A stretch of 44,896 nucleotides of DNA from a virus. Within the stretch, counting starts at the first letter, position 1, and each line of letters opens with the position of its first letter. The position numbers and the translations under genes are program-made. The stretch covers positions 1 through 44,896 of IMG/VR virus record IMGVR_UViG_3300010412_000034; one strand, 5' to 3'. The notes below the pieces were generated by a model. That model had not been told where the DNA came from. It worked only from the letters and a program-made list of their open reading frames with translations, and ran no database searches. Below are positions 1 through 44,896 of the stretch, piece after piece.

Positions 1-169
1 CTTCTACTGCCCGTATGTTCCTCTGACCGTGATGCGTACGGTTGGTGAGGAAGACTTCCAGCCACGTATCGGCTTCAAGACCCGCTACGGTATGGTTCAC
101 AACCCGTTTGTGAGCGGTGCCGCTGGTGAGAACTGGTACTACAGGAAGTTCACCGTTGCTAACGTCTAA
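1..169 (+). CDS. 23: Major capsid protein gp23, C-terminal end only (partial)
   Basis: The window opens inside a reading frame (codons start at base 2) that ends with TAA at 167-169. The visible 55 residues carry the gp23 C-terminal pattern: FYCPYVPLTV, then FQPRIGFKTRYGMVHNPF, then a short aromatic tail. T4 gp23 has FQPxxGFKTRYGxxxNPF in the same place. This is the shell subunit of the capsid, made as a precursor and matured by the prohead protease. The rest of the gene is off the left edge. A strong terminator follows within 45 bases, as expected for the most abundant late transcript. Confidence 0.85.
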   Translation, partial: FYCPYVPLTVMRTVGEEDFQPRIGFKTRYGMVHNPFVSGAAGENWYYRKFTVANV

Positions 170-212
170 GACGTAAGCCAACAAGAGTTATAACAATAAT
201 AATAACTCACTG

Positions 213-240
213 AAACCCCGCCCCAGTGGCGGGGTTTTTC
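213..240 (+). terminator. Intrinsic terminator after gp23
   Basis: An uninterrupted GC stem pairs CCCCGCC (216-222) with GGCGGGG (228-234) across the 5-base loop CCAGT. It is extended by AAA/TTT and followed by TTTTTC. This is a textbook rho-independent terminator isolating the capsid gene from the tail-tube-like gene downstream. Confidence 0.95.
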
Positions 241-247
241 TTTGGTA

Positions 248-255
248 GGTAAATA
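248..255 (+). promoter_or_regulatory. Candidate late promoter (GGTAAATA)
   Basis: GGTAAATA lies between the gp23 terminator and the ATG at 261, so the downstream gene needs its own promoter or read-through. The box matches the T4 late -10 (TATAAATA) at six of eight bases and is the same variant seen in front of the minus-strand GIY-YIG gene. With T4 geometry the start would fall at about base 261, on the ATG itself. It is a short motif and needs transcript mapping. Confidence 0.4.
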
Positions 256-260
256 ATATC

Positions 261-791
261 ATGCCATTACAGAAACTTGTCAATTACCCATTAGCAAACA
301 ACTTCCGATTCTATTGCTCGGAGGCTCCTCTTTTATCTGAACTATGTCAAGACGTAACGATTCCCGTTATCACACTAGGGCAATCAATGACACCTAATCG
401 ATTCGTTGATTTCAATGAGCCCGGTGAGAAGTTGCAGTTTACCGAACTGGACGTTGGCTTCTCTATGGATGAATATCTGGACGTTTACGCTGAAATCTGG
501 TCGTGGATGAGCCGCATGGCGGGCCCACCCGGAATGAGTCAGTACAGGGAAGATGAACGTAAAATTGTGCTTGCCGATGCTGTCATTACCCAGTTAGATA
601 ACAAGTTGCAGCCTTCAAGAAAGTTCGTATTTCATGATTGCTGGCCGACTGAAATCGGTGCTGTTTCTCTTGACGTTGGCGGTCAAGGTGATACAATCAA
701 AGGCATCGTGACGTTTAGTTTTACTGCAATGGATATCACACCTAACGATAAAGACTTGACAGGACTAGGCGATTTCGCTTATAATCATTAA
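261..791 (+). CDS. gp19-like tail tube fold protein
   Basis: 176 residues. The C-terminal half has the T4 gp19 tail-tube signature: a charged strand (SRKFVFHDCWPTEIGAVSLD) followed by a polar turn and a strand reading IKGIVTFSFTAMDI. In gp19 the equivalent is the block around GLWPTNVGELQLDW plus the strand ending ALDYW. Such proteins stack as hexamers to form the inner tube of contractile tails or its initiator rings. The T4 gp19 protein is 163 residues. The position just after gp23, not beside the sheath gene, leaves open whether this is the main tube subunit or a paralogue. There is no good Shine-Dalgarno (AGG is 11 bases upstream). Confidence 0.7.
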   Translation: MPLQKLVNYPLANNFRFYCSEAPLLSELCQDVTIPVITLGQSMTPNRFVDFNEPGEKLQFTELDVGFSMDEYLDVYAEIWSWMSRMAGPPGMSQYREDERKIVLADAVITQLDNKLQPSRKFVFHDCWPTEIGAVSLDVGGQGDTIKGIVTFSFTAMDITPNDKDLTGLGDFAYNH

Positions 792-793
792 AC

Positions 794-1081
794 ATGGATA
801 CAGCAAAAACATATAAAACTATTGAGCGTTATGTGACGGCGATTCAATACACGGGCACGGAAGAAAACATTCAGGCCCTTTTAGCATTTACAGGTGACTT
901 TTATACATCCGGGCTGTTGAACACAAACGTTGGAGACTGGATCGTTCGAAAAGACGATGGTATCTCCGACTACACTCAACTTGAAGAAGACGAAGGTCTA
1001 GAATTCGAAGTTCTGACCAACGAAGAATTTCAACTAAACTACAGACAATCAGCTATCCCAGTGAATAGAAGCACCTCTTAG
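794..1081 (+). CDS. Small conserved phage protein with GDWIVRKDDG motif
   Basis: 95 residues, starting two bases after the preceding stop. It fits a widespread phage family: an N-terminal AIQYTGT-type segment, a middle reading VGDWIVRKDDG (usually PGDWI.. in relatives), and a C-terminal EEFQLNYR. Members are small, soluble and uncharacterised, often encoded in head or early accessory regions. No catalytic motif is visible. The family resemblance is from memory of the pattern. The role is unknown. Confidence 0.6.
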   Translation: MDTAKTYKTIERYVTAIQYTGTEENIQALLAFTGDFYTSGLLNTNVGDWIVRKDDGISDYTQLEEDEGLEFEVLTNEEFQLNYRQSAIPVNRSTS

Positions 1082-1089
1082 GGGTGAAC

Positions 1090-1788
1090 ATGATTATCAC
1101 ATTTCCTGATATTCTTGAGCCAATAGGTGGGCTTATTGCTTTTGAAAATGATTTCAGAGGCAAGAAGTTTTTTGTGGTTCGATTCGAAGACAACCCAATG
1201 TCTGATCACTTTTCATGGACTGAATTCAATCAGTATATGAATGGGTACAATGAAGACAAAAGACTTAGCAGGGTTGCACGATTGCATATCGTCAGAGAAG
1301 ATGGCAATCTCTGGTGCAATGAAACATCATCGTATAGCCTACCTCATAGAAGAAATCTTTCGAATAGGTGGTCGGCTGGTCATACTATGATTCTCCCAGT
1401 TTTCGATACTTGGAGCGAAACGCTTTACAACCAGACAAGAGAAATCGAATATTACTACGGCCCCGGTGTATGTGATATCTATTGCAGCCCTAGGAAAGAT
1501 TGCACCCACCTGCCACCTAGACATGAAAGAAAGGATCAATTCTTCTTCCATGTTGATGGTGAGATACGTTGGACAATTTACAAGCAATTTTTCGATCTGA
1601 GGGGTGATGAAGATTTAGAGCCTGTTGCAAAATTTGATCTGAAACCCGGTGACATTCTGTACATACCTAAGGGGCAGTACTTCAAAATGTACCCGCTTGG
1701 AAGATCATTAACAGCCGCATACGTATTGAATGAATCGAATAAAAAGGTCAAACAGCGACCCCCATATTTCAAATTTGAAAAAGATTAA
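1090..1788 (+). CDS. Cupin/JmjC-like protein with incomplete metal site
   Basis: 232 residues from ATG 1090. GTG 1084 is an in-frame alternative, but AGGGG five bases upstream favours the ATG. The second half follows the JmjC/ROXA-type cupin layout: a strand CDIYCSPRKDCTH, then PPRHERKDQFFFHVDGEIRW, then the typical LKPGDILYIPKGQYF. Active 2-oxoglutarate oxygenases of this fold have HxD plus a distal His. Here the first His is followed by E-R-K-D, and the distal position after IPKG is QYF, so the Fe triad appears incomplete. It may be an inactive or divergent cupin. It overlaps uvsY by one base (TAATG). Confidence 0.5.
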   Translation: MIITFPDILEPIGGLIAFENDFRGKKFFVVRFEDNPMSDHFSWTEFNQYMNGYNEDKRLSRVARLHIVREDGNLWCNETSSYSLPHRRNLSNRWSAGHTMILPVFDTWSETLYNQTREIEYYYGPGVCDIYCSPRKDCTHLPPRHERKDQFFFHVDGEIRWTIYKQFFDLRGDEDLEPVAKFDLKPGDILYIPKGQYFKMYPLGRSLTAAYVLNESNKKVKQRPPYFKFEKD

Positions 1789-2186
1789 TGAACCTACACC
1801 AGCTAATTGAGAAATCGAAAGAGGACCTGAGACTCACCAGTGAATTGGATCGTGATGCTCAGGACCTTGCACGTAGAAAGGCACAATGGTCTGAATGGCT
1901 GTCGCTATTCGCTATTGACTGCAAGAAGGCGGAGTTGCGACTAAAAGAGATTCGATTGGAACGCTTCGAATACTATTACAGCAACTACCATATTACCTTA
2001 GATCGCCGTGACATTCTTGAGACTTACCTTCCCGGTGATGAAAAGGTACAAGAAGCAATGAAGCTTTATGAGGTTCACAAACAGAAGGTCGAACTTTGTG
2101 AACGTACCATCAAAGCATTAACCAACATGGGATTCGATATCAAGTCAATCATCGAATACCGCAAACTGATGAGTGGTATCATATAA
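1788..2186 (+). CDS. uvsY: UvsY recombination mediator
   Basis: 132 residues (T4 UvsY is 137). The match is clearest at the C-terminus, where IKALTNMGFDIKSIIEYRKL parallels the T4 segment ending IKSRGFAIKHIQDMRAF. The N-terminus is an amphipathic helix region with the RKAQWSEWL pattern. UvsY binds single-stranded DNA and loads UvsX onto gp32-covered DNA. In T4 uvsW and uvsY are also neighbours, which supports the call. The start codon overlaps the previous stop, and the stop overlaps the next start (TAATG), so the group is translationally coupled. Confidence 0.85.
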   Translation: MNLHQLIEKSKEDLRLTSELDRDAQDLARRKAQWSEWLSLFAIDCKKAELRLKEIRLERFEYYYSNYHITLDRRDILETYLPGDEKVQEAMKLYEVHKQKVELCERTIKALTNMGFDIKSIIEYRKLMSGII

Positions 2187-2497
2187 TGAGTAATCCAGAA
2201 GTACTATTAGACTTTTTTGAATGCGAGTTGCCAGAGAATCCAGAATTTCAATCTGAGGTGCTTAAAGCCTCTGTTGTTTCACATGGACTTTATCACATGC
2301 CAACGGAAGATGGTAAAGTGTATATTGTGCTTGTGCGCTCAGTGAACCCACCGAAAGAATTCAAGATTCGCTACATGTCGGGTGAAGAGTTTGCAGACCA
2401 AGAGAAGATCAAAAAGATTCTGAAACAGATGGACGCTGATCAGGCTCTAAATGACCTGCTAAATAATATGAATGATCAAGGCAGCAAAAATAGATAA
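2186..2497 (+). CDS. Hypothetical protein between uvsY and uvsW
   Basis: 103 residues, acidic, overlapping uvsY by one base and uvsW by 26 bases. A central stretch (GKVYIVLVRSVNPPKEFKIRYMSG) looks like a small beta structure. The C-terminus (QADQALNDLL-like helix, residues about 85-95) resembles a short interaction helix. I do not recognise the family. The tight coupling with two recombination genes suggests a role in, or co-regulation with, recombination-dependent replication. That is inference from position only. Confidence 0.55.
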   Translation: MSNPEVLLDFFECELPENPEFQSEVLKASVVSHGLYHMPTEDGKVYIVLVRSVNPPKEFKIRYMSGEEFADQEKIKKILKQMDADQALNDLLNNMNDQGSKNR

Positions 2498-3956
2498 TAT
2501 CTGGATGCATATTGAGTGTTCCGATGACGGAACGCTCATGGAGCTTCGTGACTATTTTTCATTCAAGGTCCCCGGATATCAATTCAAACGTTCACACATG
2601 GACGGTTGGTGGGATGGAACTATCAAACTGTTCAATGCCCAGACGCAACGCCTATATGTCGGGCTTCTCCCCTATCTAAAAGAATTCTGCCAGCTTTTCA
2701 ACTACCCCTTGGAGATTGACAAGACACTCTTCACAGAAGAGGTCATGTCTCCAACGGCCGTGCGCGATTGGGTAGCAACAATCCCAATCTACAAGAAAGG
2801 CAAGCCTATCAAGCCACGCTACTATCAGATGGTGGCTGTTTACAACATGATCAACGCCAAGCGCGGTGTTTATGTTGCCCCTACTGCGGCTGGAAAATCC
2901 CTGATGATCTACCTTTTCTCATTGTGGTTCTTTCACAATGTAGGTGGGCGCGTATTGCTGGTTGTTCCGACAACGGGTCTTGTAGAACAGATGGCTTCGG
3001 ATTTTGATGAATACTCGCAGGGAACATTCAGCCACCACGTTCACAAGATTTATGCAGGTAAGATGAAAGATGCCCCTGAGAAATCGTTGTACGTTACCAC
3101 GTGGCAGTCAATCTATGACATGAAGAAAATCCCACCCGGCTACTTTGATCAGTTTGATGCTGTAATCATTGACGAATGTCACGGCGCACAAGCAAAGAGC
3201 CTAAAGGGGATTCTTGAGAACTGCAATGCGGAATTTCGCCAAGGACTGACAGGCACGATGCATGAACCAGAAGCGCATAAGTGGGTGATTGAAGGGTTGC
3301 TTGGTGAAGTGGTTGACCTCATTTCAATGCAAGAGTTGATGGAACGAGGCTGGGTGTCAAACCTCAAGATCAACTGTGTGGTATTCGACCACGACAAGGA
3401 AACGAAAGCCGAAGCGGCTGGCCTTGATTATCACGCAGAAATCAAATACCTGATTAACCACAAAAAACGCAACGCCAAAATCTTCAAAGCCATCGGCTCA
3501 GTCAAAGAGAATTCATTCGTACTCTTCGACAAAGTTGACTATGGAGAGTGGCTATATAAGACGGCTGAAAAACTCTTTCCCGATAGAAAGGTATATCTCG
3601 TTTATGGAGCAACGACTCCAGAGGAAAGAGAAACGATTAGAAAAGCCTTGGAAGGGGAAGAGGGGTCAATAGTGATTGCCTCTTATAAAGTATTCAGTAC
3701 AGGGATTTCAATTGACAACTTGCATCATATCTTTTTCGCGGAACCGGTGGGTAAATCTAAATTCAGGATTTTCCAATCGATTGGTCGAAGCTTGCGCTTA
3801 CACTCTGAAAAAGAATTTGCTTATCTATGGGACTTCGTGGACAAATTGACTAATAACAAATCCAAGTTGAATCACACCATGAGGCATTTTGTTGAACGTG
3901 TTCAACATTACAACACTCAAGGATTGCAATACAAAATCACTTCGGTCGACCTCTAA
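2472..3956 (+). CDS. uvsW: UvsW-type SF2 DNA/RNA helicase
   Basis: 494 residues (T4 UvsW 503). Walker A is APTAAGKS at residues 136-143, motif II is DECH at 234-237, motif III GLTGT at about 258-262, and motif VI QSIGRSLR is near residue 437. The N-terminal 100 residues form the UvsW DNA-binding domain (KRSHMDGWWDGTIKLF). UvsW unwinds R-loops and branched DNA and, in T4, shuts off origin-dependent replication late in infection. GCTAAATA at 2458-2465 sits just upstream of the ATG and could be a late promoter, as T4 uvsW is late, but it lies inside the preceding gene. Confidence 0.9.
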   Translation: MIKAAKIDNIWMHIECSDDGTLMELRDYFSFKVPGYQFKRSHMDGWWDGTIKLFNAQTQRLYVGLLPYLKEFCQLFNYPLEIDKTLFTEEVMSPTAVRDWVATIPIYKKGKPIKPRYYQMVAVYNMINAKRGVYVAPTAAGKSLMIYLFSLWFFHNVGGRVLLVVPTTGLVEQMASDFDEYSQGTFSHHVHKIYAGKMKDAPEKSLYVTTWQSIYDMKKIPPGYFDQFDAVIIDECHGAQAKSLKGILENCNAEFRQGLTGTMHEPEAHKWVIEGLLGEVVDLISMQELMERGWVSNLKINCVVFDHDKETKAEAAGLDYHAEIKYLINHKKRNAKIFKAIGSVKENSFVLFDKVDYGEWLYKTAEKLFPDRKVYLVYGATTPEERETIRKALEGEEGSIVIASYKVFSTGISIDNLHHIFFAEPVGKSKFRIFQSIGRSLRLHSEKEFAYLWDFVDKLTNNKSKLNHTMRHFVERVQHYNTQGLQYKITSVDL

Positions 3957-4037
3957 TGGGTATAATTCGACCCTACAAGATCACATACAATGTGATAAGA
4001 TACGACTCAAAGGCTGGCAGGACAAGGTGAGGACATT

Positions 4038-4055
4038 AAGAAAAAGCTTTTTCTT
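4038..4055. repeat. Perfect palindrome AAGAAAAAG/CTTTTTCTT
   Basis: The 18 bases are fully self-complementary with no loop, centred on an AAGCTT. Followed by a pyrimidine-rich run (TTCCTTCC), it could act as a weak terminator for uvsW or as a protein-binding site. The sequence does not decide between these. Confidence 0.5.
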
Positions 4056-4141
4056 TCCTTCCTGCTCCTCTCCGTGTGAGGCGGAGCTTATCAGGAATCG
4101 ACCCGGGATGTCAACCGGTTTTGTGAAATTAACTTCACCTA

Positions 4142-4171
4142 TTGACTAGTGGTGATAAAGTGACCTACCAT
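4142..4171 (+). promoter_or_regulatory. Promoter of gene 55 (TTGACT-N18-TACCAT)
   Basis: TTGACT at 4142-4147 and TACCAT at 4166-4171, separated by 18 bases. The predicted start is about 4178, giving a 19-base leader with a GGAG ribosome site before ATG 4197. TACCAT is the same -10 seen before the HD gene, the VWA gene and the 21.8 kb cluster. The bases after it (TCGGTAAC) recur as TCGGTTAC after the HD-gene promoter. Confidence 0.65.
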
Positions 4172-4196
4172 GTCGGTAACATAATGGACGGAGATC

Positions 4197-4754
4197 ATGT
4201 CTACAAATCACTACATCGACAAAGAAAAATTTACGGAAGAAATGCACGATCATGCCGAAGAATGTAGGGCAGCGATAGCGGCTAAGAAGCCCATGCCTCG
4301 CTGCCCTGAATCTATTGGTGAGAAGTTCTATTTGATTGCGGTGAATGTTTCCAAGAAGGGCAACTTCTACAATTACCCGTTCAAGGATGAAATGATCTCC
4401 GATGCTCTTGAGAACATGATTCGCTATCGCTACAATTACGATAAGGCGAAAGGTGCCGCATTTTCTTACTTTACCCAGTATGCCATGTACGCCTTCATTT
4501 CCCGCATTAAGACGGAGAAGAAGGAACTGACAAAGAAAGCTAGATGGGTTCAAAAAGTCGCAATTCATGAGGTTGTGCCTCATGTGTTGGGTGATCAAGA
4601 CCTTGATGATGATTTCAAGAATGAGTATGTAAACTGGTTGGTCGAATACTACGATGAAAAACTTGATGAGCATGAGCCCAAGAAGAAACGGAAAAAGCAA
4701 AAGGCCGAGCCAGTTGAGCCAGAGCCTAGAAAACCCGGGCCTCTTGGAATTTAG
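4197..4754 (+). CDS. 55: gp55-type late sigma factor
   Basis: 185 residues, exactly the T4 gp55 size. The core follows T4 gp55: a helix ending FYNYPFKDEMISDALENMI, then the segment Y-N-Y-D-K-A-K-G with AFSYFTQYAMYAFISRIKTE, corresponding to T4 [20 protein letters not shown] (sigma region 2-like). gp55 redirects host RNA polymerase to TATAAATA boxes with the sliding clamp as activator. The presence of this gene supports reading the NNTAAATA boxes in the window as late promoters. The C-terminal 30 residues are Lys/Glu/Pro rich. It is followed at once by the nuclease genes. Confidence 0.88.
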   Translation: MSTNHYIDKEKFTEEMHDHAEECRAAIAAKKPMPRCPESIGEKFYLIAVNVSKKGNFYNYPFKDEMISDALENMIRYRYNYDKAKGAAFSYFTQYAMYAFISRIKTEKKELTKKARWVQKVAIHEVVPHVLGDQDLDDDFKNEYVNWLVEYYDEKLDEHEPKKKRKKQKAEPVEPEPRKPGPLGI

Positions 4755-4857
4755 TGAAAAGTTTCTAGGTCGAAAACTCTATCCCTATCAACGGTCAATA
4801 CTCAAGGCGATTGAAAGTGGTGCTCGCCTTGTTCTTTACACAGGTAGAAGACGATAA
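4654..4857 (+). CDS. Short ORF with terminase/helicase-like N-terminal motif (start uncertain)
   Basis: This frame overlaps the last 100 bases of gene 55 and ends in the TAATG that starts gene 47. The distinctive part is 4744-4857: FLGRKLYPYQRSILKAIESG followed by ARLVLYTGRRR and a stop. It resembles the Q-motif and first strand that precede Walker A in phage terminase large subunits and some helicases, but it stops before a P-loop. It may be a truncated remnant or a small conserved protein. TTG 4744 is a possible start, with no clear ribosome site. Confidence 0.35.
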   Translation: MKNLMSMSPRRNGKSKRPSQLSQSLENPGLLEFSEKFLGRKLYPYQRSILKAIESGARLVLYTGRRR

Positions 4858-5930
4858 TGAAAATTGCTTTTCTAGGTGACGCCCATTGGGGTGCAAGGGG
4901 TAACTCGGAGTACTTTCTCCAGAAACAGTTGACCTTTTACAATGAGGTCTTCTTTCCCTATTTGATCGAAAATGATATCAAGACGGTCATTCAATTCGGT
5001 GACCTTCTTGATCAGCGCAAATTTATCAATGTCCGAGTCATGTACCATCTGCAACGTGAATACTTGCAGAGGTTCGAAGACTTGGGTATTCGCCAGTATA
5101 TCATCATCGGGAATCATGATGTGGTGTACAACAACACCAACAAGATTTCTGCGCTAGTTGAAATTGCCGACCCGCGCACGTTCCCGCATACGACCGTATT
5201 TTACGACCCGGAGACTGTTGAGTTCGATGGGTGTAAGATTGACTTCGTTCCGTGGATCAATAAAGAGAATGAAGCCGATGTTGCAAAATTCATGGAGAAG
5301 TCAAACGCCGATATCTGCGTAGGCCACTTCGAAATTAACGGCTTTGAAATGGTATCTGGTATCACCTGCAAAGACGGGTTGACAATGGATATCTTCTCAG
5401 GATACGAAACCGTGTATTCTGGGCATTTTCATAAACCCGGAAAGAAGACATTCAAGAAAACCCTGATTCATTACATTGGGACCCCATATGCTATGAATTG
5501 GGGCGACTATGGTGATGAGAAGGGTTTTCATATTTTCGACACCAACACCAAGGATACCGAATTCGTCAAGAACCCGAACACCATCTACGAAAAGATCATG
5601 TATGATGATACGGTTGTCAATTATGATGAGTTCGATGAAAAGCTGTACACGGACAAGATCGTCAAGCTGATCGTTATCAAGAAAGAAAACGACCTGATGT
5701 ACGATAGGTTGATTGCCCGCCTGCAACGTGAAGCTTACGAATTTCTGATTTCCGACCTTGACTCTTTCGATGTGTCTGGTGGTGATATTGAAGGGGTTGA
5801 TGTTGAAGATTCTTTGTCGATTCTGTTGAAAGCGGTCGATGGTATTCAGACCAAGCTAGATAAAAACAGCATCAAAAAGAAGATCAATTCGATTCACAAA
5901 GAGGCAGAAGACTTGATGGTCGCCGAATAA
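4857..5930 (+). CDS. 47: gp47, SbcD/Mre11-type recombination nuclease subunit
   Basis: 357 residues (T4 gp47 339). The calcineurin-like metal motifs are in order: GDAHWGARGN near residue 7, FGDLLDQR, GNHDVVYNN, CVGHFEINGF and SGHFHKPGKK. The T4 signature around the last motif, IHYIGTPYAMNWGD, is also present. With gp46 it forms the exonuclease that resects DNA ends for UvsX-dependent recombination and degrades host DNA. It is coupled to the upstream ORF by TAATG. Confidence 0.93.
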   Translation: MKIAFLGDAHWGARGNSEYFLQKQLTFYNEVFFPYLIENDIKTVIQFGDLLDQRKFINVRVMYHLQREYLQRFEDLGIRQYIIIGNHDVVYNNTNKISALVEIADPRTFPHTTVFYDPETVEFDGCKIDFVPWINKENEADVAKFMEKSNADICVGHFEINGFEMVSGITCKDGLTMDIFSGYETVYSGHFHKPGKKTFKKTLIHYIGTPYAMNWGDYGDEKGFHIFDTNTKDTEFVKNPNTIYEKIMYDDTVVNYDEFDEKLYTDKIVKLIVIKKENDLMYDRLIARLQREAYEFLISDLDSFDVSGGDIEGVDVEDSLSILLKAVDGIQTKLDKNSIKKKINSIHKEAEDLMVAE

Positions 5931-6016
5931 ACCCGGTGGTTTTCTTGGTGAAAATCTAGAAAAATCAATGAAATACGTTATATTTACTTATATTTCAAAG
6001 AGTTACATTTTAAAGC

Positions 6017-7759
6017 ATGAAAACTAATTTAGTATTCAAATCAGTTACTTACAAAAACTTCCTTGCTACGGGCAATAAAGCGGTAACGATACCACTCAAC
6101 GACAAGCCAACCACCCTTATTTACGGTAAAAACGGGTCTGGCAAGTCAACGATGTATGAAGCCCTTTATTATGGTCTGTACGGCAAGGCGTTTCGTAGGT
6201 CAACGATTCCAGACCTGATCAACAACATCAACAACAAGCATATGGAAGTGCAGGTTGAGTTTTCTGCTGGTGGTCAAGACTTCAAAGTGATTCGCGGCCG
6301 TCATTACGCAAAAGGCTCTGGTGGTACATTTGAAATCTATCGTAACGGCAAGCTGATCGATCAAGAGGCTCGTTCATACGATTATCAGACGCACCTAGAA
6401 CGCCACATTCTGGGCATGTCTTCTGCAACATTCATGCAAACCGTAATTCTTGGTTCGCTCCATTATATCCCGTTCATGCGTATCCGCAAATCAAAGGACC
6501 GCATGGCGATCATTGAAGAATTGCTTGACATTCAGATTTTCTCAAGCATGAATCAATGCACCCGTGACAGGTTGAATGCCATCAATCGTGACCTCAGGGA
6601 TATGTTTCAGAAAGACGAACTTCTGACAAACTCCATTGACATTCTGCAAAAGCACATTGAAGAATTGGAGTCGAAAACCGAAGGACAGAAGTCGAAAATC
6701 AAGGCAGAAATCGAAGAGTTGAAGAAAACCAAGTTACAACTTGAAGGTGAAGTTAATACTTTAAACTCCCAGAGGACTGAAATCGACCTGAGCGCAAAAG
6801 CTGAATATGAGGCTCAGAAAGACAATTGGACCCGCTACAATACGCTGGCGACGAAAGAACTGGCCGACCTGAACAAGCATTTGAAGTTTTATGAAGAGTC
6901 TGATTCCTGTGATCGATGCAATCAGGAGATTCAGCCAGATTTCAAAGAACGCGCCATTAAGAGCGCCCTTGCCCGCAAGACTAAAGTAGAAAAAGCGGTG
7001 GAAAATAAGATCAAACCGGGCTTACAAGCGGCGGCAGATGGTCTGCAACGTATCCAGATTTTGACGGATAATCTGGTGGATTTGAACCGTCAGATCGTTG
7101 AAACCAACTCTCAGATAGACGGTCTGCAAGATCAGATTAACCGTCTAACCAAGTCACTTGAAGAGGAAAACGACACCACGCACATTTCAGAGAAGCGTGT
7201 TGAACTGGGCAAATTCAAGGGCCAGCGAACCAAGCTGTCAAAGAAACGTGTTGAATTTGAGACCGAAGCGGCTGAATATGAAGTGGTGCTTGCCCTGTTG
7301 AAAGACGATGGTATCAAGAAGAATATCATCAAAATGTACATTCCGATCATCAATAAGCTGATCAGCAAGTACCTATCGATTCTGGGCTTCCCGATCAAGT
7401 TCACCTTTGATGAGCATTTCAAGGAAAGCATTATTGTCAAGGGTCGCCGTGACCTGTCATATTCTTCGTTTTCTGCTGGTGAGAAAATGAGAGTGGATTT
7501 GGCCCTGCTGTTCGCATTTCGTGAGATACCGATTATTAGGTCCGGTAACTCATGTAATCTGCTGATCTTTGATGAGGTGGCTGACTCGGCTATGGATTCT
7601 GAGGGATGGGATCAATTCCTGACCATCATTAATTCAATCTCCGATGTGGGTAACGTGTTTGTTATCTCTCCGCGCGGGGACGTACTCGTGGACAAGTTTA
7701 CCAAGTCACTCAAGTTCGAAAAGAAGGGACCGTTCTCAACACTTGACACTAATGTTTGA
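6017..7759 (+). CDS. 46: gp46, SbcC/Rad50-type ATPase subunit
   Basis: 580 residues (T4 gp46 560). Walker A GKNGSGKST lies at residues 37-45. The zinc-hook CxxC (C298, C301) sits in the middle between two coiled-coil arms. The ABC signature FSAGEKMRVDLAL is near residue 485, and Walker B LLIFDEVADSAMD near 515. It is the partner of gp47 directly upstream. The 86-base gap before it is very AT-rich (TATATTTACTTATATTT), which could hold a promoter, but I cannot define boxes with confidence. Confidence 0.93.
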   Translation: MKTNLVFKSVTYKNFLATGNKAVTIPLNDKPTTLIYGKNGSGKSTMYEALYYGLYGKAFRRSTIPDLINNINNKHMEVQVEFSAGGQDFKVIRGRHYAKGSGGTFEIYRNGKLIDQEARSYDYQTHLERHILGMSSATFMQTVILGSLHYIPFMRIRKSKDRMAIIEELLDIQIFSSMNQCTRDRLNAINRDLRDMFQKDELLTNSIDILQKHIEELESKTEGQKSKIKAEIEELKKTKLQLEGEVNTLNSQRTEIDLSAKAEYEAQKDNWTRYNTLATKELADLNKHLKFYEESDSCDRCNQEIQPDFKERAIKSALARKTKVEKAVENKIKPGLQAAADGLQRIQILTDNLVDLNRQIVETNSQIDGLQDQINRLTKSLEEENDTTHISEKRVELGKFKGQRTKLSKKRVEFETEAAEYEVVLALLKDDGIKKNIIKMYIPIINKLISKYLSILGFPIKFTFDEHFKESIIVKGRRDLSYSSFSAGEKMRVDLALLFAFREIPIIRSGNSCNLLIFDEVADSAMDSEGWDQFLTIINSISDVGNVFVISPRGDVLVDKFTKSLKFEKKGPFSTLDTNV

Positions 7760-7772
7760 AGTGTCCTACCAT
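7743..7772 (+). promoter_or_regulatory. Promoter TTGACA-N18-TACCAT
   Basis: A perfect TTGACA (7743-7748) overlaps the end of gene 46, with TACCAT at 7767-7772 and an 18-base spacer. The start is predicted near 7779, 24 bases before ATG 7803. It shares the TACCAT box and a downstream TCGGTTAC with the gene 55 promoter, so the pair look like one promoter class. Confidence 0.65.
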
Positions 7773-7802
7773 AGAATCGGTTACTGATAACTGGAATTTA
7801 TT

Positions 7803-8447
7803 ATGAATGCTGAAATGTCAAACGTCTTCAAGTTTGAAGACCTGTCACATGTTGATGAACACGGTCCGGGTCAGGTCCGTGTCAATTCTGGTCGCCTGAT
7901 CGATCTTGCCGACCCCCGCCCGAATGACTTTCTGATTGAAGACATTGCTTGGGCCCTTGGAACGATGGTTCGCTATAATGGGCATATTCCATATCCATAT
8001 ACGGTGGCGCGCCACTCAATCATCATGTCTTATTACGTGCCTGCTGAAAATGCGATGGAAGCACTTTTGCATGATGCAGGTGAGGCGTATTGTGGTGATA
8101 TCATCAAACCTCTGAAACGCCTGTACCCTGATCTTGAGGATTTTGAGGACAATATCACTGCCGTCATTCACAACAAGTTCAATGGCGGTAAAAATGTGCA
8201 TTTCAGTGATACGACCACAACGGGCTACATTTACAAGAAGTCGGATATCATTGCACACACGGACGTTCTGATCTACCAGCATGAATGCTACCGCTTCAAT
8301 CGTCCGGGTCGTTACGTTCCGGGTATGCACAATGCGGAACGTCAGGCAATGCATGAATGTGGCCTTGGCTCACTGTACATGACTGGTATGCAGGGTGATC
8401 GTGAAGCTTTTCTAAATAGGTTTTACGATTTGTGTGGGAAGTACTAA
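7803..8447 (+). CDS. HD-domain phosphohydrolase (YfbR-like)
   Basis: 214 residues. The order of motifs is that of phage HD/YfbR-type nucleotidases: SGRLIDLADPRPNDFLIEDIA, the metal ligand H71 in YTVARHS, then LLHDAGEAYCGDIIKPLK with the HD pair at 90-91, and a later Asp in the KSDIIAHTD region. YfbR enzymes remove phosphate from deoxynucleoside 5'-monophosphates. Phage relatives are presumed to shape the dNTP pool, which fits with dCMP deaminase and the reductase elsewhere in the window. The exact substrate cannot be inferred. Confidence 0.8.
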   Translation: MNAEMSNVFKFEDLSHVDEHGPGQVRVNSGRLIDLADPRPNDFLIEDIAWALGTMVRYNGHIPYPYTVARHSIIMSYYVPAENAMEALLHDAGEAYCGDIIKPLKRLYPDLEDFEDNITAVIHNKFNGGKNVHFSDTTTTGYIYKKSDIIAHTDVLIYQHECYRFNRPGRYVPGMHNAERQAMHECGLGSLYMTGMQGDREAFLNRFYDLCGKY

Positions 8448-8450
8448 ATA
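8443..8450 (+). promoter_or_regulatory. Candidate late promoter (ACTAAATA)
   Basis: ACTAAATACTCC at 8443-8454 overlaps the stop of the HD gene and is close to T4 late promoters, where TATAAATA is followed by CTCC or CTAT. The start at about 8456 would leave an 18-base leader containing GAGG before ATG 8474. Confidence 0.5.
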
Positions 8451-8473
8451 CTCCCGAAGATACGAGGTGTGCT

Positions 8474-8830
8474 ATGAGCGAGAAGAAAGCAAAATTTAGA
8501 TTTTACGAATCAGAAAGTGAGCATTTCGGTACTCAGTGGTTTTGGTCCCTTGTTGCCCCAAATAACAAAGTCATCCTTCAATCAGAAGGGTATGACAGTA
8601 AGTGGATGGCGATCAAGGGTTCTCTTTCTGTCCGTTTCAACTCAATAAGACGCAAGAAGTTCGAAGTCTTCCGCGGTGAAGACGGAGAACATTACTTTCG
8701 CCTGATCGCAATGAACGGCAAGACCATTGGACAATCCGAAGGGTATAAGCGTAAAGCTGGTGCCGAGAATGGAATCGATTCTGTCCAGCGAAATGCTCCT
8801 TTCGCATCCAACGAATTCCCTGAAAATTAA
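8474..8830 (+). CDS. Tandem DUF1508 (YegP-like) protein
   Basis: 118 residues from ATG 8474, chosen because GAGG lies seven bases upstream and the upstream in-frame extension overlaps the HD gene. Two DUF1508 repeats are visible: residues about 7-55 (FRFYESESEHFGTQWFWSLV ... ILQSEGYDSKWMAIKGSLSV) and about 57-110 (FEVFRGEDGEHYFRLIAMNG ... SEGYKRKAGAENGIDSV). YegP family members are small beta-rich proteins of unknown function. The late-type promoter upstream suggests a late or virion-related role. Confidence 0.75.
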   Translation: MSEKKAKFRFYESESEHFGTQWFWSLVAPNNKVILQSEGYDSKWMAIKGSLSVRFNSIRRKKFEVFRGEDGEHYFRLIAMNGKTIGQSEGYKRKAGAENGIDSVQRNAPFASNEFPEN

Positions 8831-8851
8831 GGGAATATTCGTTTCGTCGCA

Positions 8852-8878
8852 AAAGGGGTTGCAAATCGCAGCCCCTTT
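8852..8878. terminator. Strong hairpin terminator (bidirectional) overlapping a promoter
   Basis: An 11-bp stem pairs AAAGGGGTTGC (8852-8862) with GCAGCCCCTTT (8868-8878) around loop AAATC, with one G-T pair. CTTTATAA follows on the plus strand and TTTTGCGACG on the other. It ends the DUF1508 transcript. The -35 of the next promoter lies inside the 5' arm and loop. Confidence 0.8.
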
Positions 8879-8887
8879 CTTTATAAT
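8859..8887 (+). promoter_or_regulatory. Promoter TTGCAA-N17-TATAAT
   Basis: TTGCAA at 8859-8864, an exact 17-base spacer and a perfect TATAAT at 8882-8887. The predicted start is base 8894, which is the A of the next ATG, so the message would be leaderless. The box overlaps the terminator hairpin, so read-through transcripts stop here while new transcripts start just beyond it. Confidence 0.75.
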
Positions 8888-8893
8888 GGTGGC

Positions 8894-9079
8894 ATGAAAA
8901 CACTGTTTGAAGAACTTCAAGACGCATATGCGGAACTGAGCCTCCTTGAGGACGCCGCTAGCCCGTCGAATCCCTCATTTGGTGACTATTCTGACGCCGA
9001 ATGGCATGATAAGTACATGTATCTAAAGGGTAAAATCTACGCTATTGAAGAATCTCTGGCTGCACAAAGCCCGTTTTGA
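8894..9079 (+). CDS. Small hypothetical protein
   Basis: 61 residues, acidic, mostly helical by composition (LFEELQDAYAELSLLED, then YMYLKGKIYAIEESLAAQ). I do not recognise a family. No Shine-Dalgarno precedes the ATG, and the promoter geometry puts transcription initiation at the start codon, so it may be translated from a leaderless message. It stands alone between a terminator/promoter hairpin and the conserved 9.1 kb promoter module. Confidence 0.6.
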   Translation: MKTLFEELQDAYAELSLLEDAASPSNPSFGDYSDAEWHDKYMYLKGKIYAIEESLAAQSPF

Positions 9080-9088
9080 TCAAAATTT

Positions 9089-9152
9089 ACCCAACAAATG
9101 CGCCAAAGCGAGTCCGAAAGGGCTTGCTATCCTGATCTAGTCCACCTACCAT
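9089..9152 (+). promoter_or_regulatory. Conserved hairpin-promoter module, copy 1
   Basis: This is the first of three near-identical intergenic modules (others at 11690 and 21751). The conserved core runs ACCCAACAAATGCGCC then AAAGCGAGT, followed by a hairpin. Here the stem is 8 bp, GCGAGTCC (9108-9115) with GGGCTTGC (9120-9127), closed by a GAAA tetraloop. The 3' arm contains the -35 TTGCTA (9124-9129). The -10 TACCAT is at 9147-9152, spacer 17. The predicted start is base 9159, at the GTG-ATG of the VWA gene. A 12-bp palindrome TTTTGATCAAAA (9074-9085) lies just upstream. Confidence 0.7.
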
Positions 9153-9161
9153 ATACTTGTG

Positions 9162-11657
9162 ATGAAAAAGACGCAACTATCAGACCGCCGTTCGATTGAC
9201 ATTCTCTCCCGCCTGCTTGCGGAAGAGAATCTTCAAATCGTACATGATTCGACGGCATCAACCGCCAGTTTCAACCCCGCCACGCGCATCCTGACGTTCC
9301 CGACATACGGTGATCAGATCAGTACTGATGCCCAGACGGGTCTTGCCCTTCATGAAACTGGTCACGCCACTGATTCTCCTGACGGTGATGAAACTCGCCG
9401 TCTGTTCAAGAAGTACGGCAAGTCAGTTGTGAACATTCTTGAAGATGTTCGCATTGAAAAGCTTGTCAAAGAAAAGTTCCCCGGCTCAAAGAAGTTCTTT
9501 GCGCGGGGTTACGATGAACTGGTTCTTGAACACAATTTCTTCGGTACGGCTTCTAATGAGAACCCGTTCGATTTCAATGACAAGTCGTTTCTTGATCGTG
9601 TAAACATTCACTTCAAGATCGGCGCGAAAGCGATGGTCAAGTTCACCAAGGCTGAACAGGCTCTGGTTGATGAAATCGCTGAAATTCGCACGGTCGAAGA
9701 CCTTGAGCGGTTGTCGGCCAAGCTGAAAGAAATCGCAGAAGAAAACGCTTCTACTGATATGCATATGTCATTCGACCCCGCCGAAGGTGCTGGCGAAATG
9801 GGCGATGACGATGTTGATGTTCAGTACGGCGAGTCTGATGACCCCGAAACTGCCGAAGACGGTGAAGAGTCCGAAGCGGCTGACGGTTCTGAGTCTTCTG
9901 AGTCTGATGACGGTGAAGAGTCTGACGGTTCTGAGTCTTCTGAGTCTGATGACTCTGACGGCGAAGGTTCTGACGGCTCTGAGTCTGATGAAGACGGTGA
10001 TGACTCTGACGGTGAAGGTTCTGACGGCTCTGAGTCTGATGAAGACGGTGATGACTCTGACGGTGAAGGTTCTGAGTCTTCTGATGCTGACGGTGAGGCT
10101 GGTAGTGAAGAGTCTGCCGATTCTGATGAAGACGGTGCTGACGCTGGTGAGGGTGATGACGGCGAAGCTGACGGTGAAGAGTCTGACGGTGATGACGATT
10201 CGCAGGGTGATGACGGCGAAGGTGATGAATCTTCCGAGTTTGACGGTGAAGGCGATACTTCTCCGTCTGATGAAGATACCGACGCTGGTGATGCGCCCGA
10301 AAATGACGGTGTTGATATCACGGTAGACGACCTTGAAGAGTCTGAGACTGAAAAAGCGTCAAAAGAGGCTCTTGAGCGTCTGGCCCGCAATGCTGGCATG
10401 GTCGGTCAGTTGCCCAAGTCAGTCAACATCCCCGACATTGCTCAGCCTTGGCAGGATATCGAGCCTTGGGTGAATCGTCTGATTGAAGACTACGGTCAGA
10501 ATTGGGGCGAAAATCTCGCCAAGTTCCGCAATGAAGTCAAGCCTGTCTTGACCAAGATGGTTGCTGAATTCAATCGTCAGGCGGCTGGTACTGTTTCACG
10601 GCGCACCTCTTTCAAAGATACTGGTGTGCTTGACCCGATGAAGATGGTTCATTACAAATACAATGACAATATCTTCAAGCGGCGCAAGTATGTTCGGGAT
10701 GGCAAGAATCACGGTGCTATCCTCTTTGTTGACTTCACGGGCAGTATGTCTCGGCGTATCGTTCCTGTCATGCGGCAGGTTGTTCTGATGGTCGAATTCT
10801 GCAAGAAAGTCAACGTGCCGTTTCGGGTTTACGGCTGGTCTGATCGGTATCTGCCGGGCAGTTTCGGTCGGGATGATGAATATGGTTCGATGAAAGGTCG
10901 TCGGGCTGAGTTCGGTACGGTCGGCATCACTGAGGTGCTGAACAGCGAAATGCCGAAGGCCAAGCTTGAAAAGTTCCTCAAGTGGGCACTGTCTGGCAAG
11001 GGTATGACGCCGGGTGGTAGCACGCCTATCGTTTCGGCTTTCTACCACACGCTGCCTCTGGTTCGCAAGTTCCGCAAAGAGTCTTCGGTTGACGTTATGA
11101 AACTGATGTTCTTCTCTGACGGTGACGGTACTGCGAATCTGCCGAATTGGGGTGCCAAGTCTTGGATCGATGAAGAAACGGGTACTCAGTACAGCAAGTC
11201 AGAAATGATGGACAGTTTCTTCAAAGACGGTAGCGTTTACCGCACCGACTACAATGCTCAGACTGACCAGCAGATTTTCTTCCTGTCGCGGGTGCTGAAA
11301 GACCGCTACAATGTTGATACGGTCTTCATGTTCATGAATGACAATCACAAGTCTTACTACTACGGTGGTCGGGCTATCAGCCAGCGGTTGAAGAATGGCA
11401 TGTTCACGGCCGATGAAAAGCGTGACGCCACTCGGTCGATCAATGCAAATCTGATTGCTCGGGCTGCGGTGCGTGACTCTTACACCTTCATCGTCATGAA
11501 AGATGGGTACGATATCTCTCCGAAGGGTGTTGAACTTGAAGGCGATGTTGCTGGTATGACTCAGGCCCAGTTGAAGGCTGCCTTCTTGAAGGCCACTGTC
11601 CAGCGTAAGTCTTCGGTGCTGTTCGCTGAACTGGTCGCCGAAAGCTTGAGCAAGTAA
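9162..11657 (+). CDS. HEXXH metallopeptidase-like / VWA domain protein (CobT-like)
   Basis: 831 residues from ATG 9162 (GTG 9159 is adjacent and in frame; neither has a ribosome site). Residues 1-200 contain ALHETGHATDS, an HEXXH zinc motif at 64-68, and a downstream NILEDVRIEKL at 91-101 that could supply the third ligand. Residues about 205-405 are an Asp/Ser/Glu/Gly-rich linker. The C-terminal half is a CobT-type VWA domain with MIDAS elements DFTGS (524-528), TPGGSTP (from 616) and FFSDGDG (D653). Such proteins pair with the AAA+ ATPase encoded next, as CobT/CobS and VWA/MoxR systems do. The target in a phage is unknown. Membership of a cobaltochelatase is not supported, since there is no CobN here and HEXXH is atypical. 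Confidence 0.75.
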   Translation: MKKTQLSDRRSIDILSRLLAEENLQIVHDSTASTASFNPATRILTFPTYGDQISTDAQTGLALHETGHATDSPDGDETRRLFKKYGKSVVNILEDVRIEKLVKEKFPGSKKFFARGYDELVLEHNFFGTASNENPFDFNDKSFLDRVNIHFKIGAKAMVKFTKAEQALVDEIAEIRTVEDLERLSAKLKEIAEENASTDMHMSFDPAEGAGEMGDDDVDVQYGESDDPETAEDGEESEAADGSESSESDDGEESDGSESSESDDSDGEGSDGSESDEDGDDSDGEGSDGSESDEDGDDSDGEGSESSDADGEAGSEESADSDEDGADAGEGDDGEADGEESDGDDDSQGDDGEGDESSEFDGEGDTSPSDEDTDAGDAPENDGVDITVDDLEESETEKASKEALERLARNAGMVGQLPKSVNIPDIAQPWQDIEPWVNRLIEDYGQNWGENLAKFRNEVKPVLTKMVAEFNRQAAGTVSRRTSFKDTGVLDPMKMVHYKYNDNIFKRRKYVRDGKNHGAILFVDFTGSMSRRIVPVMRQVVLMVEFCKKVNVPFRVYGWSDRYLPGSFGRDDEYGSMKGRRAEFGTVGITEVLNSEMPKAKLEKFLKWALSGKGMTPGGSTPIVSAFYHTLPLVRKFRKESSVDVMKLMFFSDGDGTANLPNWGAKSWIDEETGTQYSKSEMMDSFFKDGSVYRTDYNAQTDQQIFFLSRVLKDRYNVDTVFMFMNDNHKSYYYGGRAISQRLKNGMFTADEKRDATRSINANLIARAAVRDSYTFIVMKDGYDISPKGVELEGDVAGMTQAQLKAAFLKATVQRKSSVLFAELVAESLSK
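9951..10075 (+). repeat. 51-bp tandem repeat encoding the acidic linker
   Basis: Two adjacent 51-base units (9951-10001 and 10002-10052) differ at a single base, and a third unit continues for about 23 bases. Each encodes a 17-residue D/S/E/G-rich block. The wider region 9830-10260 is made of shorter related GACGGT/TCTGAG units. It is in frame, so copy-number change would alter linker length without breaking the protein. Confidence 0.85.
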
Positions 11658-11676
11658 GATGCTGGTATTCCGGGGA

Positions 11677-11753
11677 TTGGGTAAAAATAACCCAACAAAT
11701 GCGCCAAAGCGAGTGCAAAAGGGCTTGCTATCCATCCCCGGCTATGGCATAAT
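11677..11753 (+). promoter_or_regulatory. Conserved hairpin-promoter module, copy 2
   Basis: A 6-bp hairpin TTGGGT/ACCCAA (11677-11682 and 11690-11695) runs into the shared core beginning ACCCAACAAATGCGCC at 11690. The second hairpin pairs GCGAGT (11709-11714) with GCTTGC (11723-11728), loop GCAAAAGG. The -35 is TTGCTA (11725-11730), the spacer 17, the -10 CATAAT (11748-11753). The start is near 11760, leaving a leader of about 33 bases with GAGG ahead of ATG 11793. It drives the AAA+ gene. Confidence 0.7.
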
Positions 11754-11792
11754 ACTATTGTACTAAGACATTAACCACAACGAGGTCCTACT

Positions 11793-13049
11793 ATGGCTAA
11801 ACGTGTTTCTCTTGATGACTTTGCCGCGATGGCAATGTCCGAATACGGGACACTTGATGTCCGCAAGCGGCAAATGAAGGAACTTGCTGCTAAGTTCGAC
11901 GTTTGCATCCCTGCGGTCGTCAAAAAGAACAAGGTCGGTGTCGGCCTGTTTCGCATTGAAGGCAACCCCGAAGCTGGTGAGACCCCTGTGGCCGCGCCTG
12001 CTGTTGGCGTACCTGCGAGTCTGCCCGCTTCGAACCCCGTCACCACGGGCGAAGTTGTTACCGACGGTGGCGTTGCTCTCTCGTTTGAGAATTACAACGG
12101 CATTAAGGTCTTCTCGACCCCGCTGACCTACTCGCTGGTCCCTGAGCGTGACAAGAATTTTGTTGCTTGGGGCAACTTCTCGTTGGTCAAGAAACTGCTG
12201 TCTACTGACCAGTTTCTTTCGATCTACGTGGTCGGTGAGACTGGCAACGGTAAGACGTTCAATTTCGAACAGGCTGCCGCTCAGTTGAATCGTGAAATCA
12301 TCACGGTCAACTTCACGGCGATGACCGATGAAGACGATCTGGTTGGTGGTTTTCGACTGGTCGAAGGTGACACGGTCTGGGTTGACGGTCCCGTCCTCGA
12401 AGCAATGAAGCGCGGTGCGATTCTGTTGCTTGATGAGGTCGATCTGGCCACCGAGCCTGTCATGGCGTTGCAGTCTGTCTTGCAGGGCAAGTCATACTTC
12501 GTTAAGAAGTTGGGTCGCCTTGTGAAGCCTGCACCGGGTTTCAAAGTTGTCGCCACTGCAAACACCAAGGGTGACGGTGACGGTGACTACGTTTTCACCA
12601 ACGTTCTGAACAAGGCGTTTCTTGACCGCTTCAAAGTGATGCTTGACCAGCCTTACCCGTCGATCAGCGTTGAGCGCAAGATCGCCAAGCGGTGGGTTGA
12701 GAACAATGCACCTCACATTGAGGACGTGTTCATTGACAACCTGACTCGGTTTGTTGATGTTGTGCGGTCTACCTACGCTTCGGGTGGTATCGATGAACAG
12801 ATTTCTACCCGCCGCATGGTCGACGTTCTCCAGATGTACGGCATTCTGGGCAATGCGTCTGAGGCGATCAAGCTGACGACCAATCGGTTTGCCGAAGAGG
12901 TTCAGAAGGCAATGTTGACTCTCTGGGAAAACATTGACAACACCCCTGACCCTGACGGTGCTGAGTCTGCCGCCAACAGCGGTGGCGACTCTGCTGACCC
13001 GGTTGCAGCCCCAGCCTCTTCTGGTGGTGCGCCGAATATCCCGTTCTAA
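11793..13049 (+). CDS. MoxR/CobS-like AAA+ ATPase
   Basis: 418 residues. Walker A GETGNGKT is at 148-155, Walker B ILLLDEVD at 210-217, and sensor-type VVATANTKGDGDG lies in the 240s-250s, with ARFLDRF-like AFLDRFKVML further on. This is the MoxR/CobS/CbbQ layout, in which the ATPase remodels a partner complex with a VWA protein, encoded directly upstream. Residues 1-60 hold a small basic helical domain. Residues 60-95 and the last 40 are Pro/Ala/Gly/Ser-rich tails. CobS homologues are well known in T4-like marine phages, but their function is unproven. Confidence 0.8.
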   Translation: MAKRVSLDDFAAMAMSEYGTLDVRKRQMKELAAKFDVCIPAVVKKNKVGVGLFRIEGNPEAGETPVAAPAVGVPASLPASNPVTTGEVVTDGGVALSFENYNGIKVFSTPLTYSLVPERDKNFVAWGNFSLVKKLLSTDQFLSIYVVGETGNGKTFNFEQAAAQLNREIITVNFTAMTDEDDLVGGFRLVEGDTVWVDGPVLEAMKRGAILLLDEVDLATEPVMALQSVLQGKSYFVKKLGRLVKPAPGFKVVATANTKGDGDGDYVFTNVLNKAFLDRFKVMLDQPYPSISVERKIAKRWVENNAPHIEDVFIDNLTRFVDVVRSTYASGGIDEQISTRRMVDVLQMYGILGNASEAIKLTTNRFAEEVQKAMLTLWENIDNTPDPDGAESAANSGGDSADPVAAPASSGGAPNIPF

Positions 13050-13060
13050 GCGATGGGTAC

Positions 13061-13091
13061 TTGACATAGGGTAGGACCTATGTGGTAGAAT
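13061..13091 (+). promoter_or_regulatory. Clamp gene promoter with palindrome in the spacer
   Basis: A perfect TTGACA (13061-13066) and TAGAAT (13086-13091) are 19 bases apart, longer than optimal. The spacer contains an inverted repeat, CATAGG (13065-13070) and CCTATG (13077-13082), separated by six bases. Placed on the face between the boxes, this is a natural operator position. The predicted start is near 13098. Confidence 0.6.
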
Positions 13092-13092
13092 T

Positions 13093-13125
13093 GGCGTCAG
13101 GTGTAAAAACTTGACGCCTCTTTTT
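13093..13125 (+). terminator. Terminator straddling the clamp gene transcription start
   Basis: A 7-bp stem GGCGTCA (13093-13099) with TGACGCC (13112-13118), 12-base loop, is followed by TCTTTTT. Read-through from the AAA+ gene would form the hairpin and stop. A transcript starting near 13098 from the promoter just upstream lacks most of the 5' arm and should escape. AGGAG (13126-13130) follows at once as the clamp gene ribosome site. Confidence 0.7.
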
Positions 13126-13136
13126 AGGAGAAACAA

Positions 13137-13835
13137 ATGCAAATTTCGAAATCAACAATTGAGGTACTTCGAAACTTTGCCGAGATTAACGACTCCATTC
13201 TGATCAAGCCGGGCGACCGTCTGGTGGCATTTCACAATGGTGGAACTGTTTTGGCAAATGCGAAGATTGAAGACAACTTTGATGCCCGTTTCGGCATCTA
13301 TGATCTGGCATCTTTTCTTTCGCTGACCTCGCTTATCGATAACCCTGATATCGATACCTCAAACTCTGACAGTCATGTTGTCATTTCTGGCAACGGGTCG
13401 AAGTTCAAATATTTTGTGGCCGATGAATCTCTGATCAACGTGCCACCGCAGGATGAATTGCAGATTCCTAGTCAGGACATTCAGTTCAATCTTGATGAAG
13501 ACTCATTGAAGAGAGTCCTGCGAGCCGCCGCCGTGTTTGTTCTGGACACGGTCACAATCTTTTCTTCTGAGGGTAAGCTGTACTTTGGTGTATCTGACCC
13601 CAACCAGAAGAATTCAGATTCATTCTCCGTTGAGATTGGAGAGTACTCGGGCCCCGAAATCAAGCTGGTCATTTCAATTTCGAAACTGACCCTGATGCCG
13701 GGCAGCTATGCGGTGACGATCAGCCATTCTACTGGCCAGACAATCATTCTGTTTGACCATCTTGATCGTGACCTTCGCTACTGGACGGCACCCGAAGCTG
13801 ATTCATACGTTGAACCTGTTTCGAAAGCCGCTTGA
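13137..13835 (+). CDS. 45: Sliding clamp gp45
   Basis: 232 residues (T4 gp45 228). The N-terminus MQISKSTIEVLRNFAEINDS is the clamp signature, followed by ILIKPGDRLVAFHNGGTVLA, a YDLASFLSLTSL segment and a C-terminal half repeating the fold. The trimeric ring tethers gp43 to DNA and, with gp55, activates late transcription. It is followed by gp44 and gp62 in T4 order. AGGAG six bases upstream sets the start. Confidence 0.9.
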   Translation: MQISKSTIEVLRNFAEINDSILIKPGDRLVAFHNGGTVLANAKIEDNFDARFGIYDLASFLSLTSLIDNPDIDTSNSDSHVVISGNGSKFKYFVADESLINVPPQDELQIPSQDIQFNLDEDSLKRVLRAAAVFVLDTVTIFSSEGKLYFGVSDPNQKNSDSFSVEIGEYSGPEIKLVISISKLTLMPGSYAVTISHSTGQTIILFDHLDRDLRYWTAPEADSYVEPVSKAA

Positions 13836-13843
13836 GGTAAAAC

Positions 13844-14794
13844 ATGAGAGAACAGTTCCTGTGGGTTGAGAAATACCGACCACAGACTATCTCGGATTGC
13901 GTTCTCCCGGAAAGTCTGCGAGCCCCTTTACAGGGGTTCGTGGATACGGGTGACATTCCCAACACGCTAATGGTGGGAAGTCAAGGTACGGGAAAAACGA
14001 CAACCGCCGAGGCACTTTGCAAAGAACTTGGGGTAGACTACCTAAAGATCAATGCTTCGCTTGAGGGTAACATTGACACCCTGCGAACAAAGATCATGAG
14101 GTTCGCCTCAAGCGTTTCGCTTATGTCGAATAAGCGCAAAGTGGTCATTCTGGATGAGGCCGATTATCTAAACAAGCAATCGACCCAGCCAGCCCTTCGT
14201 GCATTCATGGAAGAATACTCGGCCAATTGTGGTTTCATTCTGACCTGCAATTTCAAGAACCGTCTGATCGAACCACTGTGGTCACGCGCCCCTATTCTTG
14301 ACTTTGAGTACCCGAAGCCAGATAAGCCAGAAGCCAAAAAGCTGATGGTTGATTATCTGAAAAGGTGCCAAACAATTCTTGACAAAGAGGGTGTGCCATA
14401 TGAGGCGAAAGCCGTTGCGGCCCTGATCAAGAAGTATTACCCAGACTGGCGAATGGTGCTGAACGTGTTGCAGAAGTACGCAACCACGGGCAACATTGAT
14501 TCGGGTGTTCTGGTCGAACATGCTTACAGCCTGTCTGGTCTGGTGCCAGCACTCAAGCAAAAAGACTTCAAGACAATGCGCCAGTGGGTGGCAGACAATC
14601 ATGACACCGAGGCTGCGTTTGTCTTTCGTGCGTTGTATGATCATGTCTATGACTTCCTAGTGCCTGCGACTATTCCGCAAGCTGTTATCATTCTGAATGA
14701 GGGACAGAAGGCGGATGCGATTGTGGCCGATAAAGAGTTGAACATGGTTGCAACGTTGACTGAGTTGATGGCCAGTGTTGAGTTCAAAGAATGA
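13844..14794 (+). CDS. 44: Clamp loader large subunit gp44
   Basis: 316 residues (T4 gp44 319). It has the RFC-family N-terminus FLWVEKYRPQTISDCVLPE, Walker A GSQGTGKTT at 45-53, Walker B VVILDEADYL with DEAD at 104-107, sensor 1 FILTCNFKNRLIEPLWSRA (the usual SRC reads SRA here), and the C-terminal collar domain. It loads gp45 with gp62. The stop overlaps the ATG of the next small gene by four bases (ATGA). Confidence 0.92.
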   Translation: MREQFLWVEKYRPQTISDCVLPESLRAPLQGFVDTGDIPNTLMVGSQGTGKTTTAEALCKELGVDYLKINASLEGNIDTLRTKIMRFASSVSLMSNKRKVVILDEADYLNKQSTQPALRAFMEEYSANCGFILTCNFKNRLIEPLWSRAPILDFEYPKPDKPEAKKLMVDYLKRCQTILDKEGVPYEAKAVAALIKKYYPDWRMVLNVLQKYATTGNIDSGVLVEHAYSLSGLVPALKQKDFKTMRQWVADNHDTEAAFVFRALYDHVYDFLVPATIPQAVIILNEGQKADAIVADKELNMVATLTELMASVEFKE

Positions 14795-14964
14795 TTCAGA
14801 CATGCATGGACATTCTTGAGATTTACCGAGAGGCCATCAACAAGATTGATGACTATTTCGAATACCGCAATGAGTCTGAACGTGACAAGACCTTTGTCAT
14901 GGGGGTGATTGATGAAATCACTCCAAAGATTCAGAAATTGCAAGAAGGAAAGAAAGATGGATAA
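14791..14964 (+). CDS. Small hypothetical protein after gp44
   Basis: 57 residues, starting ATGA-overlapped with gp44 and ending eight bases into the next gene, which supports it being real. The composition is helical and charged (ILEIYREAINKIDDYFEYRN; then FVMGVIDEITPKIQKLQEG). I see no known domain. Its position between the two clamp-loader subunits suggests co-expression with the replisome, nothing more. Confidence 0.6.
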   Translation: MIQTCMDILEIYREAINKIDDYFEYRNESERDKTFVMGVIDEITPKIQKLQEGKKDG

Positions 14965-15151
14965 GCTGATGTGGTGGGGTTACATGCATTCAAATGGCAC
15001 CTTGCAGTTGAAGAGGTGGTTGGGTGATCATGCTGACTATACGACCGATTGTTACGGCAACCCGTTTGTTTTGAAAGTTGCCGAACCCTTCGAAGCCAAC
15101 ACGTATGAGAAGGCGCTTCACATTCTGCAACAGAAACTTGGTGGTGGTTGA
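14957..15151 (+). CDS. Small conserved phage protein (WWGYMHSNGTLQLKR)
   Basis: 64 residues from ATG 14957; the longer in-frame extension would overlap the previous gene and lacks a ribosome site. The pattern MWWGYMHSNGTLQLKRW, then NPFVLKVAEPFEANTYEKAL, is a recurrent small phage protein family (Y.HVNGTLQ.KR, then SPFV....PFEA.....A). No function is known. It is beta-rich and probably soluble. GGAAAG upstream serves as ribosome site. Confidence 0.65.
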   Translation: MDKLMWWGYMHSNGTLQLKRWLGDHADYTTDCYGNPFVLKVAEPFEANTYEKALHILQQKLGGG

Positions 15152-15372
15152 TGCAACTGTTCGAAGGTAATGATGCGTTTCTGACCACCGAGCATATTTG
15201 CAAGTCACTCAGGTCGATTGCAGAAGATGAAGCCAAAGAAGGTGAGTATCACCCGGCTGAACACATCAACTGGATCGCCGCTGACGCCATCGAAAGGCTG
15301 GTGGAAATGATTGACAAGAAACATCTAGTGGCAAGCCTCAAGGAGGCAATTCGAAGAATAGAAAATGGCTAA
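15151..15372 (+). CDS. Small hypothetical protein
   Basis: 73 residues from ATG 15151; TTG 15148 is possible, but the ATG overlaps the previous stop (TGATG). It is rich in Glu, Ala and Ile with long helices (EHICKSLRSIAEDEAKEG; INWIAADAIERLVEMIDKK). No domain is recognised. It overlaps gene 62 by eight bases, so it belongs to the clamp-loader operon. Confidence 0.55.
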   Translation: MQLFEGNDAFLTTEHICKSLRSIAEDEAKEGEYHPAEHINWIAADAIERLVEMIDKKHLVASLKEAIRRIENG

Positions 15373-15757
15373 TAAACCAAATCTTTGGGATTTTATTAAA
15401 GACCTCAGCCATGATAAGAACAGGCTGATCGATCAGGACCCAGACAACGAAAAGTTGATCAAGCCGTTTATGATCAACCGAGCGTTTTCGTTTGGTCCTG
15501 ATACTGTGCTATATGCAAATGAAATGAACAAGGCGGGTGAGATTTCGAACCGCATGTTATATGATTATTACTACTTTTCGCTGAGGCCGAAGAAGCGTTT
15601 CAACAAATGGGCAAAGAAGACCAAGATGGAATACATCGATGCCGTTGTTGAATATTTCGGCTACAGCCAAAAACGGGCAGCGGAGGCTTTAGGGTTACTG
15701 TCAATGGAAGACTTAGAGAAAATCCAGAAGACTCTGGACAAAGGTGGAAGAAAATGA
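15365..15757 (+). CDS. 62: Clamp loader small subunit gp62
   Basis: 130 residues, shorter than T4 gp62 (187) but like the compact versions in marine T4-like phages. The diagnostic block is PFMINRAFSFGPDTVLYANE followed by MNKAGEIS, then YDYYYFSLRPKKRFNKWAKK; T4 has [21 protein letters not shown] and RGKRYGKWAK in the same places. It completes the gp44:gp62 loader. Three small genes are inserted between 44 and 62. Confidence 0.8.
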   Translation: MANKPNLWDFIKDLSHDKNRLIDQDPDNEKLIKPFMINRAFSFGPDTVLYANEMNKAGEISNRMLYDYYYFSLRPKKRFNKWAKKTKMEYIDAVVEYFGYSQKRAAEALGLLSMEDLEKIQKTLDKGGRK

Positions 15758-15978
15758 GAGAATTTGATATCGTGAGGATCAGCACCTATGGGGATGATGA
15801 GGATGATCAAAACATCCTAAAGAACAATCTTCGATACCCCGAAGCGGTGCAATATGTCAATCCTCTTGAGAGTGACGTTTTCATTATCGATAGCGAAACC
15901 CGTCAAATATGGAAAGCAAATGAATTCTTTCAGTGCGTAAATGTGCTGAGAGGTACGATGGTGATTGACAATGACTGA
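15754..15978 (+). CDS. Small acidic hypothetical protein
   Basis: 74 residues, ATGA overlap with gene 62. Asp-rich near the N-terminus (GDDEDDQN), then a beta-like stretch (ESDVFIIDSETRQIWKANEF). Not recognised. It overlaps the dCMP deaminase start by eight bases, keeping the operon tight. Confidence 0.5.
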   Translation: MREFDIVRISTYGDDEDDQNILKNNLRYPEAVQYVNPLESDVFIIDSETRQIWKANEFFQCVNVLRGTMVIDND

Positions 15979-16468
15979 CAGTAGGGCTCGTTGGGATCGA
16001 TTCTTCATTGAAATGGCAGCTATGGTTGCAACGAAGAGCAAAGACCCATCGACAAAGGTAGGATGTGTACTCGTTGGTAAGGACAATCAAGTTCTGTCAA
16101 TTGGGTACAATGGCTTTCCTCGTGGAGTTATGGGTGATGATGATCCGAATGGCCCGCGATGGGAACGACCAACAAAATATGAATACATTGAACACGCCGA
16201 ACGTAACGCCATCTTTAATGCGGCGCGTTCAGGTATCTCAGTACTTGGTGCGAGAGCCTATATGAACTGGGAACCCACCCCATGCGCGGATTGCACACGG
16301 GCCTTGATTCAAGCTGGTGTATGTGAGATAATAGGGCCTGATATCCCGTTTGGCGGCGTTGGTGCTGGCGTTCACTATCATGTCGATCAAGAATCGGCTG
16401 CGGTGAACATGTTGAGGGAAGCGGGGGTTACGCGCACGCCTGTCCCTGTAAGGTTGAGGGTTAATTAA
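15971..16468 (+). CDS. cd: dCMP deaminase
   Basis: 165 residues from ATG 15971. The cytidine/deoxycytidylate deaminase zinc motifs are intact: HAE at 75-77 (EHAERNAIFNAA) and PCADC with Cys105 and Cys108. The segment SKDPSTKVGCVLVGKDNQVL and GYNGFPRGV are typical of dCMP deaminases. It makes dUMP for thymidylate synthesis, feeding phage DNA replication. T4 encodes the same enzyme as gene cd. It is shorter than T4 Cd (193). Confidence 0.88.
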   Translation: MTDSRARWDRFFIEMAAMVATKSKDPSTKVGCVLVGKDNQVLSIGYNGFPRGVMGDDDPNGPRWERPTKYEYIEHAERNAIFNAARSGISVLGARAYMNWEPTPCADCTRALIQAGVCEIIGPDIPFGGVGAGVHYHVDQESAAVNMLREAGVTRTPVPVRLRVN

Positions 16469-16642
16469 ATGATGATTGCACGATTTTTCTTTGTGTGGTT
16501 ACTGATGGCTGGTGGCATTGCGTCCCTGCTGTTTCTCTGGCGACTGATTACCAAAAACATGGTTTGGTCTGCAACCAAACTCATTGTGTCTGGTGTTCTG
16601 TCTTTTGCTCTGGCGATGTTTTTCTTTTTGATGGAGACTTAA
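16469..16642 (+). CDS. Small two-helix membrane protein
   Basis: 57 residues starting directly after the deaminase stop (ATGATG; either Met). Two hydrophobic segments are clear: FFFVWLLMAGGIASLLFLW (about 6-24) and LIVSGVLSFALAMFFFLM (about 37-54), joined by RLITKNMVWSATK. No signal cleavage site is seen. It ends two bases before the SPFH lipoprotein start, so the two are probably made together and may act together in the inner membrane. Confidence 0.65.
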   Translation: MMIARFFFVWLLMAGGIASLLFLWRLITKNMVWSATKLIVSGVLSFALAMFFFLMET

Positions 16643-16643
16643 A

Positions 16644-17447
16644 ATGCGAAATATTTTTCTGGCTTTGATGTTGGTGGTCGGTTCTCTTTATCTGACCGGG
16701 TGTGGTAGTGTCGAATCTGAAACGGTGGGTGTGCGAACATCTTTCACTGGTAAGGTGAACACTCAGGAAGAGGGGCAGGGTTTCTATACCGCCGTGTTCT
16801 CAAGTCTGGACAAGTTCTCCTGCAAAGAGATTACGATTGAACTTGATGACATGCGACCGAAGGCTGGCGACAACCTGACGATGCAGGACATGGATATCGA
16901 AATCTTCTACAAGGTGGCCTGTGATCAGAATGCCGAACAGTACTTGAAGTATTCGAATCGTACCGCTTATGATAGCAATGCAGGCGTGAACTATGCTGGT
17001 TATCAGCTTGTTCGATCACTTGGCCGAGAAGCGTCTTACAATGCAGTGGCAAAGTATGATAGCTTGCAGGTCCACAAGAACCGTGAAGCAATTGCCGCTG
17101 AAATTGAACGTGCTACTCAGTCCGCTCTTAATCTTGATGACCCCGGCGTATACACTGTGACGAAGGTCATCATTCGAAATGCGACCACAGACCCGTCAGT
17201 GGAGCAGTCAATTCGACTTGCCGTGCAGAAGGACAAAGAACTTGAGGCGGTGACGAAACAGGTTCAGATTCTTGAACAGCAAGCGGCAGCTAATGCGAAG
17301 TTGCAGGTGTCGTTGACCCCTGAAATTCTGACGCAACAGTACCTTGAAGTGCTTGGTGCCGCTGCCGAAGGTGGTAATCTGAAACTGGTCGATCTTGGCT
17401 GTCAGGGTGGGGCTCTGCTAGATATCCCGCTTCGTGACAACAAGTAA
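16644..17447 (+). CDS. SPFH/Band-7-like lipoprotein
   Basis: 267 residues. The N-terminus is a lipoprotein signal (MRNIFLALMLVVGSLYLTGC) with lipobox Cys20. The body looks like an SPFH (prohibitin/HflK-type) domain: VGVRTSFTGKVNTQEEGQGF, DMRPKAGDNLTMQDMDIEIF, YQLVRSLGREASYNAVAKYD, and a helical tail with EAVTKQVQILEQQAAANAK. Such proteins form cages or scaffolds on membranes and, in bacteria, modulate FtsH. A phage copy in the periplasm could alter host proteolysis or exclude other phages. That is inference. Confidence 0.7.
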   Translation: MRNIFLALMLVVGSLYLTGCGSVESETVGVRTSFTGKVNTQEEGQGFYTAVFSSLDKFSCKEITIELDDMRPKAGDNLTMQDMDIEIFYKVACDQNAEQYLKYSNRTAYDSNAGVNYAGYQLVRSLGREASYNAVAKYDSLQVHKNREAIAAEIERATQSALNLDDPGVYTVTKVIIRNATTDPSVEQSIRLAVQKDKELEAVTKQVQILEQQAAANAKLQVSLTPEILTQQYLEVLGAAAEGGNLKLVDLGCQGGALLDIPLRDNK

Positions 17448-17463
17448 AATCTAGTGTAACGTA

Positions 17464-17488
17464 CAAGGGGCCGCATGTCGGCCCCTTG
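17464..17488. terminator. Long GC hairpin after the lipoprotein gene
   Basis: A perfect 10-bp stem, CAAGGGGCCG (17464-17473) with CGGCCCCTTG (17479-17488), loop CATGT. The U-tract is poor (ATGCATTTACATT), so termination may be partial. It separates the clamp-loader/deaminase transcript from regA. Confidence 0.7.
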
Positions 17489-17518
17489 ATGCATTTACAT
17501 TAGGGAGAAATTCGAAAA

Positions 17519-17557
17519 TCTAAATATCCTTACAACAACAATAATTGTGAGGATATC
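17519..17557 (+). promoter_or_regulatory. regA leader: late-type box inside an RBS-sequestering hairpin
   Basis: A 12-bp inverted repeat with one G-U pair, 17524-17535 (ATATCCTTACAA) and 17545-17556 (TTGTGAGGATAT), 9-base loop, ends one base before ATG 17558 and contains the GAGG ribosome site in its 3' arm. TCTAAATA (17519-17526), a late-type -10, overlaps the 5' arm, so a start near 17532 would remove most of that arm and free the ribosome site. T4 genes e, soc and the I-TevI gene use this early-off, late-on layout. Confidence 0.65.
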
Positions 17558-17953
17558 ATGAATGAAGTAGTGAATTGGTCATTGGATGATGCTGTTGAAA
17601 TTGCTCTACCCGACAACGATTCTTTTCTAAAAATCAAAGAAACCCTTCAAAGAATCGGCATCGCCAGCTACAAGAAAAAGACGCTTTACCAGACTGCCCA
17701 TATTTTACACAAGAGAGGCAAGTATTATATAATCCATTTCAAGTGCCTATTTGCGCTTGATGGTAAGCCAGCTCCTTTCGATGAAGTGGATTGGGCGAGA
17801 CAAAACAGCATTGCGAAGCTGTTGCAGGATTGGGGTCTGTGTGATGTTGTTGGTGAACTTGGTTATACCGAAGATATGAGTAAGATCAAGATCATCAAAC
17901 ATTCAGACAGGCATAACTGGAATCTAGTCGCCAAGTACAATATTGGCGAATAA
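17558..17953 (+). CDS. regA: RegA translational repressor
   Basis: 131 residues (T4 RegA 122). The central block SFLKIKETLQRIGIASYKKK, LYQTAHILHKRGKYYIIHFK matches T4 RegA (FLKVKETLTRMGIANNK, LYQSCHILQKKGLYYIVHFK), and IAKLLQDWGLCDVV matches IAWLLEDWGLIEIV. The C-terminal NWNLVAKYNIGE matches the T4 ending. RegA binds start regions of early messages and blocks their translation. T4 RegA also represses itself. Its own leader here carries a strong hairpin. Confidence 0.92.
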   Translation: MNEVVNWSLDDAVEIALPDNDSFLKIKETLQRIGIASYKKKTLYQTAHILHKRGKYYIIHFKCLFALDGKPAPFDEVDWARQNSIAKLLQDWGLCDVVGELGYTEDMSKIKIIKHSDRHNWNLVAKYNIGE

Positions 17954-17980
17954 GCGAATATACTTATTTTACCCAAGTAT

Positions 17981-18009
17981 AACCAATTTCGCTTATAACT
18001 GGTTATAAT
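17981..18009 (+). promoter_or_regulatory. Palindromic AT-rich site with TATAAT before the phosphoesterase gene
   Basis: TTATAAC (17993-17999) and GTTATAA (18002-18008) form a perfect inverted repeat with a 2-base centre, and ACCAA/TTGGT flank it. TATAAT at 18004-18009 could be a -10, but I see no -35 at the right distance. ATG 18022 follows 12 bases later with no ribosome site. A repressor-binding site is possible. Confidence 0.4.
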
Positions 18010-18021
18010 TTGGTATACATT

Positions 18022-18849
18022 ATGAAAGTCAAAGTGATCAGTGATCTCCACTTGGAGATGCTTTCCGAATTCAGTGTTAGTGAACTGGGTCGCCGTGTCG
18101 GGCGCACGCCAGCGGACGTGCTTGTGCTTGCTGGAGACATTTGCCCATTGAAGAGTAAGCGTTGGAAGCCCTTTCTGGAAGAGTGTCAGAAGTCTTTTAA
18201 GCTGGTTTTGTGGGTGCCGGGTAATCATGAGTACTACGGTGGTGACTATAAACGCGACAGAATCATTCACAGACGGCGTGTTGAAGAGTGGAACGCTGAA
18301 TATATGTTCCGCTCGGATCATCCGTACCCGCCTTTGGTGTTTCTGAACAATCAGAACTATGTTTATGAGGGAGTCAACTTCATTGGTTCGACCCTTTGGA
18401 CTGATTTTGATGGTCGTCGCCCAGATGTAATGAATCATGCCGCTCGGTATATGAATGACTTTCATCGAACCAAGATGGGCGGTCGAATGATGACCCCAAA
18501 TGATCACCTAGGATTGCATGAGGTGGCGAAGCGTTACGTTTTTGCCGAAGTGCGCCGTGGTACTGCTAGGGGTGAGACTAACTTTGTCATTACCCACCAT
18601 GGGCCAAGTTGGTTGTCTGTTGCCGATAAGTTCAAGCGTGAACAGTGGTCTATTCTTCTGAATGGTGCGTTTGTAAGCGCATTGGATGAAGCCGTAATGA
18701 CACACGATATTAAATACTGGGTGCATGGTCATACACACGTTTCGTTCAATTACATGATCGAAAATACCAATGTGATTGTGAACCCGCATGGATATGGCGA
18801 AGAAAATGTTTGGGAGTTCAACCCAGACCTAATAATTGAGGTGAAATGA
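18022..18849 (+). CDS. Calcineurin-like metallophosphoesterase
   Basis: 275 residues from ATG 18022; the track-length alternative start at 18010 (TTG) adds four residues without support. All family motifs are present in order: ISDLHLEM, VLAGDICP, VPGNHEYYGGD, FVITHHGPS and WVHGHTHVSFNY. This is a single-chain phosphodiesterase/phosphatase fold distinct from gp47. Such phage enzymes are common near replication genes. The substrate (nucleotide, RNA end or other) is not predictable. Confidence 0.82.
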   Translation: MKVKVISDLHLEMLSEFSVSELGRRVGRTPADVLVLAGDICPLKSKRWKPFLEECQKSFKLVLWVPGNHEYYGGDYKRDRIIHRRRVEEWNAEYMFRSDHPYPPLVFLNNQNYVYEGVNFIGSTLWTDFDGRRPDVMNHAARYMNDFHRTKMGGRMMTPNDHLGLHEVAKRYVFAEVRRGTARGETNFVITHHGPSWLSVADKFKREQWSILLNGAFVSALDEAVMTHDIKYWVHGHTHVSFNYMIENTNVIVNPHGYGEENVWEFNPDLIIEVK

Positions 18850-18850
18850 A

Positions 18851-19165
18851 ATGAGTGATTTGCAGTTAGTACACAAGATCGTCTTTTTTGATTCGGTGGT
18901 TAAAAAGTGTATCGTCTTGGGTAAGTTTGTCGATATGGAGAACAATGCTCCAGATTCGAAGGTGGACCCCATTTCGTTTTTCATGGGTATCGTTGACAGG
19001 GATCATCCCGAAAAGGTGACTGTTGCCGATACGCTTGAAATTGCGAATAGGGGCATACCGCTTTCAGAGAGTACGTTCCACATGTTTTTCAACAAGAGGG
19101 ATTACAACGAGCATGACCTTCTTGATGATTCCGATTCTTCGGTAGCAATTCGAATCAAAGACTGA
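18851..19165 (+). CDS. Hypothetical protein before gene 43
   Basis: 104 residues, one base after the phosphoesterase stop. Reads as a small alpha/beta protein (LVHKIVFFDSVVKKCIVLGK; PISFFMGIVDRDHPEKVTVA; STFHMFFNKRDYNEHD). No family recognised. It lies 12 bases upstream of the polymerase, so its translation may be coupled to gp43 synthesis. Confidence 0.55.
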   Translation: MSDLQLVHKIVFFDSVVKKCIVLGKFVDMENNAPDSKVDPISFFMGIVDRDHPEKVTVADTLEIANRGIPLSESTFHMFFNKRDYNEHDLLDDSDSSVAIRIKD

Positions 19166-19177
19166 TATACTGGACGC

Positions 19178-21745
19178 ATGACTTTTTACACCAATGTTGA
19201 ATCGTTCGGTGACAAGATTCTCCTGCGAGAATTTGACACCACTCTGAATCGCACTCGCAAGAGAAGGGTTGATTTCAATCCTTCTCTTTTCATGCCTTCT
19301 GCTGACCCGACTGGTTGGAAGACCATCGGTGGCGATCATTTGAAGCGTGTTGAGTTTAACGGGGTCAAAGACTACTGGGACTTCCGTAAGCGTTACCGCG
19401 ACATGGAAAAACCCATGTGGGGTGACATTTCTCCCATTGTTCAGTTTATCTCCGAAACCTACACTGAACTTGAGCCAGATATCAGCAAGGTCAGAATCTT
19501 CAATATCGACATTGAGGTTGACCATGGCGATGAATTCCCCGACCCTGAGAAAGCCGACAGGGAGGTGACTTCGATTGCCATGTATGACAACCAGACAAAT
19601 ACAATGTTGATCTGGGCCCTTGAGTTTGAGGGTTGCATGGGTTGGCATCCTGAGAGATTCGAAGAGGGTGACTGGAACGAGATTCGCCCATACCTTTTTC
19701 AGTATGAGGGGTTCGATGATGAAGGCGATATGCTTGAGTCATTCCTGCAATACTGGGAGAAGAATTACCCAGATATCATTACTGGCTGGTTCACAGAAGG
19801 CTTTGACATTCCGTACATTGTCAATCGATTGAACCGTGTGCTTGGTGAAGACACGGCCAATCGTTTGTCGCCGTGGAAGATGGTGCGTGAGCAACAGCAA
19901 GCGTTTGGTAATCAGGCGTCTTCTGCTGGGTATCGCTCAACCTACAAAATTGTTGGTGTTGCACATCTTGACTACATGAAGGCGTACAAGAAGTATTCCT
20001 ATACCCCGCAAGAGTCATATAAACTTGACCATATCGCCTATTCAGAATTGGGCGACCGAAAGCTTTCATATGATGAGGCGCAGAACCTACCTGCTCTGTA
20101 TCGAACCAATTTCCAGAAGTTCATCGATTACAACATCAAAGACGTTGACATTGTTCAGCGACTTGATGACAAGCGTGGTTTCCTGCGCCTGATCATTTCG
20201 ATGGCCTACTATTCAAAGATCAATTTTGATGACGTTGCCTCGCCCATTCGTATTTGGGATGCGCTGATCTATAACTACTTAAAGCCGATGGGCATTCAGA
20301 TCGAACCTGAGTCAAAGGCGCATAAGAGTGAAAAGTATGAAGGCGCGTATGTCAAAACACCTGTTTCTGGTCGCTATCATTGGGTGGTTTCTGTTGACCT
20401 TGCCTCAGAATATCCTTCGCTTATGCGTGGCATCAATATCAGCCCTGATCGGTTTGTTGGTGAGACACATAGACAAGTATCGGTCGATGCGTTCCTAAAC
20501 AAAGAGATTGATAACTCTGAGTTGTATGAACGTGACCTTGCGATTGCCGCAAATGGCACGATGTTTGACAGGCGATCACCCGGCTTTATGTCTGTCTTGT
20601 TGACCGACCTGTTCAATGGTCGCAAGGCTGATAAGAGGGCAATGCTTCGATCACAAGAATTGGCCGAAGCCGCCGAAACAAAGTCCGAGAAAGAGAAGCA
20701 CAAACACGATGCTGGGTTGCATCATACCAATCAGTACTCAAAGAAGGTGTTGCTGAATAGTGCCTATGGTGCGCTTGGTAACGAATATTTCAGGTGGTTC
20801 GATGTTCGATTGGCCGAGGCCGTAACGCATTCTGGTCAGTTGGCTATTCGTTGGGCTGAGAAGGCTGTTAATACGTATTTCAACGAAGTCCTAGGCACAA
20901 AAGAAGAAGACTACGTTATTTACATCGATACCGACTCCGTGTATGTCAACGCCGAGCCTATCGTTCAGAAGTTCATGCCGGGTGTCACCGACAAGACAAA
21001 GATCGTTGACAAGCTGGACCTTTTCTTTGAGAAGAAAGTCAAGGTGGCGATCAGCAATGCCTATGACGACCTGTACAAATACATGAACCACCGTGAGCAA
21101 TTGATGTTCATGGATCGTGAGGTCATTGCAGATTCGGCGGTGTTCTGTGCCAAGAAGCATTACTTCATGCGTGTACATGACTCGGAGGGTATTCGCTATG
21201 CAACCCCGAAGATCAAGATCATGGGCATGGGGTTCATCAAATCGAACATCCCTGAGTTTTGCCGAAACAAGTGTAAAGAAATGGTGCCAATTGCACTTGA
21301 AGGTACCAATGCTGAATTCGTGGCCGAAATCGACAAGTTCAGGCAAGAGTTCGAAGCCGCGCCTCTTGAGGACATTGCTTGTGTTGTGGGTGTGTCAAAC
21401 ATTCGCAAGCACATGACCCGCGATGGCTACGCAAAGGGTACGCCAATTGGTTCAAAATCTGCAATCATTTACAATCGCCTGCACAAAGAGCATGACCTAG
21501 GTTCGAAGTATGAATTGGCTCTTGAGGGTGGTAAAATCAAGTACGTCTTTCTGAACAAGGCGAATCCGCTACGTGAAGAAACGGTTGGTTTTATCGACTT
21601 TCTGCCGCCTGAATTTAATCTCCACGCGCATGTGGACAGGCGTGAGCAATTCGAAAAGACCTTCATGTCGCCTCTGAATGAAATTCTGACGGCCCTGAAT
21701 TGGGACCGCAAGATTGTCTCTAATCTATTCGGGTTTTTTGGGTAA
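19178..21745 (+). CDS. 43: DNA polymerase gp43 (family B)
   Basis: 855 residues (T4 gp43 898). Exo I is FNIDIEVD with D111 and E113 (T4 D112/E114). Polymerase motif A is DLASEYPSLM with D407. Motif B is KKVLLNSAYGALGNEYF, and motif C YIDTDSVYV with D584/D586. The C-terminus FGFFG is a clamp-binding type tail. Motif A has Glu411 where T4 has Leu412, an unusual residue next to the steric-gate Tyr. The gene lies downstream of regA as in T4. The stop overlaps a small hairpin that begins the third promoter module. Confidence 0.95.
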   Translation: MTFYTNVESFGDKILLREFDTTLNRTRKRRVDFNPSLFMPSADPTGWKTIGGDHLKRVEFNGVKDYWDFRKRYRDMEKPMWGDISPIVQFISETYTELEPDISKVRIFNIDIEVDHGDEFPDPEKADREVTSIAMYDNQTNTMLIWALEFEGCMGWHPERFEEGDWNEIRPYLFQYEGFDDEGDMLESFLQYWEKNYPDIITGWFTEGFDIPYIVNRLNRVLGEDTANRLSPWKMVREQQQAFGNQASSAGYRSTYKIVGVAHLDYMKAYKKYSYTPQESYKLDHIAYSELGDRKLSYDEAQNLPALYRTNFQKFIDYNIKDVDIVQRLDDKRGFLRLIISMAYYSKINFDDVASPIRIWDALIYNYLKPMGIQIEPESKAHKSEKYEGAYVKTPVSGRYHWVVSVDLASEYPSLMRGINISPDRFVGETHRQVSVDAFLNKEIDNSELYERDLAIAANGTMFDRRSPGFMSVLLTDLFNGRKADKRAMLRSQELAEAAETKSEKEKHKHDAGLHHTNQYSKKVLLNSAYGALGNEYFRWFDVRLAEAVTHSGQLAIRWAEKAVNTYFNEVLGTKEEDYVIYIDTDSVYVNAEPIVQKFMPGVTDKTKIVDKLDLFFEKKVKVAISNAYDDLYKYMNHREQLMFMDREVIADSAVFCAKKHYFMRVHDSEGIRYATPKIKIMGMGFIKSNIPEFCRNKCKEMVPIALEGTNAEFVAEIDKFRQEFEAAPLEDIACVVGVSNIRKHMTRDGYAKGTPIGSKSAIIYNRLHKEHDLGSKYELALEGGKIKYVFLNKANPLREETVGFIDFLPPEFNLHAHVDRREQFEKTFMSPLNEILTALNWDRKIVSNLFGFFG

Positions 21746-21814
21746 ATTCTACCCATAAAATGCGCCAAAGCGAGTGCGGAACCACTTGCTATCCAGACCC
21801 GGATCGCCTACCAT
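21739..21814 (+). promoter_or_regulatory. Conserved hairpin-promoter module, copy 3
   Basis: Hairpin TGGGTA/TACCCA (21739-21744 and 21750-21755) overlaps the gene 43 stop. The shared core TGCGCCAAAGCGAGTGC follows at 21761. The second stem is GCGAGTG (21770-21776) with CACTTGC (21783-21789), loop CGGAAC. The -35 TTGCTA is at 21786-21791, the -10 TACCAT at 21809-21814, spacer 17, start about 21821. Compared with copies 1 and 2, the stem pairs differ but pairing is kept, with T-G replaced by T-A. Confidence 0.7.
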
Positions 21815-21850
21815 ATACTTGTAGTGACAAGAGACACTTTTGAGGCAATC

Positions 21851-22243
21851 ATGAACATAGCTGACCGCAGAAACGACCTTCTCTCCTACATTTCTGACGC
21901 CCATAAGGACGCCTACGGCTTTCGGCCGCGCGGCATGGGCTACAATGAAATGTCGCTGGCTGAGTTGGAAGCGGAAGCTGACCGCCTCTCGGATGCGGTC
22001 TGTGATGCTATCGAAGCCGAAGAGGCTGCCTACAAGGCTGCCGCTGCCAGCTTCGAAGCCGAGGTCGCCCTGATGCTGTCGCACGGCGCGGGTTCGCGTC
22101 TGAACGCTATCAAGTGGATGCTTGACAGCCGCGACTTGCTTGACTACGCGAATTTTGCGAGTGGGTACATTGACGATTACGTCAATTTCTCGCTCGGTCT
22201 TAGTTATCGATATGACCTGCTTAAAGGTGAGGACAAATACTGA
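21851..22243 (+). CDS. Hypothetical Ala/Glu-rich protein
   Basis: 130 residues from ATG 21851, chosen because GAGG lies six bases upstream; GTG 21824 would add nine residues but sits only three bases after the predicted transcription start. Mostly helical, with an A/E-rich middle (LEAEADRLSDAVCDAIEAEE; AAYKAAAASFEAEVALM) that may form a coiled coil. No family recognised. It is the first gene of a run of small genes behind promoter module 3. Confidence 0.6.
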   Translation: MNIADRRNDLLSYISDAHKDAYGFRPRGMGYNEMSLAELEAEADRLSDAVCDAIEAEEAAYKAAAASFEAEVALMLSHGAGSRLNAIKWMLDSRDLLDYANFASGYIDDYVNFSLGLSYRYDLLKGEDKY

Positions 22244-22533
22244 TGCTGAACATACCTGTTGGTTCTAACGTAAGATCGTTTGACTTCGCGGTGCCGGGCA
22301 AAGCTTGGGGTCGTGATCTGACAGGTGAACGGGCCGCTTACGTCGAAGGTACGCTGGTCGGTTACGAAGAGTTTGAAGATGGTACGACAAGGGCTAAGAT
22401 TCTTGTCACCAAAGATGTTTTTGGTGGCAGGGTCAAGGGCTCTGGTCGCATTGGCAACTATGTCTTCCCGCCTGCTAACGGTACGCCGTACGGCTTTTCG
22501 GGTGAGGCGTGTGACGGGATCGAACTGCTATGA
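22243..22533 (+). CDS. Conserved phage protein (VRSFDF..RDLTGERAAYVEG)
   Basis: 96 residues, TGATG overlap with the previous gene. The segments VGSNVRSFDFAVPGK, RDLTGERAAYVEGTLVGYE and KILVTKDVFGGRVKG, ending in PPANGTPYG, match a small protein family common in large phages (VRSFDF, GERACYVEG, TRDVFGG, PPVNGTP). Beta-rich, no catalytic motif, function unknown. Recognition is from memory of the pattern. Confidence 0.6.
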   Translation: MLNIPVGSNVRSFDFAVPGKAWGRDLTGERAAYVEGTLVGYEEFEDGTTRAKILVTKDVFGGRVKGSGRIGNYVFPPANGTPYGFSGEACDGIELL

Positions 22534-22847
22534 AATTGATGACGAAAGCGCAAGAAAAAAAGATGGTGAAAAACTATCTTGCTGGCAAGGGTACGATGGA
22601 CAGCAAACCAGTAATCAAGCTGTTCACACCATGGGCGAATGCAACATGGTATCTGTCTGAATACGATGCCGAGCATGACCTGTTTTTTGGTCTGTGTGAT
22701 CTGGGCATGGGTTGTCCTGAAATGGGCTACGTGTCGAAAACTGAACTTGAATCAATCAGGGGTCCTTGGGGTCTGAAAGTTGAGCGTGATCTGTACACGA
22801 CCATGAGCAAGACGTTCAACGAGATTCTTGCGGGTAATGCTCCGTAA
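22530..22847 (+). CDS. DUF2958 protein
   Basis: 105 residues, ATGA overlap. PVIKLFTPWANATWYLSEYD, then DLFFGLCDLGMGCPEMGYVS and TELESIRGPWGLKVERDLY, is a full match to the DUF2958 consensus (VVKLFTP.A.ATWLLTE, FGLCDLG.G.PELGYVSL.EL, G..VERD). The family is widespread on plasmids, integrative elements and phages, with no known function. The N-terminal 25 residues (EKKMVKNYLAGKG) are an added basic helix. Confidence 0.8.
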   Translation: MKLMTKAQEKKMVKNYLAGKGTMDSKPVIKLFTPWANATWYLSEYDAEHDLFFGLCDLGMGCPEMGYVSKTELESIRGPWGLKVERDLYTTMSKTFNEILAGNAP

Positions 22848-22936
22848 TGCATATCTGCCCGCTTGAAATCGTTGCAGTGTTGCAACTTTATCCAATGTTG
22901 ATGGATTGGTACAGGAGTCGAAGGGAGAAAGTGTGA
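22847..22936 (+). CDS. Very small ORF (29 aa)
   Basis: Starts in a TAATG overlap with the DUF2958 gene and ends in a TGATG overlap with the next ORF, a spacing that supports translation. The peptide reads MHICPLEIVAVLQLYPMLMD then WYRSRREKV: a hydrophobic helix with a basic end. It is shorter than most gene callers report. No homologue is recognised. Confidence 0.45.
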   Translation: MHICPLEIVAVLQLYPMLMDWYRSRREKV

Positions 22937-23058
22937 TGAACGCATTCAAGTTCACATGGTTTCTGTTCAGGGTTGTATTTTACTCAGCCCTGATGGCCAT
23001 TTTTCTGTATGCGCTTTCCGTGGTTCTGACCCTTGTGCTGGTTTTCAAATTCTGGTAG
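22936..23058 (+). CDS. Small single-pass membrane protein (40 aa)
   Basis: ATG 22936 overlaps the previous stop, with GGGAG about ten bases upstream. Nearly the whole peptide is hydrophobic (VVFYSALMAIFLYALSVVL, then TLVLVFKFW), with one or two membrane spans and a short basic N-terminus. It is likely an inner-membrane peptide of unknown role. The stop lies in the -10 region of the next promoter. Confidence 0.55.
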   Translation: MNAFKFTWFLFRVVFYSALMAIFLYALSVVLTLVLVFKFW

Positions 23059-23061
23059 AAT
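23033..23061 (+). promoter_or_regulatory. Promoter TTGTGC-N17-TAGAAT
   Basis: TTGTGC (23033-23038) and TAGAAT (23056-23061) with a 17-base spacer, inside and at the end of the small membrane ORF. The start is predicted near 23068. This favours the Met at 23128 over the ATG at 23065 for the next gene, unless another promoter is used. Confidence 0.45.
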
Positions 23062-23064
23062 GGC

Positions 23065-23280
23065 ATGTGTAGGGTTGTAAAGAAAAAGAACAAAGAGGTG
23101 TGTGCAACCACTGGTTTAGAGATTATCATGGAAAACGATTTGGGCTCTTACTGCAAACGCATGTGCGGGTTCGATGCCACTTTGTTTTCTAAGATGCAAG
23201 CTGCCCGTTTTCTAGAAGAAATGGGCCCGATTTTCAAAAGTACGTTTGAGGACGATGATGAACCAATTGATTTTTCTTAA
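23065..23280 (+). CDS. Small Cys-containing phage protein
   Basis: 71 residues from ATG 23065, or 50 from ATG 23128. Cysteines at residues 2, 13, 30 and 34 (MCRVVKKK; EVCATTGLEI; YCKRMCGFD) suggest a possible zinc site, in favour of the longer form. The shorter form fits the promoter at 23033-23061 better. The end AARFLEEMGPIFK resembles small phage proteins with an MCG motif. Function unknown. It overlaps the following gene by 23 bases. Confidence 0.5.
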   Translation: MCRVVKKKNKEVCATTGLEIIMENDLGSYCKRMCGFDATLFSKMQAARFLEEMGPIFKSTFEDDDEPIDFS

Positions 23281-23500
23281 CGGTCGCAAATACGACATTT
23301 CTGGCCCCGATGGTAATGCATTCGCGGTGCTTGGTAATGTTGCAAGCTGGTTGCGGCAGTGTGGTGTTGACCGTGCTGAAATCGATAGGTGGCATGCCGA
23401 AGCAACCTCTGGTGACTATGAACACCTGTTGAAGGTTTGCTCAGAGGCGACTGGTATTAAGTTTGTCATGGGCAAAGAAAATTCTGAGTGGTTGAACTAA
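23258..23500 (+). CDS. Conserved small phage protein (PDGNAFAVLG)
   Basis: 80 residues from ATG 23258, preceded by GAGG at six bases. DISGPDGNAFAVLGNVASWL, then EIDRWHAEATSGDYEHLLKV, matches a small family frequent in large phages (GPDGNAF.I.G.....LK.AG, EATSGDYDHLL). Helical, soluble, function unknown. It overlaps the end of the preceding gene and is followed after ten bases by the next. Confidence 0.6.
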   Translation: MNQLIFLNGRKYDISGPDGNAFAVLGNVASWLRQCGVDRAEIDRWHAEATSGDYEHLLKVCSEATGIKFVMGKENSEWLN

Positions 23501-23510
23501 CGGTATTATC

Positions 23511-24176
23511 ATGATCATTCATTCAAAATTTTCTGACTATTACGACAGTGCATTGATGCATGGTCATGATGCGACCCGCCGTTATATTCGCAAGTCAGAG
23601 ACAATCGAACATGACAAGGGTGAACAGTGGTTCAATGTTTACCCTTCTCTGAGAAGTTCTGGGTACACACAGACCCCGTTTTATGTCGGGTTCTGTGGTC
23701 GCGTATATGCGGGCTTGCGCTTGCAGTATGGGTACAAGTCATTTGATCGTACCTTTTATACCGCAGATGATCTTGAGAGGTACGTATATCGAATTGCTGA
23801 CCCGCATTTGCGCCGTACAGAAGTCGCCGCATGGGAGCAGAGTCATTATTATTGGCGCACGGGTCGCAAGATGACTAGCGTTGATGCGGCCAATGAGTTC
23901 TTTGACTCTTATGAAGAAACAAACATGTTTTTTGAACTGGGCACCCCTGTTTTTCTGGTGACCTACAAAGAGATTACCGTTAACCCGAATCTTGGTGAGA
24001 TTGAGTTCTACAAGATGTACCCGCCTCACCAAGCATTTCAAGAGATTGACATGTATTTGTCAGGTGTGCTTGGCAATGCTCACCCGCCAATGGTTCAAAT
24101 CTCAGATGAGAATATGCGGGACAAGAAAGGTTTTGATGAGTGGAGTTTCAAGACTCGCCCAACAAAGAGGTTGTGA
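23511..24176 (+). CDS. Conserved hypothetical (IIHSKFSDYYD family)
   Basis: 221 residues. The opening MIIHSKFSDYYDSALMHGHD belongs to a family found in many phages and bacteria, in which I-SKF-DYYD is followed by a charged Tyr/Arg-rich region, a central YVGFCGRVYAGLRL segment, a V-x-x-WE(Q)-type stretch and a closing DKKGFDEWSFKTRP. There is no recognised catalytic motif and no assigned function. The stop overlaps the next ATG (TGATG). Confidence 0.65.
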   Translation: MIIHSKFSDYYDSALMHGHDATRRYIRKSETIEHDKGEQWFNVYPSLRSSGYTQTPFYVGFCGRVYAGLRLQYGYKSFDRTFYTADDLERYVYRIADPHLRRTEVAAWEQSHYYWRTGRKMTSVDAANEFFDSYEETNMFFELGTPVFLVTYKEITVNPNLGEIEFYKMYPPHQAFQEIDMYLSGVLGNAHPPMVQISDENMRDKKGFDEWSFKTRPTKRL

Positions 24177-24373
24177 TGAAGCGTAAAGTGCAAATTTTGA
24201 AAGAAACTACGGATTGGGAATTCCCGAATCACACGTATATTATCGATGCGGTGAGTAAGCGACTGATCGCCTACATCAAGGCGGGTACTGATGAGTTGAT
24301 TCGGTTTTCTGGCAAGGGATTGCAATTTGACAGGAGGTTTCGCACATTTGATGTGAAATGGAGATACATGTGA
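24176..24373 (+). CDS. Small basic hypothetical protein
   Basis: 65 residues from ATG 24176; an upstream in-frame start lies inside the previous gene. Lys/Arg-rich, beta-like (KVQILKETTDWEFPNHTYII, then LIRFSGKGLQFDRRFRTFD). No family recognised. Translationally coupled on both sides. Confidence 0.5.
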   Translation: MKRKVQILKETTDWEFPNHTYIIDAVSKRLIAYIKAGTDELIRFSGKGLQFDRRFRTFDVKWRYM

Positions 24374-24561
24374 AAACTGAAACACGAATTAAAATTCTGG
24401 CGAAATGCTACATGAAGAGCAAAAAGGTTCAGTCAGATTACATCAACAACATGGCAATTGAAATTGCCGATAATCTCAGAAAGCTTGAAGATTCGAACCC
24501 GGATGCATATTTCAAAGTTGTTGACCATCTGACTGAGATTGGGTACTATGCAAATCGTTGA
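24370..24561 (+). CDS. Small helical hypothetical protein
   Basis: 63 residues from GTG 24370, chosen because it overlaps the previous stop (GTGA) and has GGAG seven bases upstream; ATG 24358 would add four residues. Helical and charged (RIKILAKCYMKSKKVQSDYI; NMAIEIADNLRKLED). No domain recognised. Overlaps the next start by 14 bases. Confidence 0.5.
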   Translation: MKTETRIKILAKCYMKSKKVQSDYINNMAIEIADNLRKLEDSNPDAYFKVVDHLTEIGYYANR

Positions 24562-24805
24562 TATCAGCAATTGGGGTTTTCTACTGGAACATGACGGCAT
24601 GCCATTTTTCATGCCTGTTGGTCCGAAGCTGCCAATGCAGATGCAAAGTCGGGTCCAGATTAAAGAAGACTTGGTCGTTGTGATCAAGACGGGTGATTAC
24701 CCATTTTTTATTGACCGTGATGGTGTGGGCCATATCATCATGAACGATTCGGACTATGCACGTATGATTAAAGAATGCGTAGTTCATCATGTAATGCGCC
24801 GTTGA
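24548..24805 (+). CDS. Small hypothetical protein
   Basis: 85 residues from ATG 24548. Beta-rich N-terminal half with FLLEHDGMPFFMPVGPKLPM, then VQIKEDLVVVIKTGDYPFFI. This could be a small SH3-like barrel, but I have no specific match. The stop overlaps the -35 of the next promoter, and this ends the small-gene transcript of module 3. Confidence 0.5.
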   Translation: MQIVDISNWGFLLEHDGMPFFMPVGPKLPMQMQSRVQIKEDLVVVIKTGDYPFFIDRDGVGHIIMNDSDYARMIKECVVHHVMRR

Positions 24806-24836
24806 CTGTGAATCGTGGAGTGTCCTATACTCCACG
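24802..24836 (+). promoter_or_regulatory. Promoter TTGACT-N18-TATACT within a palindrome
   Basis: TTGACT (24802-24807) and TATACT (24826-24831), spacer 18. A perfect 8-bp inverted repeat, CGTGGAGT (24814-24821) and ACTCCACG (24829-24836), loop GTCCTAT, covers the -10. A dyad on the -10 is a usual operator position, and the same bases would form a hairpin in any read-through RNA. GGAGG follows before ATG 24856. Confidence 0.6.
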
Positions 24837-24855
24837 GTAACGTATTGGAGGAACT

Positions 24856-25155
24856 ATGAAAGGCTACACGATTGAACAATTGCGAAATCTTCTGAGGCAG
24901 AATGTCTTGGAGATCACCTTCGTGAAGAAAGATGGCACCAAGAGGGTCATGCTTGCTTCTACCAATGGGCTGTATCTGCCTGAGCGTGATCAGGATGAAG
25001 AATCCACACGCACACGCACGCCCAACCCGGAGATTCTGACGGCATTCGATCTTGACAAGAATGCATGGCGTTCAATGCGTTTTGATTCTATCGAAACGTT
25101 CATTGTTACCGACCGTCCTGTTCTGAAATCATATGAAGAGGGAGTCGTGGCATGA
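24856..25155 (+). CDS. DUF2693-like SH3-barrel protein
   Basis: 99 residues with GGAGG seven bases upstream. LRNLLRQNVLEITFVKKDGT and the closing AFDLDKNAWRSMRFDSIETF match the DUF2693 pattern found in many T4-like phages (L...V.EV.F.K.DG..R.M.., then V.D...G.WRSFR.D.I). A small beta-barrel protein of unknown role, often near replication genes. It lies upstream of uvsX here. Confidence 0.65.
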   Translation: MKGYTIEQLRNLLRQNVLEITFVKKDGTKRVMLASTNGLYLPERDQDEESTRTRTPNPEILTAFDLDKNAWRSMRFDSIETFIVTDRPVLKSYEEGVVA

Positions 25156-25391
25156 GAGGCAAGAAAGCAAAAGAAATTCGCCGTATGGCAAGAGGTATCG
25201 CAACGGGCAATCGACTGCCCGATTTGCTGTTGACCAAAAAGCGTGTCGGTAAGAGAATGCTGGTAAATACAGCTTCGGGTCCTCAGCAAGTAATCATTCC
25301 AATCCCAGTAAGGGAGTTGGGTGAGTGTCTTCGTAAAGTCTACAAGGACCTGAAACGAGACTACAAGCGAGGAGTCGATATCTATGCTTAA
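25152..25391 (+). CDS. Small very basic protein before uvsX
   Basis: 79 residues, ATGA overlap with the previous gene and eight-base overlap with uvsX. Rich in Lys and Arg (MRGKKAKEIRRMARGIATGN; RKVYKDLKRDYKRGVDIYA), so nucleic-acid binding is plausible. The RGKKAKALR-type opening is common in small phage proteins of unknown function. Confidence 0.55.
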   Translation: MRGKKAKEIRRMARGIATGNRLPDLLLTKKRVGKRMLVNTASGPQQVIIPIPVRELGECLRKVYKDLKRDYKRGVDIYA

Positions 25392-26433
25392 ACTTGATGC
25401 TCTGTTAAGAGCGTCTGGTAATGATGCCGCTACTATCGTTGGTAAGAGCGGCATTCTTACAGATGCGTCCGGGTATGTCAATACCGGGTCATTAACTCTA
25501 AACGCCCTTCTGTCTGGTTCGATCTATGGGGGTCTTATCGAAAACAAGATCACCGCTTTTGCTGGTGAATCTGGTGTCGGTAAGACTTACTTTGCATTGG
25601 ACATTGCAAAGAACTTCCTTGAAGAGAACGAAGAAGCGGTTGTAATCATTTTCGATACTGAGGCTGCAATCACCGCAGATATGCTGGAAGATCGTGTTGG
25701 TAATACTGACCGCATTCTGGTCATCCCGATTACCACAATTCAGCAATTCGGTACTCAGGTGTCGAAGATTCTCACTCAATATGAGTCTGACAAAGAAAAG
25801 AACCCAGATGCCAAGCTGTTGCTGATTCTTGATTCTATGGGCAACCTGTCAACGTCGAAAGAAGTTGGCGACATGGAATCTGGTAGTGAAACAAAAGACA
25901 TGACCCGCGCCCAGTTGATCAAAGGTACGTTCCGTGCATTGACGGTTCGACTGGCGAAGGCTCATGTGCCGTTGCTGTTCACGAATCACACCTATCAGGG
26001 TATGGGCATGTATGCTACCAAGCAAATGTCTGGTGGTTCTGGTCCTCTCTACAATGCTTCTCAGATCGTTTTTCTGTCAAAGGCGAAGATTGCCGAAGGG
26101 ACAGAACGAATCGGCAACACGATCAACATGACGATGTTCAAGGGGCGTTTGACAAGAGAAGGTTCGAAAGCCTCAACCCGCCTGTACTATGACAGTGGTC
26201 TTGACAAGTACGCTGGTCTGGTTGATATCGCCAAAGAGTTTGAAATCTGGCCGATGGAATCGAAGCAATTTGTCATCGACGGCAAGAAGGTTTGGCCGAA
26301 GACTGTTGAAAACAACCCGGAAGAGTATTTCACAGATGAAGTGCTGAAACTGGTTGATGAAGCCTGCAAGAAGAAATTCCTATATGGGTCAGATTATGAA
26401 ATGGTGGAAGAGAAAGAAGAAGAAACAGCCTGA
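25384..26433 (+). CDS. uvsX: UvsX recombinase (RecA family)
   Basis: 349 residues (T4 UvsX about 390). Walker A GESGVGKT at 61-68, Walker B LLLILDSMGNL, the loop region with GSETKDMTRAQLIKGTFRAL and LLFTNHTYQGMG, then QMSGGSGPLYNASQIVFLSK, all typical of UvsX. The acidic C-terminus (VEEKEEETA) is also usual. It performs strand exchange with UvsY (encoded at 1.8 kb) and drives recombination-dependent replication with gp46/47. Confidence 0.93.
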   Translation: MLKLDALLRASGNDAATIVGKSGILTDASGYVNTGSLTLNALLSGSIYGGLIENKITAFAGESGVGKTYFALDIAKNFLEENEEAVVIIFDTEAAITADMLEDRVGNTDRILVIPITTIQQFGTQVSKILTQYESDKEKNPDAKLLLILDSMGNLSTSKEVGDMESGSETKDMTRAQLIKGTFRALTVRLAKAHVPLLFTNHTYQGMGMYATKQMSGGSGPLYNASQIVFLSKAKIAEGTERIGNTINMTMFKGRLTREGSKASTRLYYDSGLDKYAGLVDIAKEFEIWPMESKQFVIDGKKVWPKTVENNPEEYFTDEVLKLVDEACKKKFLYGSDYEMVEEKEEETA

Positions 26434-26713
26434 GCCGCAATGGCAGTTTACCGAAGGCGTTGACTTTCTTCTAATACCTGACCTAGAACGAGTACGCAAA
26501 GGTGACCCTCACCCGTGGAACATTCAGTTTGCGGGTAGGGTCATCAAAGTTCATTCCTTGAAGATACCAGAAGCACCAGATGCTAATGGTGATTTTCGTG
26601 TTGCAGTGAAAGCGCAAGTGTTGTATGGTGAGGACTTGAATTCTGCTGAATCACAGACATTCGGTAATCTACTGATGGAGTTGGTTCAGCGCAACATGTA
26701 CGCTAGGGATTAA
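26396..26713 (+). CDS. gp40-position protein (putative head-vertex/prohead factor)
   Basis: 105 residues from ATG 26396, overlapping uvsX by 38 bases; the start is uncertain. A Lys-rich N-terminus is followed by WQFTEGVDFLLIPDLERV, then AGRVIKVHSLKIPEAPD and a helical end. The uvsX-X-41 position is that of T4 gene 40, a head assembly factor, and some marine T4-like gp40 proteins have a similar size and outline. The sequence match itself is weak, so this rests mainly on synteny. Confidence 0.45.
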   Translation: MKWWKRKKKKQPEPQWQFTEGVDFLLIPDLERVRKGDPHPWNIQFAGRVIKVHSLKIPEAPDANGDFRVAVKAQVLYGEDLNSAESQTFGNLLMELVQRNMYARD

Positions 26714-26715
26714 TT

Positions 26716-28077
26716 TTGGATATTTCGAACATCATTCTTGAATCACTGGTTACAAATGATGAATATCTAATCGCCGCATTACCCTACCTCAAAGAGGAAT
26801 ATTTCGAAGATCAGTATCAGCGTTATGCTTTTCGTGTCATTCGTGACTTCATCGAAAAGCACCACGCACGACCTGACCAAGATGTAATTCTGATTGAGGC
26901 TGAAAAGATCAAGGGTCTAACGGATGACGATTATGAATCAATTGTACAGCTAACGCAATCGTGGAAGGATAAGCCTTCCGCGAAAAAGCTTGATTGGCTG
27001 ATTCAAGAGTCAGAAGAATGGTGTAAGAACCGTGCGTTTTATTTGGCTGTAAAAGAAGCCACAATGACGCTTGATGGTTCGAAGTCCAAGAATCGCGGTA
27101 CTCTTCCAGACCTGATGCGCGATGCATTAGGTGTTTCATTTGACACTCAGATTGGTCATGATTTCTTTGAATCATGGGATCAGCGTTGGCATTATTACAC
27201 CGACAAGCGAGAGAAGATACCATTCGACCTTGACCTTCTGAACAAGATGACAGGCGGCGGGGTTGAGAACAAAACCCTGAATGTTATCATGGGTGGTGTT
27301 CACTCTGGTAAGACTCGTATGCTTTGCCATTTCGCGGCTGCTTATGCGGCCGCAGGTTTGAACGTTGTGTACTTCACGATGGAAATGGCAGAAGAAAAGA
27401 TCGCCCATCGTATTGATGCCAATCTGTTGGGTATCGCAATGGACGATTTGCAGAAAATGTCCAAAGATGCATACCATAAAGCAATTGAAAACTGCCGCAA
27501 GAAGACAAAGGGCGATGTGGTTGTTAAAGAGTTCCCAACCGCTGGCGCTCATGTTGGTCATTTCAGGCATGTCTTGCGTGAACTTGAACAAAAGAAAGAA
27601 TTCAAGACCGATGTGATCATTATTGACTACATCAACATTTGTGCCAGCGCAAGAGCCAAATCTGGTTCTGATTCATACACCCTGATCAAGATGATCGCCG
27701 AAGAGTTGCGCGGCTTGGGGCAAGAATTCAATGTACCTGTTTGGTCTGCAACGCAGGTCAACCGTGCGGCATTTTCATCGTCAGATATTGACATGGATGA
27801 TGTTGCTGAATCATGGGGTCTTCCTGCTACTGCTGACTGGCTCGGTGCAATCATTTCAGATGAGACTCTTTTGCAGTTGCAACAGGTCATTATCAAGCAA
27901 TTGAAGTCAAGGTATTCAGATAAGAACCTGCTGCCGAAGGGTACTATTAACTTCGATAATAGTTTGATGAGAATGACTAATGCTCCACAATCGTCGGCAC
28001 ATGCACCATCGGCATCTGCTGTGCCACCCCCAACACATTCATCTGGTAAGCGTGATTTTTCCAACTTGAAGATTTAA
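26716..28077 (+). CDS. 41: Replicative DNA helicase gp41
   Basis: 453 residues from a TTG start with AGGG seven bases upstream. DnaB-family layout: helical N-terminal domain, Walker A GGVHSGKT at 193-200, VVYFTMEMAEEKIAHRIDAN, Walker B DVIIIDYINIC, and WSATQVNRAAFSSSDIDMDD. It is the hexameric 5'-3' helicase moving on the lagging strand with primase gp61. The C-terminal 35 residues are a Pro/Ser-rich tail. Confidence 0.92.
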   Translation: MDISNIILESLVTNDEYLIAALPYLKEEYFEDQYQRYAFRVIRDFIEKHHARPDQDVILIEAEKIKGLTDDDYESIVQLTQSWKDKPSAKKLDWLIQESEEWCKNRAFYLAVKEATMTLDGSKSKNRGTLPDLMRDALGVSFDTQIGHDFFESWDQRWHYYTDKREKIPFDLDLLNKMTGGGVENKTLNVIMGGVHSGKTRMLCHFAAAYAAAGLNVVYFTMEMAEEKIAHRIDANLLGIAMDDLQKMSKDAYHKAIENCRKKTKGDVVVKEFPTAGAHVGHFRHVLRELEQKKEFKTDVIIIDYINICASARAKSGSDSYTLIKMIAEELRGLGQEFNVPVWSATQVNRAAFSSSDIDMDDVAESWGLPATADWLGAIISDETLLQLQQVIIKQLKSRYSDKNLLPKGTINFDNSLMRMTNAPQSSAHAPSASAVPPPTHSSGKRDFSNLKI

Positions 28078-28080
28078 TTT

Positions 28081-28088
28081 CATAAATA
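28081..28088 (+). promoter_or_regulatory. Candidate late promoter (CATAAATA) for the packaged-protein cluster
   Basis: CATAAATA differs from the T4 late box TATAAATA by one base and lies directly after the gene 41 stop. The start at about 28094 leaves a 26-base leader with AAGGG before ATG 28120. GGTAAATA at 28248-28255, inside the next small gene, is a second candidate ahead of the 28293 gene. Confidence 0.6.
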
Positions 28089-28119
28089 TTCAATGGCATC
28101 TGCTGTAGAAGGGATGCAA

Positions 28120-28296
28120 ATGGAAGATATACAACACCCGGATGTGCGCCTCATGAAAAACGACAAGGCTTTCATGAGGGCCATCTGGGAGAAACGCTTA
28201 AAACAAGCCCAAACGATAGCATTTAACACCATTGGCGATCAAGCTAGGGTAAATAAAGTTATGGATGCGGTGTTATACAGGAACAAGACCAGATGA
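28120..28296 (+). CDS. Small hypothetical protein
   Basis: 58 residues from ATG 28120, chosen because AAGGG lies six bases upstream and the earlier ATG 28093 coincides with the predicted late transcription start. Helical and basic (LMKNDKAFMRAIWEKRLKQA, then VNKVMDAVLYRNKTR). No family recognised. ATGA overlap with the following capsid-targeted protein suggests co-expression late in infection. Confidence 0.55.
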   Translation: MEDIQHPDVRLMKNDKAFMRAIWEKRLKQAQTIAFNTIGDQARVNKVMDAVLYRNKTR

Positions 28297-29522
28297 GAAC
28301 GTTTGAAGAATATATTACAGAGGGTGGGCAATTTGGCCATTTAAGTAATATCTGGGAAGTAGGTCACCTGACCGTCGATAAACTCGTAGAAATCATCCAC
28401 AACTCTCTCAGCCTAAAATTTGGTAAGGCTGATCTAAAGCTAGATTCAGTGGCAATGTCATTCACCGTCCGCAAAGACGGTGTTGTCGTTGGTGCGCGTA
28501 ATAAAACCCAGTCCAAGAATTTTGGAGAAAACGGTCTAGATGCAAATCAGATGGCGGCTAAGTTCAAAGGTCATCAACTTGAATTCGCCTACACTTGGAC
28601 GATTAAGAACCTGCAAGACGCTATCAATAAACTGTCAGACAAACAGAAGAAGAAGATTTTCAATGATGGTCGCAATTGGATGGCAGTAGAGGTCTTGGGC
28701 TGGGGCGCATCAAATATCATCGATTACGGTGGTGTCAAAGAACTGACACTTTTGGGCACCATTGAACATGACGAAGAAGGTAACAAGGTCGGTCATGTCA
28801 ACAAAGAGAACGCACGAATTCTAGACGGTATGCTCCGTCAGAAGTCGGCTGAACAGCAATCCAAATTCCACATTCGCAACGTACCTACTGCGACATTCAA
28901 ACAGATCGAAAATGCCGAATCATTGAAGAATGAATTGGCTGCCCGTGTCAAGAAGATCATGCGCGGAGCAAAGACGATCACCGAATACAAAGCAAAGCGA
29001 GTTCAAGAGTTCATGGCTCGCAAGATCAAAGACAGCAAGCTCCAGAAGATTCTGATTGACCGCTGGATTCACATGGACAAATCGACCAATATCCGCGATA
29101 TCTACAACAAGTGGCCAGAATACAAAGACTGGATTGTGAAGATGGATAAAGAGATTGGCAACATCATCAAATCGATTTTGCTGCCTCTTGAAAAGGTCTT
29201 TCTGAAACTCGGAGCCGTTGTCGTTTCAGCCCTGAACGTCTTCAAATCTGGCGACCCATCTAAGACCGCAGACAAGCTACGCAAAGACTTTGATGCCGCT
29301 GTTGCCAAGATTCAAGCCTCTGGTGAAGAAAAGCTTGTGAAGAAACTTGCGCTTGAATTGAAGCGCCTTGAAGCCGCTGGTGGTCGTGAAGCCATTGCAC
29401 CAGAAGAGGGTATCACCTTCTTTATCGGCAGTGGTGAAGATAAAACACTTGTTAAGCTGACTGGTACATTCGCACCCGTTAACCAGATCGTCGGCTTGCT
29501 ATACAACATACAGGAGCGATAA
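28293..29522 (+). CDS. Capsid-targeted nucleotidyltransferase/ligase-like protein
   Basis: 409 residues. The N-terminus MRTFEEYITE followed by GG matches the T4 internal-protein targeting signal (MKTYQEFIAE), with a likely prohead-protease cut after Glu10. Next comes a ligase-like region: LKLDSVAMSFTVRKDGVVVG then ARNK, comparable to the KxDG active-site motif of RNA/DNA ligases but reading K-L-D-S, and near the C-terminus EEGITFFIG plus VKLTGTFAPVNQIVG, resembling motifs IV-V. A middle helical domain covers about 200-370. I recall related proteins in other large T4-like phages. Ligase activity is inference. Confidence 0.6.
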   Translation: MRTFEEYITEGGQFGHLSNIWEVGHLTVDKLVEIIHNSLSLKFGKADLKLDSVAMSFTVRKDGVVVGARNKTQSKNFGENGLDANQMAAKFKGHQLEFAYTWTIKNLQDAINKLSDKQKKKIFNDGRNWMAVEVLGWGASNIIDYGGVKELTLLGTIEHDEEGNKVGHVNKENARILDGMLRQKSAEQQSKFHIRNVPTATFKQIENAESLKNELAARVKKIMRGAKTITEYKAKRVQEFMARKIKDSKLQKILIDRWIHMDKSTNIRDIYNKWPEYKDWIVKMDKEIGNIIKSILLPLEKVFLKLGAVVVSALNVFKSGDPSKTADKLRKDFDAAVAKIQASGEEKLVKKLALELKRLEAAGGREAIAPEEGITFFIGSGEDKTLVKLTGTFAPVNQIVGLLYNIQER

Positions 29523-30139
29523 TGAAAACATTTGCACAATTCTTAGAAAGCGGCGAAATGGGCCCAGTTAAGAGCAAAGAAAAGACTGTTACCTTGAAGC
29601 ATTCGAAATCTGGAAAAGAGATTGTCGTTGTTGCAAAGGCGTTGAAGAAATACCAGAAACTTGGTTATGAACTTGCCGAAGAATTAGACGAAGGTCAGAT
29701 GTGGAAGAAGTTCATGAAGATGCTGACCGACTTCAACGACCGAATGAATATTGATAGTGGTTTCGAGGAACTTATTAGGACTGCTCAGTGGGCCGCTAGG
29801 ATTACAAATGACCCAGACCAAAAGAAGAAGATCAAGGCGTTTGCTGCTGGTATTGCAAAGGCTGATATGAGTACGGTTGCTGGTCGCAATATAATCGCCA
29901 AATTGGAGAAAGACATTGCTCCTATTTTGAAGTCGCTGAATGCAACCATCAAGTTTGAATCAGAAGCCATGCAAGAAGCCAAGTTGGCTGGTCTGGCTGA
30001 TATTCCGAAGATGAGTGACAAGAGCCTGCTGCGCCTTTGGAATCAGGCGAAAGATGATCAGGTTAGTCCACAGTTTGGCCAATTGCTGAAACGTGTACGT
30101 CAAGAAATTAAGAAACGAGGATTGAAGGTGAAGCCATGA
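29522..30139 (+). CDS. Capsid-targeted internal protein candidate
   Basis: 205 residues, start overlapping the previous stop (TAATG). The N-terminus MKTFAQFLESGE is of the capsid-targeting type. Two further sites of the form hydrophobic-x-Glu before Gly/Ala are present: LDE57 and MQE152. The segment after the second (LADIPKMSDKSLLRLWNQAK) is a short helical module similar in style to one in the 996-residue minus-strand protein (residues about 332-371). Lys-rich, no enzyme motif. Probably a DNA-associated internal head protein. Confidence 0.6.
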   Translation: MKTFAQFLESGEMGPVKSKEKTVTLKHSKSGKEIVVVAKALKKYQKLGYELAEELDEGQMWKKFMKMLTDFNDRMNIDSGFEELIRTAQWAARITNDPDQKKKIKAFAAGIAKADMSTVAGRNIIAKLEKDIAPILKSLNATIKFESEAMQEAKLAGLADIPKMSDKSLLRLWNQAKDDQVSPQFGQLLKRVRQEIKKRGLKVKP

Positions 30140-30408
30140 AAAAGATAATGGGTACGATATTTGGGTTCATAGTTTCTATGAACGTTTATGCGTTTGATGT
30201 GGGTGATATTGTTACTGCGAAAGAGGGCCCGGATGCTGGCTTACAGGGTCGAGTGATGGCCACGTATGTTCATGATGGGCAAGAATCATTCGCTGTTGAT
30301 TTCGGTGACAATCGCTATGGGCTTTACAAAGAGAAAGATTTAGAGTACCGTCGTAGTGGTATTCATCCAATTACTGACATAGAAGAGAAGAAGAAAAATG
30401 AAAATTAA
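30136..30408 (+). CDS. Small exported KOW/SH3-like protein
   Basis: 90 residues, ATGA overlap with the preceding gene. Residues 1-19 form a Sec signal (MKKIMGTIFGFIVSMNVYA) with cleavage predicted after Ala19. The mature part FDVGDIVTAKEGPDAGLQGR, then FGDNRYGLYKEKDLEY, looks like a KOW/SH3 barrel. The C-terminus is charged (EEKKKNEN). A periplasmic protein amid internal-head genes is unexpected. Function unknown. Confidence 0.6.
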   Translation: MKKIMGTIFGFIVSMNVYAFDVGDIVTAKEGPDAGLQGRVMATYVHDGQESFAVDFGDNRYGLYKEKDLEYRRSGIHPITDIEEKKKNEN

Positions 30409-31342
30409 TTTAGACACTATATTTGGGGCTATGGATGATCTTGACTCTGCGGCCGAGACACTTGACAGAGATTTTTCGAAACCAAAAAGCCTTATGCGAG
30501 TTTGTAGCACCATTATAAAAAATGGAAAATCTTTACAGAGACACCCCGACCGTAGTTTAAAAAGATTGGCTAAGTCTGTTACTGATGGTGCTGGAGAACT
30601 ACAAGCAATCATCAAAGGCTTCAAAGGTAAGTATGATGATACTTGGCCTGACCTTGAAGAGTATGAATCATTGGTTGAATGGTTGATCGAAGAGATATAC
30701 AGCTTAAATACAGAACTTGAGCAAATAGCACAAGAAATGGATGAAGAGAAAAAACCATTGAAGACATTTACTCAATTCATGAACGAAGCGGGTTCAAGTA
30801 ACGCCGTTGCATATGTTAGAAACCCATACAACGATAGAACTTCCGTGTTTAACCTGATTTGGAATGATGGTCGTACCCGCGATGTTGCTTTGCATATGTC
30901 GGCGGGAAACGGAAAAGAAATCTACGACTACCTAAAAAAGAACGGAATCAAAAAGGTTGACGTTAAGGTAAACACGAAAAACGCCAAAGAACACCTAAAG
31001 GCTCTTGACTATGTTAAGAAAAAAGGTATAAAGATCACAATCAAAGAAGGTGTGGAAATTACCGAGAAGCGCATGGGCAAGAAAGATTACGAAATCTATC
31101 ACCGCCTATATTCCGATGCTGTACATGCTGCGGTTGATTTAGCGCAACGTAATGGCTATGAGGTGTCAGAAGATGATTTCTTCAATCAGGTCACCGTCGG
31201 CCCACGTAAGCCGTCTAAGGGTCAAACCAACAGTTTCAAAGTACAGCTTTTGAAAGGCGGCAAAGAAGTTCGCCGTATGCTTGTCTTCCAGATTTATGGA
31301 ATGGACAGTGGCAATTATGAGTTGACGGCCTATATCTCATGA
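30398..31342 (+). CDS. Two-part protein with an internal capsid-targeting motif
   Basis: 314 residues. Residues 1-120 are helical and charged. At 121-131 the sequence reads LKTFTQFMNEA, which is a capsid-targeting signal if the TTG at 30758 is used as a start. Downstream sits a small alpha/beta segment and a C-terminal domain of a type I recall from other T4-like phages (VTVGPRKPSKGQTNSFKVQL; QIYGMDSGNYELTAYIS). Either two genes have fused or the second half is also made separately from TTG 30758. Confidence 0.6.
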   Translation: MKINLDTIFGAMDDLDSAAETLDRDFSKPKSLMRVCSTIIKNGKSLQRHPDRSLKRLAKSVTDGAGELQAIIKGFKGKYDDTWPDLEEYESLVEWLIEEIYSLNTELEQIAQEMDEEKKPLKTFTQFMNEAGSSNAVAYVRNPYNDRTSVFNLIWNDGRTRDVALHMSAGNGKEIYDYLKKNGIKKVDVKVNTKNAKEHLKALDYVKKKGIKITIKEGVEITEKRMGKKDYEIYHRLYSDAVHAAVDLAQRNGYEVSEDDFFNQVTVGPRKPSKGQTNSFKVQLLKGGKEVRRMLVFQIYGMDSGNYELTAYIS

Positions 31343-31746
31343 AGCCGTTCACTGCCTTTTTAAGAGAGGCGGCCGCTATCAAGTTGAGTAGCAGTCCATT
31401 TGCCGCGACAACTGACGATTATATCAAACGCTTGAGGCAGAAGTACCCGGCTGCTAGGGATGGTATGCGTATCGCAGGCGCGTATGTTAGCCTTACGGCA
31501 TTTGCTGGTACTGTTGTGATCAATGAGATTTCATTGCCACATTCAGCACAGGGAAAAGGCACCGGGCATAAAGCGATGAAGGTGCTGACAGACCTTGCCG
31601 ATGAAATGGGTGTTAAGTTACAGCTATTTGCTAAACCAATTGATCAAGGTCCAGACAGAGACATGATTTCAAAATCTAAGCTGACTGCCTTTTACAAGAA
31701 ACATGGCTTTGTTGGTGCAGGTCGCATGATAAGAGAACCAAAATGA
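31339..31746 (+). CDS. Capsid-targeted GNAT acetyltransferase
   Basis: 135 residues, ATGA overlap. MKPFTAFLREAA is a capsid-targeting type N-terminus with a predicted cut after Glu10. The rest has the GNAT fold outline: VVINEISLPHSAQGKGTGHK carries the acetyl-CoA binding R/Q-x-x-G-x-G/A motif as Q-G-K-G-T-G, followed by the helix AMKVLTDLADEMGVKLQLFA and a final KLTAFYKKHGF. It would acetylate a small molecule or host protein on entry, if packaged. Target unknown. Confidence 0.65.
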   Translation: MKPFTAFLREAAAIKLSSSPFAATTDDYIKRLRQKYPAARDGMRIAGAYVSLTAFAGTVVINEISLPHSAQGKGTGHKAMKVLTDLADEMGVKLQLFAKPIDQGPDRDMISKSKLTAFYKKHGFVGAGRMIREPK

Positions 31747-32165
31747 GAGCATTACTCCTAACATTACTACTTTTTGCATCATCGGTATTTGCCGACATGG
31801 CGACCGTTGTTGCTATACGTGGTGATGTTTACGTTGACGACCAGATGCTATTGCAGGGTGAGCCTATTGCAGTAGGGTCAACGATCAAGACTGGTCCGCG
31901 AAGCTTCGTTGTGCTTCATTTTGAAGACGGTGCAAAGATTACAATCAGACCATCATCAACGGTCACGATTGAGAAGTATGACTACCTTGCATCAAATGAA
32001 GCCGAGATTAGCCTTGTACAAGGCGGGCTTCGAATCATAACGGGTGCCATGGCTAAGACCGACCCAGAAAATTACAAAGTACGCACTCCCGTTGCATTGA
32101 TGGGTGTTCGCGGAACAGAATTCTCAGTAATGTTAATGGACGAGAACTATGAAGACATTCAATAA
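31743..32165 (+). CDS. Secreted FecR-domain protein
   Basis: 140 residues. Signal peptide MRALLLTLLLFASSVFA with cleavage after Ala17. The mature part follows the FecR domain: VVAIRGDVYVDDQMLLQGEP, AVGSTIKTGPRSFVVLHFED, GAKITIRPSSTVTIEKYDY and VRTPVALMGVRGTEFSV. FecR domains are periplasmic beta structures that relay or bind envelope signals. No FecI-type sigma or receptor is seen nearby. A phage-encoded free FecR domain may modulate the host envelope, which is inference. Overlaps the next gene by 17 bases. Confidence 0.75.
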   Translation: MRALLLTLLLFASSVFADMATVVAIRGDVYVDDQMLLQGEPIAVGSTIKTGPRSFVVLHFEDGAKITIRPSSTVTIEKYDYLASNEAEISLVQGGLRIITGAMAKTDPENYKVRTPVALMGVRGTEFSVMLMDENYEDIQ

Positions 32166-32514
32166 TTTCATCAATGAAGTGAGCAAAGGCCACCCAGATC
32201 GCATTGACCCGTATGGCAAGCTGTTTAAAGACAAGCACAGCCAGCTTCATCTTGTGGTGGGTGGTTCAAAAGCAAGCCCATTGTCATTGACCTTCGACCC
32301 TAAATGGGGCCAGATTAGTTCTATGGGTACGTTCGGTAATGATATTGAAAACTGGGTTCCTTGGACGAAGATGGTTAAGAAGCCAATCATCAAAAAGTTT
32401 ATTTCGGCCGTTGAAATGGAACTTGATCGATTCAAATATGACGGCCGTGGGATGATCGATAGTGAATTTCAGGCCAAAGAAGCAATCAGATTCCTTAGCA
32501 GGATGGGCAGATGA
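32149..32514 (+). CDS. Capsid-targeted internal protein candidate
   Basis: 121 residues, overlapping the FecR gene by 17 bases. MKTFNNFINE then VSKG is the capsid-targeting pattern with a cut predicted after Glu10. The remainder is a small alpha/beta protein (LHLVVGGSKASPLSLTFDPK; IKKFISAVEMELDRFKYDGR). No enzyme motif is recognised. Confidence 0.6.
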   Translation: MKTFNNFINEVSKGHPDRIDPYGKLFKDKHSQLHLVVGGSKASPLSLTFDPKWGQISSMGTFGNDIENWVPWTKMVKKPIIKKFISAVEMELDRFKYDGRGMIDSEFQAKEAIRFLSRMGR

Positions 32515-32900
32515 AAACCTTTGAACAATACATCAATGAGAGTGTAACACAAGGCGAACTGAAATCCGTAGAACAGTTTGCCGATAAACTATTTGCCGAG
32601 TTTGACATTGATGTTGAGTTCACCAAGCACTTTGCCGACCGTGTAAATGATGCACGTAACAGGCCGGGGATTACGGCAAGAGAATTGAAGCAATTTTTCA
32701 TGAAGGCATTCCAAGCACACGCACAGACCATTTCCGCAATGCCGCAGAATCGTCAGGCTGTTTTGAATGACATTCAGAAAGAGTTGAATCTACCATTCGT
32801 ATATAAATGGGATGGTAGAAATTTTGAGTTCGATCTTGTGGCGAAAACGATCATGAGAAAGAAAGATTTCAAGACCCCTGATCGAAAATTGAGGTTCTGA
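32511..32900 (+). CDS. Capsid-targeted internal protein candidate
   Basis: 129 residues, ATGA overlap. MKTFEQYINE then SVTQ is the capsid-targeting pattern. After it, FDIDVEFTKHFADRVNDARN, then GITARELKQFFMKAF and a small beta-like end, resemble a toxin-like or RelE-size fold, but I cannot assign it. Related short proteins with an N-terminal targeting peptide and a helical FTKHFADRVND segment are familiar from other T4-like phages. Confidence 0.6.
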   Translation: MKTFEQYINESVTQGELKSVEQFADKLFAEFDIDVEFTKHFADRVNDARNRPGITARELKQFFMKAFQAHAQTISAMPQNRQAVLNDIQKELNLPFVYKWDGRNFEFDLVAKTIMRKKDFKTPDRKLRF

Positions 32901-32902
32901 TT

Positions 32903-33070
32903 ATGAGAGTATACAGAAAACAGATTCAGCAAGCAAAAGAGCCACAGAAGCCAGCCGAGACTACGGCGACACCTGCTGCTGAAAAACCGAGTATAGAGAT
33001 TTCAATCCAAAGGCAACGAAGGGTTGATTTCATCAGAGATATCGTTGCACAAGCGAGGGCAAGAGGGTAA
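32903..33070 (+). CDS. Small Pro/Ala/Gln-rich basic protein (55 aa)
   Basis: ATG 32903 to TAA 33070, starting two bases after the previous stop and overlapping the next ATG (TAATG). MRVYRKQIQQAKEPQKPAET is followed by a low-complexity middle and a helical basic end (QRQRRVDFIRDIVAQARARG). The tight spacing supports translation. Possibly nucleic-acid binding. No family recognised. Confidence 0.5.
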   Translation: MRVYRKQIQQAKEPQKPAETTATPAAEKPSIEISIQRQRRVDFIRDIVAQARARG

Positions 33071-33858
33071 TGCCTAATAACATCGTCAAGTCATTTGCAA
33101 AGAAGACAAAGCTTTCCGTAGAGAAGGTTGAATCTTTGTGGATGAGAGCAAAACAAATCGCAAAGAAAGAAGGCAGGGATAAAGACTATGCCTATATCAC
33201 TGGCATTCTGAAACAGTCATTGAAACTGGAGTCGAAAGTCACCCCGATTGATGACCTAATCGCTGAGTGGGAGAAAGACCCAGTTTTGGCGGAGCATTTA
33301 CGTGAGGCGCGCCTGTGGCTTGCTGAGTTTGTTTTGTCCGAAAAGGCGATGAAAGAAGTTGAACTTTTCGTTGGTCGTTTTCAGCCATTGCATATGGGTC
33401 ATGCCACAGTTATTGGCAAAATGAAGAATCCAGTTATCGCATTGGTAAAGGGCAGTAAATCATCTGGTGATGCATCCAAGAATCCTCTGAGCGTCAAAGA
33501 CCAAGCACGCCTAATCAAAAAGGTATACCCAAATGCTGTGGTGGTTGAAGTTAAGAATGGGTACATCCCAGATATTGCCCTTGCTCTTCAAGAGAAGGGT
33601 ATGAAGGTTACGGCTGTATGGGGCGGTGAAGATCGCCGTGCTGGCTATGAGCGTCAGTTGCAGTCTTACGATTCAAAACATGAACCACTGAACATCAAAT
33701 TCAAGCGCACCTTCGATCCAAGCGGTAATCGCATCGGTGGCACCAGTGCAACACTAGTGCGCCAAGCTATCCGCGATGGGGATGAAGAGACATTCAAGAA
33801 GCACATGCATCCGAAGCTTCACTCCGAATGGGACTTCTTGCGTAAGAAAATCAAATAA
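33070..33858 (+). CDS. Nucleotidyltransferase (NMNAT-like) with phage structural-type N-terminal domain
   Basis: 262 residues. Residues 5-55 (IVKSFAKKTKLSVEKVESLW; YAYITGILKQSLK) are a helical module seen in other phage head-region proteins. A possible prohead-protease site LRE79/A80 follows. From residue 97 the HxGH nucleotidyltransferase fold begins: ELFVGRFQPLHMGH (to 111), and near 228 the closing GGTSATLVRQAIRDGD, equivalent to the ISxTxxR motif. The family includes NMN adenylyltransferases and cytidylyltransferases, so NAD metabolism is possible. It may be packaged. Confidence 0.65.
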   Translation: MPNNIVKSFAKKTKLSVEKVESLWMRAKQIAKKEGRDKDYAYITGILKQSLKLESKVTPIDDLIAEWEKDPVLAEHLREARLWLAEFVLSEKAMKEVELFVGRFQPLHMGHATVIGKMKNPVIALVKGSKSSGDASKNPLSVKDQARLIKKVYPNAVVVEVKNGYIPDIALALQEKGMKVTAVWGGEDRRAGYERQLQSYDSKHEPLNIKFKRTFDPSGNRIGGTSATLVRQAIRDGDEETFKKHMHPKLHSEWDFLRKKIK

Positions 33859-34494
33859 TCAATATCTGTAAGCAATAAACCTGCGCCCGGCAAACTTGAC
33901 GGGTGTCAGGGCTTTTGTGATATCCCCAGTGGTCAACAGCATCGAATTCTTTTCAAACGGTACGGTGGTGAAAACATCATCACCTTCCATTATTGTATCC
34001 CCTCCGATTTTGTCTTCTGGGTTTTCTTTTGGCATATAAAAGAATGCATCAAACACGCAATCTGGTTTGCGTGGTGCATATGCAGTACCGGGGTTGTCAT
34101 AGACTACCGAAATTATACCTTTTCTTCTAGAGTCTGTTTCGTGTCCAATCTTTTCTTTGAGTTTAGGCAACACTGAATTTGCAAACCACCCCTTTAATGC
34201 GGCATAGTGGTGAGCCACGGTTGGGTCACGCAGTACATCGATTAGGTTCTGATCCAGTTTCTTGAAGTGGTATGGTGATATGTCGATACGCCTTCTGCCA
34301 ACTTTTGTTGCTTTTATCGCGCCTATGTTGATGTTATCGAACATCCAAGTCAGATGATCATAAAACTCAGGCAGAAAGACACCTTTGATGAAGAGCCATT
34401 TCGCTGGCTCTTCATACAATTTTGCCTCAGTCAACCTTCTTGCAAAATGGATGTTATTTTCTAAGTACAAATCACGTAGCTGTTTGCCGTCCAT
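33859..34494 (-). CDS. 2OG-Fe(II) oxygenase-like protein lacking metal ligands
   Basis: 211 residues on the minus strand, end to end with the nucleotidyltransferase. The C-terminal half follows the prolyl-hydroxylase outline: IISVVYDNPGTAYAPRKPDC, FFYMPKENPEDKIGGDTIM, then EKNSMLLTTGDITKALTPV and GRRFIAYRY. Active members have HxD after the DxPG strand and a His before the final V...RR. Here these read R-K-P and K, so metal binding is doubtful. An LTE23/A24 site near the N-terminus could be cut by the prohead protease. Last gene of the minus-strand operon. Confidence 0.5.
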   Translation of the reverse strand: MDGKQLRDLYLENNIHFARRLTEAKLYEEPAKWLFIKGVFLPEFYDHLTWMFDNINIGAIKATKVGRRRIDISPYHFKKLDQNLIDVLRDPTVAHHYAALKGWFANSVLPKLKEKIGHETDSRRKGIISVVYDNPGTAYAPRKPDCVFDAFFYMPKENPEDKIGGDTIMEGDDVFTTVPFEKNSMLLTTGDITKALTPVKFAGRRFIAYRY

Positions 34495-34497
34495 AAT

Positions 34498-37488
34498 TTA
34501 TCGCCTTCCTGCTCCCGGTAGGGGCTGTCTTGGTGGGTTCTTTGAGTAATGATCTGCAAAGCCCTTAATGTCACTGTATACCTTTTCCAGAATGATGTTA
34601 TCGTAGAAACGATGAATCAAGCTTGACAGAACCATTGCTGGTTTATCGGATACGTTCATCCTATATGTACCACGGCTTGGCTTGCTCAGAAAACTATAAA
34701 TTGCAACCTTTTCGTTGTTTGCATCTTGTTCGATTGCAATTGAGAACGTTTCTTTCTTGGCCAAGCTTGTAGCACCCGTCCACTCAAGTTCGAAATCAAC
34801 CGCAGTGTGTGAACCAATTGGATCGGCTGGGTCTGAAATTCGAACATCGGTGATTCTCACTGATTTGATATGAGAGCCGGGATTAGGGATATTCTTGAAA
34901 CGTGACTTCTTCATCTTCTGGATTTCTTTCACAGCCATTTGGCCAAATTTGAACGCATCCATACCTAGAAGTGATTTAAGAGCCTGCCAGTCTTCTCGAC
35001 CTTCATTCACAGACTCAAACTTGGCCATTGCTTTTTTGATATCCTCAAAGTCCAGATTCGAAAGAGCCTTCAAGTTAAGCACCTTCATGATATCTTCTGG
35101 CTTAACATCTGTTGAATCGACCTTCTTGAACTTTTTCAACATTGTCACAGCCGCTTTCTTGGCATCGATCTTTGCAATTTTGCCGTCTTTGGTTGTGCTG
35201 TTGCGAAAATACTTGTATTCGTCAAGTTCCTGTGATTCATGCATTCTGCGGGCGAAAGTCATTTCACCTGTTGATGCATTACGCAGGATGAAGTTCTTAT
35301 TCTTGTATGACTGACCCATCCAGCTTTGCATCTTCTTGTAGAACGGGTTATCTTGTCCTAGGTAAACAGACCAACGGCCGTACTTCTTCTTGCCCTTAAT
35401 GCAGTTAGAGAACGTTGCATTATCGCAATCAAAGACAGGTGAACCCCCGAACTTGCCATCTGGTGAAATACCAACAGCTTTCGGGATTGACTTGGTGGTT
35501 GTGTCTGATGCTGGCGTTGGCGATTCTGGAGCAGGTGCCACCGCTTCATTCAACACCTTGAATTCTTCTTCCGTCATATCATCGGATTCTGACATTGCAT
35601 AGGATTTGACTCTATGCCATTTTGCAATTTCATCTTGCAATACTTTACCGATGACAGAACCAGAGAAATTCTTGACCTGCTTTTCAAGGTCGGAGATGAT
35701 CTTGTCAATTTCTTTCGCTGACTGTTCTGGGTCTTTGCGTAGCTTGTCAAGGTTGGCAATCTTCAACTTTCTAATGTCAAATTTCTCTTCTAGTTCAGAT
35801 TCAATGATGTTACCCTGAAAGTCTGTCTTCAATTTATACTTGCGAGCCATTGTTGATAGTGGTGGCATTTGACCAGTGAACGTGTGACTTGTAGCCTTAA
35901 CAAACGCACGAATGGCTTCAATGCCACGAAGCTTCATTTGCGGTTTGATTTCTTTGCCCACCTTGTTGATGCCATTCAACATCTGCAAAGCAACAGGTGC
36001 CGTGGCTGGCAACTTGTCCAGTTTCTTCATAACGGCAGTGTGCAATAGTGTGTACAGGGTTGACATTTGCACATCTTCAACATTCGGCGGTAGCTTCACA
36101 GCCTCATGTAACTGCAATTCGGAGATGTACTGCAAATTCTCTTCCGTCAATGCTTCATCAACACTATCTTTGAGAACCATGCTTGCCAGATACGACAACC
36201 ACGGCACTTTAGGTTCTGCGGCTGCAAGTGCTTTCAGTTTGCTCTTGTCAAGCCCGGAGATGAATGAACGCAGTTTCTTGAATTCTGGTGACTCTGGGTC
36301 GATCTTCTTGATCTTGCCATATGTCTTGCGAAGAGCGTTAAGCTGGTTATCATTGAATTCGTTCAGACCTTCTTTCAGGCCGCGCTCCTTCATTTCATAC
36401 TTGATATGCATGACCAGCTTCATTGGGAGTTCAGTCTTATGCTGATCTTTCAAGGCCTGTTTCAGTTCCTTATCTGTCATCAATTTGACCATTTTCAGAA
36501 CGTGGCGATCAGGCTTGAATGCGGCTTCTGTCTGTAATGCGGTCTTCTGCAACTGGGACAGCCACCCTTCATATTTGTCGATCTGAGCCTTGATGATTGG
36601 CTGAGTAAGGCCCGTTGCCCTTGCATATTGTTTCTTGAACAAGTCAATGGTTGCCTGCAATTCTTTAACGGCAAGCTTTGGGTTCGCAATTAAACGCTTC
36701 CAAAGTTTCTTCTCGCTAGATGCCATTGCATCTTTCATGCGAGTTACATCCCTACGCGCAGGCGTGCGGAGATCAAGTTCATTTAGTCCAAGGAGTGCGT
36801 TTTGCATGTCTACCTCTAAAGATTCGAATTGTTTAATCCAGTCCTTTGCTTGATTGTTATTTGGTCGCTTGTTCACCCAATTCATGATCTTAGAGTACCA
36901 CTTGTTTGTTTCTTTGGCTAGGGATTGCATGTCACCATCATTGCTGACATTCCAGAAATTGGTGCCAAACAGACCCTTTAGCTTTTTAGCCTGAGCCCTG
37001 ATTTCTTCGTGACTGTTGCGTACAACTGCGTCAGGGACAGAACGGGCGCGCATTTGGTTACGCTCAAGTGCTGTTTCCAATGAGGTATCGACAAACACCA
37101 TGGCCGTGTCATAGCCCAGTGCTTCAAGAGCCGCTTTTTGCTTTTTGATCTTGTCCATGTTGCGGGCTGTTGAATCGATTACAAGACCCAAGCGGCCGTT
37201 CAGTGCCAAGTCCATTTGTTTACCACCAAGACGCTTTGCCTTGACTCGCATTGTATCGATTAACTCTGGGTCAAGCGTACCAAGCTTGAGAGATAGACCA
37301 GCTTTCTTCAAAGCCTGTTCGAAGAATGGGTCTGAGTTGATTGGTCGCAACCCCATAGCGAATAGGCCGAGTTTCCCTGCTACTGTTGATTTGCCTGAGC
37401 CGGGCCCGCCTGCCATAAAGATTGCTTTAAAAATACCGGGGTCGTTAATACCTTCATGCAGGTTAGCAATAACTTCTTCGACCTTCAT
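34498..37488 (-). CDS. Large P-loop protein with multiple prohead-protease-like sites (possible polyprotein)
   Basis: 996 residues. MKVEEVIANLHE12/G13 is a candidate targeting peptide. A P-loop kinase-like domain follows: IFMAGGPGSGKST with Walker A at 27-35, VIDSTARN near 104 and RNQMRARSVPDAVVRN near 143, as in zeta-toxin/AAA33-type kinases. The rest is mostly helical, Lys-rich and divided by sites of the type hydrophobic-x-Glu before Gly/Ala: LKE373, LHE462, LNE648 and VNE829. These would release pieces of about 361, 89, 186, 181 and 167 residues. Residues 649-670 are a Pro/Ser/Thr linker right after one site. Role: probably an internal head protein set. Confidence 0.6.
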   Translation of the reverse strand: MKVEEVIANLHEGINDPGIFKAIFMAGGPGSGKSTVAGKLGLFAMGLRPINSDPFFEQALKKAGLSLKLGTLDPELIDTMRVKAKRLGGKQMDLALNGRLGLVIDSTARNMDKIKKQKAALEALGYDTAMVFVDTSLETALERNQMRARSVPDAVVRNSHEEIRAQAKKLKGLFGTNFWNVSNDGDMQSLAKETNKWYSKIMNWVNKRPNNNQAKDWIKQFESLEVDMQNALLGLNELDLRTPARRDVTRMKDAMASSEKKLWKRLIANPKLAVKELQATIDLFKKQYARATGLTQPIIKAQIDKYEGWLSQLQKTALQTEAAFKPDRHVLKMVKLMTDKELKQALKDQHKTELPMKLVMHIKYEMKERGLKEGLNEFNDNQLNALRKTYGKIKKIDPESPEFKKLRSFISGLDKSKLKALAAAEPKVPWLSYLASMVLKDSVDEALTEENLQYISELQLHEAVKLPPNVEDVQMSTLYTLLHTAVMKKLDKLPATAPVALQMLNGINKVGKEIKPQMKLRGIEAIRAFVKATSHTFTGQMPPLSTMARKYKLKTDFQGNIIESELEEKFDIRKLKIANLDKLRKDPEQSAKEIDKIISDLEKQVKNFSGSVIGKVLQDEIAKWHRVKSYAMSESDDMTEEEFKVLNEAVAPAPESPTPASDTTTKSIPKAVGISPDGKFGGSPVFDCDNATFSNCIKGKKKYGRWSVYLGQDNPFYKKMQSWMGQSYKNKNFILRNASTGEMTFARRMHESQELDEYKYFRNSTTKDGKIAKIDAKKAAVTMLKKFKKVDSTDVKPEDIMKVLNLKALSNLDFEDIKKAMAKFESVNEGREDWQALKSLLGMDAFKFGQMAVKEIQKMKKSRFKNIPNPGSHIKSVRITDVRISDPADPIGSHTAVDFELEWTGATSLAKKETFSIAIEQDANNEKVAIYSFLSKPSRGTYRMNVSDKPAMVLSSLIHRFYDNIILEKVYSDIKGFADHYSKNPPRQPLPGAGRR

Positions 37489-38015
37489 TAGAAACGCTCC
37501 AATTCATCTGCTGTGATTGTATATGTGCGCCCGGAAACGAAATCTGAAACTTCGAAGATGGGCGTGTTAAGCATCGACCCAACCGCTTCGTAGTTTTGTT
37601 TTAGAAATACCGCATCTCCAGTCGCGCGGTGGACATAACGTCCTTTTTCCAGAGTATTTACCATTTCGGTGCTGTCTTCGTTCAGTATGACAGCCCTTGA
37701 TTCAACGTGGGCTGTAAATGCATCTTCAAGAATCTGCTGATTTGTGATCCCCATTTCTTCTTTTAGCAACCACAATGCAACTGCAAATGAACCGAGTTTA
37801 GTTGCACCTCCCGGTAGCTTATCCAGTGTCTTTTTGATATTCTTGACAAGCACCTTCCAAGTTGGTAGTGCGCTTTTTTCTTCACCCGTTTCAGCTTTCT
37901 TGATTGTTTGGCCTTTCTTATCGATCAAGCCAAGTTTGTAAGCATCCCATTTCTCCCAAGGAGTGGTCAACTGTTTGATGAATTTGTATGCAACTAAGGC
38001 GTCAACGACTGGCAT
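37488..38015 (-). CDS. Conserved T4-like hypothetical protein
   Basis: 175 residues, ATG with AGGA seven bases upstream; the stop overlaps the start of the 996-residue gene. Residues 8-100 (VAYKFIKQLTTPWEKWDAYK; LGLIDKKGQTIKK; WKVLVKNIKKTLDKLPGG) follow a pattern I recall from many marine and environmental T4-like phages (FLK.LV.PFEKTDAYKLGIID..GK). No function is known. The C-terminal part carries a short beta region. Likely virion or head-core related, by context. Confidence 0.55.
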   Translation of the reverse strand: MPVVDALVAYKFIKQLTTPWEKWDAYKLGLIDKKGQTIKKAETGEEKSALPTWKVLVKNIKKTLDKLPGGATKLGSFAVALWLLKEEMGITNQQILEDAFTAHVESRAVILNEDSTEMVNTLEKGRYVHRATGDAVFLKQNYEAVGSMLNTPIFEVSDFVSGRTYTITADELERF

Positions 38016-38371
38016 TATTGGTTCCTGAGAATGTATTCAATGTTAGGATCGGGCTTGATTCCTGTCACCTCTTCTGGTAGGATATTTAGGAATTCAAAGA
38101 TAGCAACAAGACACGGCCAAAGTTCATCTTCGCAATAATAGAAGAATAGATTCACCGCAGGTCGGTTGCCAAACATGTTAGTGCAGACAATGACATGATT
38201 GAGCAGAAGGCGGATGGGTATTCTGCCTCTTTTGTAATAATTTCTCATCAATGTGCGAGCCACCACAAATCTCTTGCAATCTTGATCAAAGTCGCTTATA
38301 CTGGTGCAATGCGGATTCTGATAATGCTTGGCGGCATATAACAGAAAGTTTTCTTTTGTTAGTATTTCCAT
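38015..38371 (-). CDS. Conserved T4-like hypothetical protein, first gene of the minus operon
   Basis: 118 residues from ATG 38371 (GTG 38383 adds four). MEILTKENFLLYAAKHYQNP, FVVARTLMRNYYKRGRIPIR, LLLNHVIVCTNMFGNRPAVN and FFYYCEDELWPCLVAIFEFL follow a small family common to T4-like phages (LKHY.NP.C...EF..DL.RF, RLLLNHIIVLYNVFG, EE..W..L..FL..L). Function unknown. No clear ribosome site. A late-type box lies 30 bases upstream on the minus strand. Confidence 0.6.
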   Translation of the reverse strand: MEILTKENFLLYAAKHYQNPHCTSISDFDQDCKRFVVARTLMRNYYKRGRIPIRLLLNHVIVCTNMFGNRPAVNLFFYYCEDELWPCLVAIFEFLNILPEEVTGIKPDPNIEYILRNQ

Positions 38372-38400
38372 AATGTAATTCACGAATAGATTTTCAGGTA

Positions 38401-38408
38401 TATTTAGA
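38401..38408 (-). promoter_or_regulatory. Candidate late promoter (TCTAAATA, minus strand)
   Basis: On the minus strand the bases read GTCTAAATATACC, a late-type -10 identical in its core to that upstream of regA. The predicted start is near 38395, about 24 bases before the ATG of the first minus-strand gene. It lies in the 39-base divergent gap shared with the primase gene and would drive the whole minus operon, including the 996-residue protein. Confidence 0.5.
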
Positions 38409-38410
38409 CG

Positions 38411-39433
38411 GTGTTAGACGAACAATATATCAAGATACTTGGTACGCGACTGGAAAGGTTCAGACCAATAGGTCAGCACAAGTACCAGTGTCGTTGCCCC
38501 GTATGCGGTGACTCAAAGAAGGACCGCAAGAAGTCTCGTGGCAACTTCTATATGTACAAGGGTACGTGGTTGTACAAATGCCACAACTGCGGTTATTCGG
38601 CTCGCATCCCGACAATGCTTGAGCGTATTGCACCTGATCTGTACGAAGAGTACATTATGGGTAAGACCCGTGAAAGGATGACCCAGTGGGTTGAATCTTC
38701 GACACAATCCCCGAAAAATGATACAACGCAATCCCCGAAAAAAAGTACGCCCAGTGTAGAGATTGACTTACCGAAACTTTCTGAGTTACCAGAGGATCAT
38801 CCTGCTGTAAGTTACGCCCGTGGTCGAAAGCTTCCAGCTAAATACTTCCACGATTTGTATTACACGGAGCAATTCAAGAAGTGGTCTATTTCAATTGTTC
38901 CGGGCGCATTCAGCGACCAAAGTCTAAAATTTGATGATGCAAGAATTGTAATCCCGTTCCGTGATGCAAATGGTAAACTGTTCGCTTTTCAGGGGAGAGC
39001 CCTTGATAAGTGCAAGTTAAAATATTTGACCGTTAAACTTGATCAGGACAAACAAAAAATCTATGGACTAAATCACTTGAAAAACACCGCCGATCCCGTA
39101 CTGGTGGTGGAAGGGCCCCTTGACTCTATGTTTCTTGAGAACAGCGTGGGCACGGCCGACTCCAGTCTTGAGTCACTAAAAGAAATGTTTTCACATCCCG
39201 TCTTCATTTGGGATAATGAACCAAGATCAGAGCAAATTGTGAAAAAGATGGAGAAGGCAATCAATGCGGGTGAATCAGTTGTTATCTGGAAAAGAACGAA
39301 CATGTTCAACGATATCAACGATGCAATACAGAATTTTGGATTTACCATAGAGAAGATAAACGAACTGGTCAAGCGCCGAACCTTTAGTGGTTTGGAAGCA
39401 TTACTAGAATTTAACAATTGGAGAAAAGTGTAG
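38411..39433 (+). CDS. 61: DNA primase gp61
   Basis: 340 residues from GTG 38411 (T4 gp61 342). Zinc ribbon CPVCGDSKKDRKKSRGNFY with C29/C32 and CHNCGYSA with C57/C60, then LPEDHPAVSYARGRKLP, FQGRALDKCKLKYLTVK, the toprim acidic motif VVEGPLDSMFLEN and WDNEPRSEQIVKK, all paralleling T4 gp61. Makes primers with gp41. The ribosome site is weak. The stop overlaps the GTG of the reductase gene (TAGTG). Confidence 0.9.
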   Translation: MLDEQYIKILGTRLERFRPIGQHKYQCRCPVCGDSKKDRKKSRGNFYMYKGTWLYKCHNCGYSARIPTMLERIAPDLYEEYIMGKTRERMTQWVESSTQSPKNDTTQSPKKSTPSVEIDLPKLSELPEDHPAVSYARGRKLPAKYFHDLYYTEQFKKWSISIVPGAFSDQSLKFDDARIVIPFRDANGKLFAFQGRALDKCKLKYLTVKLDQDKQKIYGLNHLKNTADPVLVVEGPLDSMFLENSVGTADSSLESLKEMFSHPVFIWDNEPRSEQIVKKMEKAINAGESVVIWKRTNMFNDINDAIQNFGFTIEKINELVKRRTFSGLEALLEFNNWRKV

Positions 39434-40029
39434 TGGACCAGTACCAAAAATATATTCATGCTTCACGATACGCCCGATTCCTCCCCGAAGAGAATAGGCG
39501 AGAAACGTGGGATGAAACCGTTGACAGATACATCGGCTATTTCAAAGACCGAAACCCAGATAGAGACATTCCTTGGCAAGACTTGAGGGATGCAATTTAC
39601 AACCTAGAAGTCATGCCGTCAATGCGCGCCTTGATGACGGCTGGTAAGGCTCTCGACCGAGATAATGTGGCAGGGTATAACTGTGCGTATGTTGCAGTTG
39701 ATGACCCAAAGGTGTTTTCTGAAATCCTATTCATTCTTATGTGTGGTACTGGCGTAGGTTTCTCAGTTGAACGTCAATTCATCAACTCATTGCCAGAAGT
39801 GCCTGATGAAATTCACCCGACAGACACGACCATTGTAGTCCGAGATTCGAAACTCGGCTGGGCCGTGGCATATCGTCAACTGATCGCCATGCTTTACTCT
39901 GGGTCGCTTCCCAAGTGGGATTTGTCCAAGGTGCGAGCCGCTGGCGAGAGATTGAAAACATTCGGAGGTCGTTCATCTGGTCCGGGGCCACTTGACGACC
40001 TTTTTAGGTTCACCGTCAAGAAATTGTAA
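39433..40029 (+). CDS. nrdJ: Class II ribonucleotide reductase, N-terminal part (frameshifted)
   Basis: 198 residues from GTG 39433 with GGAG upstream. It begins like adenosylcobalamin-dependent ribonucleoside-triphosphate reductases (RTPR type): YARFLPEENRRETWDETVDR, LEVMPSMRALMTAGKALDRD, NVAGYNCAYVAVDD (first redox Cys), FILMCGTGVGFSVER and GERLKTFGGRSSGPGPLDDL. It stops at TAA 40027-40029 just after FRFTVKKL, where family members continue. The rest of the enzyme is in the +1 frame downstream. Either a disrupted gene or a sequence error. Confidence 0.8.
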   Translation: MDQYQKYIHASRYARFLPEENRRETWDETVDRYIGYFKDRNPDRDIPWQDLRDAIYNLEVMPSMRALMTAGKALDRDNVAGYNCAYVAVDDPKVFSEILFILMCGTGVGFSVERQFINSLPEVPDEIHPTDTTIVVRDSKLGWAVAYRQLIAMLYSGSLPKWDLSKVRAAGERLKTFGGRSSGPGPLDDLFRFTVKKL

Positions 40030-41278
40030 GCTGAATTCGATTGAATGTCATGATATCGTCTGCAAGATCGCGGATATCGTTGTTTGTGGTGGTGTTAGAC
40101 GTTCTGCCTTGCTGTCACTTTCGAACCTGACAGATGAGCGTATGCAACGTGCTAAGGTTGGTAATTTCTGGGACCTTGAGCCTCAGCGCCAACTTGCGAA
40201 CATTTCCGTGTGCTACACCGAGCCACCTGACATGGGTATCTTCATGCGCGAATGGGCGACCCTACATGAGTCCGGTACGGGTGAGCGTGGTATCTTCAAT
40301 CGTGTCGCCGCGCAAAAGCTGTGCCCGGAGCGCCGAGATAATACACACGCATTCGGCACTAACCCATGCTCGGAGATCGTCCTGAGGTCCAAGCAATTCT
40401 GCAATCTTACAGAGGTGGTTATTCGCAACGGTGACACCAAAGAACGTCTGAAAGAGAAAGTGCGCCTAGCGACCATTCTTGGTACTCTGCAAGCTACTCT
40501 GACAGACTTCCGCTTTTTGTCGGCTGCGTGGAAGAATAATACCGAAGAAGAGCGTTTGCTTGGTGTATCACTGACGGGCATCATGGATCACAAGACGTTG
40601 AGCCGTTCCGACGATCTGGCCGCAAGCTGGTATCGTGAACTGAAAGAAGCGGCTGTAGAATGCAACCAAAAGTATGCAGCAATTCTCGGAATACCTGAAT
40701 CAGCGGCGATTACATGTACCAAGCCATCTGGGACAGTTTCACAATTGGTGAATTCTGCTTCTGGTATTCACCCACGTTATTCTGAGTTCTACATTCGCAC
40801 CGTGCGCCAAGACAAGAAGGATTCTCTTGCACAGTGGATGGTTGATCATGGGTTCCCGGTTGAAGATGATTTGTTCAATCCGTCGAATTACGTATTCTCA
40901 TTCCCACAGAAAGGCCCACATGATGCCGTGTTTCGAAATCAAATGTCGGCCATTGAACAGCTTGAACACTGGAAGGTCGTTGCTCTAAACTGGTGTGAAC
41001 ATAAGCCGTCGATCACCGTGTATGTGCGCGACCATGAATGGCTTGAAGTGGGTGCTTGGGTCTACAAGAATTTCAACATTCTGAGTGGTGTTTCGTTCCT
41101 ACCGTATTCGGGAGGTATATACAAGCAAGCACCTTATCAGGAATGCGATGAGGCAAAGTACGAAGAGTTCAAGAAACTACTCCCAGAAGTAGATTTCAGC
41201 GACTTTAAAGAGTATGAAGATAACACCACCGGTACGCAGGAGTACGCCTGTGTTGCTGGAGTATGTGAACTGCCATAA
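39992..41278 (+). CDS. nrdJ: Class II ribonucleotide reductase, C-terminal part
   Basis: The conserved sequence resumes at CKLNSIECHDIVCKIADIVV, GGVRRSALLSLSNL, so the true junction is near 40022-40031; residues read from TTG 39992 to there are not conserved. All later catalytic parts are intact: FGTNPCSEIVLRSKQFCNL with the radical Cys and its partner, KPSGTVSQLVNSASGIHPRY, and the C-terminal redox pair CVAGVC. Class II enzymes use cobalamin and work with or without oxygen. About 6 residues normally between FTV..L and G-R-K-L-N-S appear to be missing. Confidence 0.8.
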   Translation: MTTFLGSPSRNCKLNSIECHDIVCKIADIVVCGGVRRSALLSLSNLTDERMQRAKVGNFWDLEPQRQLANISVCYTEPPDMGIFMREWATLHESGTGERGIFNRVAAQKLCPERRDNTHAFGTNPCSEIVLRSKQFCNLTEVVIRNGDTKERLKEKVRLATILGTLQATLTDFRFLSAAWKNNTEEERLLGVSLTGIMDHKTLSRSDDLAASWYRELKEAAVECNQKYAAILGIPESAAITCTKPSGTVSQLVNSASGIHPRYSEFYIRTVRQDKKDSLAQWMVDHGFPVEDDLFNPSNYVFSFPQKGPHDAVFRNQMSAIEQLEHWKVVALNWCEHKPSITVYVRDHEWLEVGAWVYKNFNILSGVSFLPYSGGIYKQAPYQECDEAKYEEFKKLLPEVDFSDFKEYEDNTTGTQEYACVAGVCELP

Positions 41279-41292
41279 CTGAGTTATTCGCT

Positions 41293-41901
41293 ATGAACAA
41301 GCTATACCTGCACCCGCTGCCAGTTAGGATGTGGCACTGGTTGAATGCACTTTGTTTTGTGTTGTTGATCCTTACGGGTCTTGATTTGAACTACAAGTTA
41401 TTCGGTATCAGTAGAGTACCGCATGAGTGGATTGGGTTAACATTGACGGCCAACTATATTTTCTGGTTGGCCTATCATCTGTATTCTGATCAGATTAGCG
41501 TCTATCAGCCAAGCCTGAATGTCAAAGACTATCTGACAAGAGCATGGTTGCAGGTGCGCTACTATTCTTACGGAATCTTTAAGAAAGAGCGCAACCCACA
41601 CCAGTCAAGATACAGGGCGAAGTTTAATCCTTTGCAACAGATTTTGTACCCTATTATCATGCTGGTGCTTGTACCGATTCAGATCATGACAGGTCTGATA
41701 TTGTGGAACAAGCCGTACTTTATGGATTGGATAAAATACTTTGGTTACAAGACAATTGTGCATACACATGAATACCTGTTTTTCTTTTTCATTGGGTTCA
41801 TCTTTATTCACATATTCTTGAGCGCACTGGGTAAGACACCAACGCAACATTTCAAAGCGATGGTGACAGGTTATGATGAGGAAGACAGATATGAGCCTTG
41901 A
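41293..41901 (+). CDS. Cytochrome b561 / FdhI-type membrane cytochrome b
   Basis: 202 residues with four hydrophobic segments (about 17-31, 46-63, 117-137, 160-177). The N-terminus HPLPVRMWHWLNALCFVLLI, LTGL and the C-terminus VHTHEYLFFFFIGFIFIHIF, GKTPTQHFKAMVTGYDEED are characteristic of the b-type cytochrome subunits of formate dehydrogenases and Ni-Fe hydrogenases. Candidate heme ligands are H15, H44 or H62, H159 and H173; the 14-residue H159-H173 spacing matches the family. It would sit in the inner membrane and pass electrons to quinone. No catalytic partner is encoded in the window. Confidence 0.8.
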   Translation: MNKLYLHPLPVRMWHWLNALCFVLLILTGLDLNYKLFGISRVPHEWIGLTLTANYIFWLAYHLYSDQISVYQPSLNVKDYLTRAWLQVRYYSYGIFKKERNPHQSRYRAKFNPLQQILYPIIMLVLVPIQIMTGLILWNKPYFMDWIKYFGYKTIVHTHEYLFFFFIGFIFIHIFLSALGKTPTQHFKAMVTGYDEEDRYEP

Positions 41902-42208
41902 AGCTATATTAGAGGATCGTTATATAAAAGTAAGAGATATACAAAAGATCAGCTTGACGCCCGATGAGGTTTTGCTGATCAAGGTTGGCATCGATGGAAT
42001 GAAGCAGGAAGATGTGAATGCAACGCTTTCAATGATCGCCAGAACATTCAGAGAAAATCTGCCGCATACGAAAATGATCATTACGACAGTGACGACCGAA
42101 AGACCGTTTGATGTATATGGTATTAACCAAGCATTTGTGATTGAGGAGAAATATGATGGAAGTGACAAAGATTCAGGAATTGATGCTGAACGTAATCAGC
42201 AACCCTAA
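41891..42208 (+). CDS. Small hypothetical protein
   Basis: 105 residues from ATG 41891, overlapping the cytochrome gene by 11 bases with GAGGAAG upstream. A beta strand-rich middle (KISLTPDEVLLIKVGIDGMK; HTKMIITTVTTERPFDVYGI) and acidic end. No family recognised. It overlaps the next gene, so this set is one operon. Confidence 0.5.
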   Translation: MSLEAILEDRYIKVRDIQKISLTPDEVLLIKVGIDGMKQEDVNATLSMIARTFRENLPHTKMIITTVTTERPFDVYGINQAFVIEEKYDGSDKDSGIDAERNQQP

Positions 42209-42446
42209 GAAGTTTGTATCAAAGAATGAAGAGACAGGTGAAGAAACCACGATCTATCGCCAACGTGCGCTAGTCGGCCTTCGTTTTGCAGAAGGTGAGC
42301 GTGATTACCAGTATCTTGTTACGTCGATGGATTTGAACGATGCTGAAAAGCTGACTGATTGGGAATTTGAAAAGTTCACCGATGGTGGCATTCCAATCTT
42401 TCAGTCTCCCGCTTATCGACAACTTGAACTAGGGGTTGTTGCATGA
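42153..42446 (+). CDS. Small hypothetical protein
   Basis: 97 residues from the double ATG at 42153, with GAGGAGAA just upstream. TIYRQRALVGLRFAEGERDY, QYLVTSMDLNDAEKLTDWEF form a compact alpha/beta outline; LMLNVISNPKKFVSK begins with a helix. No family recognised. ATGA overlap with the sulfotransferase-like gene. Confidence 0.5.
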   Translation: MMEVTKIQELMLNVISNPKKFVSKNEETGEETTIYRQRALVGLRFAEGERDYQYLVTSMDLNDAEKLTDWEFEKFTDGGIPIFQSPAYRQLELGVVA

Positions 42447-43141
42447 ACATAATGCCAGATGGCACTGGTTGGATTCTGCCTCCCCGTTGCGCGGCACGCT
42501 ACACTATGGGCGTGCTTTGGCGTTACGGTGTTCAGCATTTGACCTATCATGATATCGTGCCTGAGATTGAAGTTTCTCAGATCATCATGAACATTCGCAA
42601 TCCGTTTTCTCGTATTCGTTCATGGTTGCGTTTGTGGAACACGACCTTACCCCAGCCAATTTCAGCAAAACAATACATTGAAAACTTGCACACAGGCGAA
42701 CATGGTGTTCAATGGGTGAATATTATTGATGTTCCAAACGGCATTAAGCATCCTTGGAAGTATGTCGCACCCCTACATCAATACATCGATGTACTTGCTA
42801 GGCATGGAAAGGCTGTCAATCATTTCATTCGCCAAGAGCACCTTGAAGAAGACATGGAGGCTGCTGGTTACCCGACAATGGGGTATGATTATGACCATAC
42901 TTTGATTGAGCCGCCGACCGACGAAAAACAAATTTTGCAGTTTATGAAGAACCAGCCCGTTGCTGGTGAGATTGAAATTGGGTTCAGAGTAAGACAGCCG
43001 GGACAGAAATGGGAAGCTGGCGATGGTACTGCTGATCAAGAATTCTATGCAAAGAACCCGCATTGCGCGGATATCATTGCTACGTATTATCGTAAAGACT
43101 TTGAGACTTTCGGTTACTCTTTCAACATTTCTGATATCTGA
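42443..43141 (+). CDS. Sulfotransferase-like protein
   Basis: 232 residues. GWILPPRCAARYTMGVLWRY occupies the place of the PAPS-binding P-loop helix, followed by SQIIMNIRNPFSRIRSWLRL, typical of the R-x-P...R..S 3'-phosphate motif of sulfotransferases, and the end CADIIATYYRKDFETFGYSF, a common C-terminal helix of the family. Phage relatives are thought to modify sugars, or act in host takeover, but the acceptor is unknown. The C-terminal 28 bases overlap the convergent GIY-YIG gene. Confidence 0.6.
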   Translation: MNIMPDGTGWILPPRCAARYTMGVLWRYGVQHLTYHDIVPEIEVSQIIMNIRNPFSRIRSWLRLWNTTLPQPISAKQYIENLHTGEHGVQWVNIIDVPNGIKHPWKYVAPLHQYIDVLARHGKAVNHFIRQEHLEEDMEAAGYPTMGYDYDHTLIEPPTDEKQILQFMKNQPVAGEIEIGFRVRQPGQKWEAGDGTADQEFYAKNPHCADIIATYYRKDFETFGYSFNISDI

Positions 43142-43602
43142 GTGTATTCTTCATGCAGGTCCAAACGATCTTCCCAATGCAAAGCACTCGGGTAGTATTT
43201 GGTGAGAATGTTCCGATTGTAGAACAAACGTTCACCGTTGATATCTCGGGCTTCCAAGACATCCAACAGGAACTGGAGTTTCAATTCATGGTAATTGAGT
43301 TCAGTCCTGTTGATGTGGAAGCTGACGATTTCAAAGATGAAGTTGTCCTTGCCAAACTCTTCAATGTCCCTTTTAACGTCATCGGATGAAGAGCAGTAGG
43401 TTCTCCAATCTGATTCTTTCACCACCTTACGCCTACGTTTCTTTCCTTTTAAGGCGGGCAGGGTTCTACGTGCGTGGAAGACTTTCTTCCCCACATATCG
43501 CATACCGTTGACCTTGTTGATGATGATATAGACGAACCCAGCGTGATCAATTTCTTCATAATCCGGGTCGTATGGTTCGCCTTTGTGCGTCCAATGACTC
43601 AT
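43114..43602 (-). CDS. GIY-YIG endonuclease (Seg-like)
   Basis: 162 residues on the minus strand. GFVYIIINKVNGMRYVGKK carries the GIY...YIG pair (as FVYI/YVG), followed by ESDWRTYCSSSDDVKRDIEE, FGKDNFIFEIVSFH and NYHELKLQFLLDVL with the catalytic Glu. The layout matches free-standing phage GIY-YIG nucleases. Such genes act as homing endonucleases or DNA-degrading enzymes. GGTAAATA on the minus strand ends seven bases before its ATG, so its late message would be nearly leaderless. Confidence 0.8.
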   Translation of the reverse strand: MSHWTHKGEPYDPDYEEIDHAGFVYIIINKVNGMRYVGKKVFHARRTLPALKGKKRRRKVVKESDWRTYCSSSDDVKRDIEEFGKDNFIFEIVSFHINRTELNYHELKLQFLLDVLEARDINGERLFYNRNILTKYYPSALHWEDRLDLHEEYTQISEMLKE

Positions 43603-43608
43603 AAAACT

Positions 43609-43622
43609 TATTTACCTAAATA
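43609..43622. promoter_or_regulatory. Divergent overlapping late promoters (TATTTACCTAAATA)
   Basis: The 14 bases TATTTACCTAAATA are read on the plus strand as CCTAAATA (43615-43622) and on the minus strand as GGTAAATA (43616-43609). The two boxes share the central CC. The plus start is near 43628, before GAGGG and ATG 43640. The minus start is near 43603, one base before ATG 43602. A back-to-back pair this compact cannot be bound on both strands at once. Confidence 0.55.
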
Positions 43623-43639
43623 GCTGAGAGGGTATCATT

Positions 43640-43867
43640 ATGCGAAAACTATTCGATTTCAAGTGTGGTGAATGTGGAGCAGTGTATGAGGCTTTTGTTA
43701 ACTCAGACGAAACTCCGGTGTGTAAATCATGTGGCCTCACAGAAAAACAAGAAAAACTGTTAGGTGTCGGTCATGTCTATGCGACAAGCAACGATACCCC
43801 AAAAAGCACCCGTGACCTTCAACATTATTGGGGCAACGGTAAATATATGCCGGGATACAAACGATGA
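43640..43867 (+). CDS. FmdB-like zinc ribbon protein
   Basis: 75 residues, GAGGG seven bases upstream. RKLFDFKCGECGAVYEAFVN, then PVCKSCG, gives two CxxC knuckles of an FmdB/CxxC-type zinc ribbon. The C-terminal half is specific (GVGHVYATSNDTPKSTRDLQ; YWGNGKYMPGYKR). Small zinc-ribbon proteins of this kind occur in many phage genomes, probably as transcription or assembly factors. First gene behind a late promoter. ATGA overlap with the next. Confidence 0.7.
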   Translation: MRKLFDFKCGECGAVYEAFVNSDETPVCKSCGLTEKQEKLLGVGHVYATSNDTPKSTRDLQHYWGNGKYMPGYKR

Positions 43868-44130
43868 AACCATTCAGAAAATTTTTAGCAGACAAAAAAC
43901 TTGCAGAGGGTAGTATGGGTGTAGCCCGTATGCGCGGCAACAAGGATACGCTTGACGATGTTCGCCTGAGTATGAGAAGGTTGGTGAAAATCTTCGATCA
44001 GGTTGTAGGTGGTTTCGAAATGTCGCACATTGACAGCAAAGCAAAGAAACAGGCGCAGATTATCGCAAGGCTTGATAAAGCCGTTAGTGATTTCGATGAT
44101 GCCCTTTACGATCTGAAAAACTCAAAATGA
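43864..44130 (+). CDS. Capsid-targeted internal protein candidate
   Basis: 88 residues. MKPFRKFLADKKLAE then GSMG is an extended capsid-targeting N-terminus with a predicted cut at LAE15/G16. The mature 73 residues are helical and charged (VRLSMRRLVKIFDQVVGGFE; AQIIARLDKAVSDFDDALYD), like small T4 internal head proteins. Overlaps the endolysin start by four bases. Confidence 0.6.
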   Translation: MKPFRKFLADKKLAEGSMGVARMRGNKDTLDDVRLSMRRLVKIFDQVVGGFEMSHIDSKAKKQAQIIARLDKAVSDFDDALYDLKNSK

Positions 44131-44552
44131 ACCAGTGGTCGCAGTCATCAAGAGATAAATTAGCCACCTGCCATCAAGATTTGCAGGTGTTGGCTAATGC
44201 CGTGCTGGCTGTCCATGATTGTAAAGTAATCACTGGGCATAGAACAAAAGAAGAGCAAGAGCGTATGGTGCAAGAGGGTAAATCCCGTGTGCATTGGCCA
44301 AACGGTAAGCACAACGCATACCCATCAAATGCTATCGACCTCGCCCCATATCGTCCCGGAATGAATCCATGGGAGTTCGAATACTCTCTGTACTTTGCTG
44401 GTATTGTACTTGGCATGGCTGATCAGCTTTATGCAACAGGTTATATGTCGGCACCTATTCGTTGGGGTGGCAATTGGTCGACCCAGCGCGATGGTCGTTC
44501 ATTTAAAGATGTGTCGTTTTATGACGGCCTGCACTTTGAGAGAAATGTATGA
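44127..44552 (+). CDS. M15 peptidase endolysin
   Basis: 141 residues. SSRDKLATCHQDLQVLANAV, VITGHRTKEEQERMVQEGKS, HWPNGKHNAYPSNAIDLAPY, IRWGGNW and DGLHFER are the motifs of VanY/D-Ala-D-Ala-carboxypeptidase-like phage endolysins (L-Ala-D-Glu peptidases). Zinc ligands H, D and H sit in KHN...AIDLAP and LHFE. It cuts the peptide stems of peptidoglycan. No signal peptide, so a holin is needed. It lies behind a late promoter with the capsid-targeted genes. Confidence 0.88.
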   Translation: MNQWSQSSRDKLATCHQDLQVLANAVLAVHDCKVITGHRTKEEQERMVQEGKSRVHWPNGKHNAYPSNAIDLAPYRPGMNPWEFEYSLYFAGIVLGMADQLYATGYMSAPIRWGGNWSTQRDGRSFKDVSFYDGLHFERNV

Positions 44553-44896
44553 GAACTTTCGAAGAATACCTTTACGAAACACCCAATACCAATGCAGCCG
44601 ATGTAAACGAGTTGCTAATGGGTTTCTATCTTGCCGGGTCATGGGCAAAGTTCGATTCGCCTGCCGAGGCAAAGCGCCAGATTGAAGCAAAGAAGGAATT
44701 GATCAGTCAACAGCTTTACGATGCTCAGAATGAACGCGCCGAGCGCATGGCAAAGGAAGCATTAAAGTGGGCGAAAAAGAACGGGTATTCTGGTCAGGTT
44801 TCGAAAATCTATTGGACTGCTCGCCCCGGCTCACTGCAAAAGGCTGTTGGGAAAACAGGGCAAGTTGACAGGGGAAATCCGACTGACATTCTTATC
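44549..44896 (+). CDS. Capsid-targeted protein, possible nuclease domain (partial)
   Basis: The first 116 residues of an ORF running off the right edge. MRTFEEYLYE then TPNT is the capsid-targeting pattern. After a helical part (EAKRQIEAKKELISQQLYDA) comes VSKIYWTARPGSLQKAVGK, then NPTDILI at the edge. I recall this WTARPG.L..A.G ... NPTD.L pattern from large T4-like phage proteins. The D in NPTDILI could be the first acidic residue of a PD-(D/E)XK site, but the rest is not visible. ATGA overlap with the endolysin. Confidence 0.55.
   Translation, partial: MRTFEEYLYETPNTNAADVNELLMGFYLAGSWAKFDSPAEAKRQIEAKKELISQQLYDAQNERAERMAKEALKWAKKNGYSGQVSKIYWTARPGSLQKAVGKTGQVDRGNPTDILI

Follow-up and report, generated by a model that had tools for sequence, protein, structure and literature searches.

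The window analysed here, a stretch of 44,896 bases, corresponds to one IMG/VR virus record (IMGVR_UViG_3300010412_000034), and its positions 41293–41901 (+ strand) raise the question of what a cytochrome b subunit of respiratory type does in a phage. The PHROG matches obtained on the contig include a UvsW-type helicase, SbcC/SbcD (gp46/47-like), a sliding clamp and a clamp loader, as well as a family B polymerase, UvsX, a DnaB-like helicase, a primase and a late sigma factor, and make up a T4-like set of replication and late transcription genes. As the polymerase finds its best matches among cyanophage polymerases, at an identity of about 40%, the phage was assigned to a distant T4-like lineage. 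When promoters were searched along the 44,896 bases of the window, no T4 late consensus TATAAATA was found, and sigma-70-like sites occurred at chance level.

The ORF at 41293–41901 begins with ATG, has an intact frame and encodes 202 amino acids. The protein matches Pfam PF01292 (Ni_hydr_CYTB / prokaryotic cytochrome b561) along residues 7–193 (E 1.5e-24; 87.2 bits against a curated cut-off of 30.1), covering profile positions 2–179 of 179, a sequence match far beyond chance. The original prediction, made from the sequence, had proposed four membrane spans, which are borne out by the four long helices (9–34, 42–64, 113–138 and 152–177) of the AlphaFold model (pLDDT 90.7); the motifs that it quoted from this ORF are also present. 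The top PDB match of the model in Foldseek is the cytochrome b of E. coli hydrogenase-1 (HyaC), with a probability of 1.00, TM scores of 0.53/0.62, an E value of only 0.02 and 18% identity. Searching the PDB with the family profile retrieved HyaC (1e-8) and FdnI (1.8e-7), and nothing in a viral fold library matched the phage protein. Both the fold and the histidine positions can be aligned with FdnI (1kqf) and HyaC (4gd3, 6g94), the similarity being weak, but the partners of these two proteins are a molybdoenzyme or a hydrogenase and not a multihaem cytochrome c.

By homology, the haem ligands are His15, His44, His159 and His173. Loss of ligands among relatives, which had been named beforehand as evidence against the prediction, was not seen: the four histidines are invariant across the alignment of 46 sequences (the phage protein and 45 bacterial relatives), and in all of them His159 and His173 are 14 residues apart, as the predicted family spacing required. 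Of the columns invariant among the 45 bacterial relatives, 16 out of 17 are preserved in the phage protein, the exception being Y175F; of those conserved at 90% or more, 8 out of 9 are preserved, the exception being T178A. Both substitutions adjoin the last haem ligand. The identity of the protein as an intact four-helix dihaem cytochrome b is well supported, and with it the proposal of a phage-borne, quinone-linked dihaem cytochrome b that has kept its ligands.

We then considered whether the gene belongs to the phage. Only 14 bases separate it from the stop codon of the preceding ribonucleotide reductase, and it overlaps the next ORF (41873–42208, + strand; function unassigned, likely start at 41891), whose likely Shine-Dalgarno sequence, GAGGAAG, lies within the last codons of the cytochrome gene. 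As, in addition, clear phage genes flank it on either side, the locus is not an obvious assembly chimera. G+C content is continuous across it, and codon use of the gene is ordinary for the window, with no sign of recent transfer. The gene is known from one contig only; hence, of the concern that it might occur in a single assembly at a chimeric join, the first half stands and nothing marks the second. That the phage has only recently picked up the gene, as cargo without a function in a variable region, or else that the locus is an assembly chimera, appears highly improbable: the single contig, the variable spot beside an endonuclease gene and the frame split of the adjoining reductase would fit such an origin, but the frame is intact, the core is conserved although no relative found is more than 48% identical, codon use is phage-like and the gene overlaps the following ORF.

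The upstream reductase is of class II and occupies positions 39418–41278 (+ strand) as two ORFs in different frames (39418–40029 and 39992–41278), the frame being split near 40010–40030. In eleven related phage loci the reductase is a single ORF, which has about 9 residues at a place where, by comparison, about 17 bases are missing from the window; the split may reflect an error of assembly, a genuine disruption or a gene encoded in two parts. Downstream of the cytochrome gene and of the ORF that overlaps it, two cargo ORFs without family match (42141–42446 and 42443–43141, together 42141–43141, + strand) are followed by a flanking homologue of SegE-type GIY-YIG endonucleases (43114–43602, − strand; PF19835, E 2.9e-36). 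Neither the cytochrome gene nor the three ORFs downstream had a match in the related phage loci. The SegE-type homologue is present in 31 fetched viral loci, often close downstream of their ribonucleotide reductase, suggesting a spot for mobile cargo. What follows the reductase in related phages is a PstS-like binding protein, a carbamoyltransferase, glycosyltransferases, a PD-(D/E)XK nuclease or unknowns; in one related phage locus, a PstS-like phosphate-binding protein (PBP_like_2; 3342–4376) lies directly 3′ of the class II reductase. As these genes vary, the spot holds changing cargo, of which the cytochrome is one item, and its adjacency to the reductase says little about its function. 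Class II ribonucleotide reductases depend on B12 and have no formate requirement. The neighbouring enzyme for dNTP synthesis, to which the original prediction had pointed, is therefore present, but a functional tie to it does not follow from a class II enzyme in a variable site, and the link to formate is unfounded.

To which type of b subunit the protein belongs was addressed with curated NCBIfam models, and it reaches the cut-off of none of the three b-subunit models. The best match is NF011582, thiosulfate reductase cytochrome B subunit (PhsC/YdhU-type), with 131.3 bits against a cut-off of 204. TIGR02125 (NiFe-hydrogenase b subunit) scores 56.2 bits against 121.5, and TIGR01583 (formate dehydrogenase gamma subunit) 40 bits against 115.85. 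The two families originally proposed thus fall far below their cut-offs and below the thiosulfate reductase-type model as well; an affiliation with either of them was rejected on the basis of these scores and of the gene neighbourhoods of the relatives.

A scan of GTDB genomes provided 65 bacterial relatives. The best of them are 41–47% identical to the phage cytochrome, and the closest relatives found overall reach at most 48%. When c-haem motifs were counted by regular expression with permissive spacing, a protein with at least 4 motifs was adjacent or fused in 61 of the 65, which speaks against the proposed link to a host formate or hydrogen enzyme. The partners of the first seven bacterial members of the clade that holds the phage protein have 9–13 motifs, and each of 17 loci fetched from a wider sample (three of them the same genes as earlier) has a frame of 9–12 haems adjacent or fused within the stretch fetched. 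In every bacterial clade member examined, a multihaem c cytochrome abuts, overlaps or is fused to the b gene. Partners of the close relatives match the cytochrome c7, c3, NrfB-like and paired-CXXCH families, and in two relatives the locus also has HmcB/HmcC-like genes nearby, along with another multihaem gene. In a wider genome sample, at a threshold of E 1e-30, the gene was found in 43 of 296 genomes of Nitrospirota (the phylum of genome G050) and in 2 of 369 genomes from the class of genome G048; among the groups sampled it is commonest in Nitrospirota.

The phage protein falls within a clade of 8 in the smaller tree (support 100/99) and within a clade of 22 in the larger one (100/98), in the company of Nitrospirota and a few Proteobacteria. 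Phylogeny, which had been suggested as a way to find the donor, accordingly yields a well-supported clade; the phage protein sits on a long branch, of 1.17 changes per site, and the tree does not resolve its place inside that clade. These data also bear on the idea that the protein serves as the b subunit of a host molybdoenzyme or hydrogenase (formate dehydrogenase, hydrogenase or thiosulfate reductase), which we consider unlikely. Membership in the same superfamily, a thiosulfate reductase model as best NCBIfam match and the occurrence of PhsC-type relatives in Enterobacterales would agree with it, but no curated cut-off is reached, the two such PhsC-type sequences included branch far from the phage protein, outside its clade, and its close relatives neighbour multihaem c genes.

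Our main reading is that the phage protein is a b subunit of the multihaem-associated type, to which we assign a probability of roughly 0.85. The nearest known systems are CbcL, MtrH and MtoC, from Geobacter, Fe(III) reducers and Fe(II) oxidisers. They share with the bacterial relatives of the phage protein an FdnI/HydC-type dihaem b module combined with a multihaem c cytochrome; for the phage protein itself, the likeness rests on clade membership (100/98) and on the haem counts of the partners. CbcL, MtrH and MtoC usually have six TM helices and 3–23 haem motifs in one chain, whereas the phage protein has four TM helices, no c-haem domain and a shorter TM1–TM2 loop, and is found in a phage. 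No c-type haem motif (CxxCH) was detected in it or in any other called gene of the window, and it therefore fails the one-chain definition of CbcL. The window covers only 44.9 kb, so that a part of the phage genome outside it could encode a c-type partner.

The absence of a c subunit would also be expected if the protein worked alone, in the manner of the E. coli superoxide oxidase CybB, passing electrons from periplasmic superoxide to quinone and so protecting the infected cell. CybB belongs to the broad cytochrome b561 family, as does the phage cytochrome. We regard this role as very doubtful: the family profile finds HyaC and FdnI but no CybB/cytochrome b561 chain in the PDB up to E 10, and the clade of the phage protein is consistently tied to multihaem partners.

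A feature that sets the phage protein apart lies between its first two helices. His15 and His44 are separated by 29 residues, versus 33–37 in the 45 bacterial relatives, and the cause is a short TM1–TM2 loop (residues 35–42; 41395–41418, + strand). The TM2–TM3 loop contains 9 K/R and 3 D/E, and would be cytoplasmic by the positive-inside rule; the TM1–TM2 loop would then be periplasmic, as the topology of FdnI and HyaC also predicts. By analogy, this would be the face where a c-type partner should dock, and the shortened loop could, together with Y175F and T178A, mean that docking is altered or lost. A decoy that replaces the resident b subunit in a host complex and blocks or uncouples respiration, for instance as a superinfection or growth-arrest function, would likewise arrive without its partner and might have just such a uniquely short loop at the predicted docking face. 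Nevertheless, the protein has lost none of its ligands and hardly any of the invariant residues, whereas an inhibitor could do without them, and this alternative seems to us quite unlikely.

A working b subunit of the multihaem-associated type might act as follows. Two haems b, with the putative ligand pairs His15/His173 and His44/His159, would form a wire across the cytoplasmic membrane that connects a quinone site with the periplasmic face, the pairing and the sidedness being drawn by analogy with the structures mentioned above. The phage would bring the b half alone, which would most likely dock onto a multihaem c cytochrome of the host and maintain or redirect turnover of the quinone pool during infection. 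The quinone site, the use of a host partner, the direction of electron flow and the benefit to the phage are all points that we infer. CbcL, MtrH and MtoC have been proposed to act both ways between quinone and periplasmic cytochromes (PMC6295460; PMC12307469), and CbcL supports menaquinol oxidation at low potential (PMC12307469). To this full mechanism, a b subunit of a quinone:multihaem-cytochrome-c oxidoreductase of CbcL/MtrH/MtoC layout that works with a host multihaem cytochrome, we give about even odds. More tentatively, the phage subunit may be swapped in so as to take over the host multihaem-cytochrome complex, possibly one for extracellular electron transfer, and set electron flow to or from the quinone pool; we hold this to be possible, if on the unlikely side. 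The data suggest that the phage tampers with host respiration. If so, anaerobic or metal-linked respiration would be a direct target of viruses, at the step between quinone pool and multihaem cytochrome, in bacterial groups (Nitrospirota and others) from which few phages are known, and the locus would offer a testable case in which a redox complex of the host membrane receives one of its subunits from a phage.

The gene had been predicted not to be a standard phage gene, which agrees with the searches performed: the protein has no PHROG, and no other genuine viral copy was found among 50,697 phage records. No second copy appeared in four IMG/VR scans (three queried by protein or alignment, the fourth by a DNA pattern), it being understood that pattern-based scans can miss relatives. 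The suggested search in related phages gave none either, since none of the 47 related viral records, which include many fragments, has PF01292, and tblastn against the fetched related viral loci gave no match. Two candidates were set aside. The first, a 34% match in 'Escherichia phage 503046' (CP025887.1) and the one strong hit under a phage name, is phsC/ydh DNA of the E. coli chromosome, which 5381 of 5426 E. coli genomes contain; the record, titled 'Escherichia phage 503046, complete genome', holds this chromosomal stretch (ydhX/phsC/ydhT) at 17500–19500. The second, in MT836548 (23% identity, E 7e-3), is an unverified faecal scaffold. Known phage metabolic genes mostly encode soluble enzymes or parts of photosystems. 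The cytochrome resembles them in being metabolic cargo of a lytic-type phage and differs in that neither the phage collections searched nor the papers found in the open-licence literature of PubMed Central yielded a respiratory dihaem b subunit, the silence of the literature being weak evidence of novelty.

Elsewhere in the window, positions 34498–37488 (− strand) encode a 996-amino acid protein that has a zeta-toxin-like/AAA kinase domain at its N terminus and whose long tail matches no family. Two additional genes of this phage are envelope-directed: one encodes an SPFH/Band 7 lipoprotein (16644–17447; PHROG lipoprotein family), the other (31743–32165) a protein that combines a FecR domain with a signal-like N terminus.
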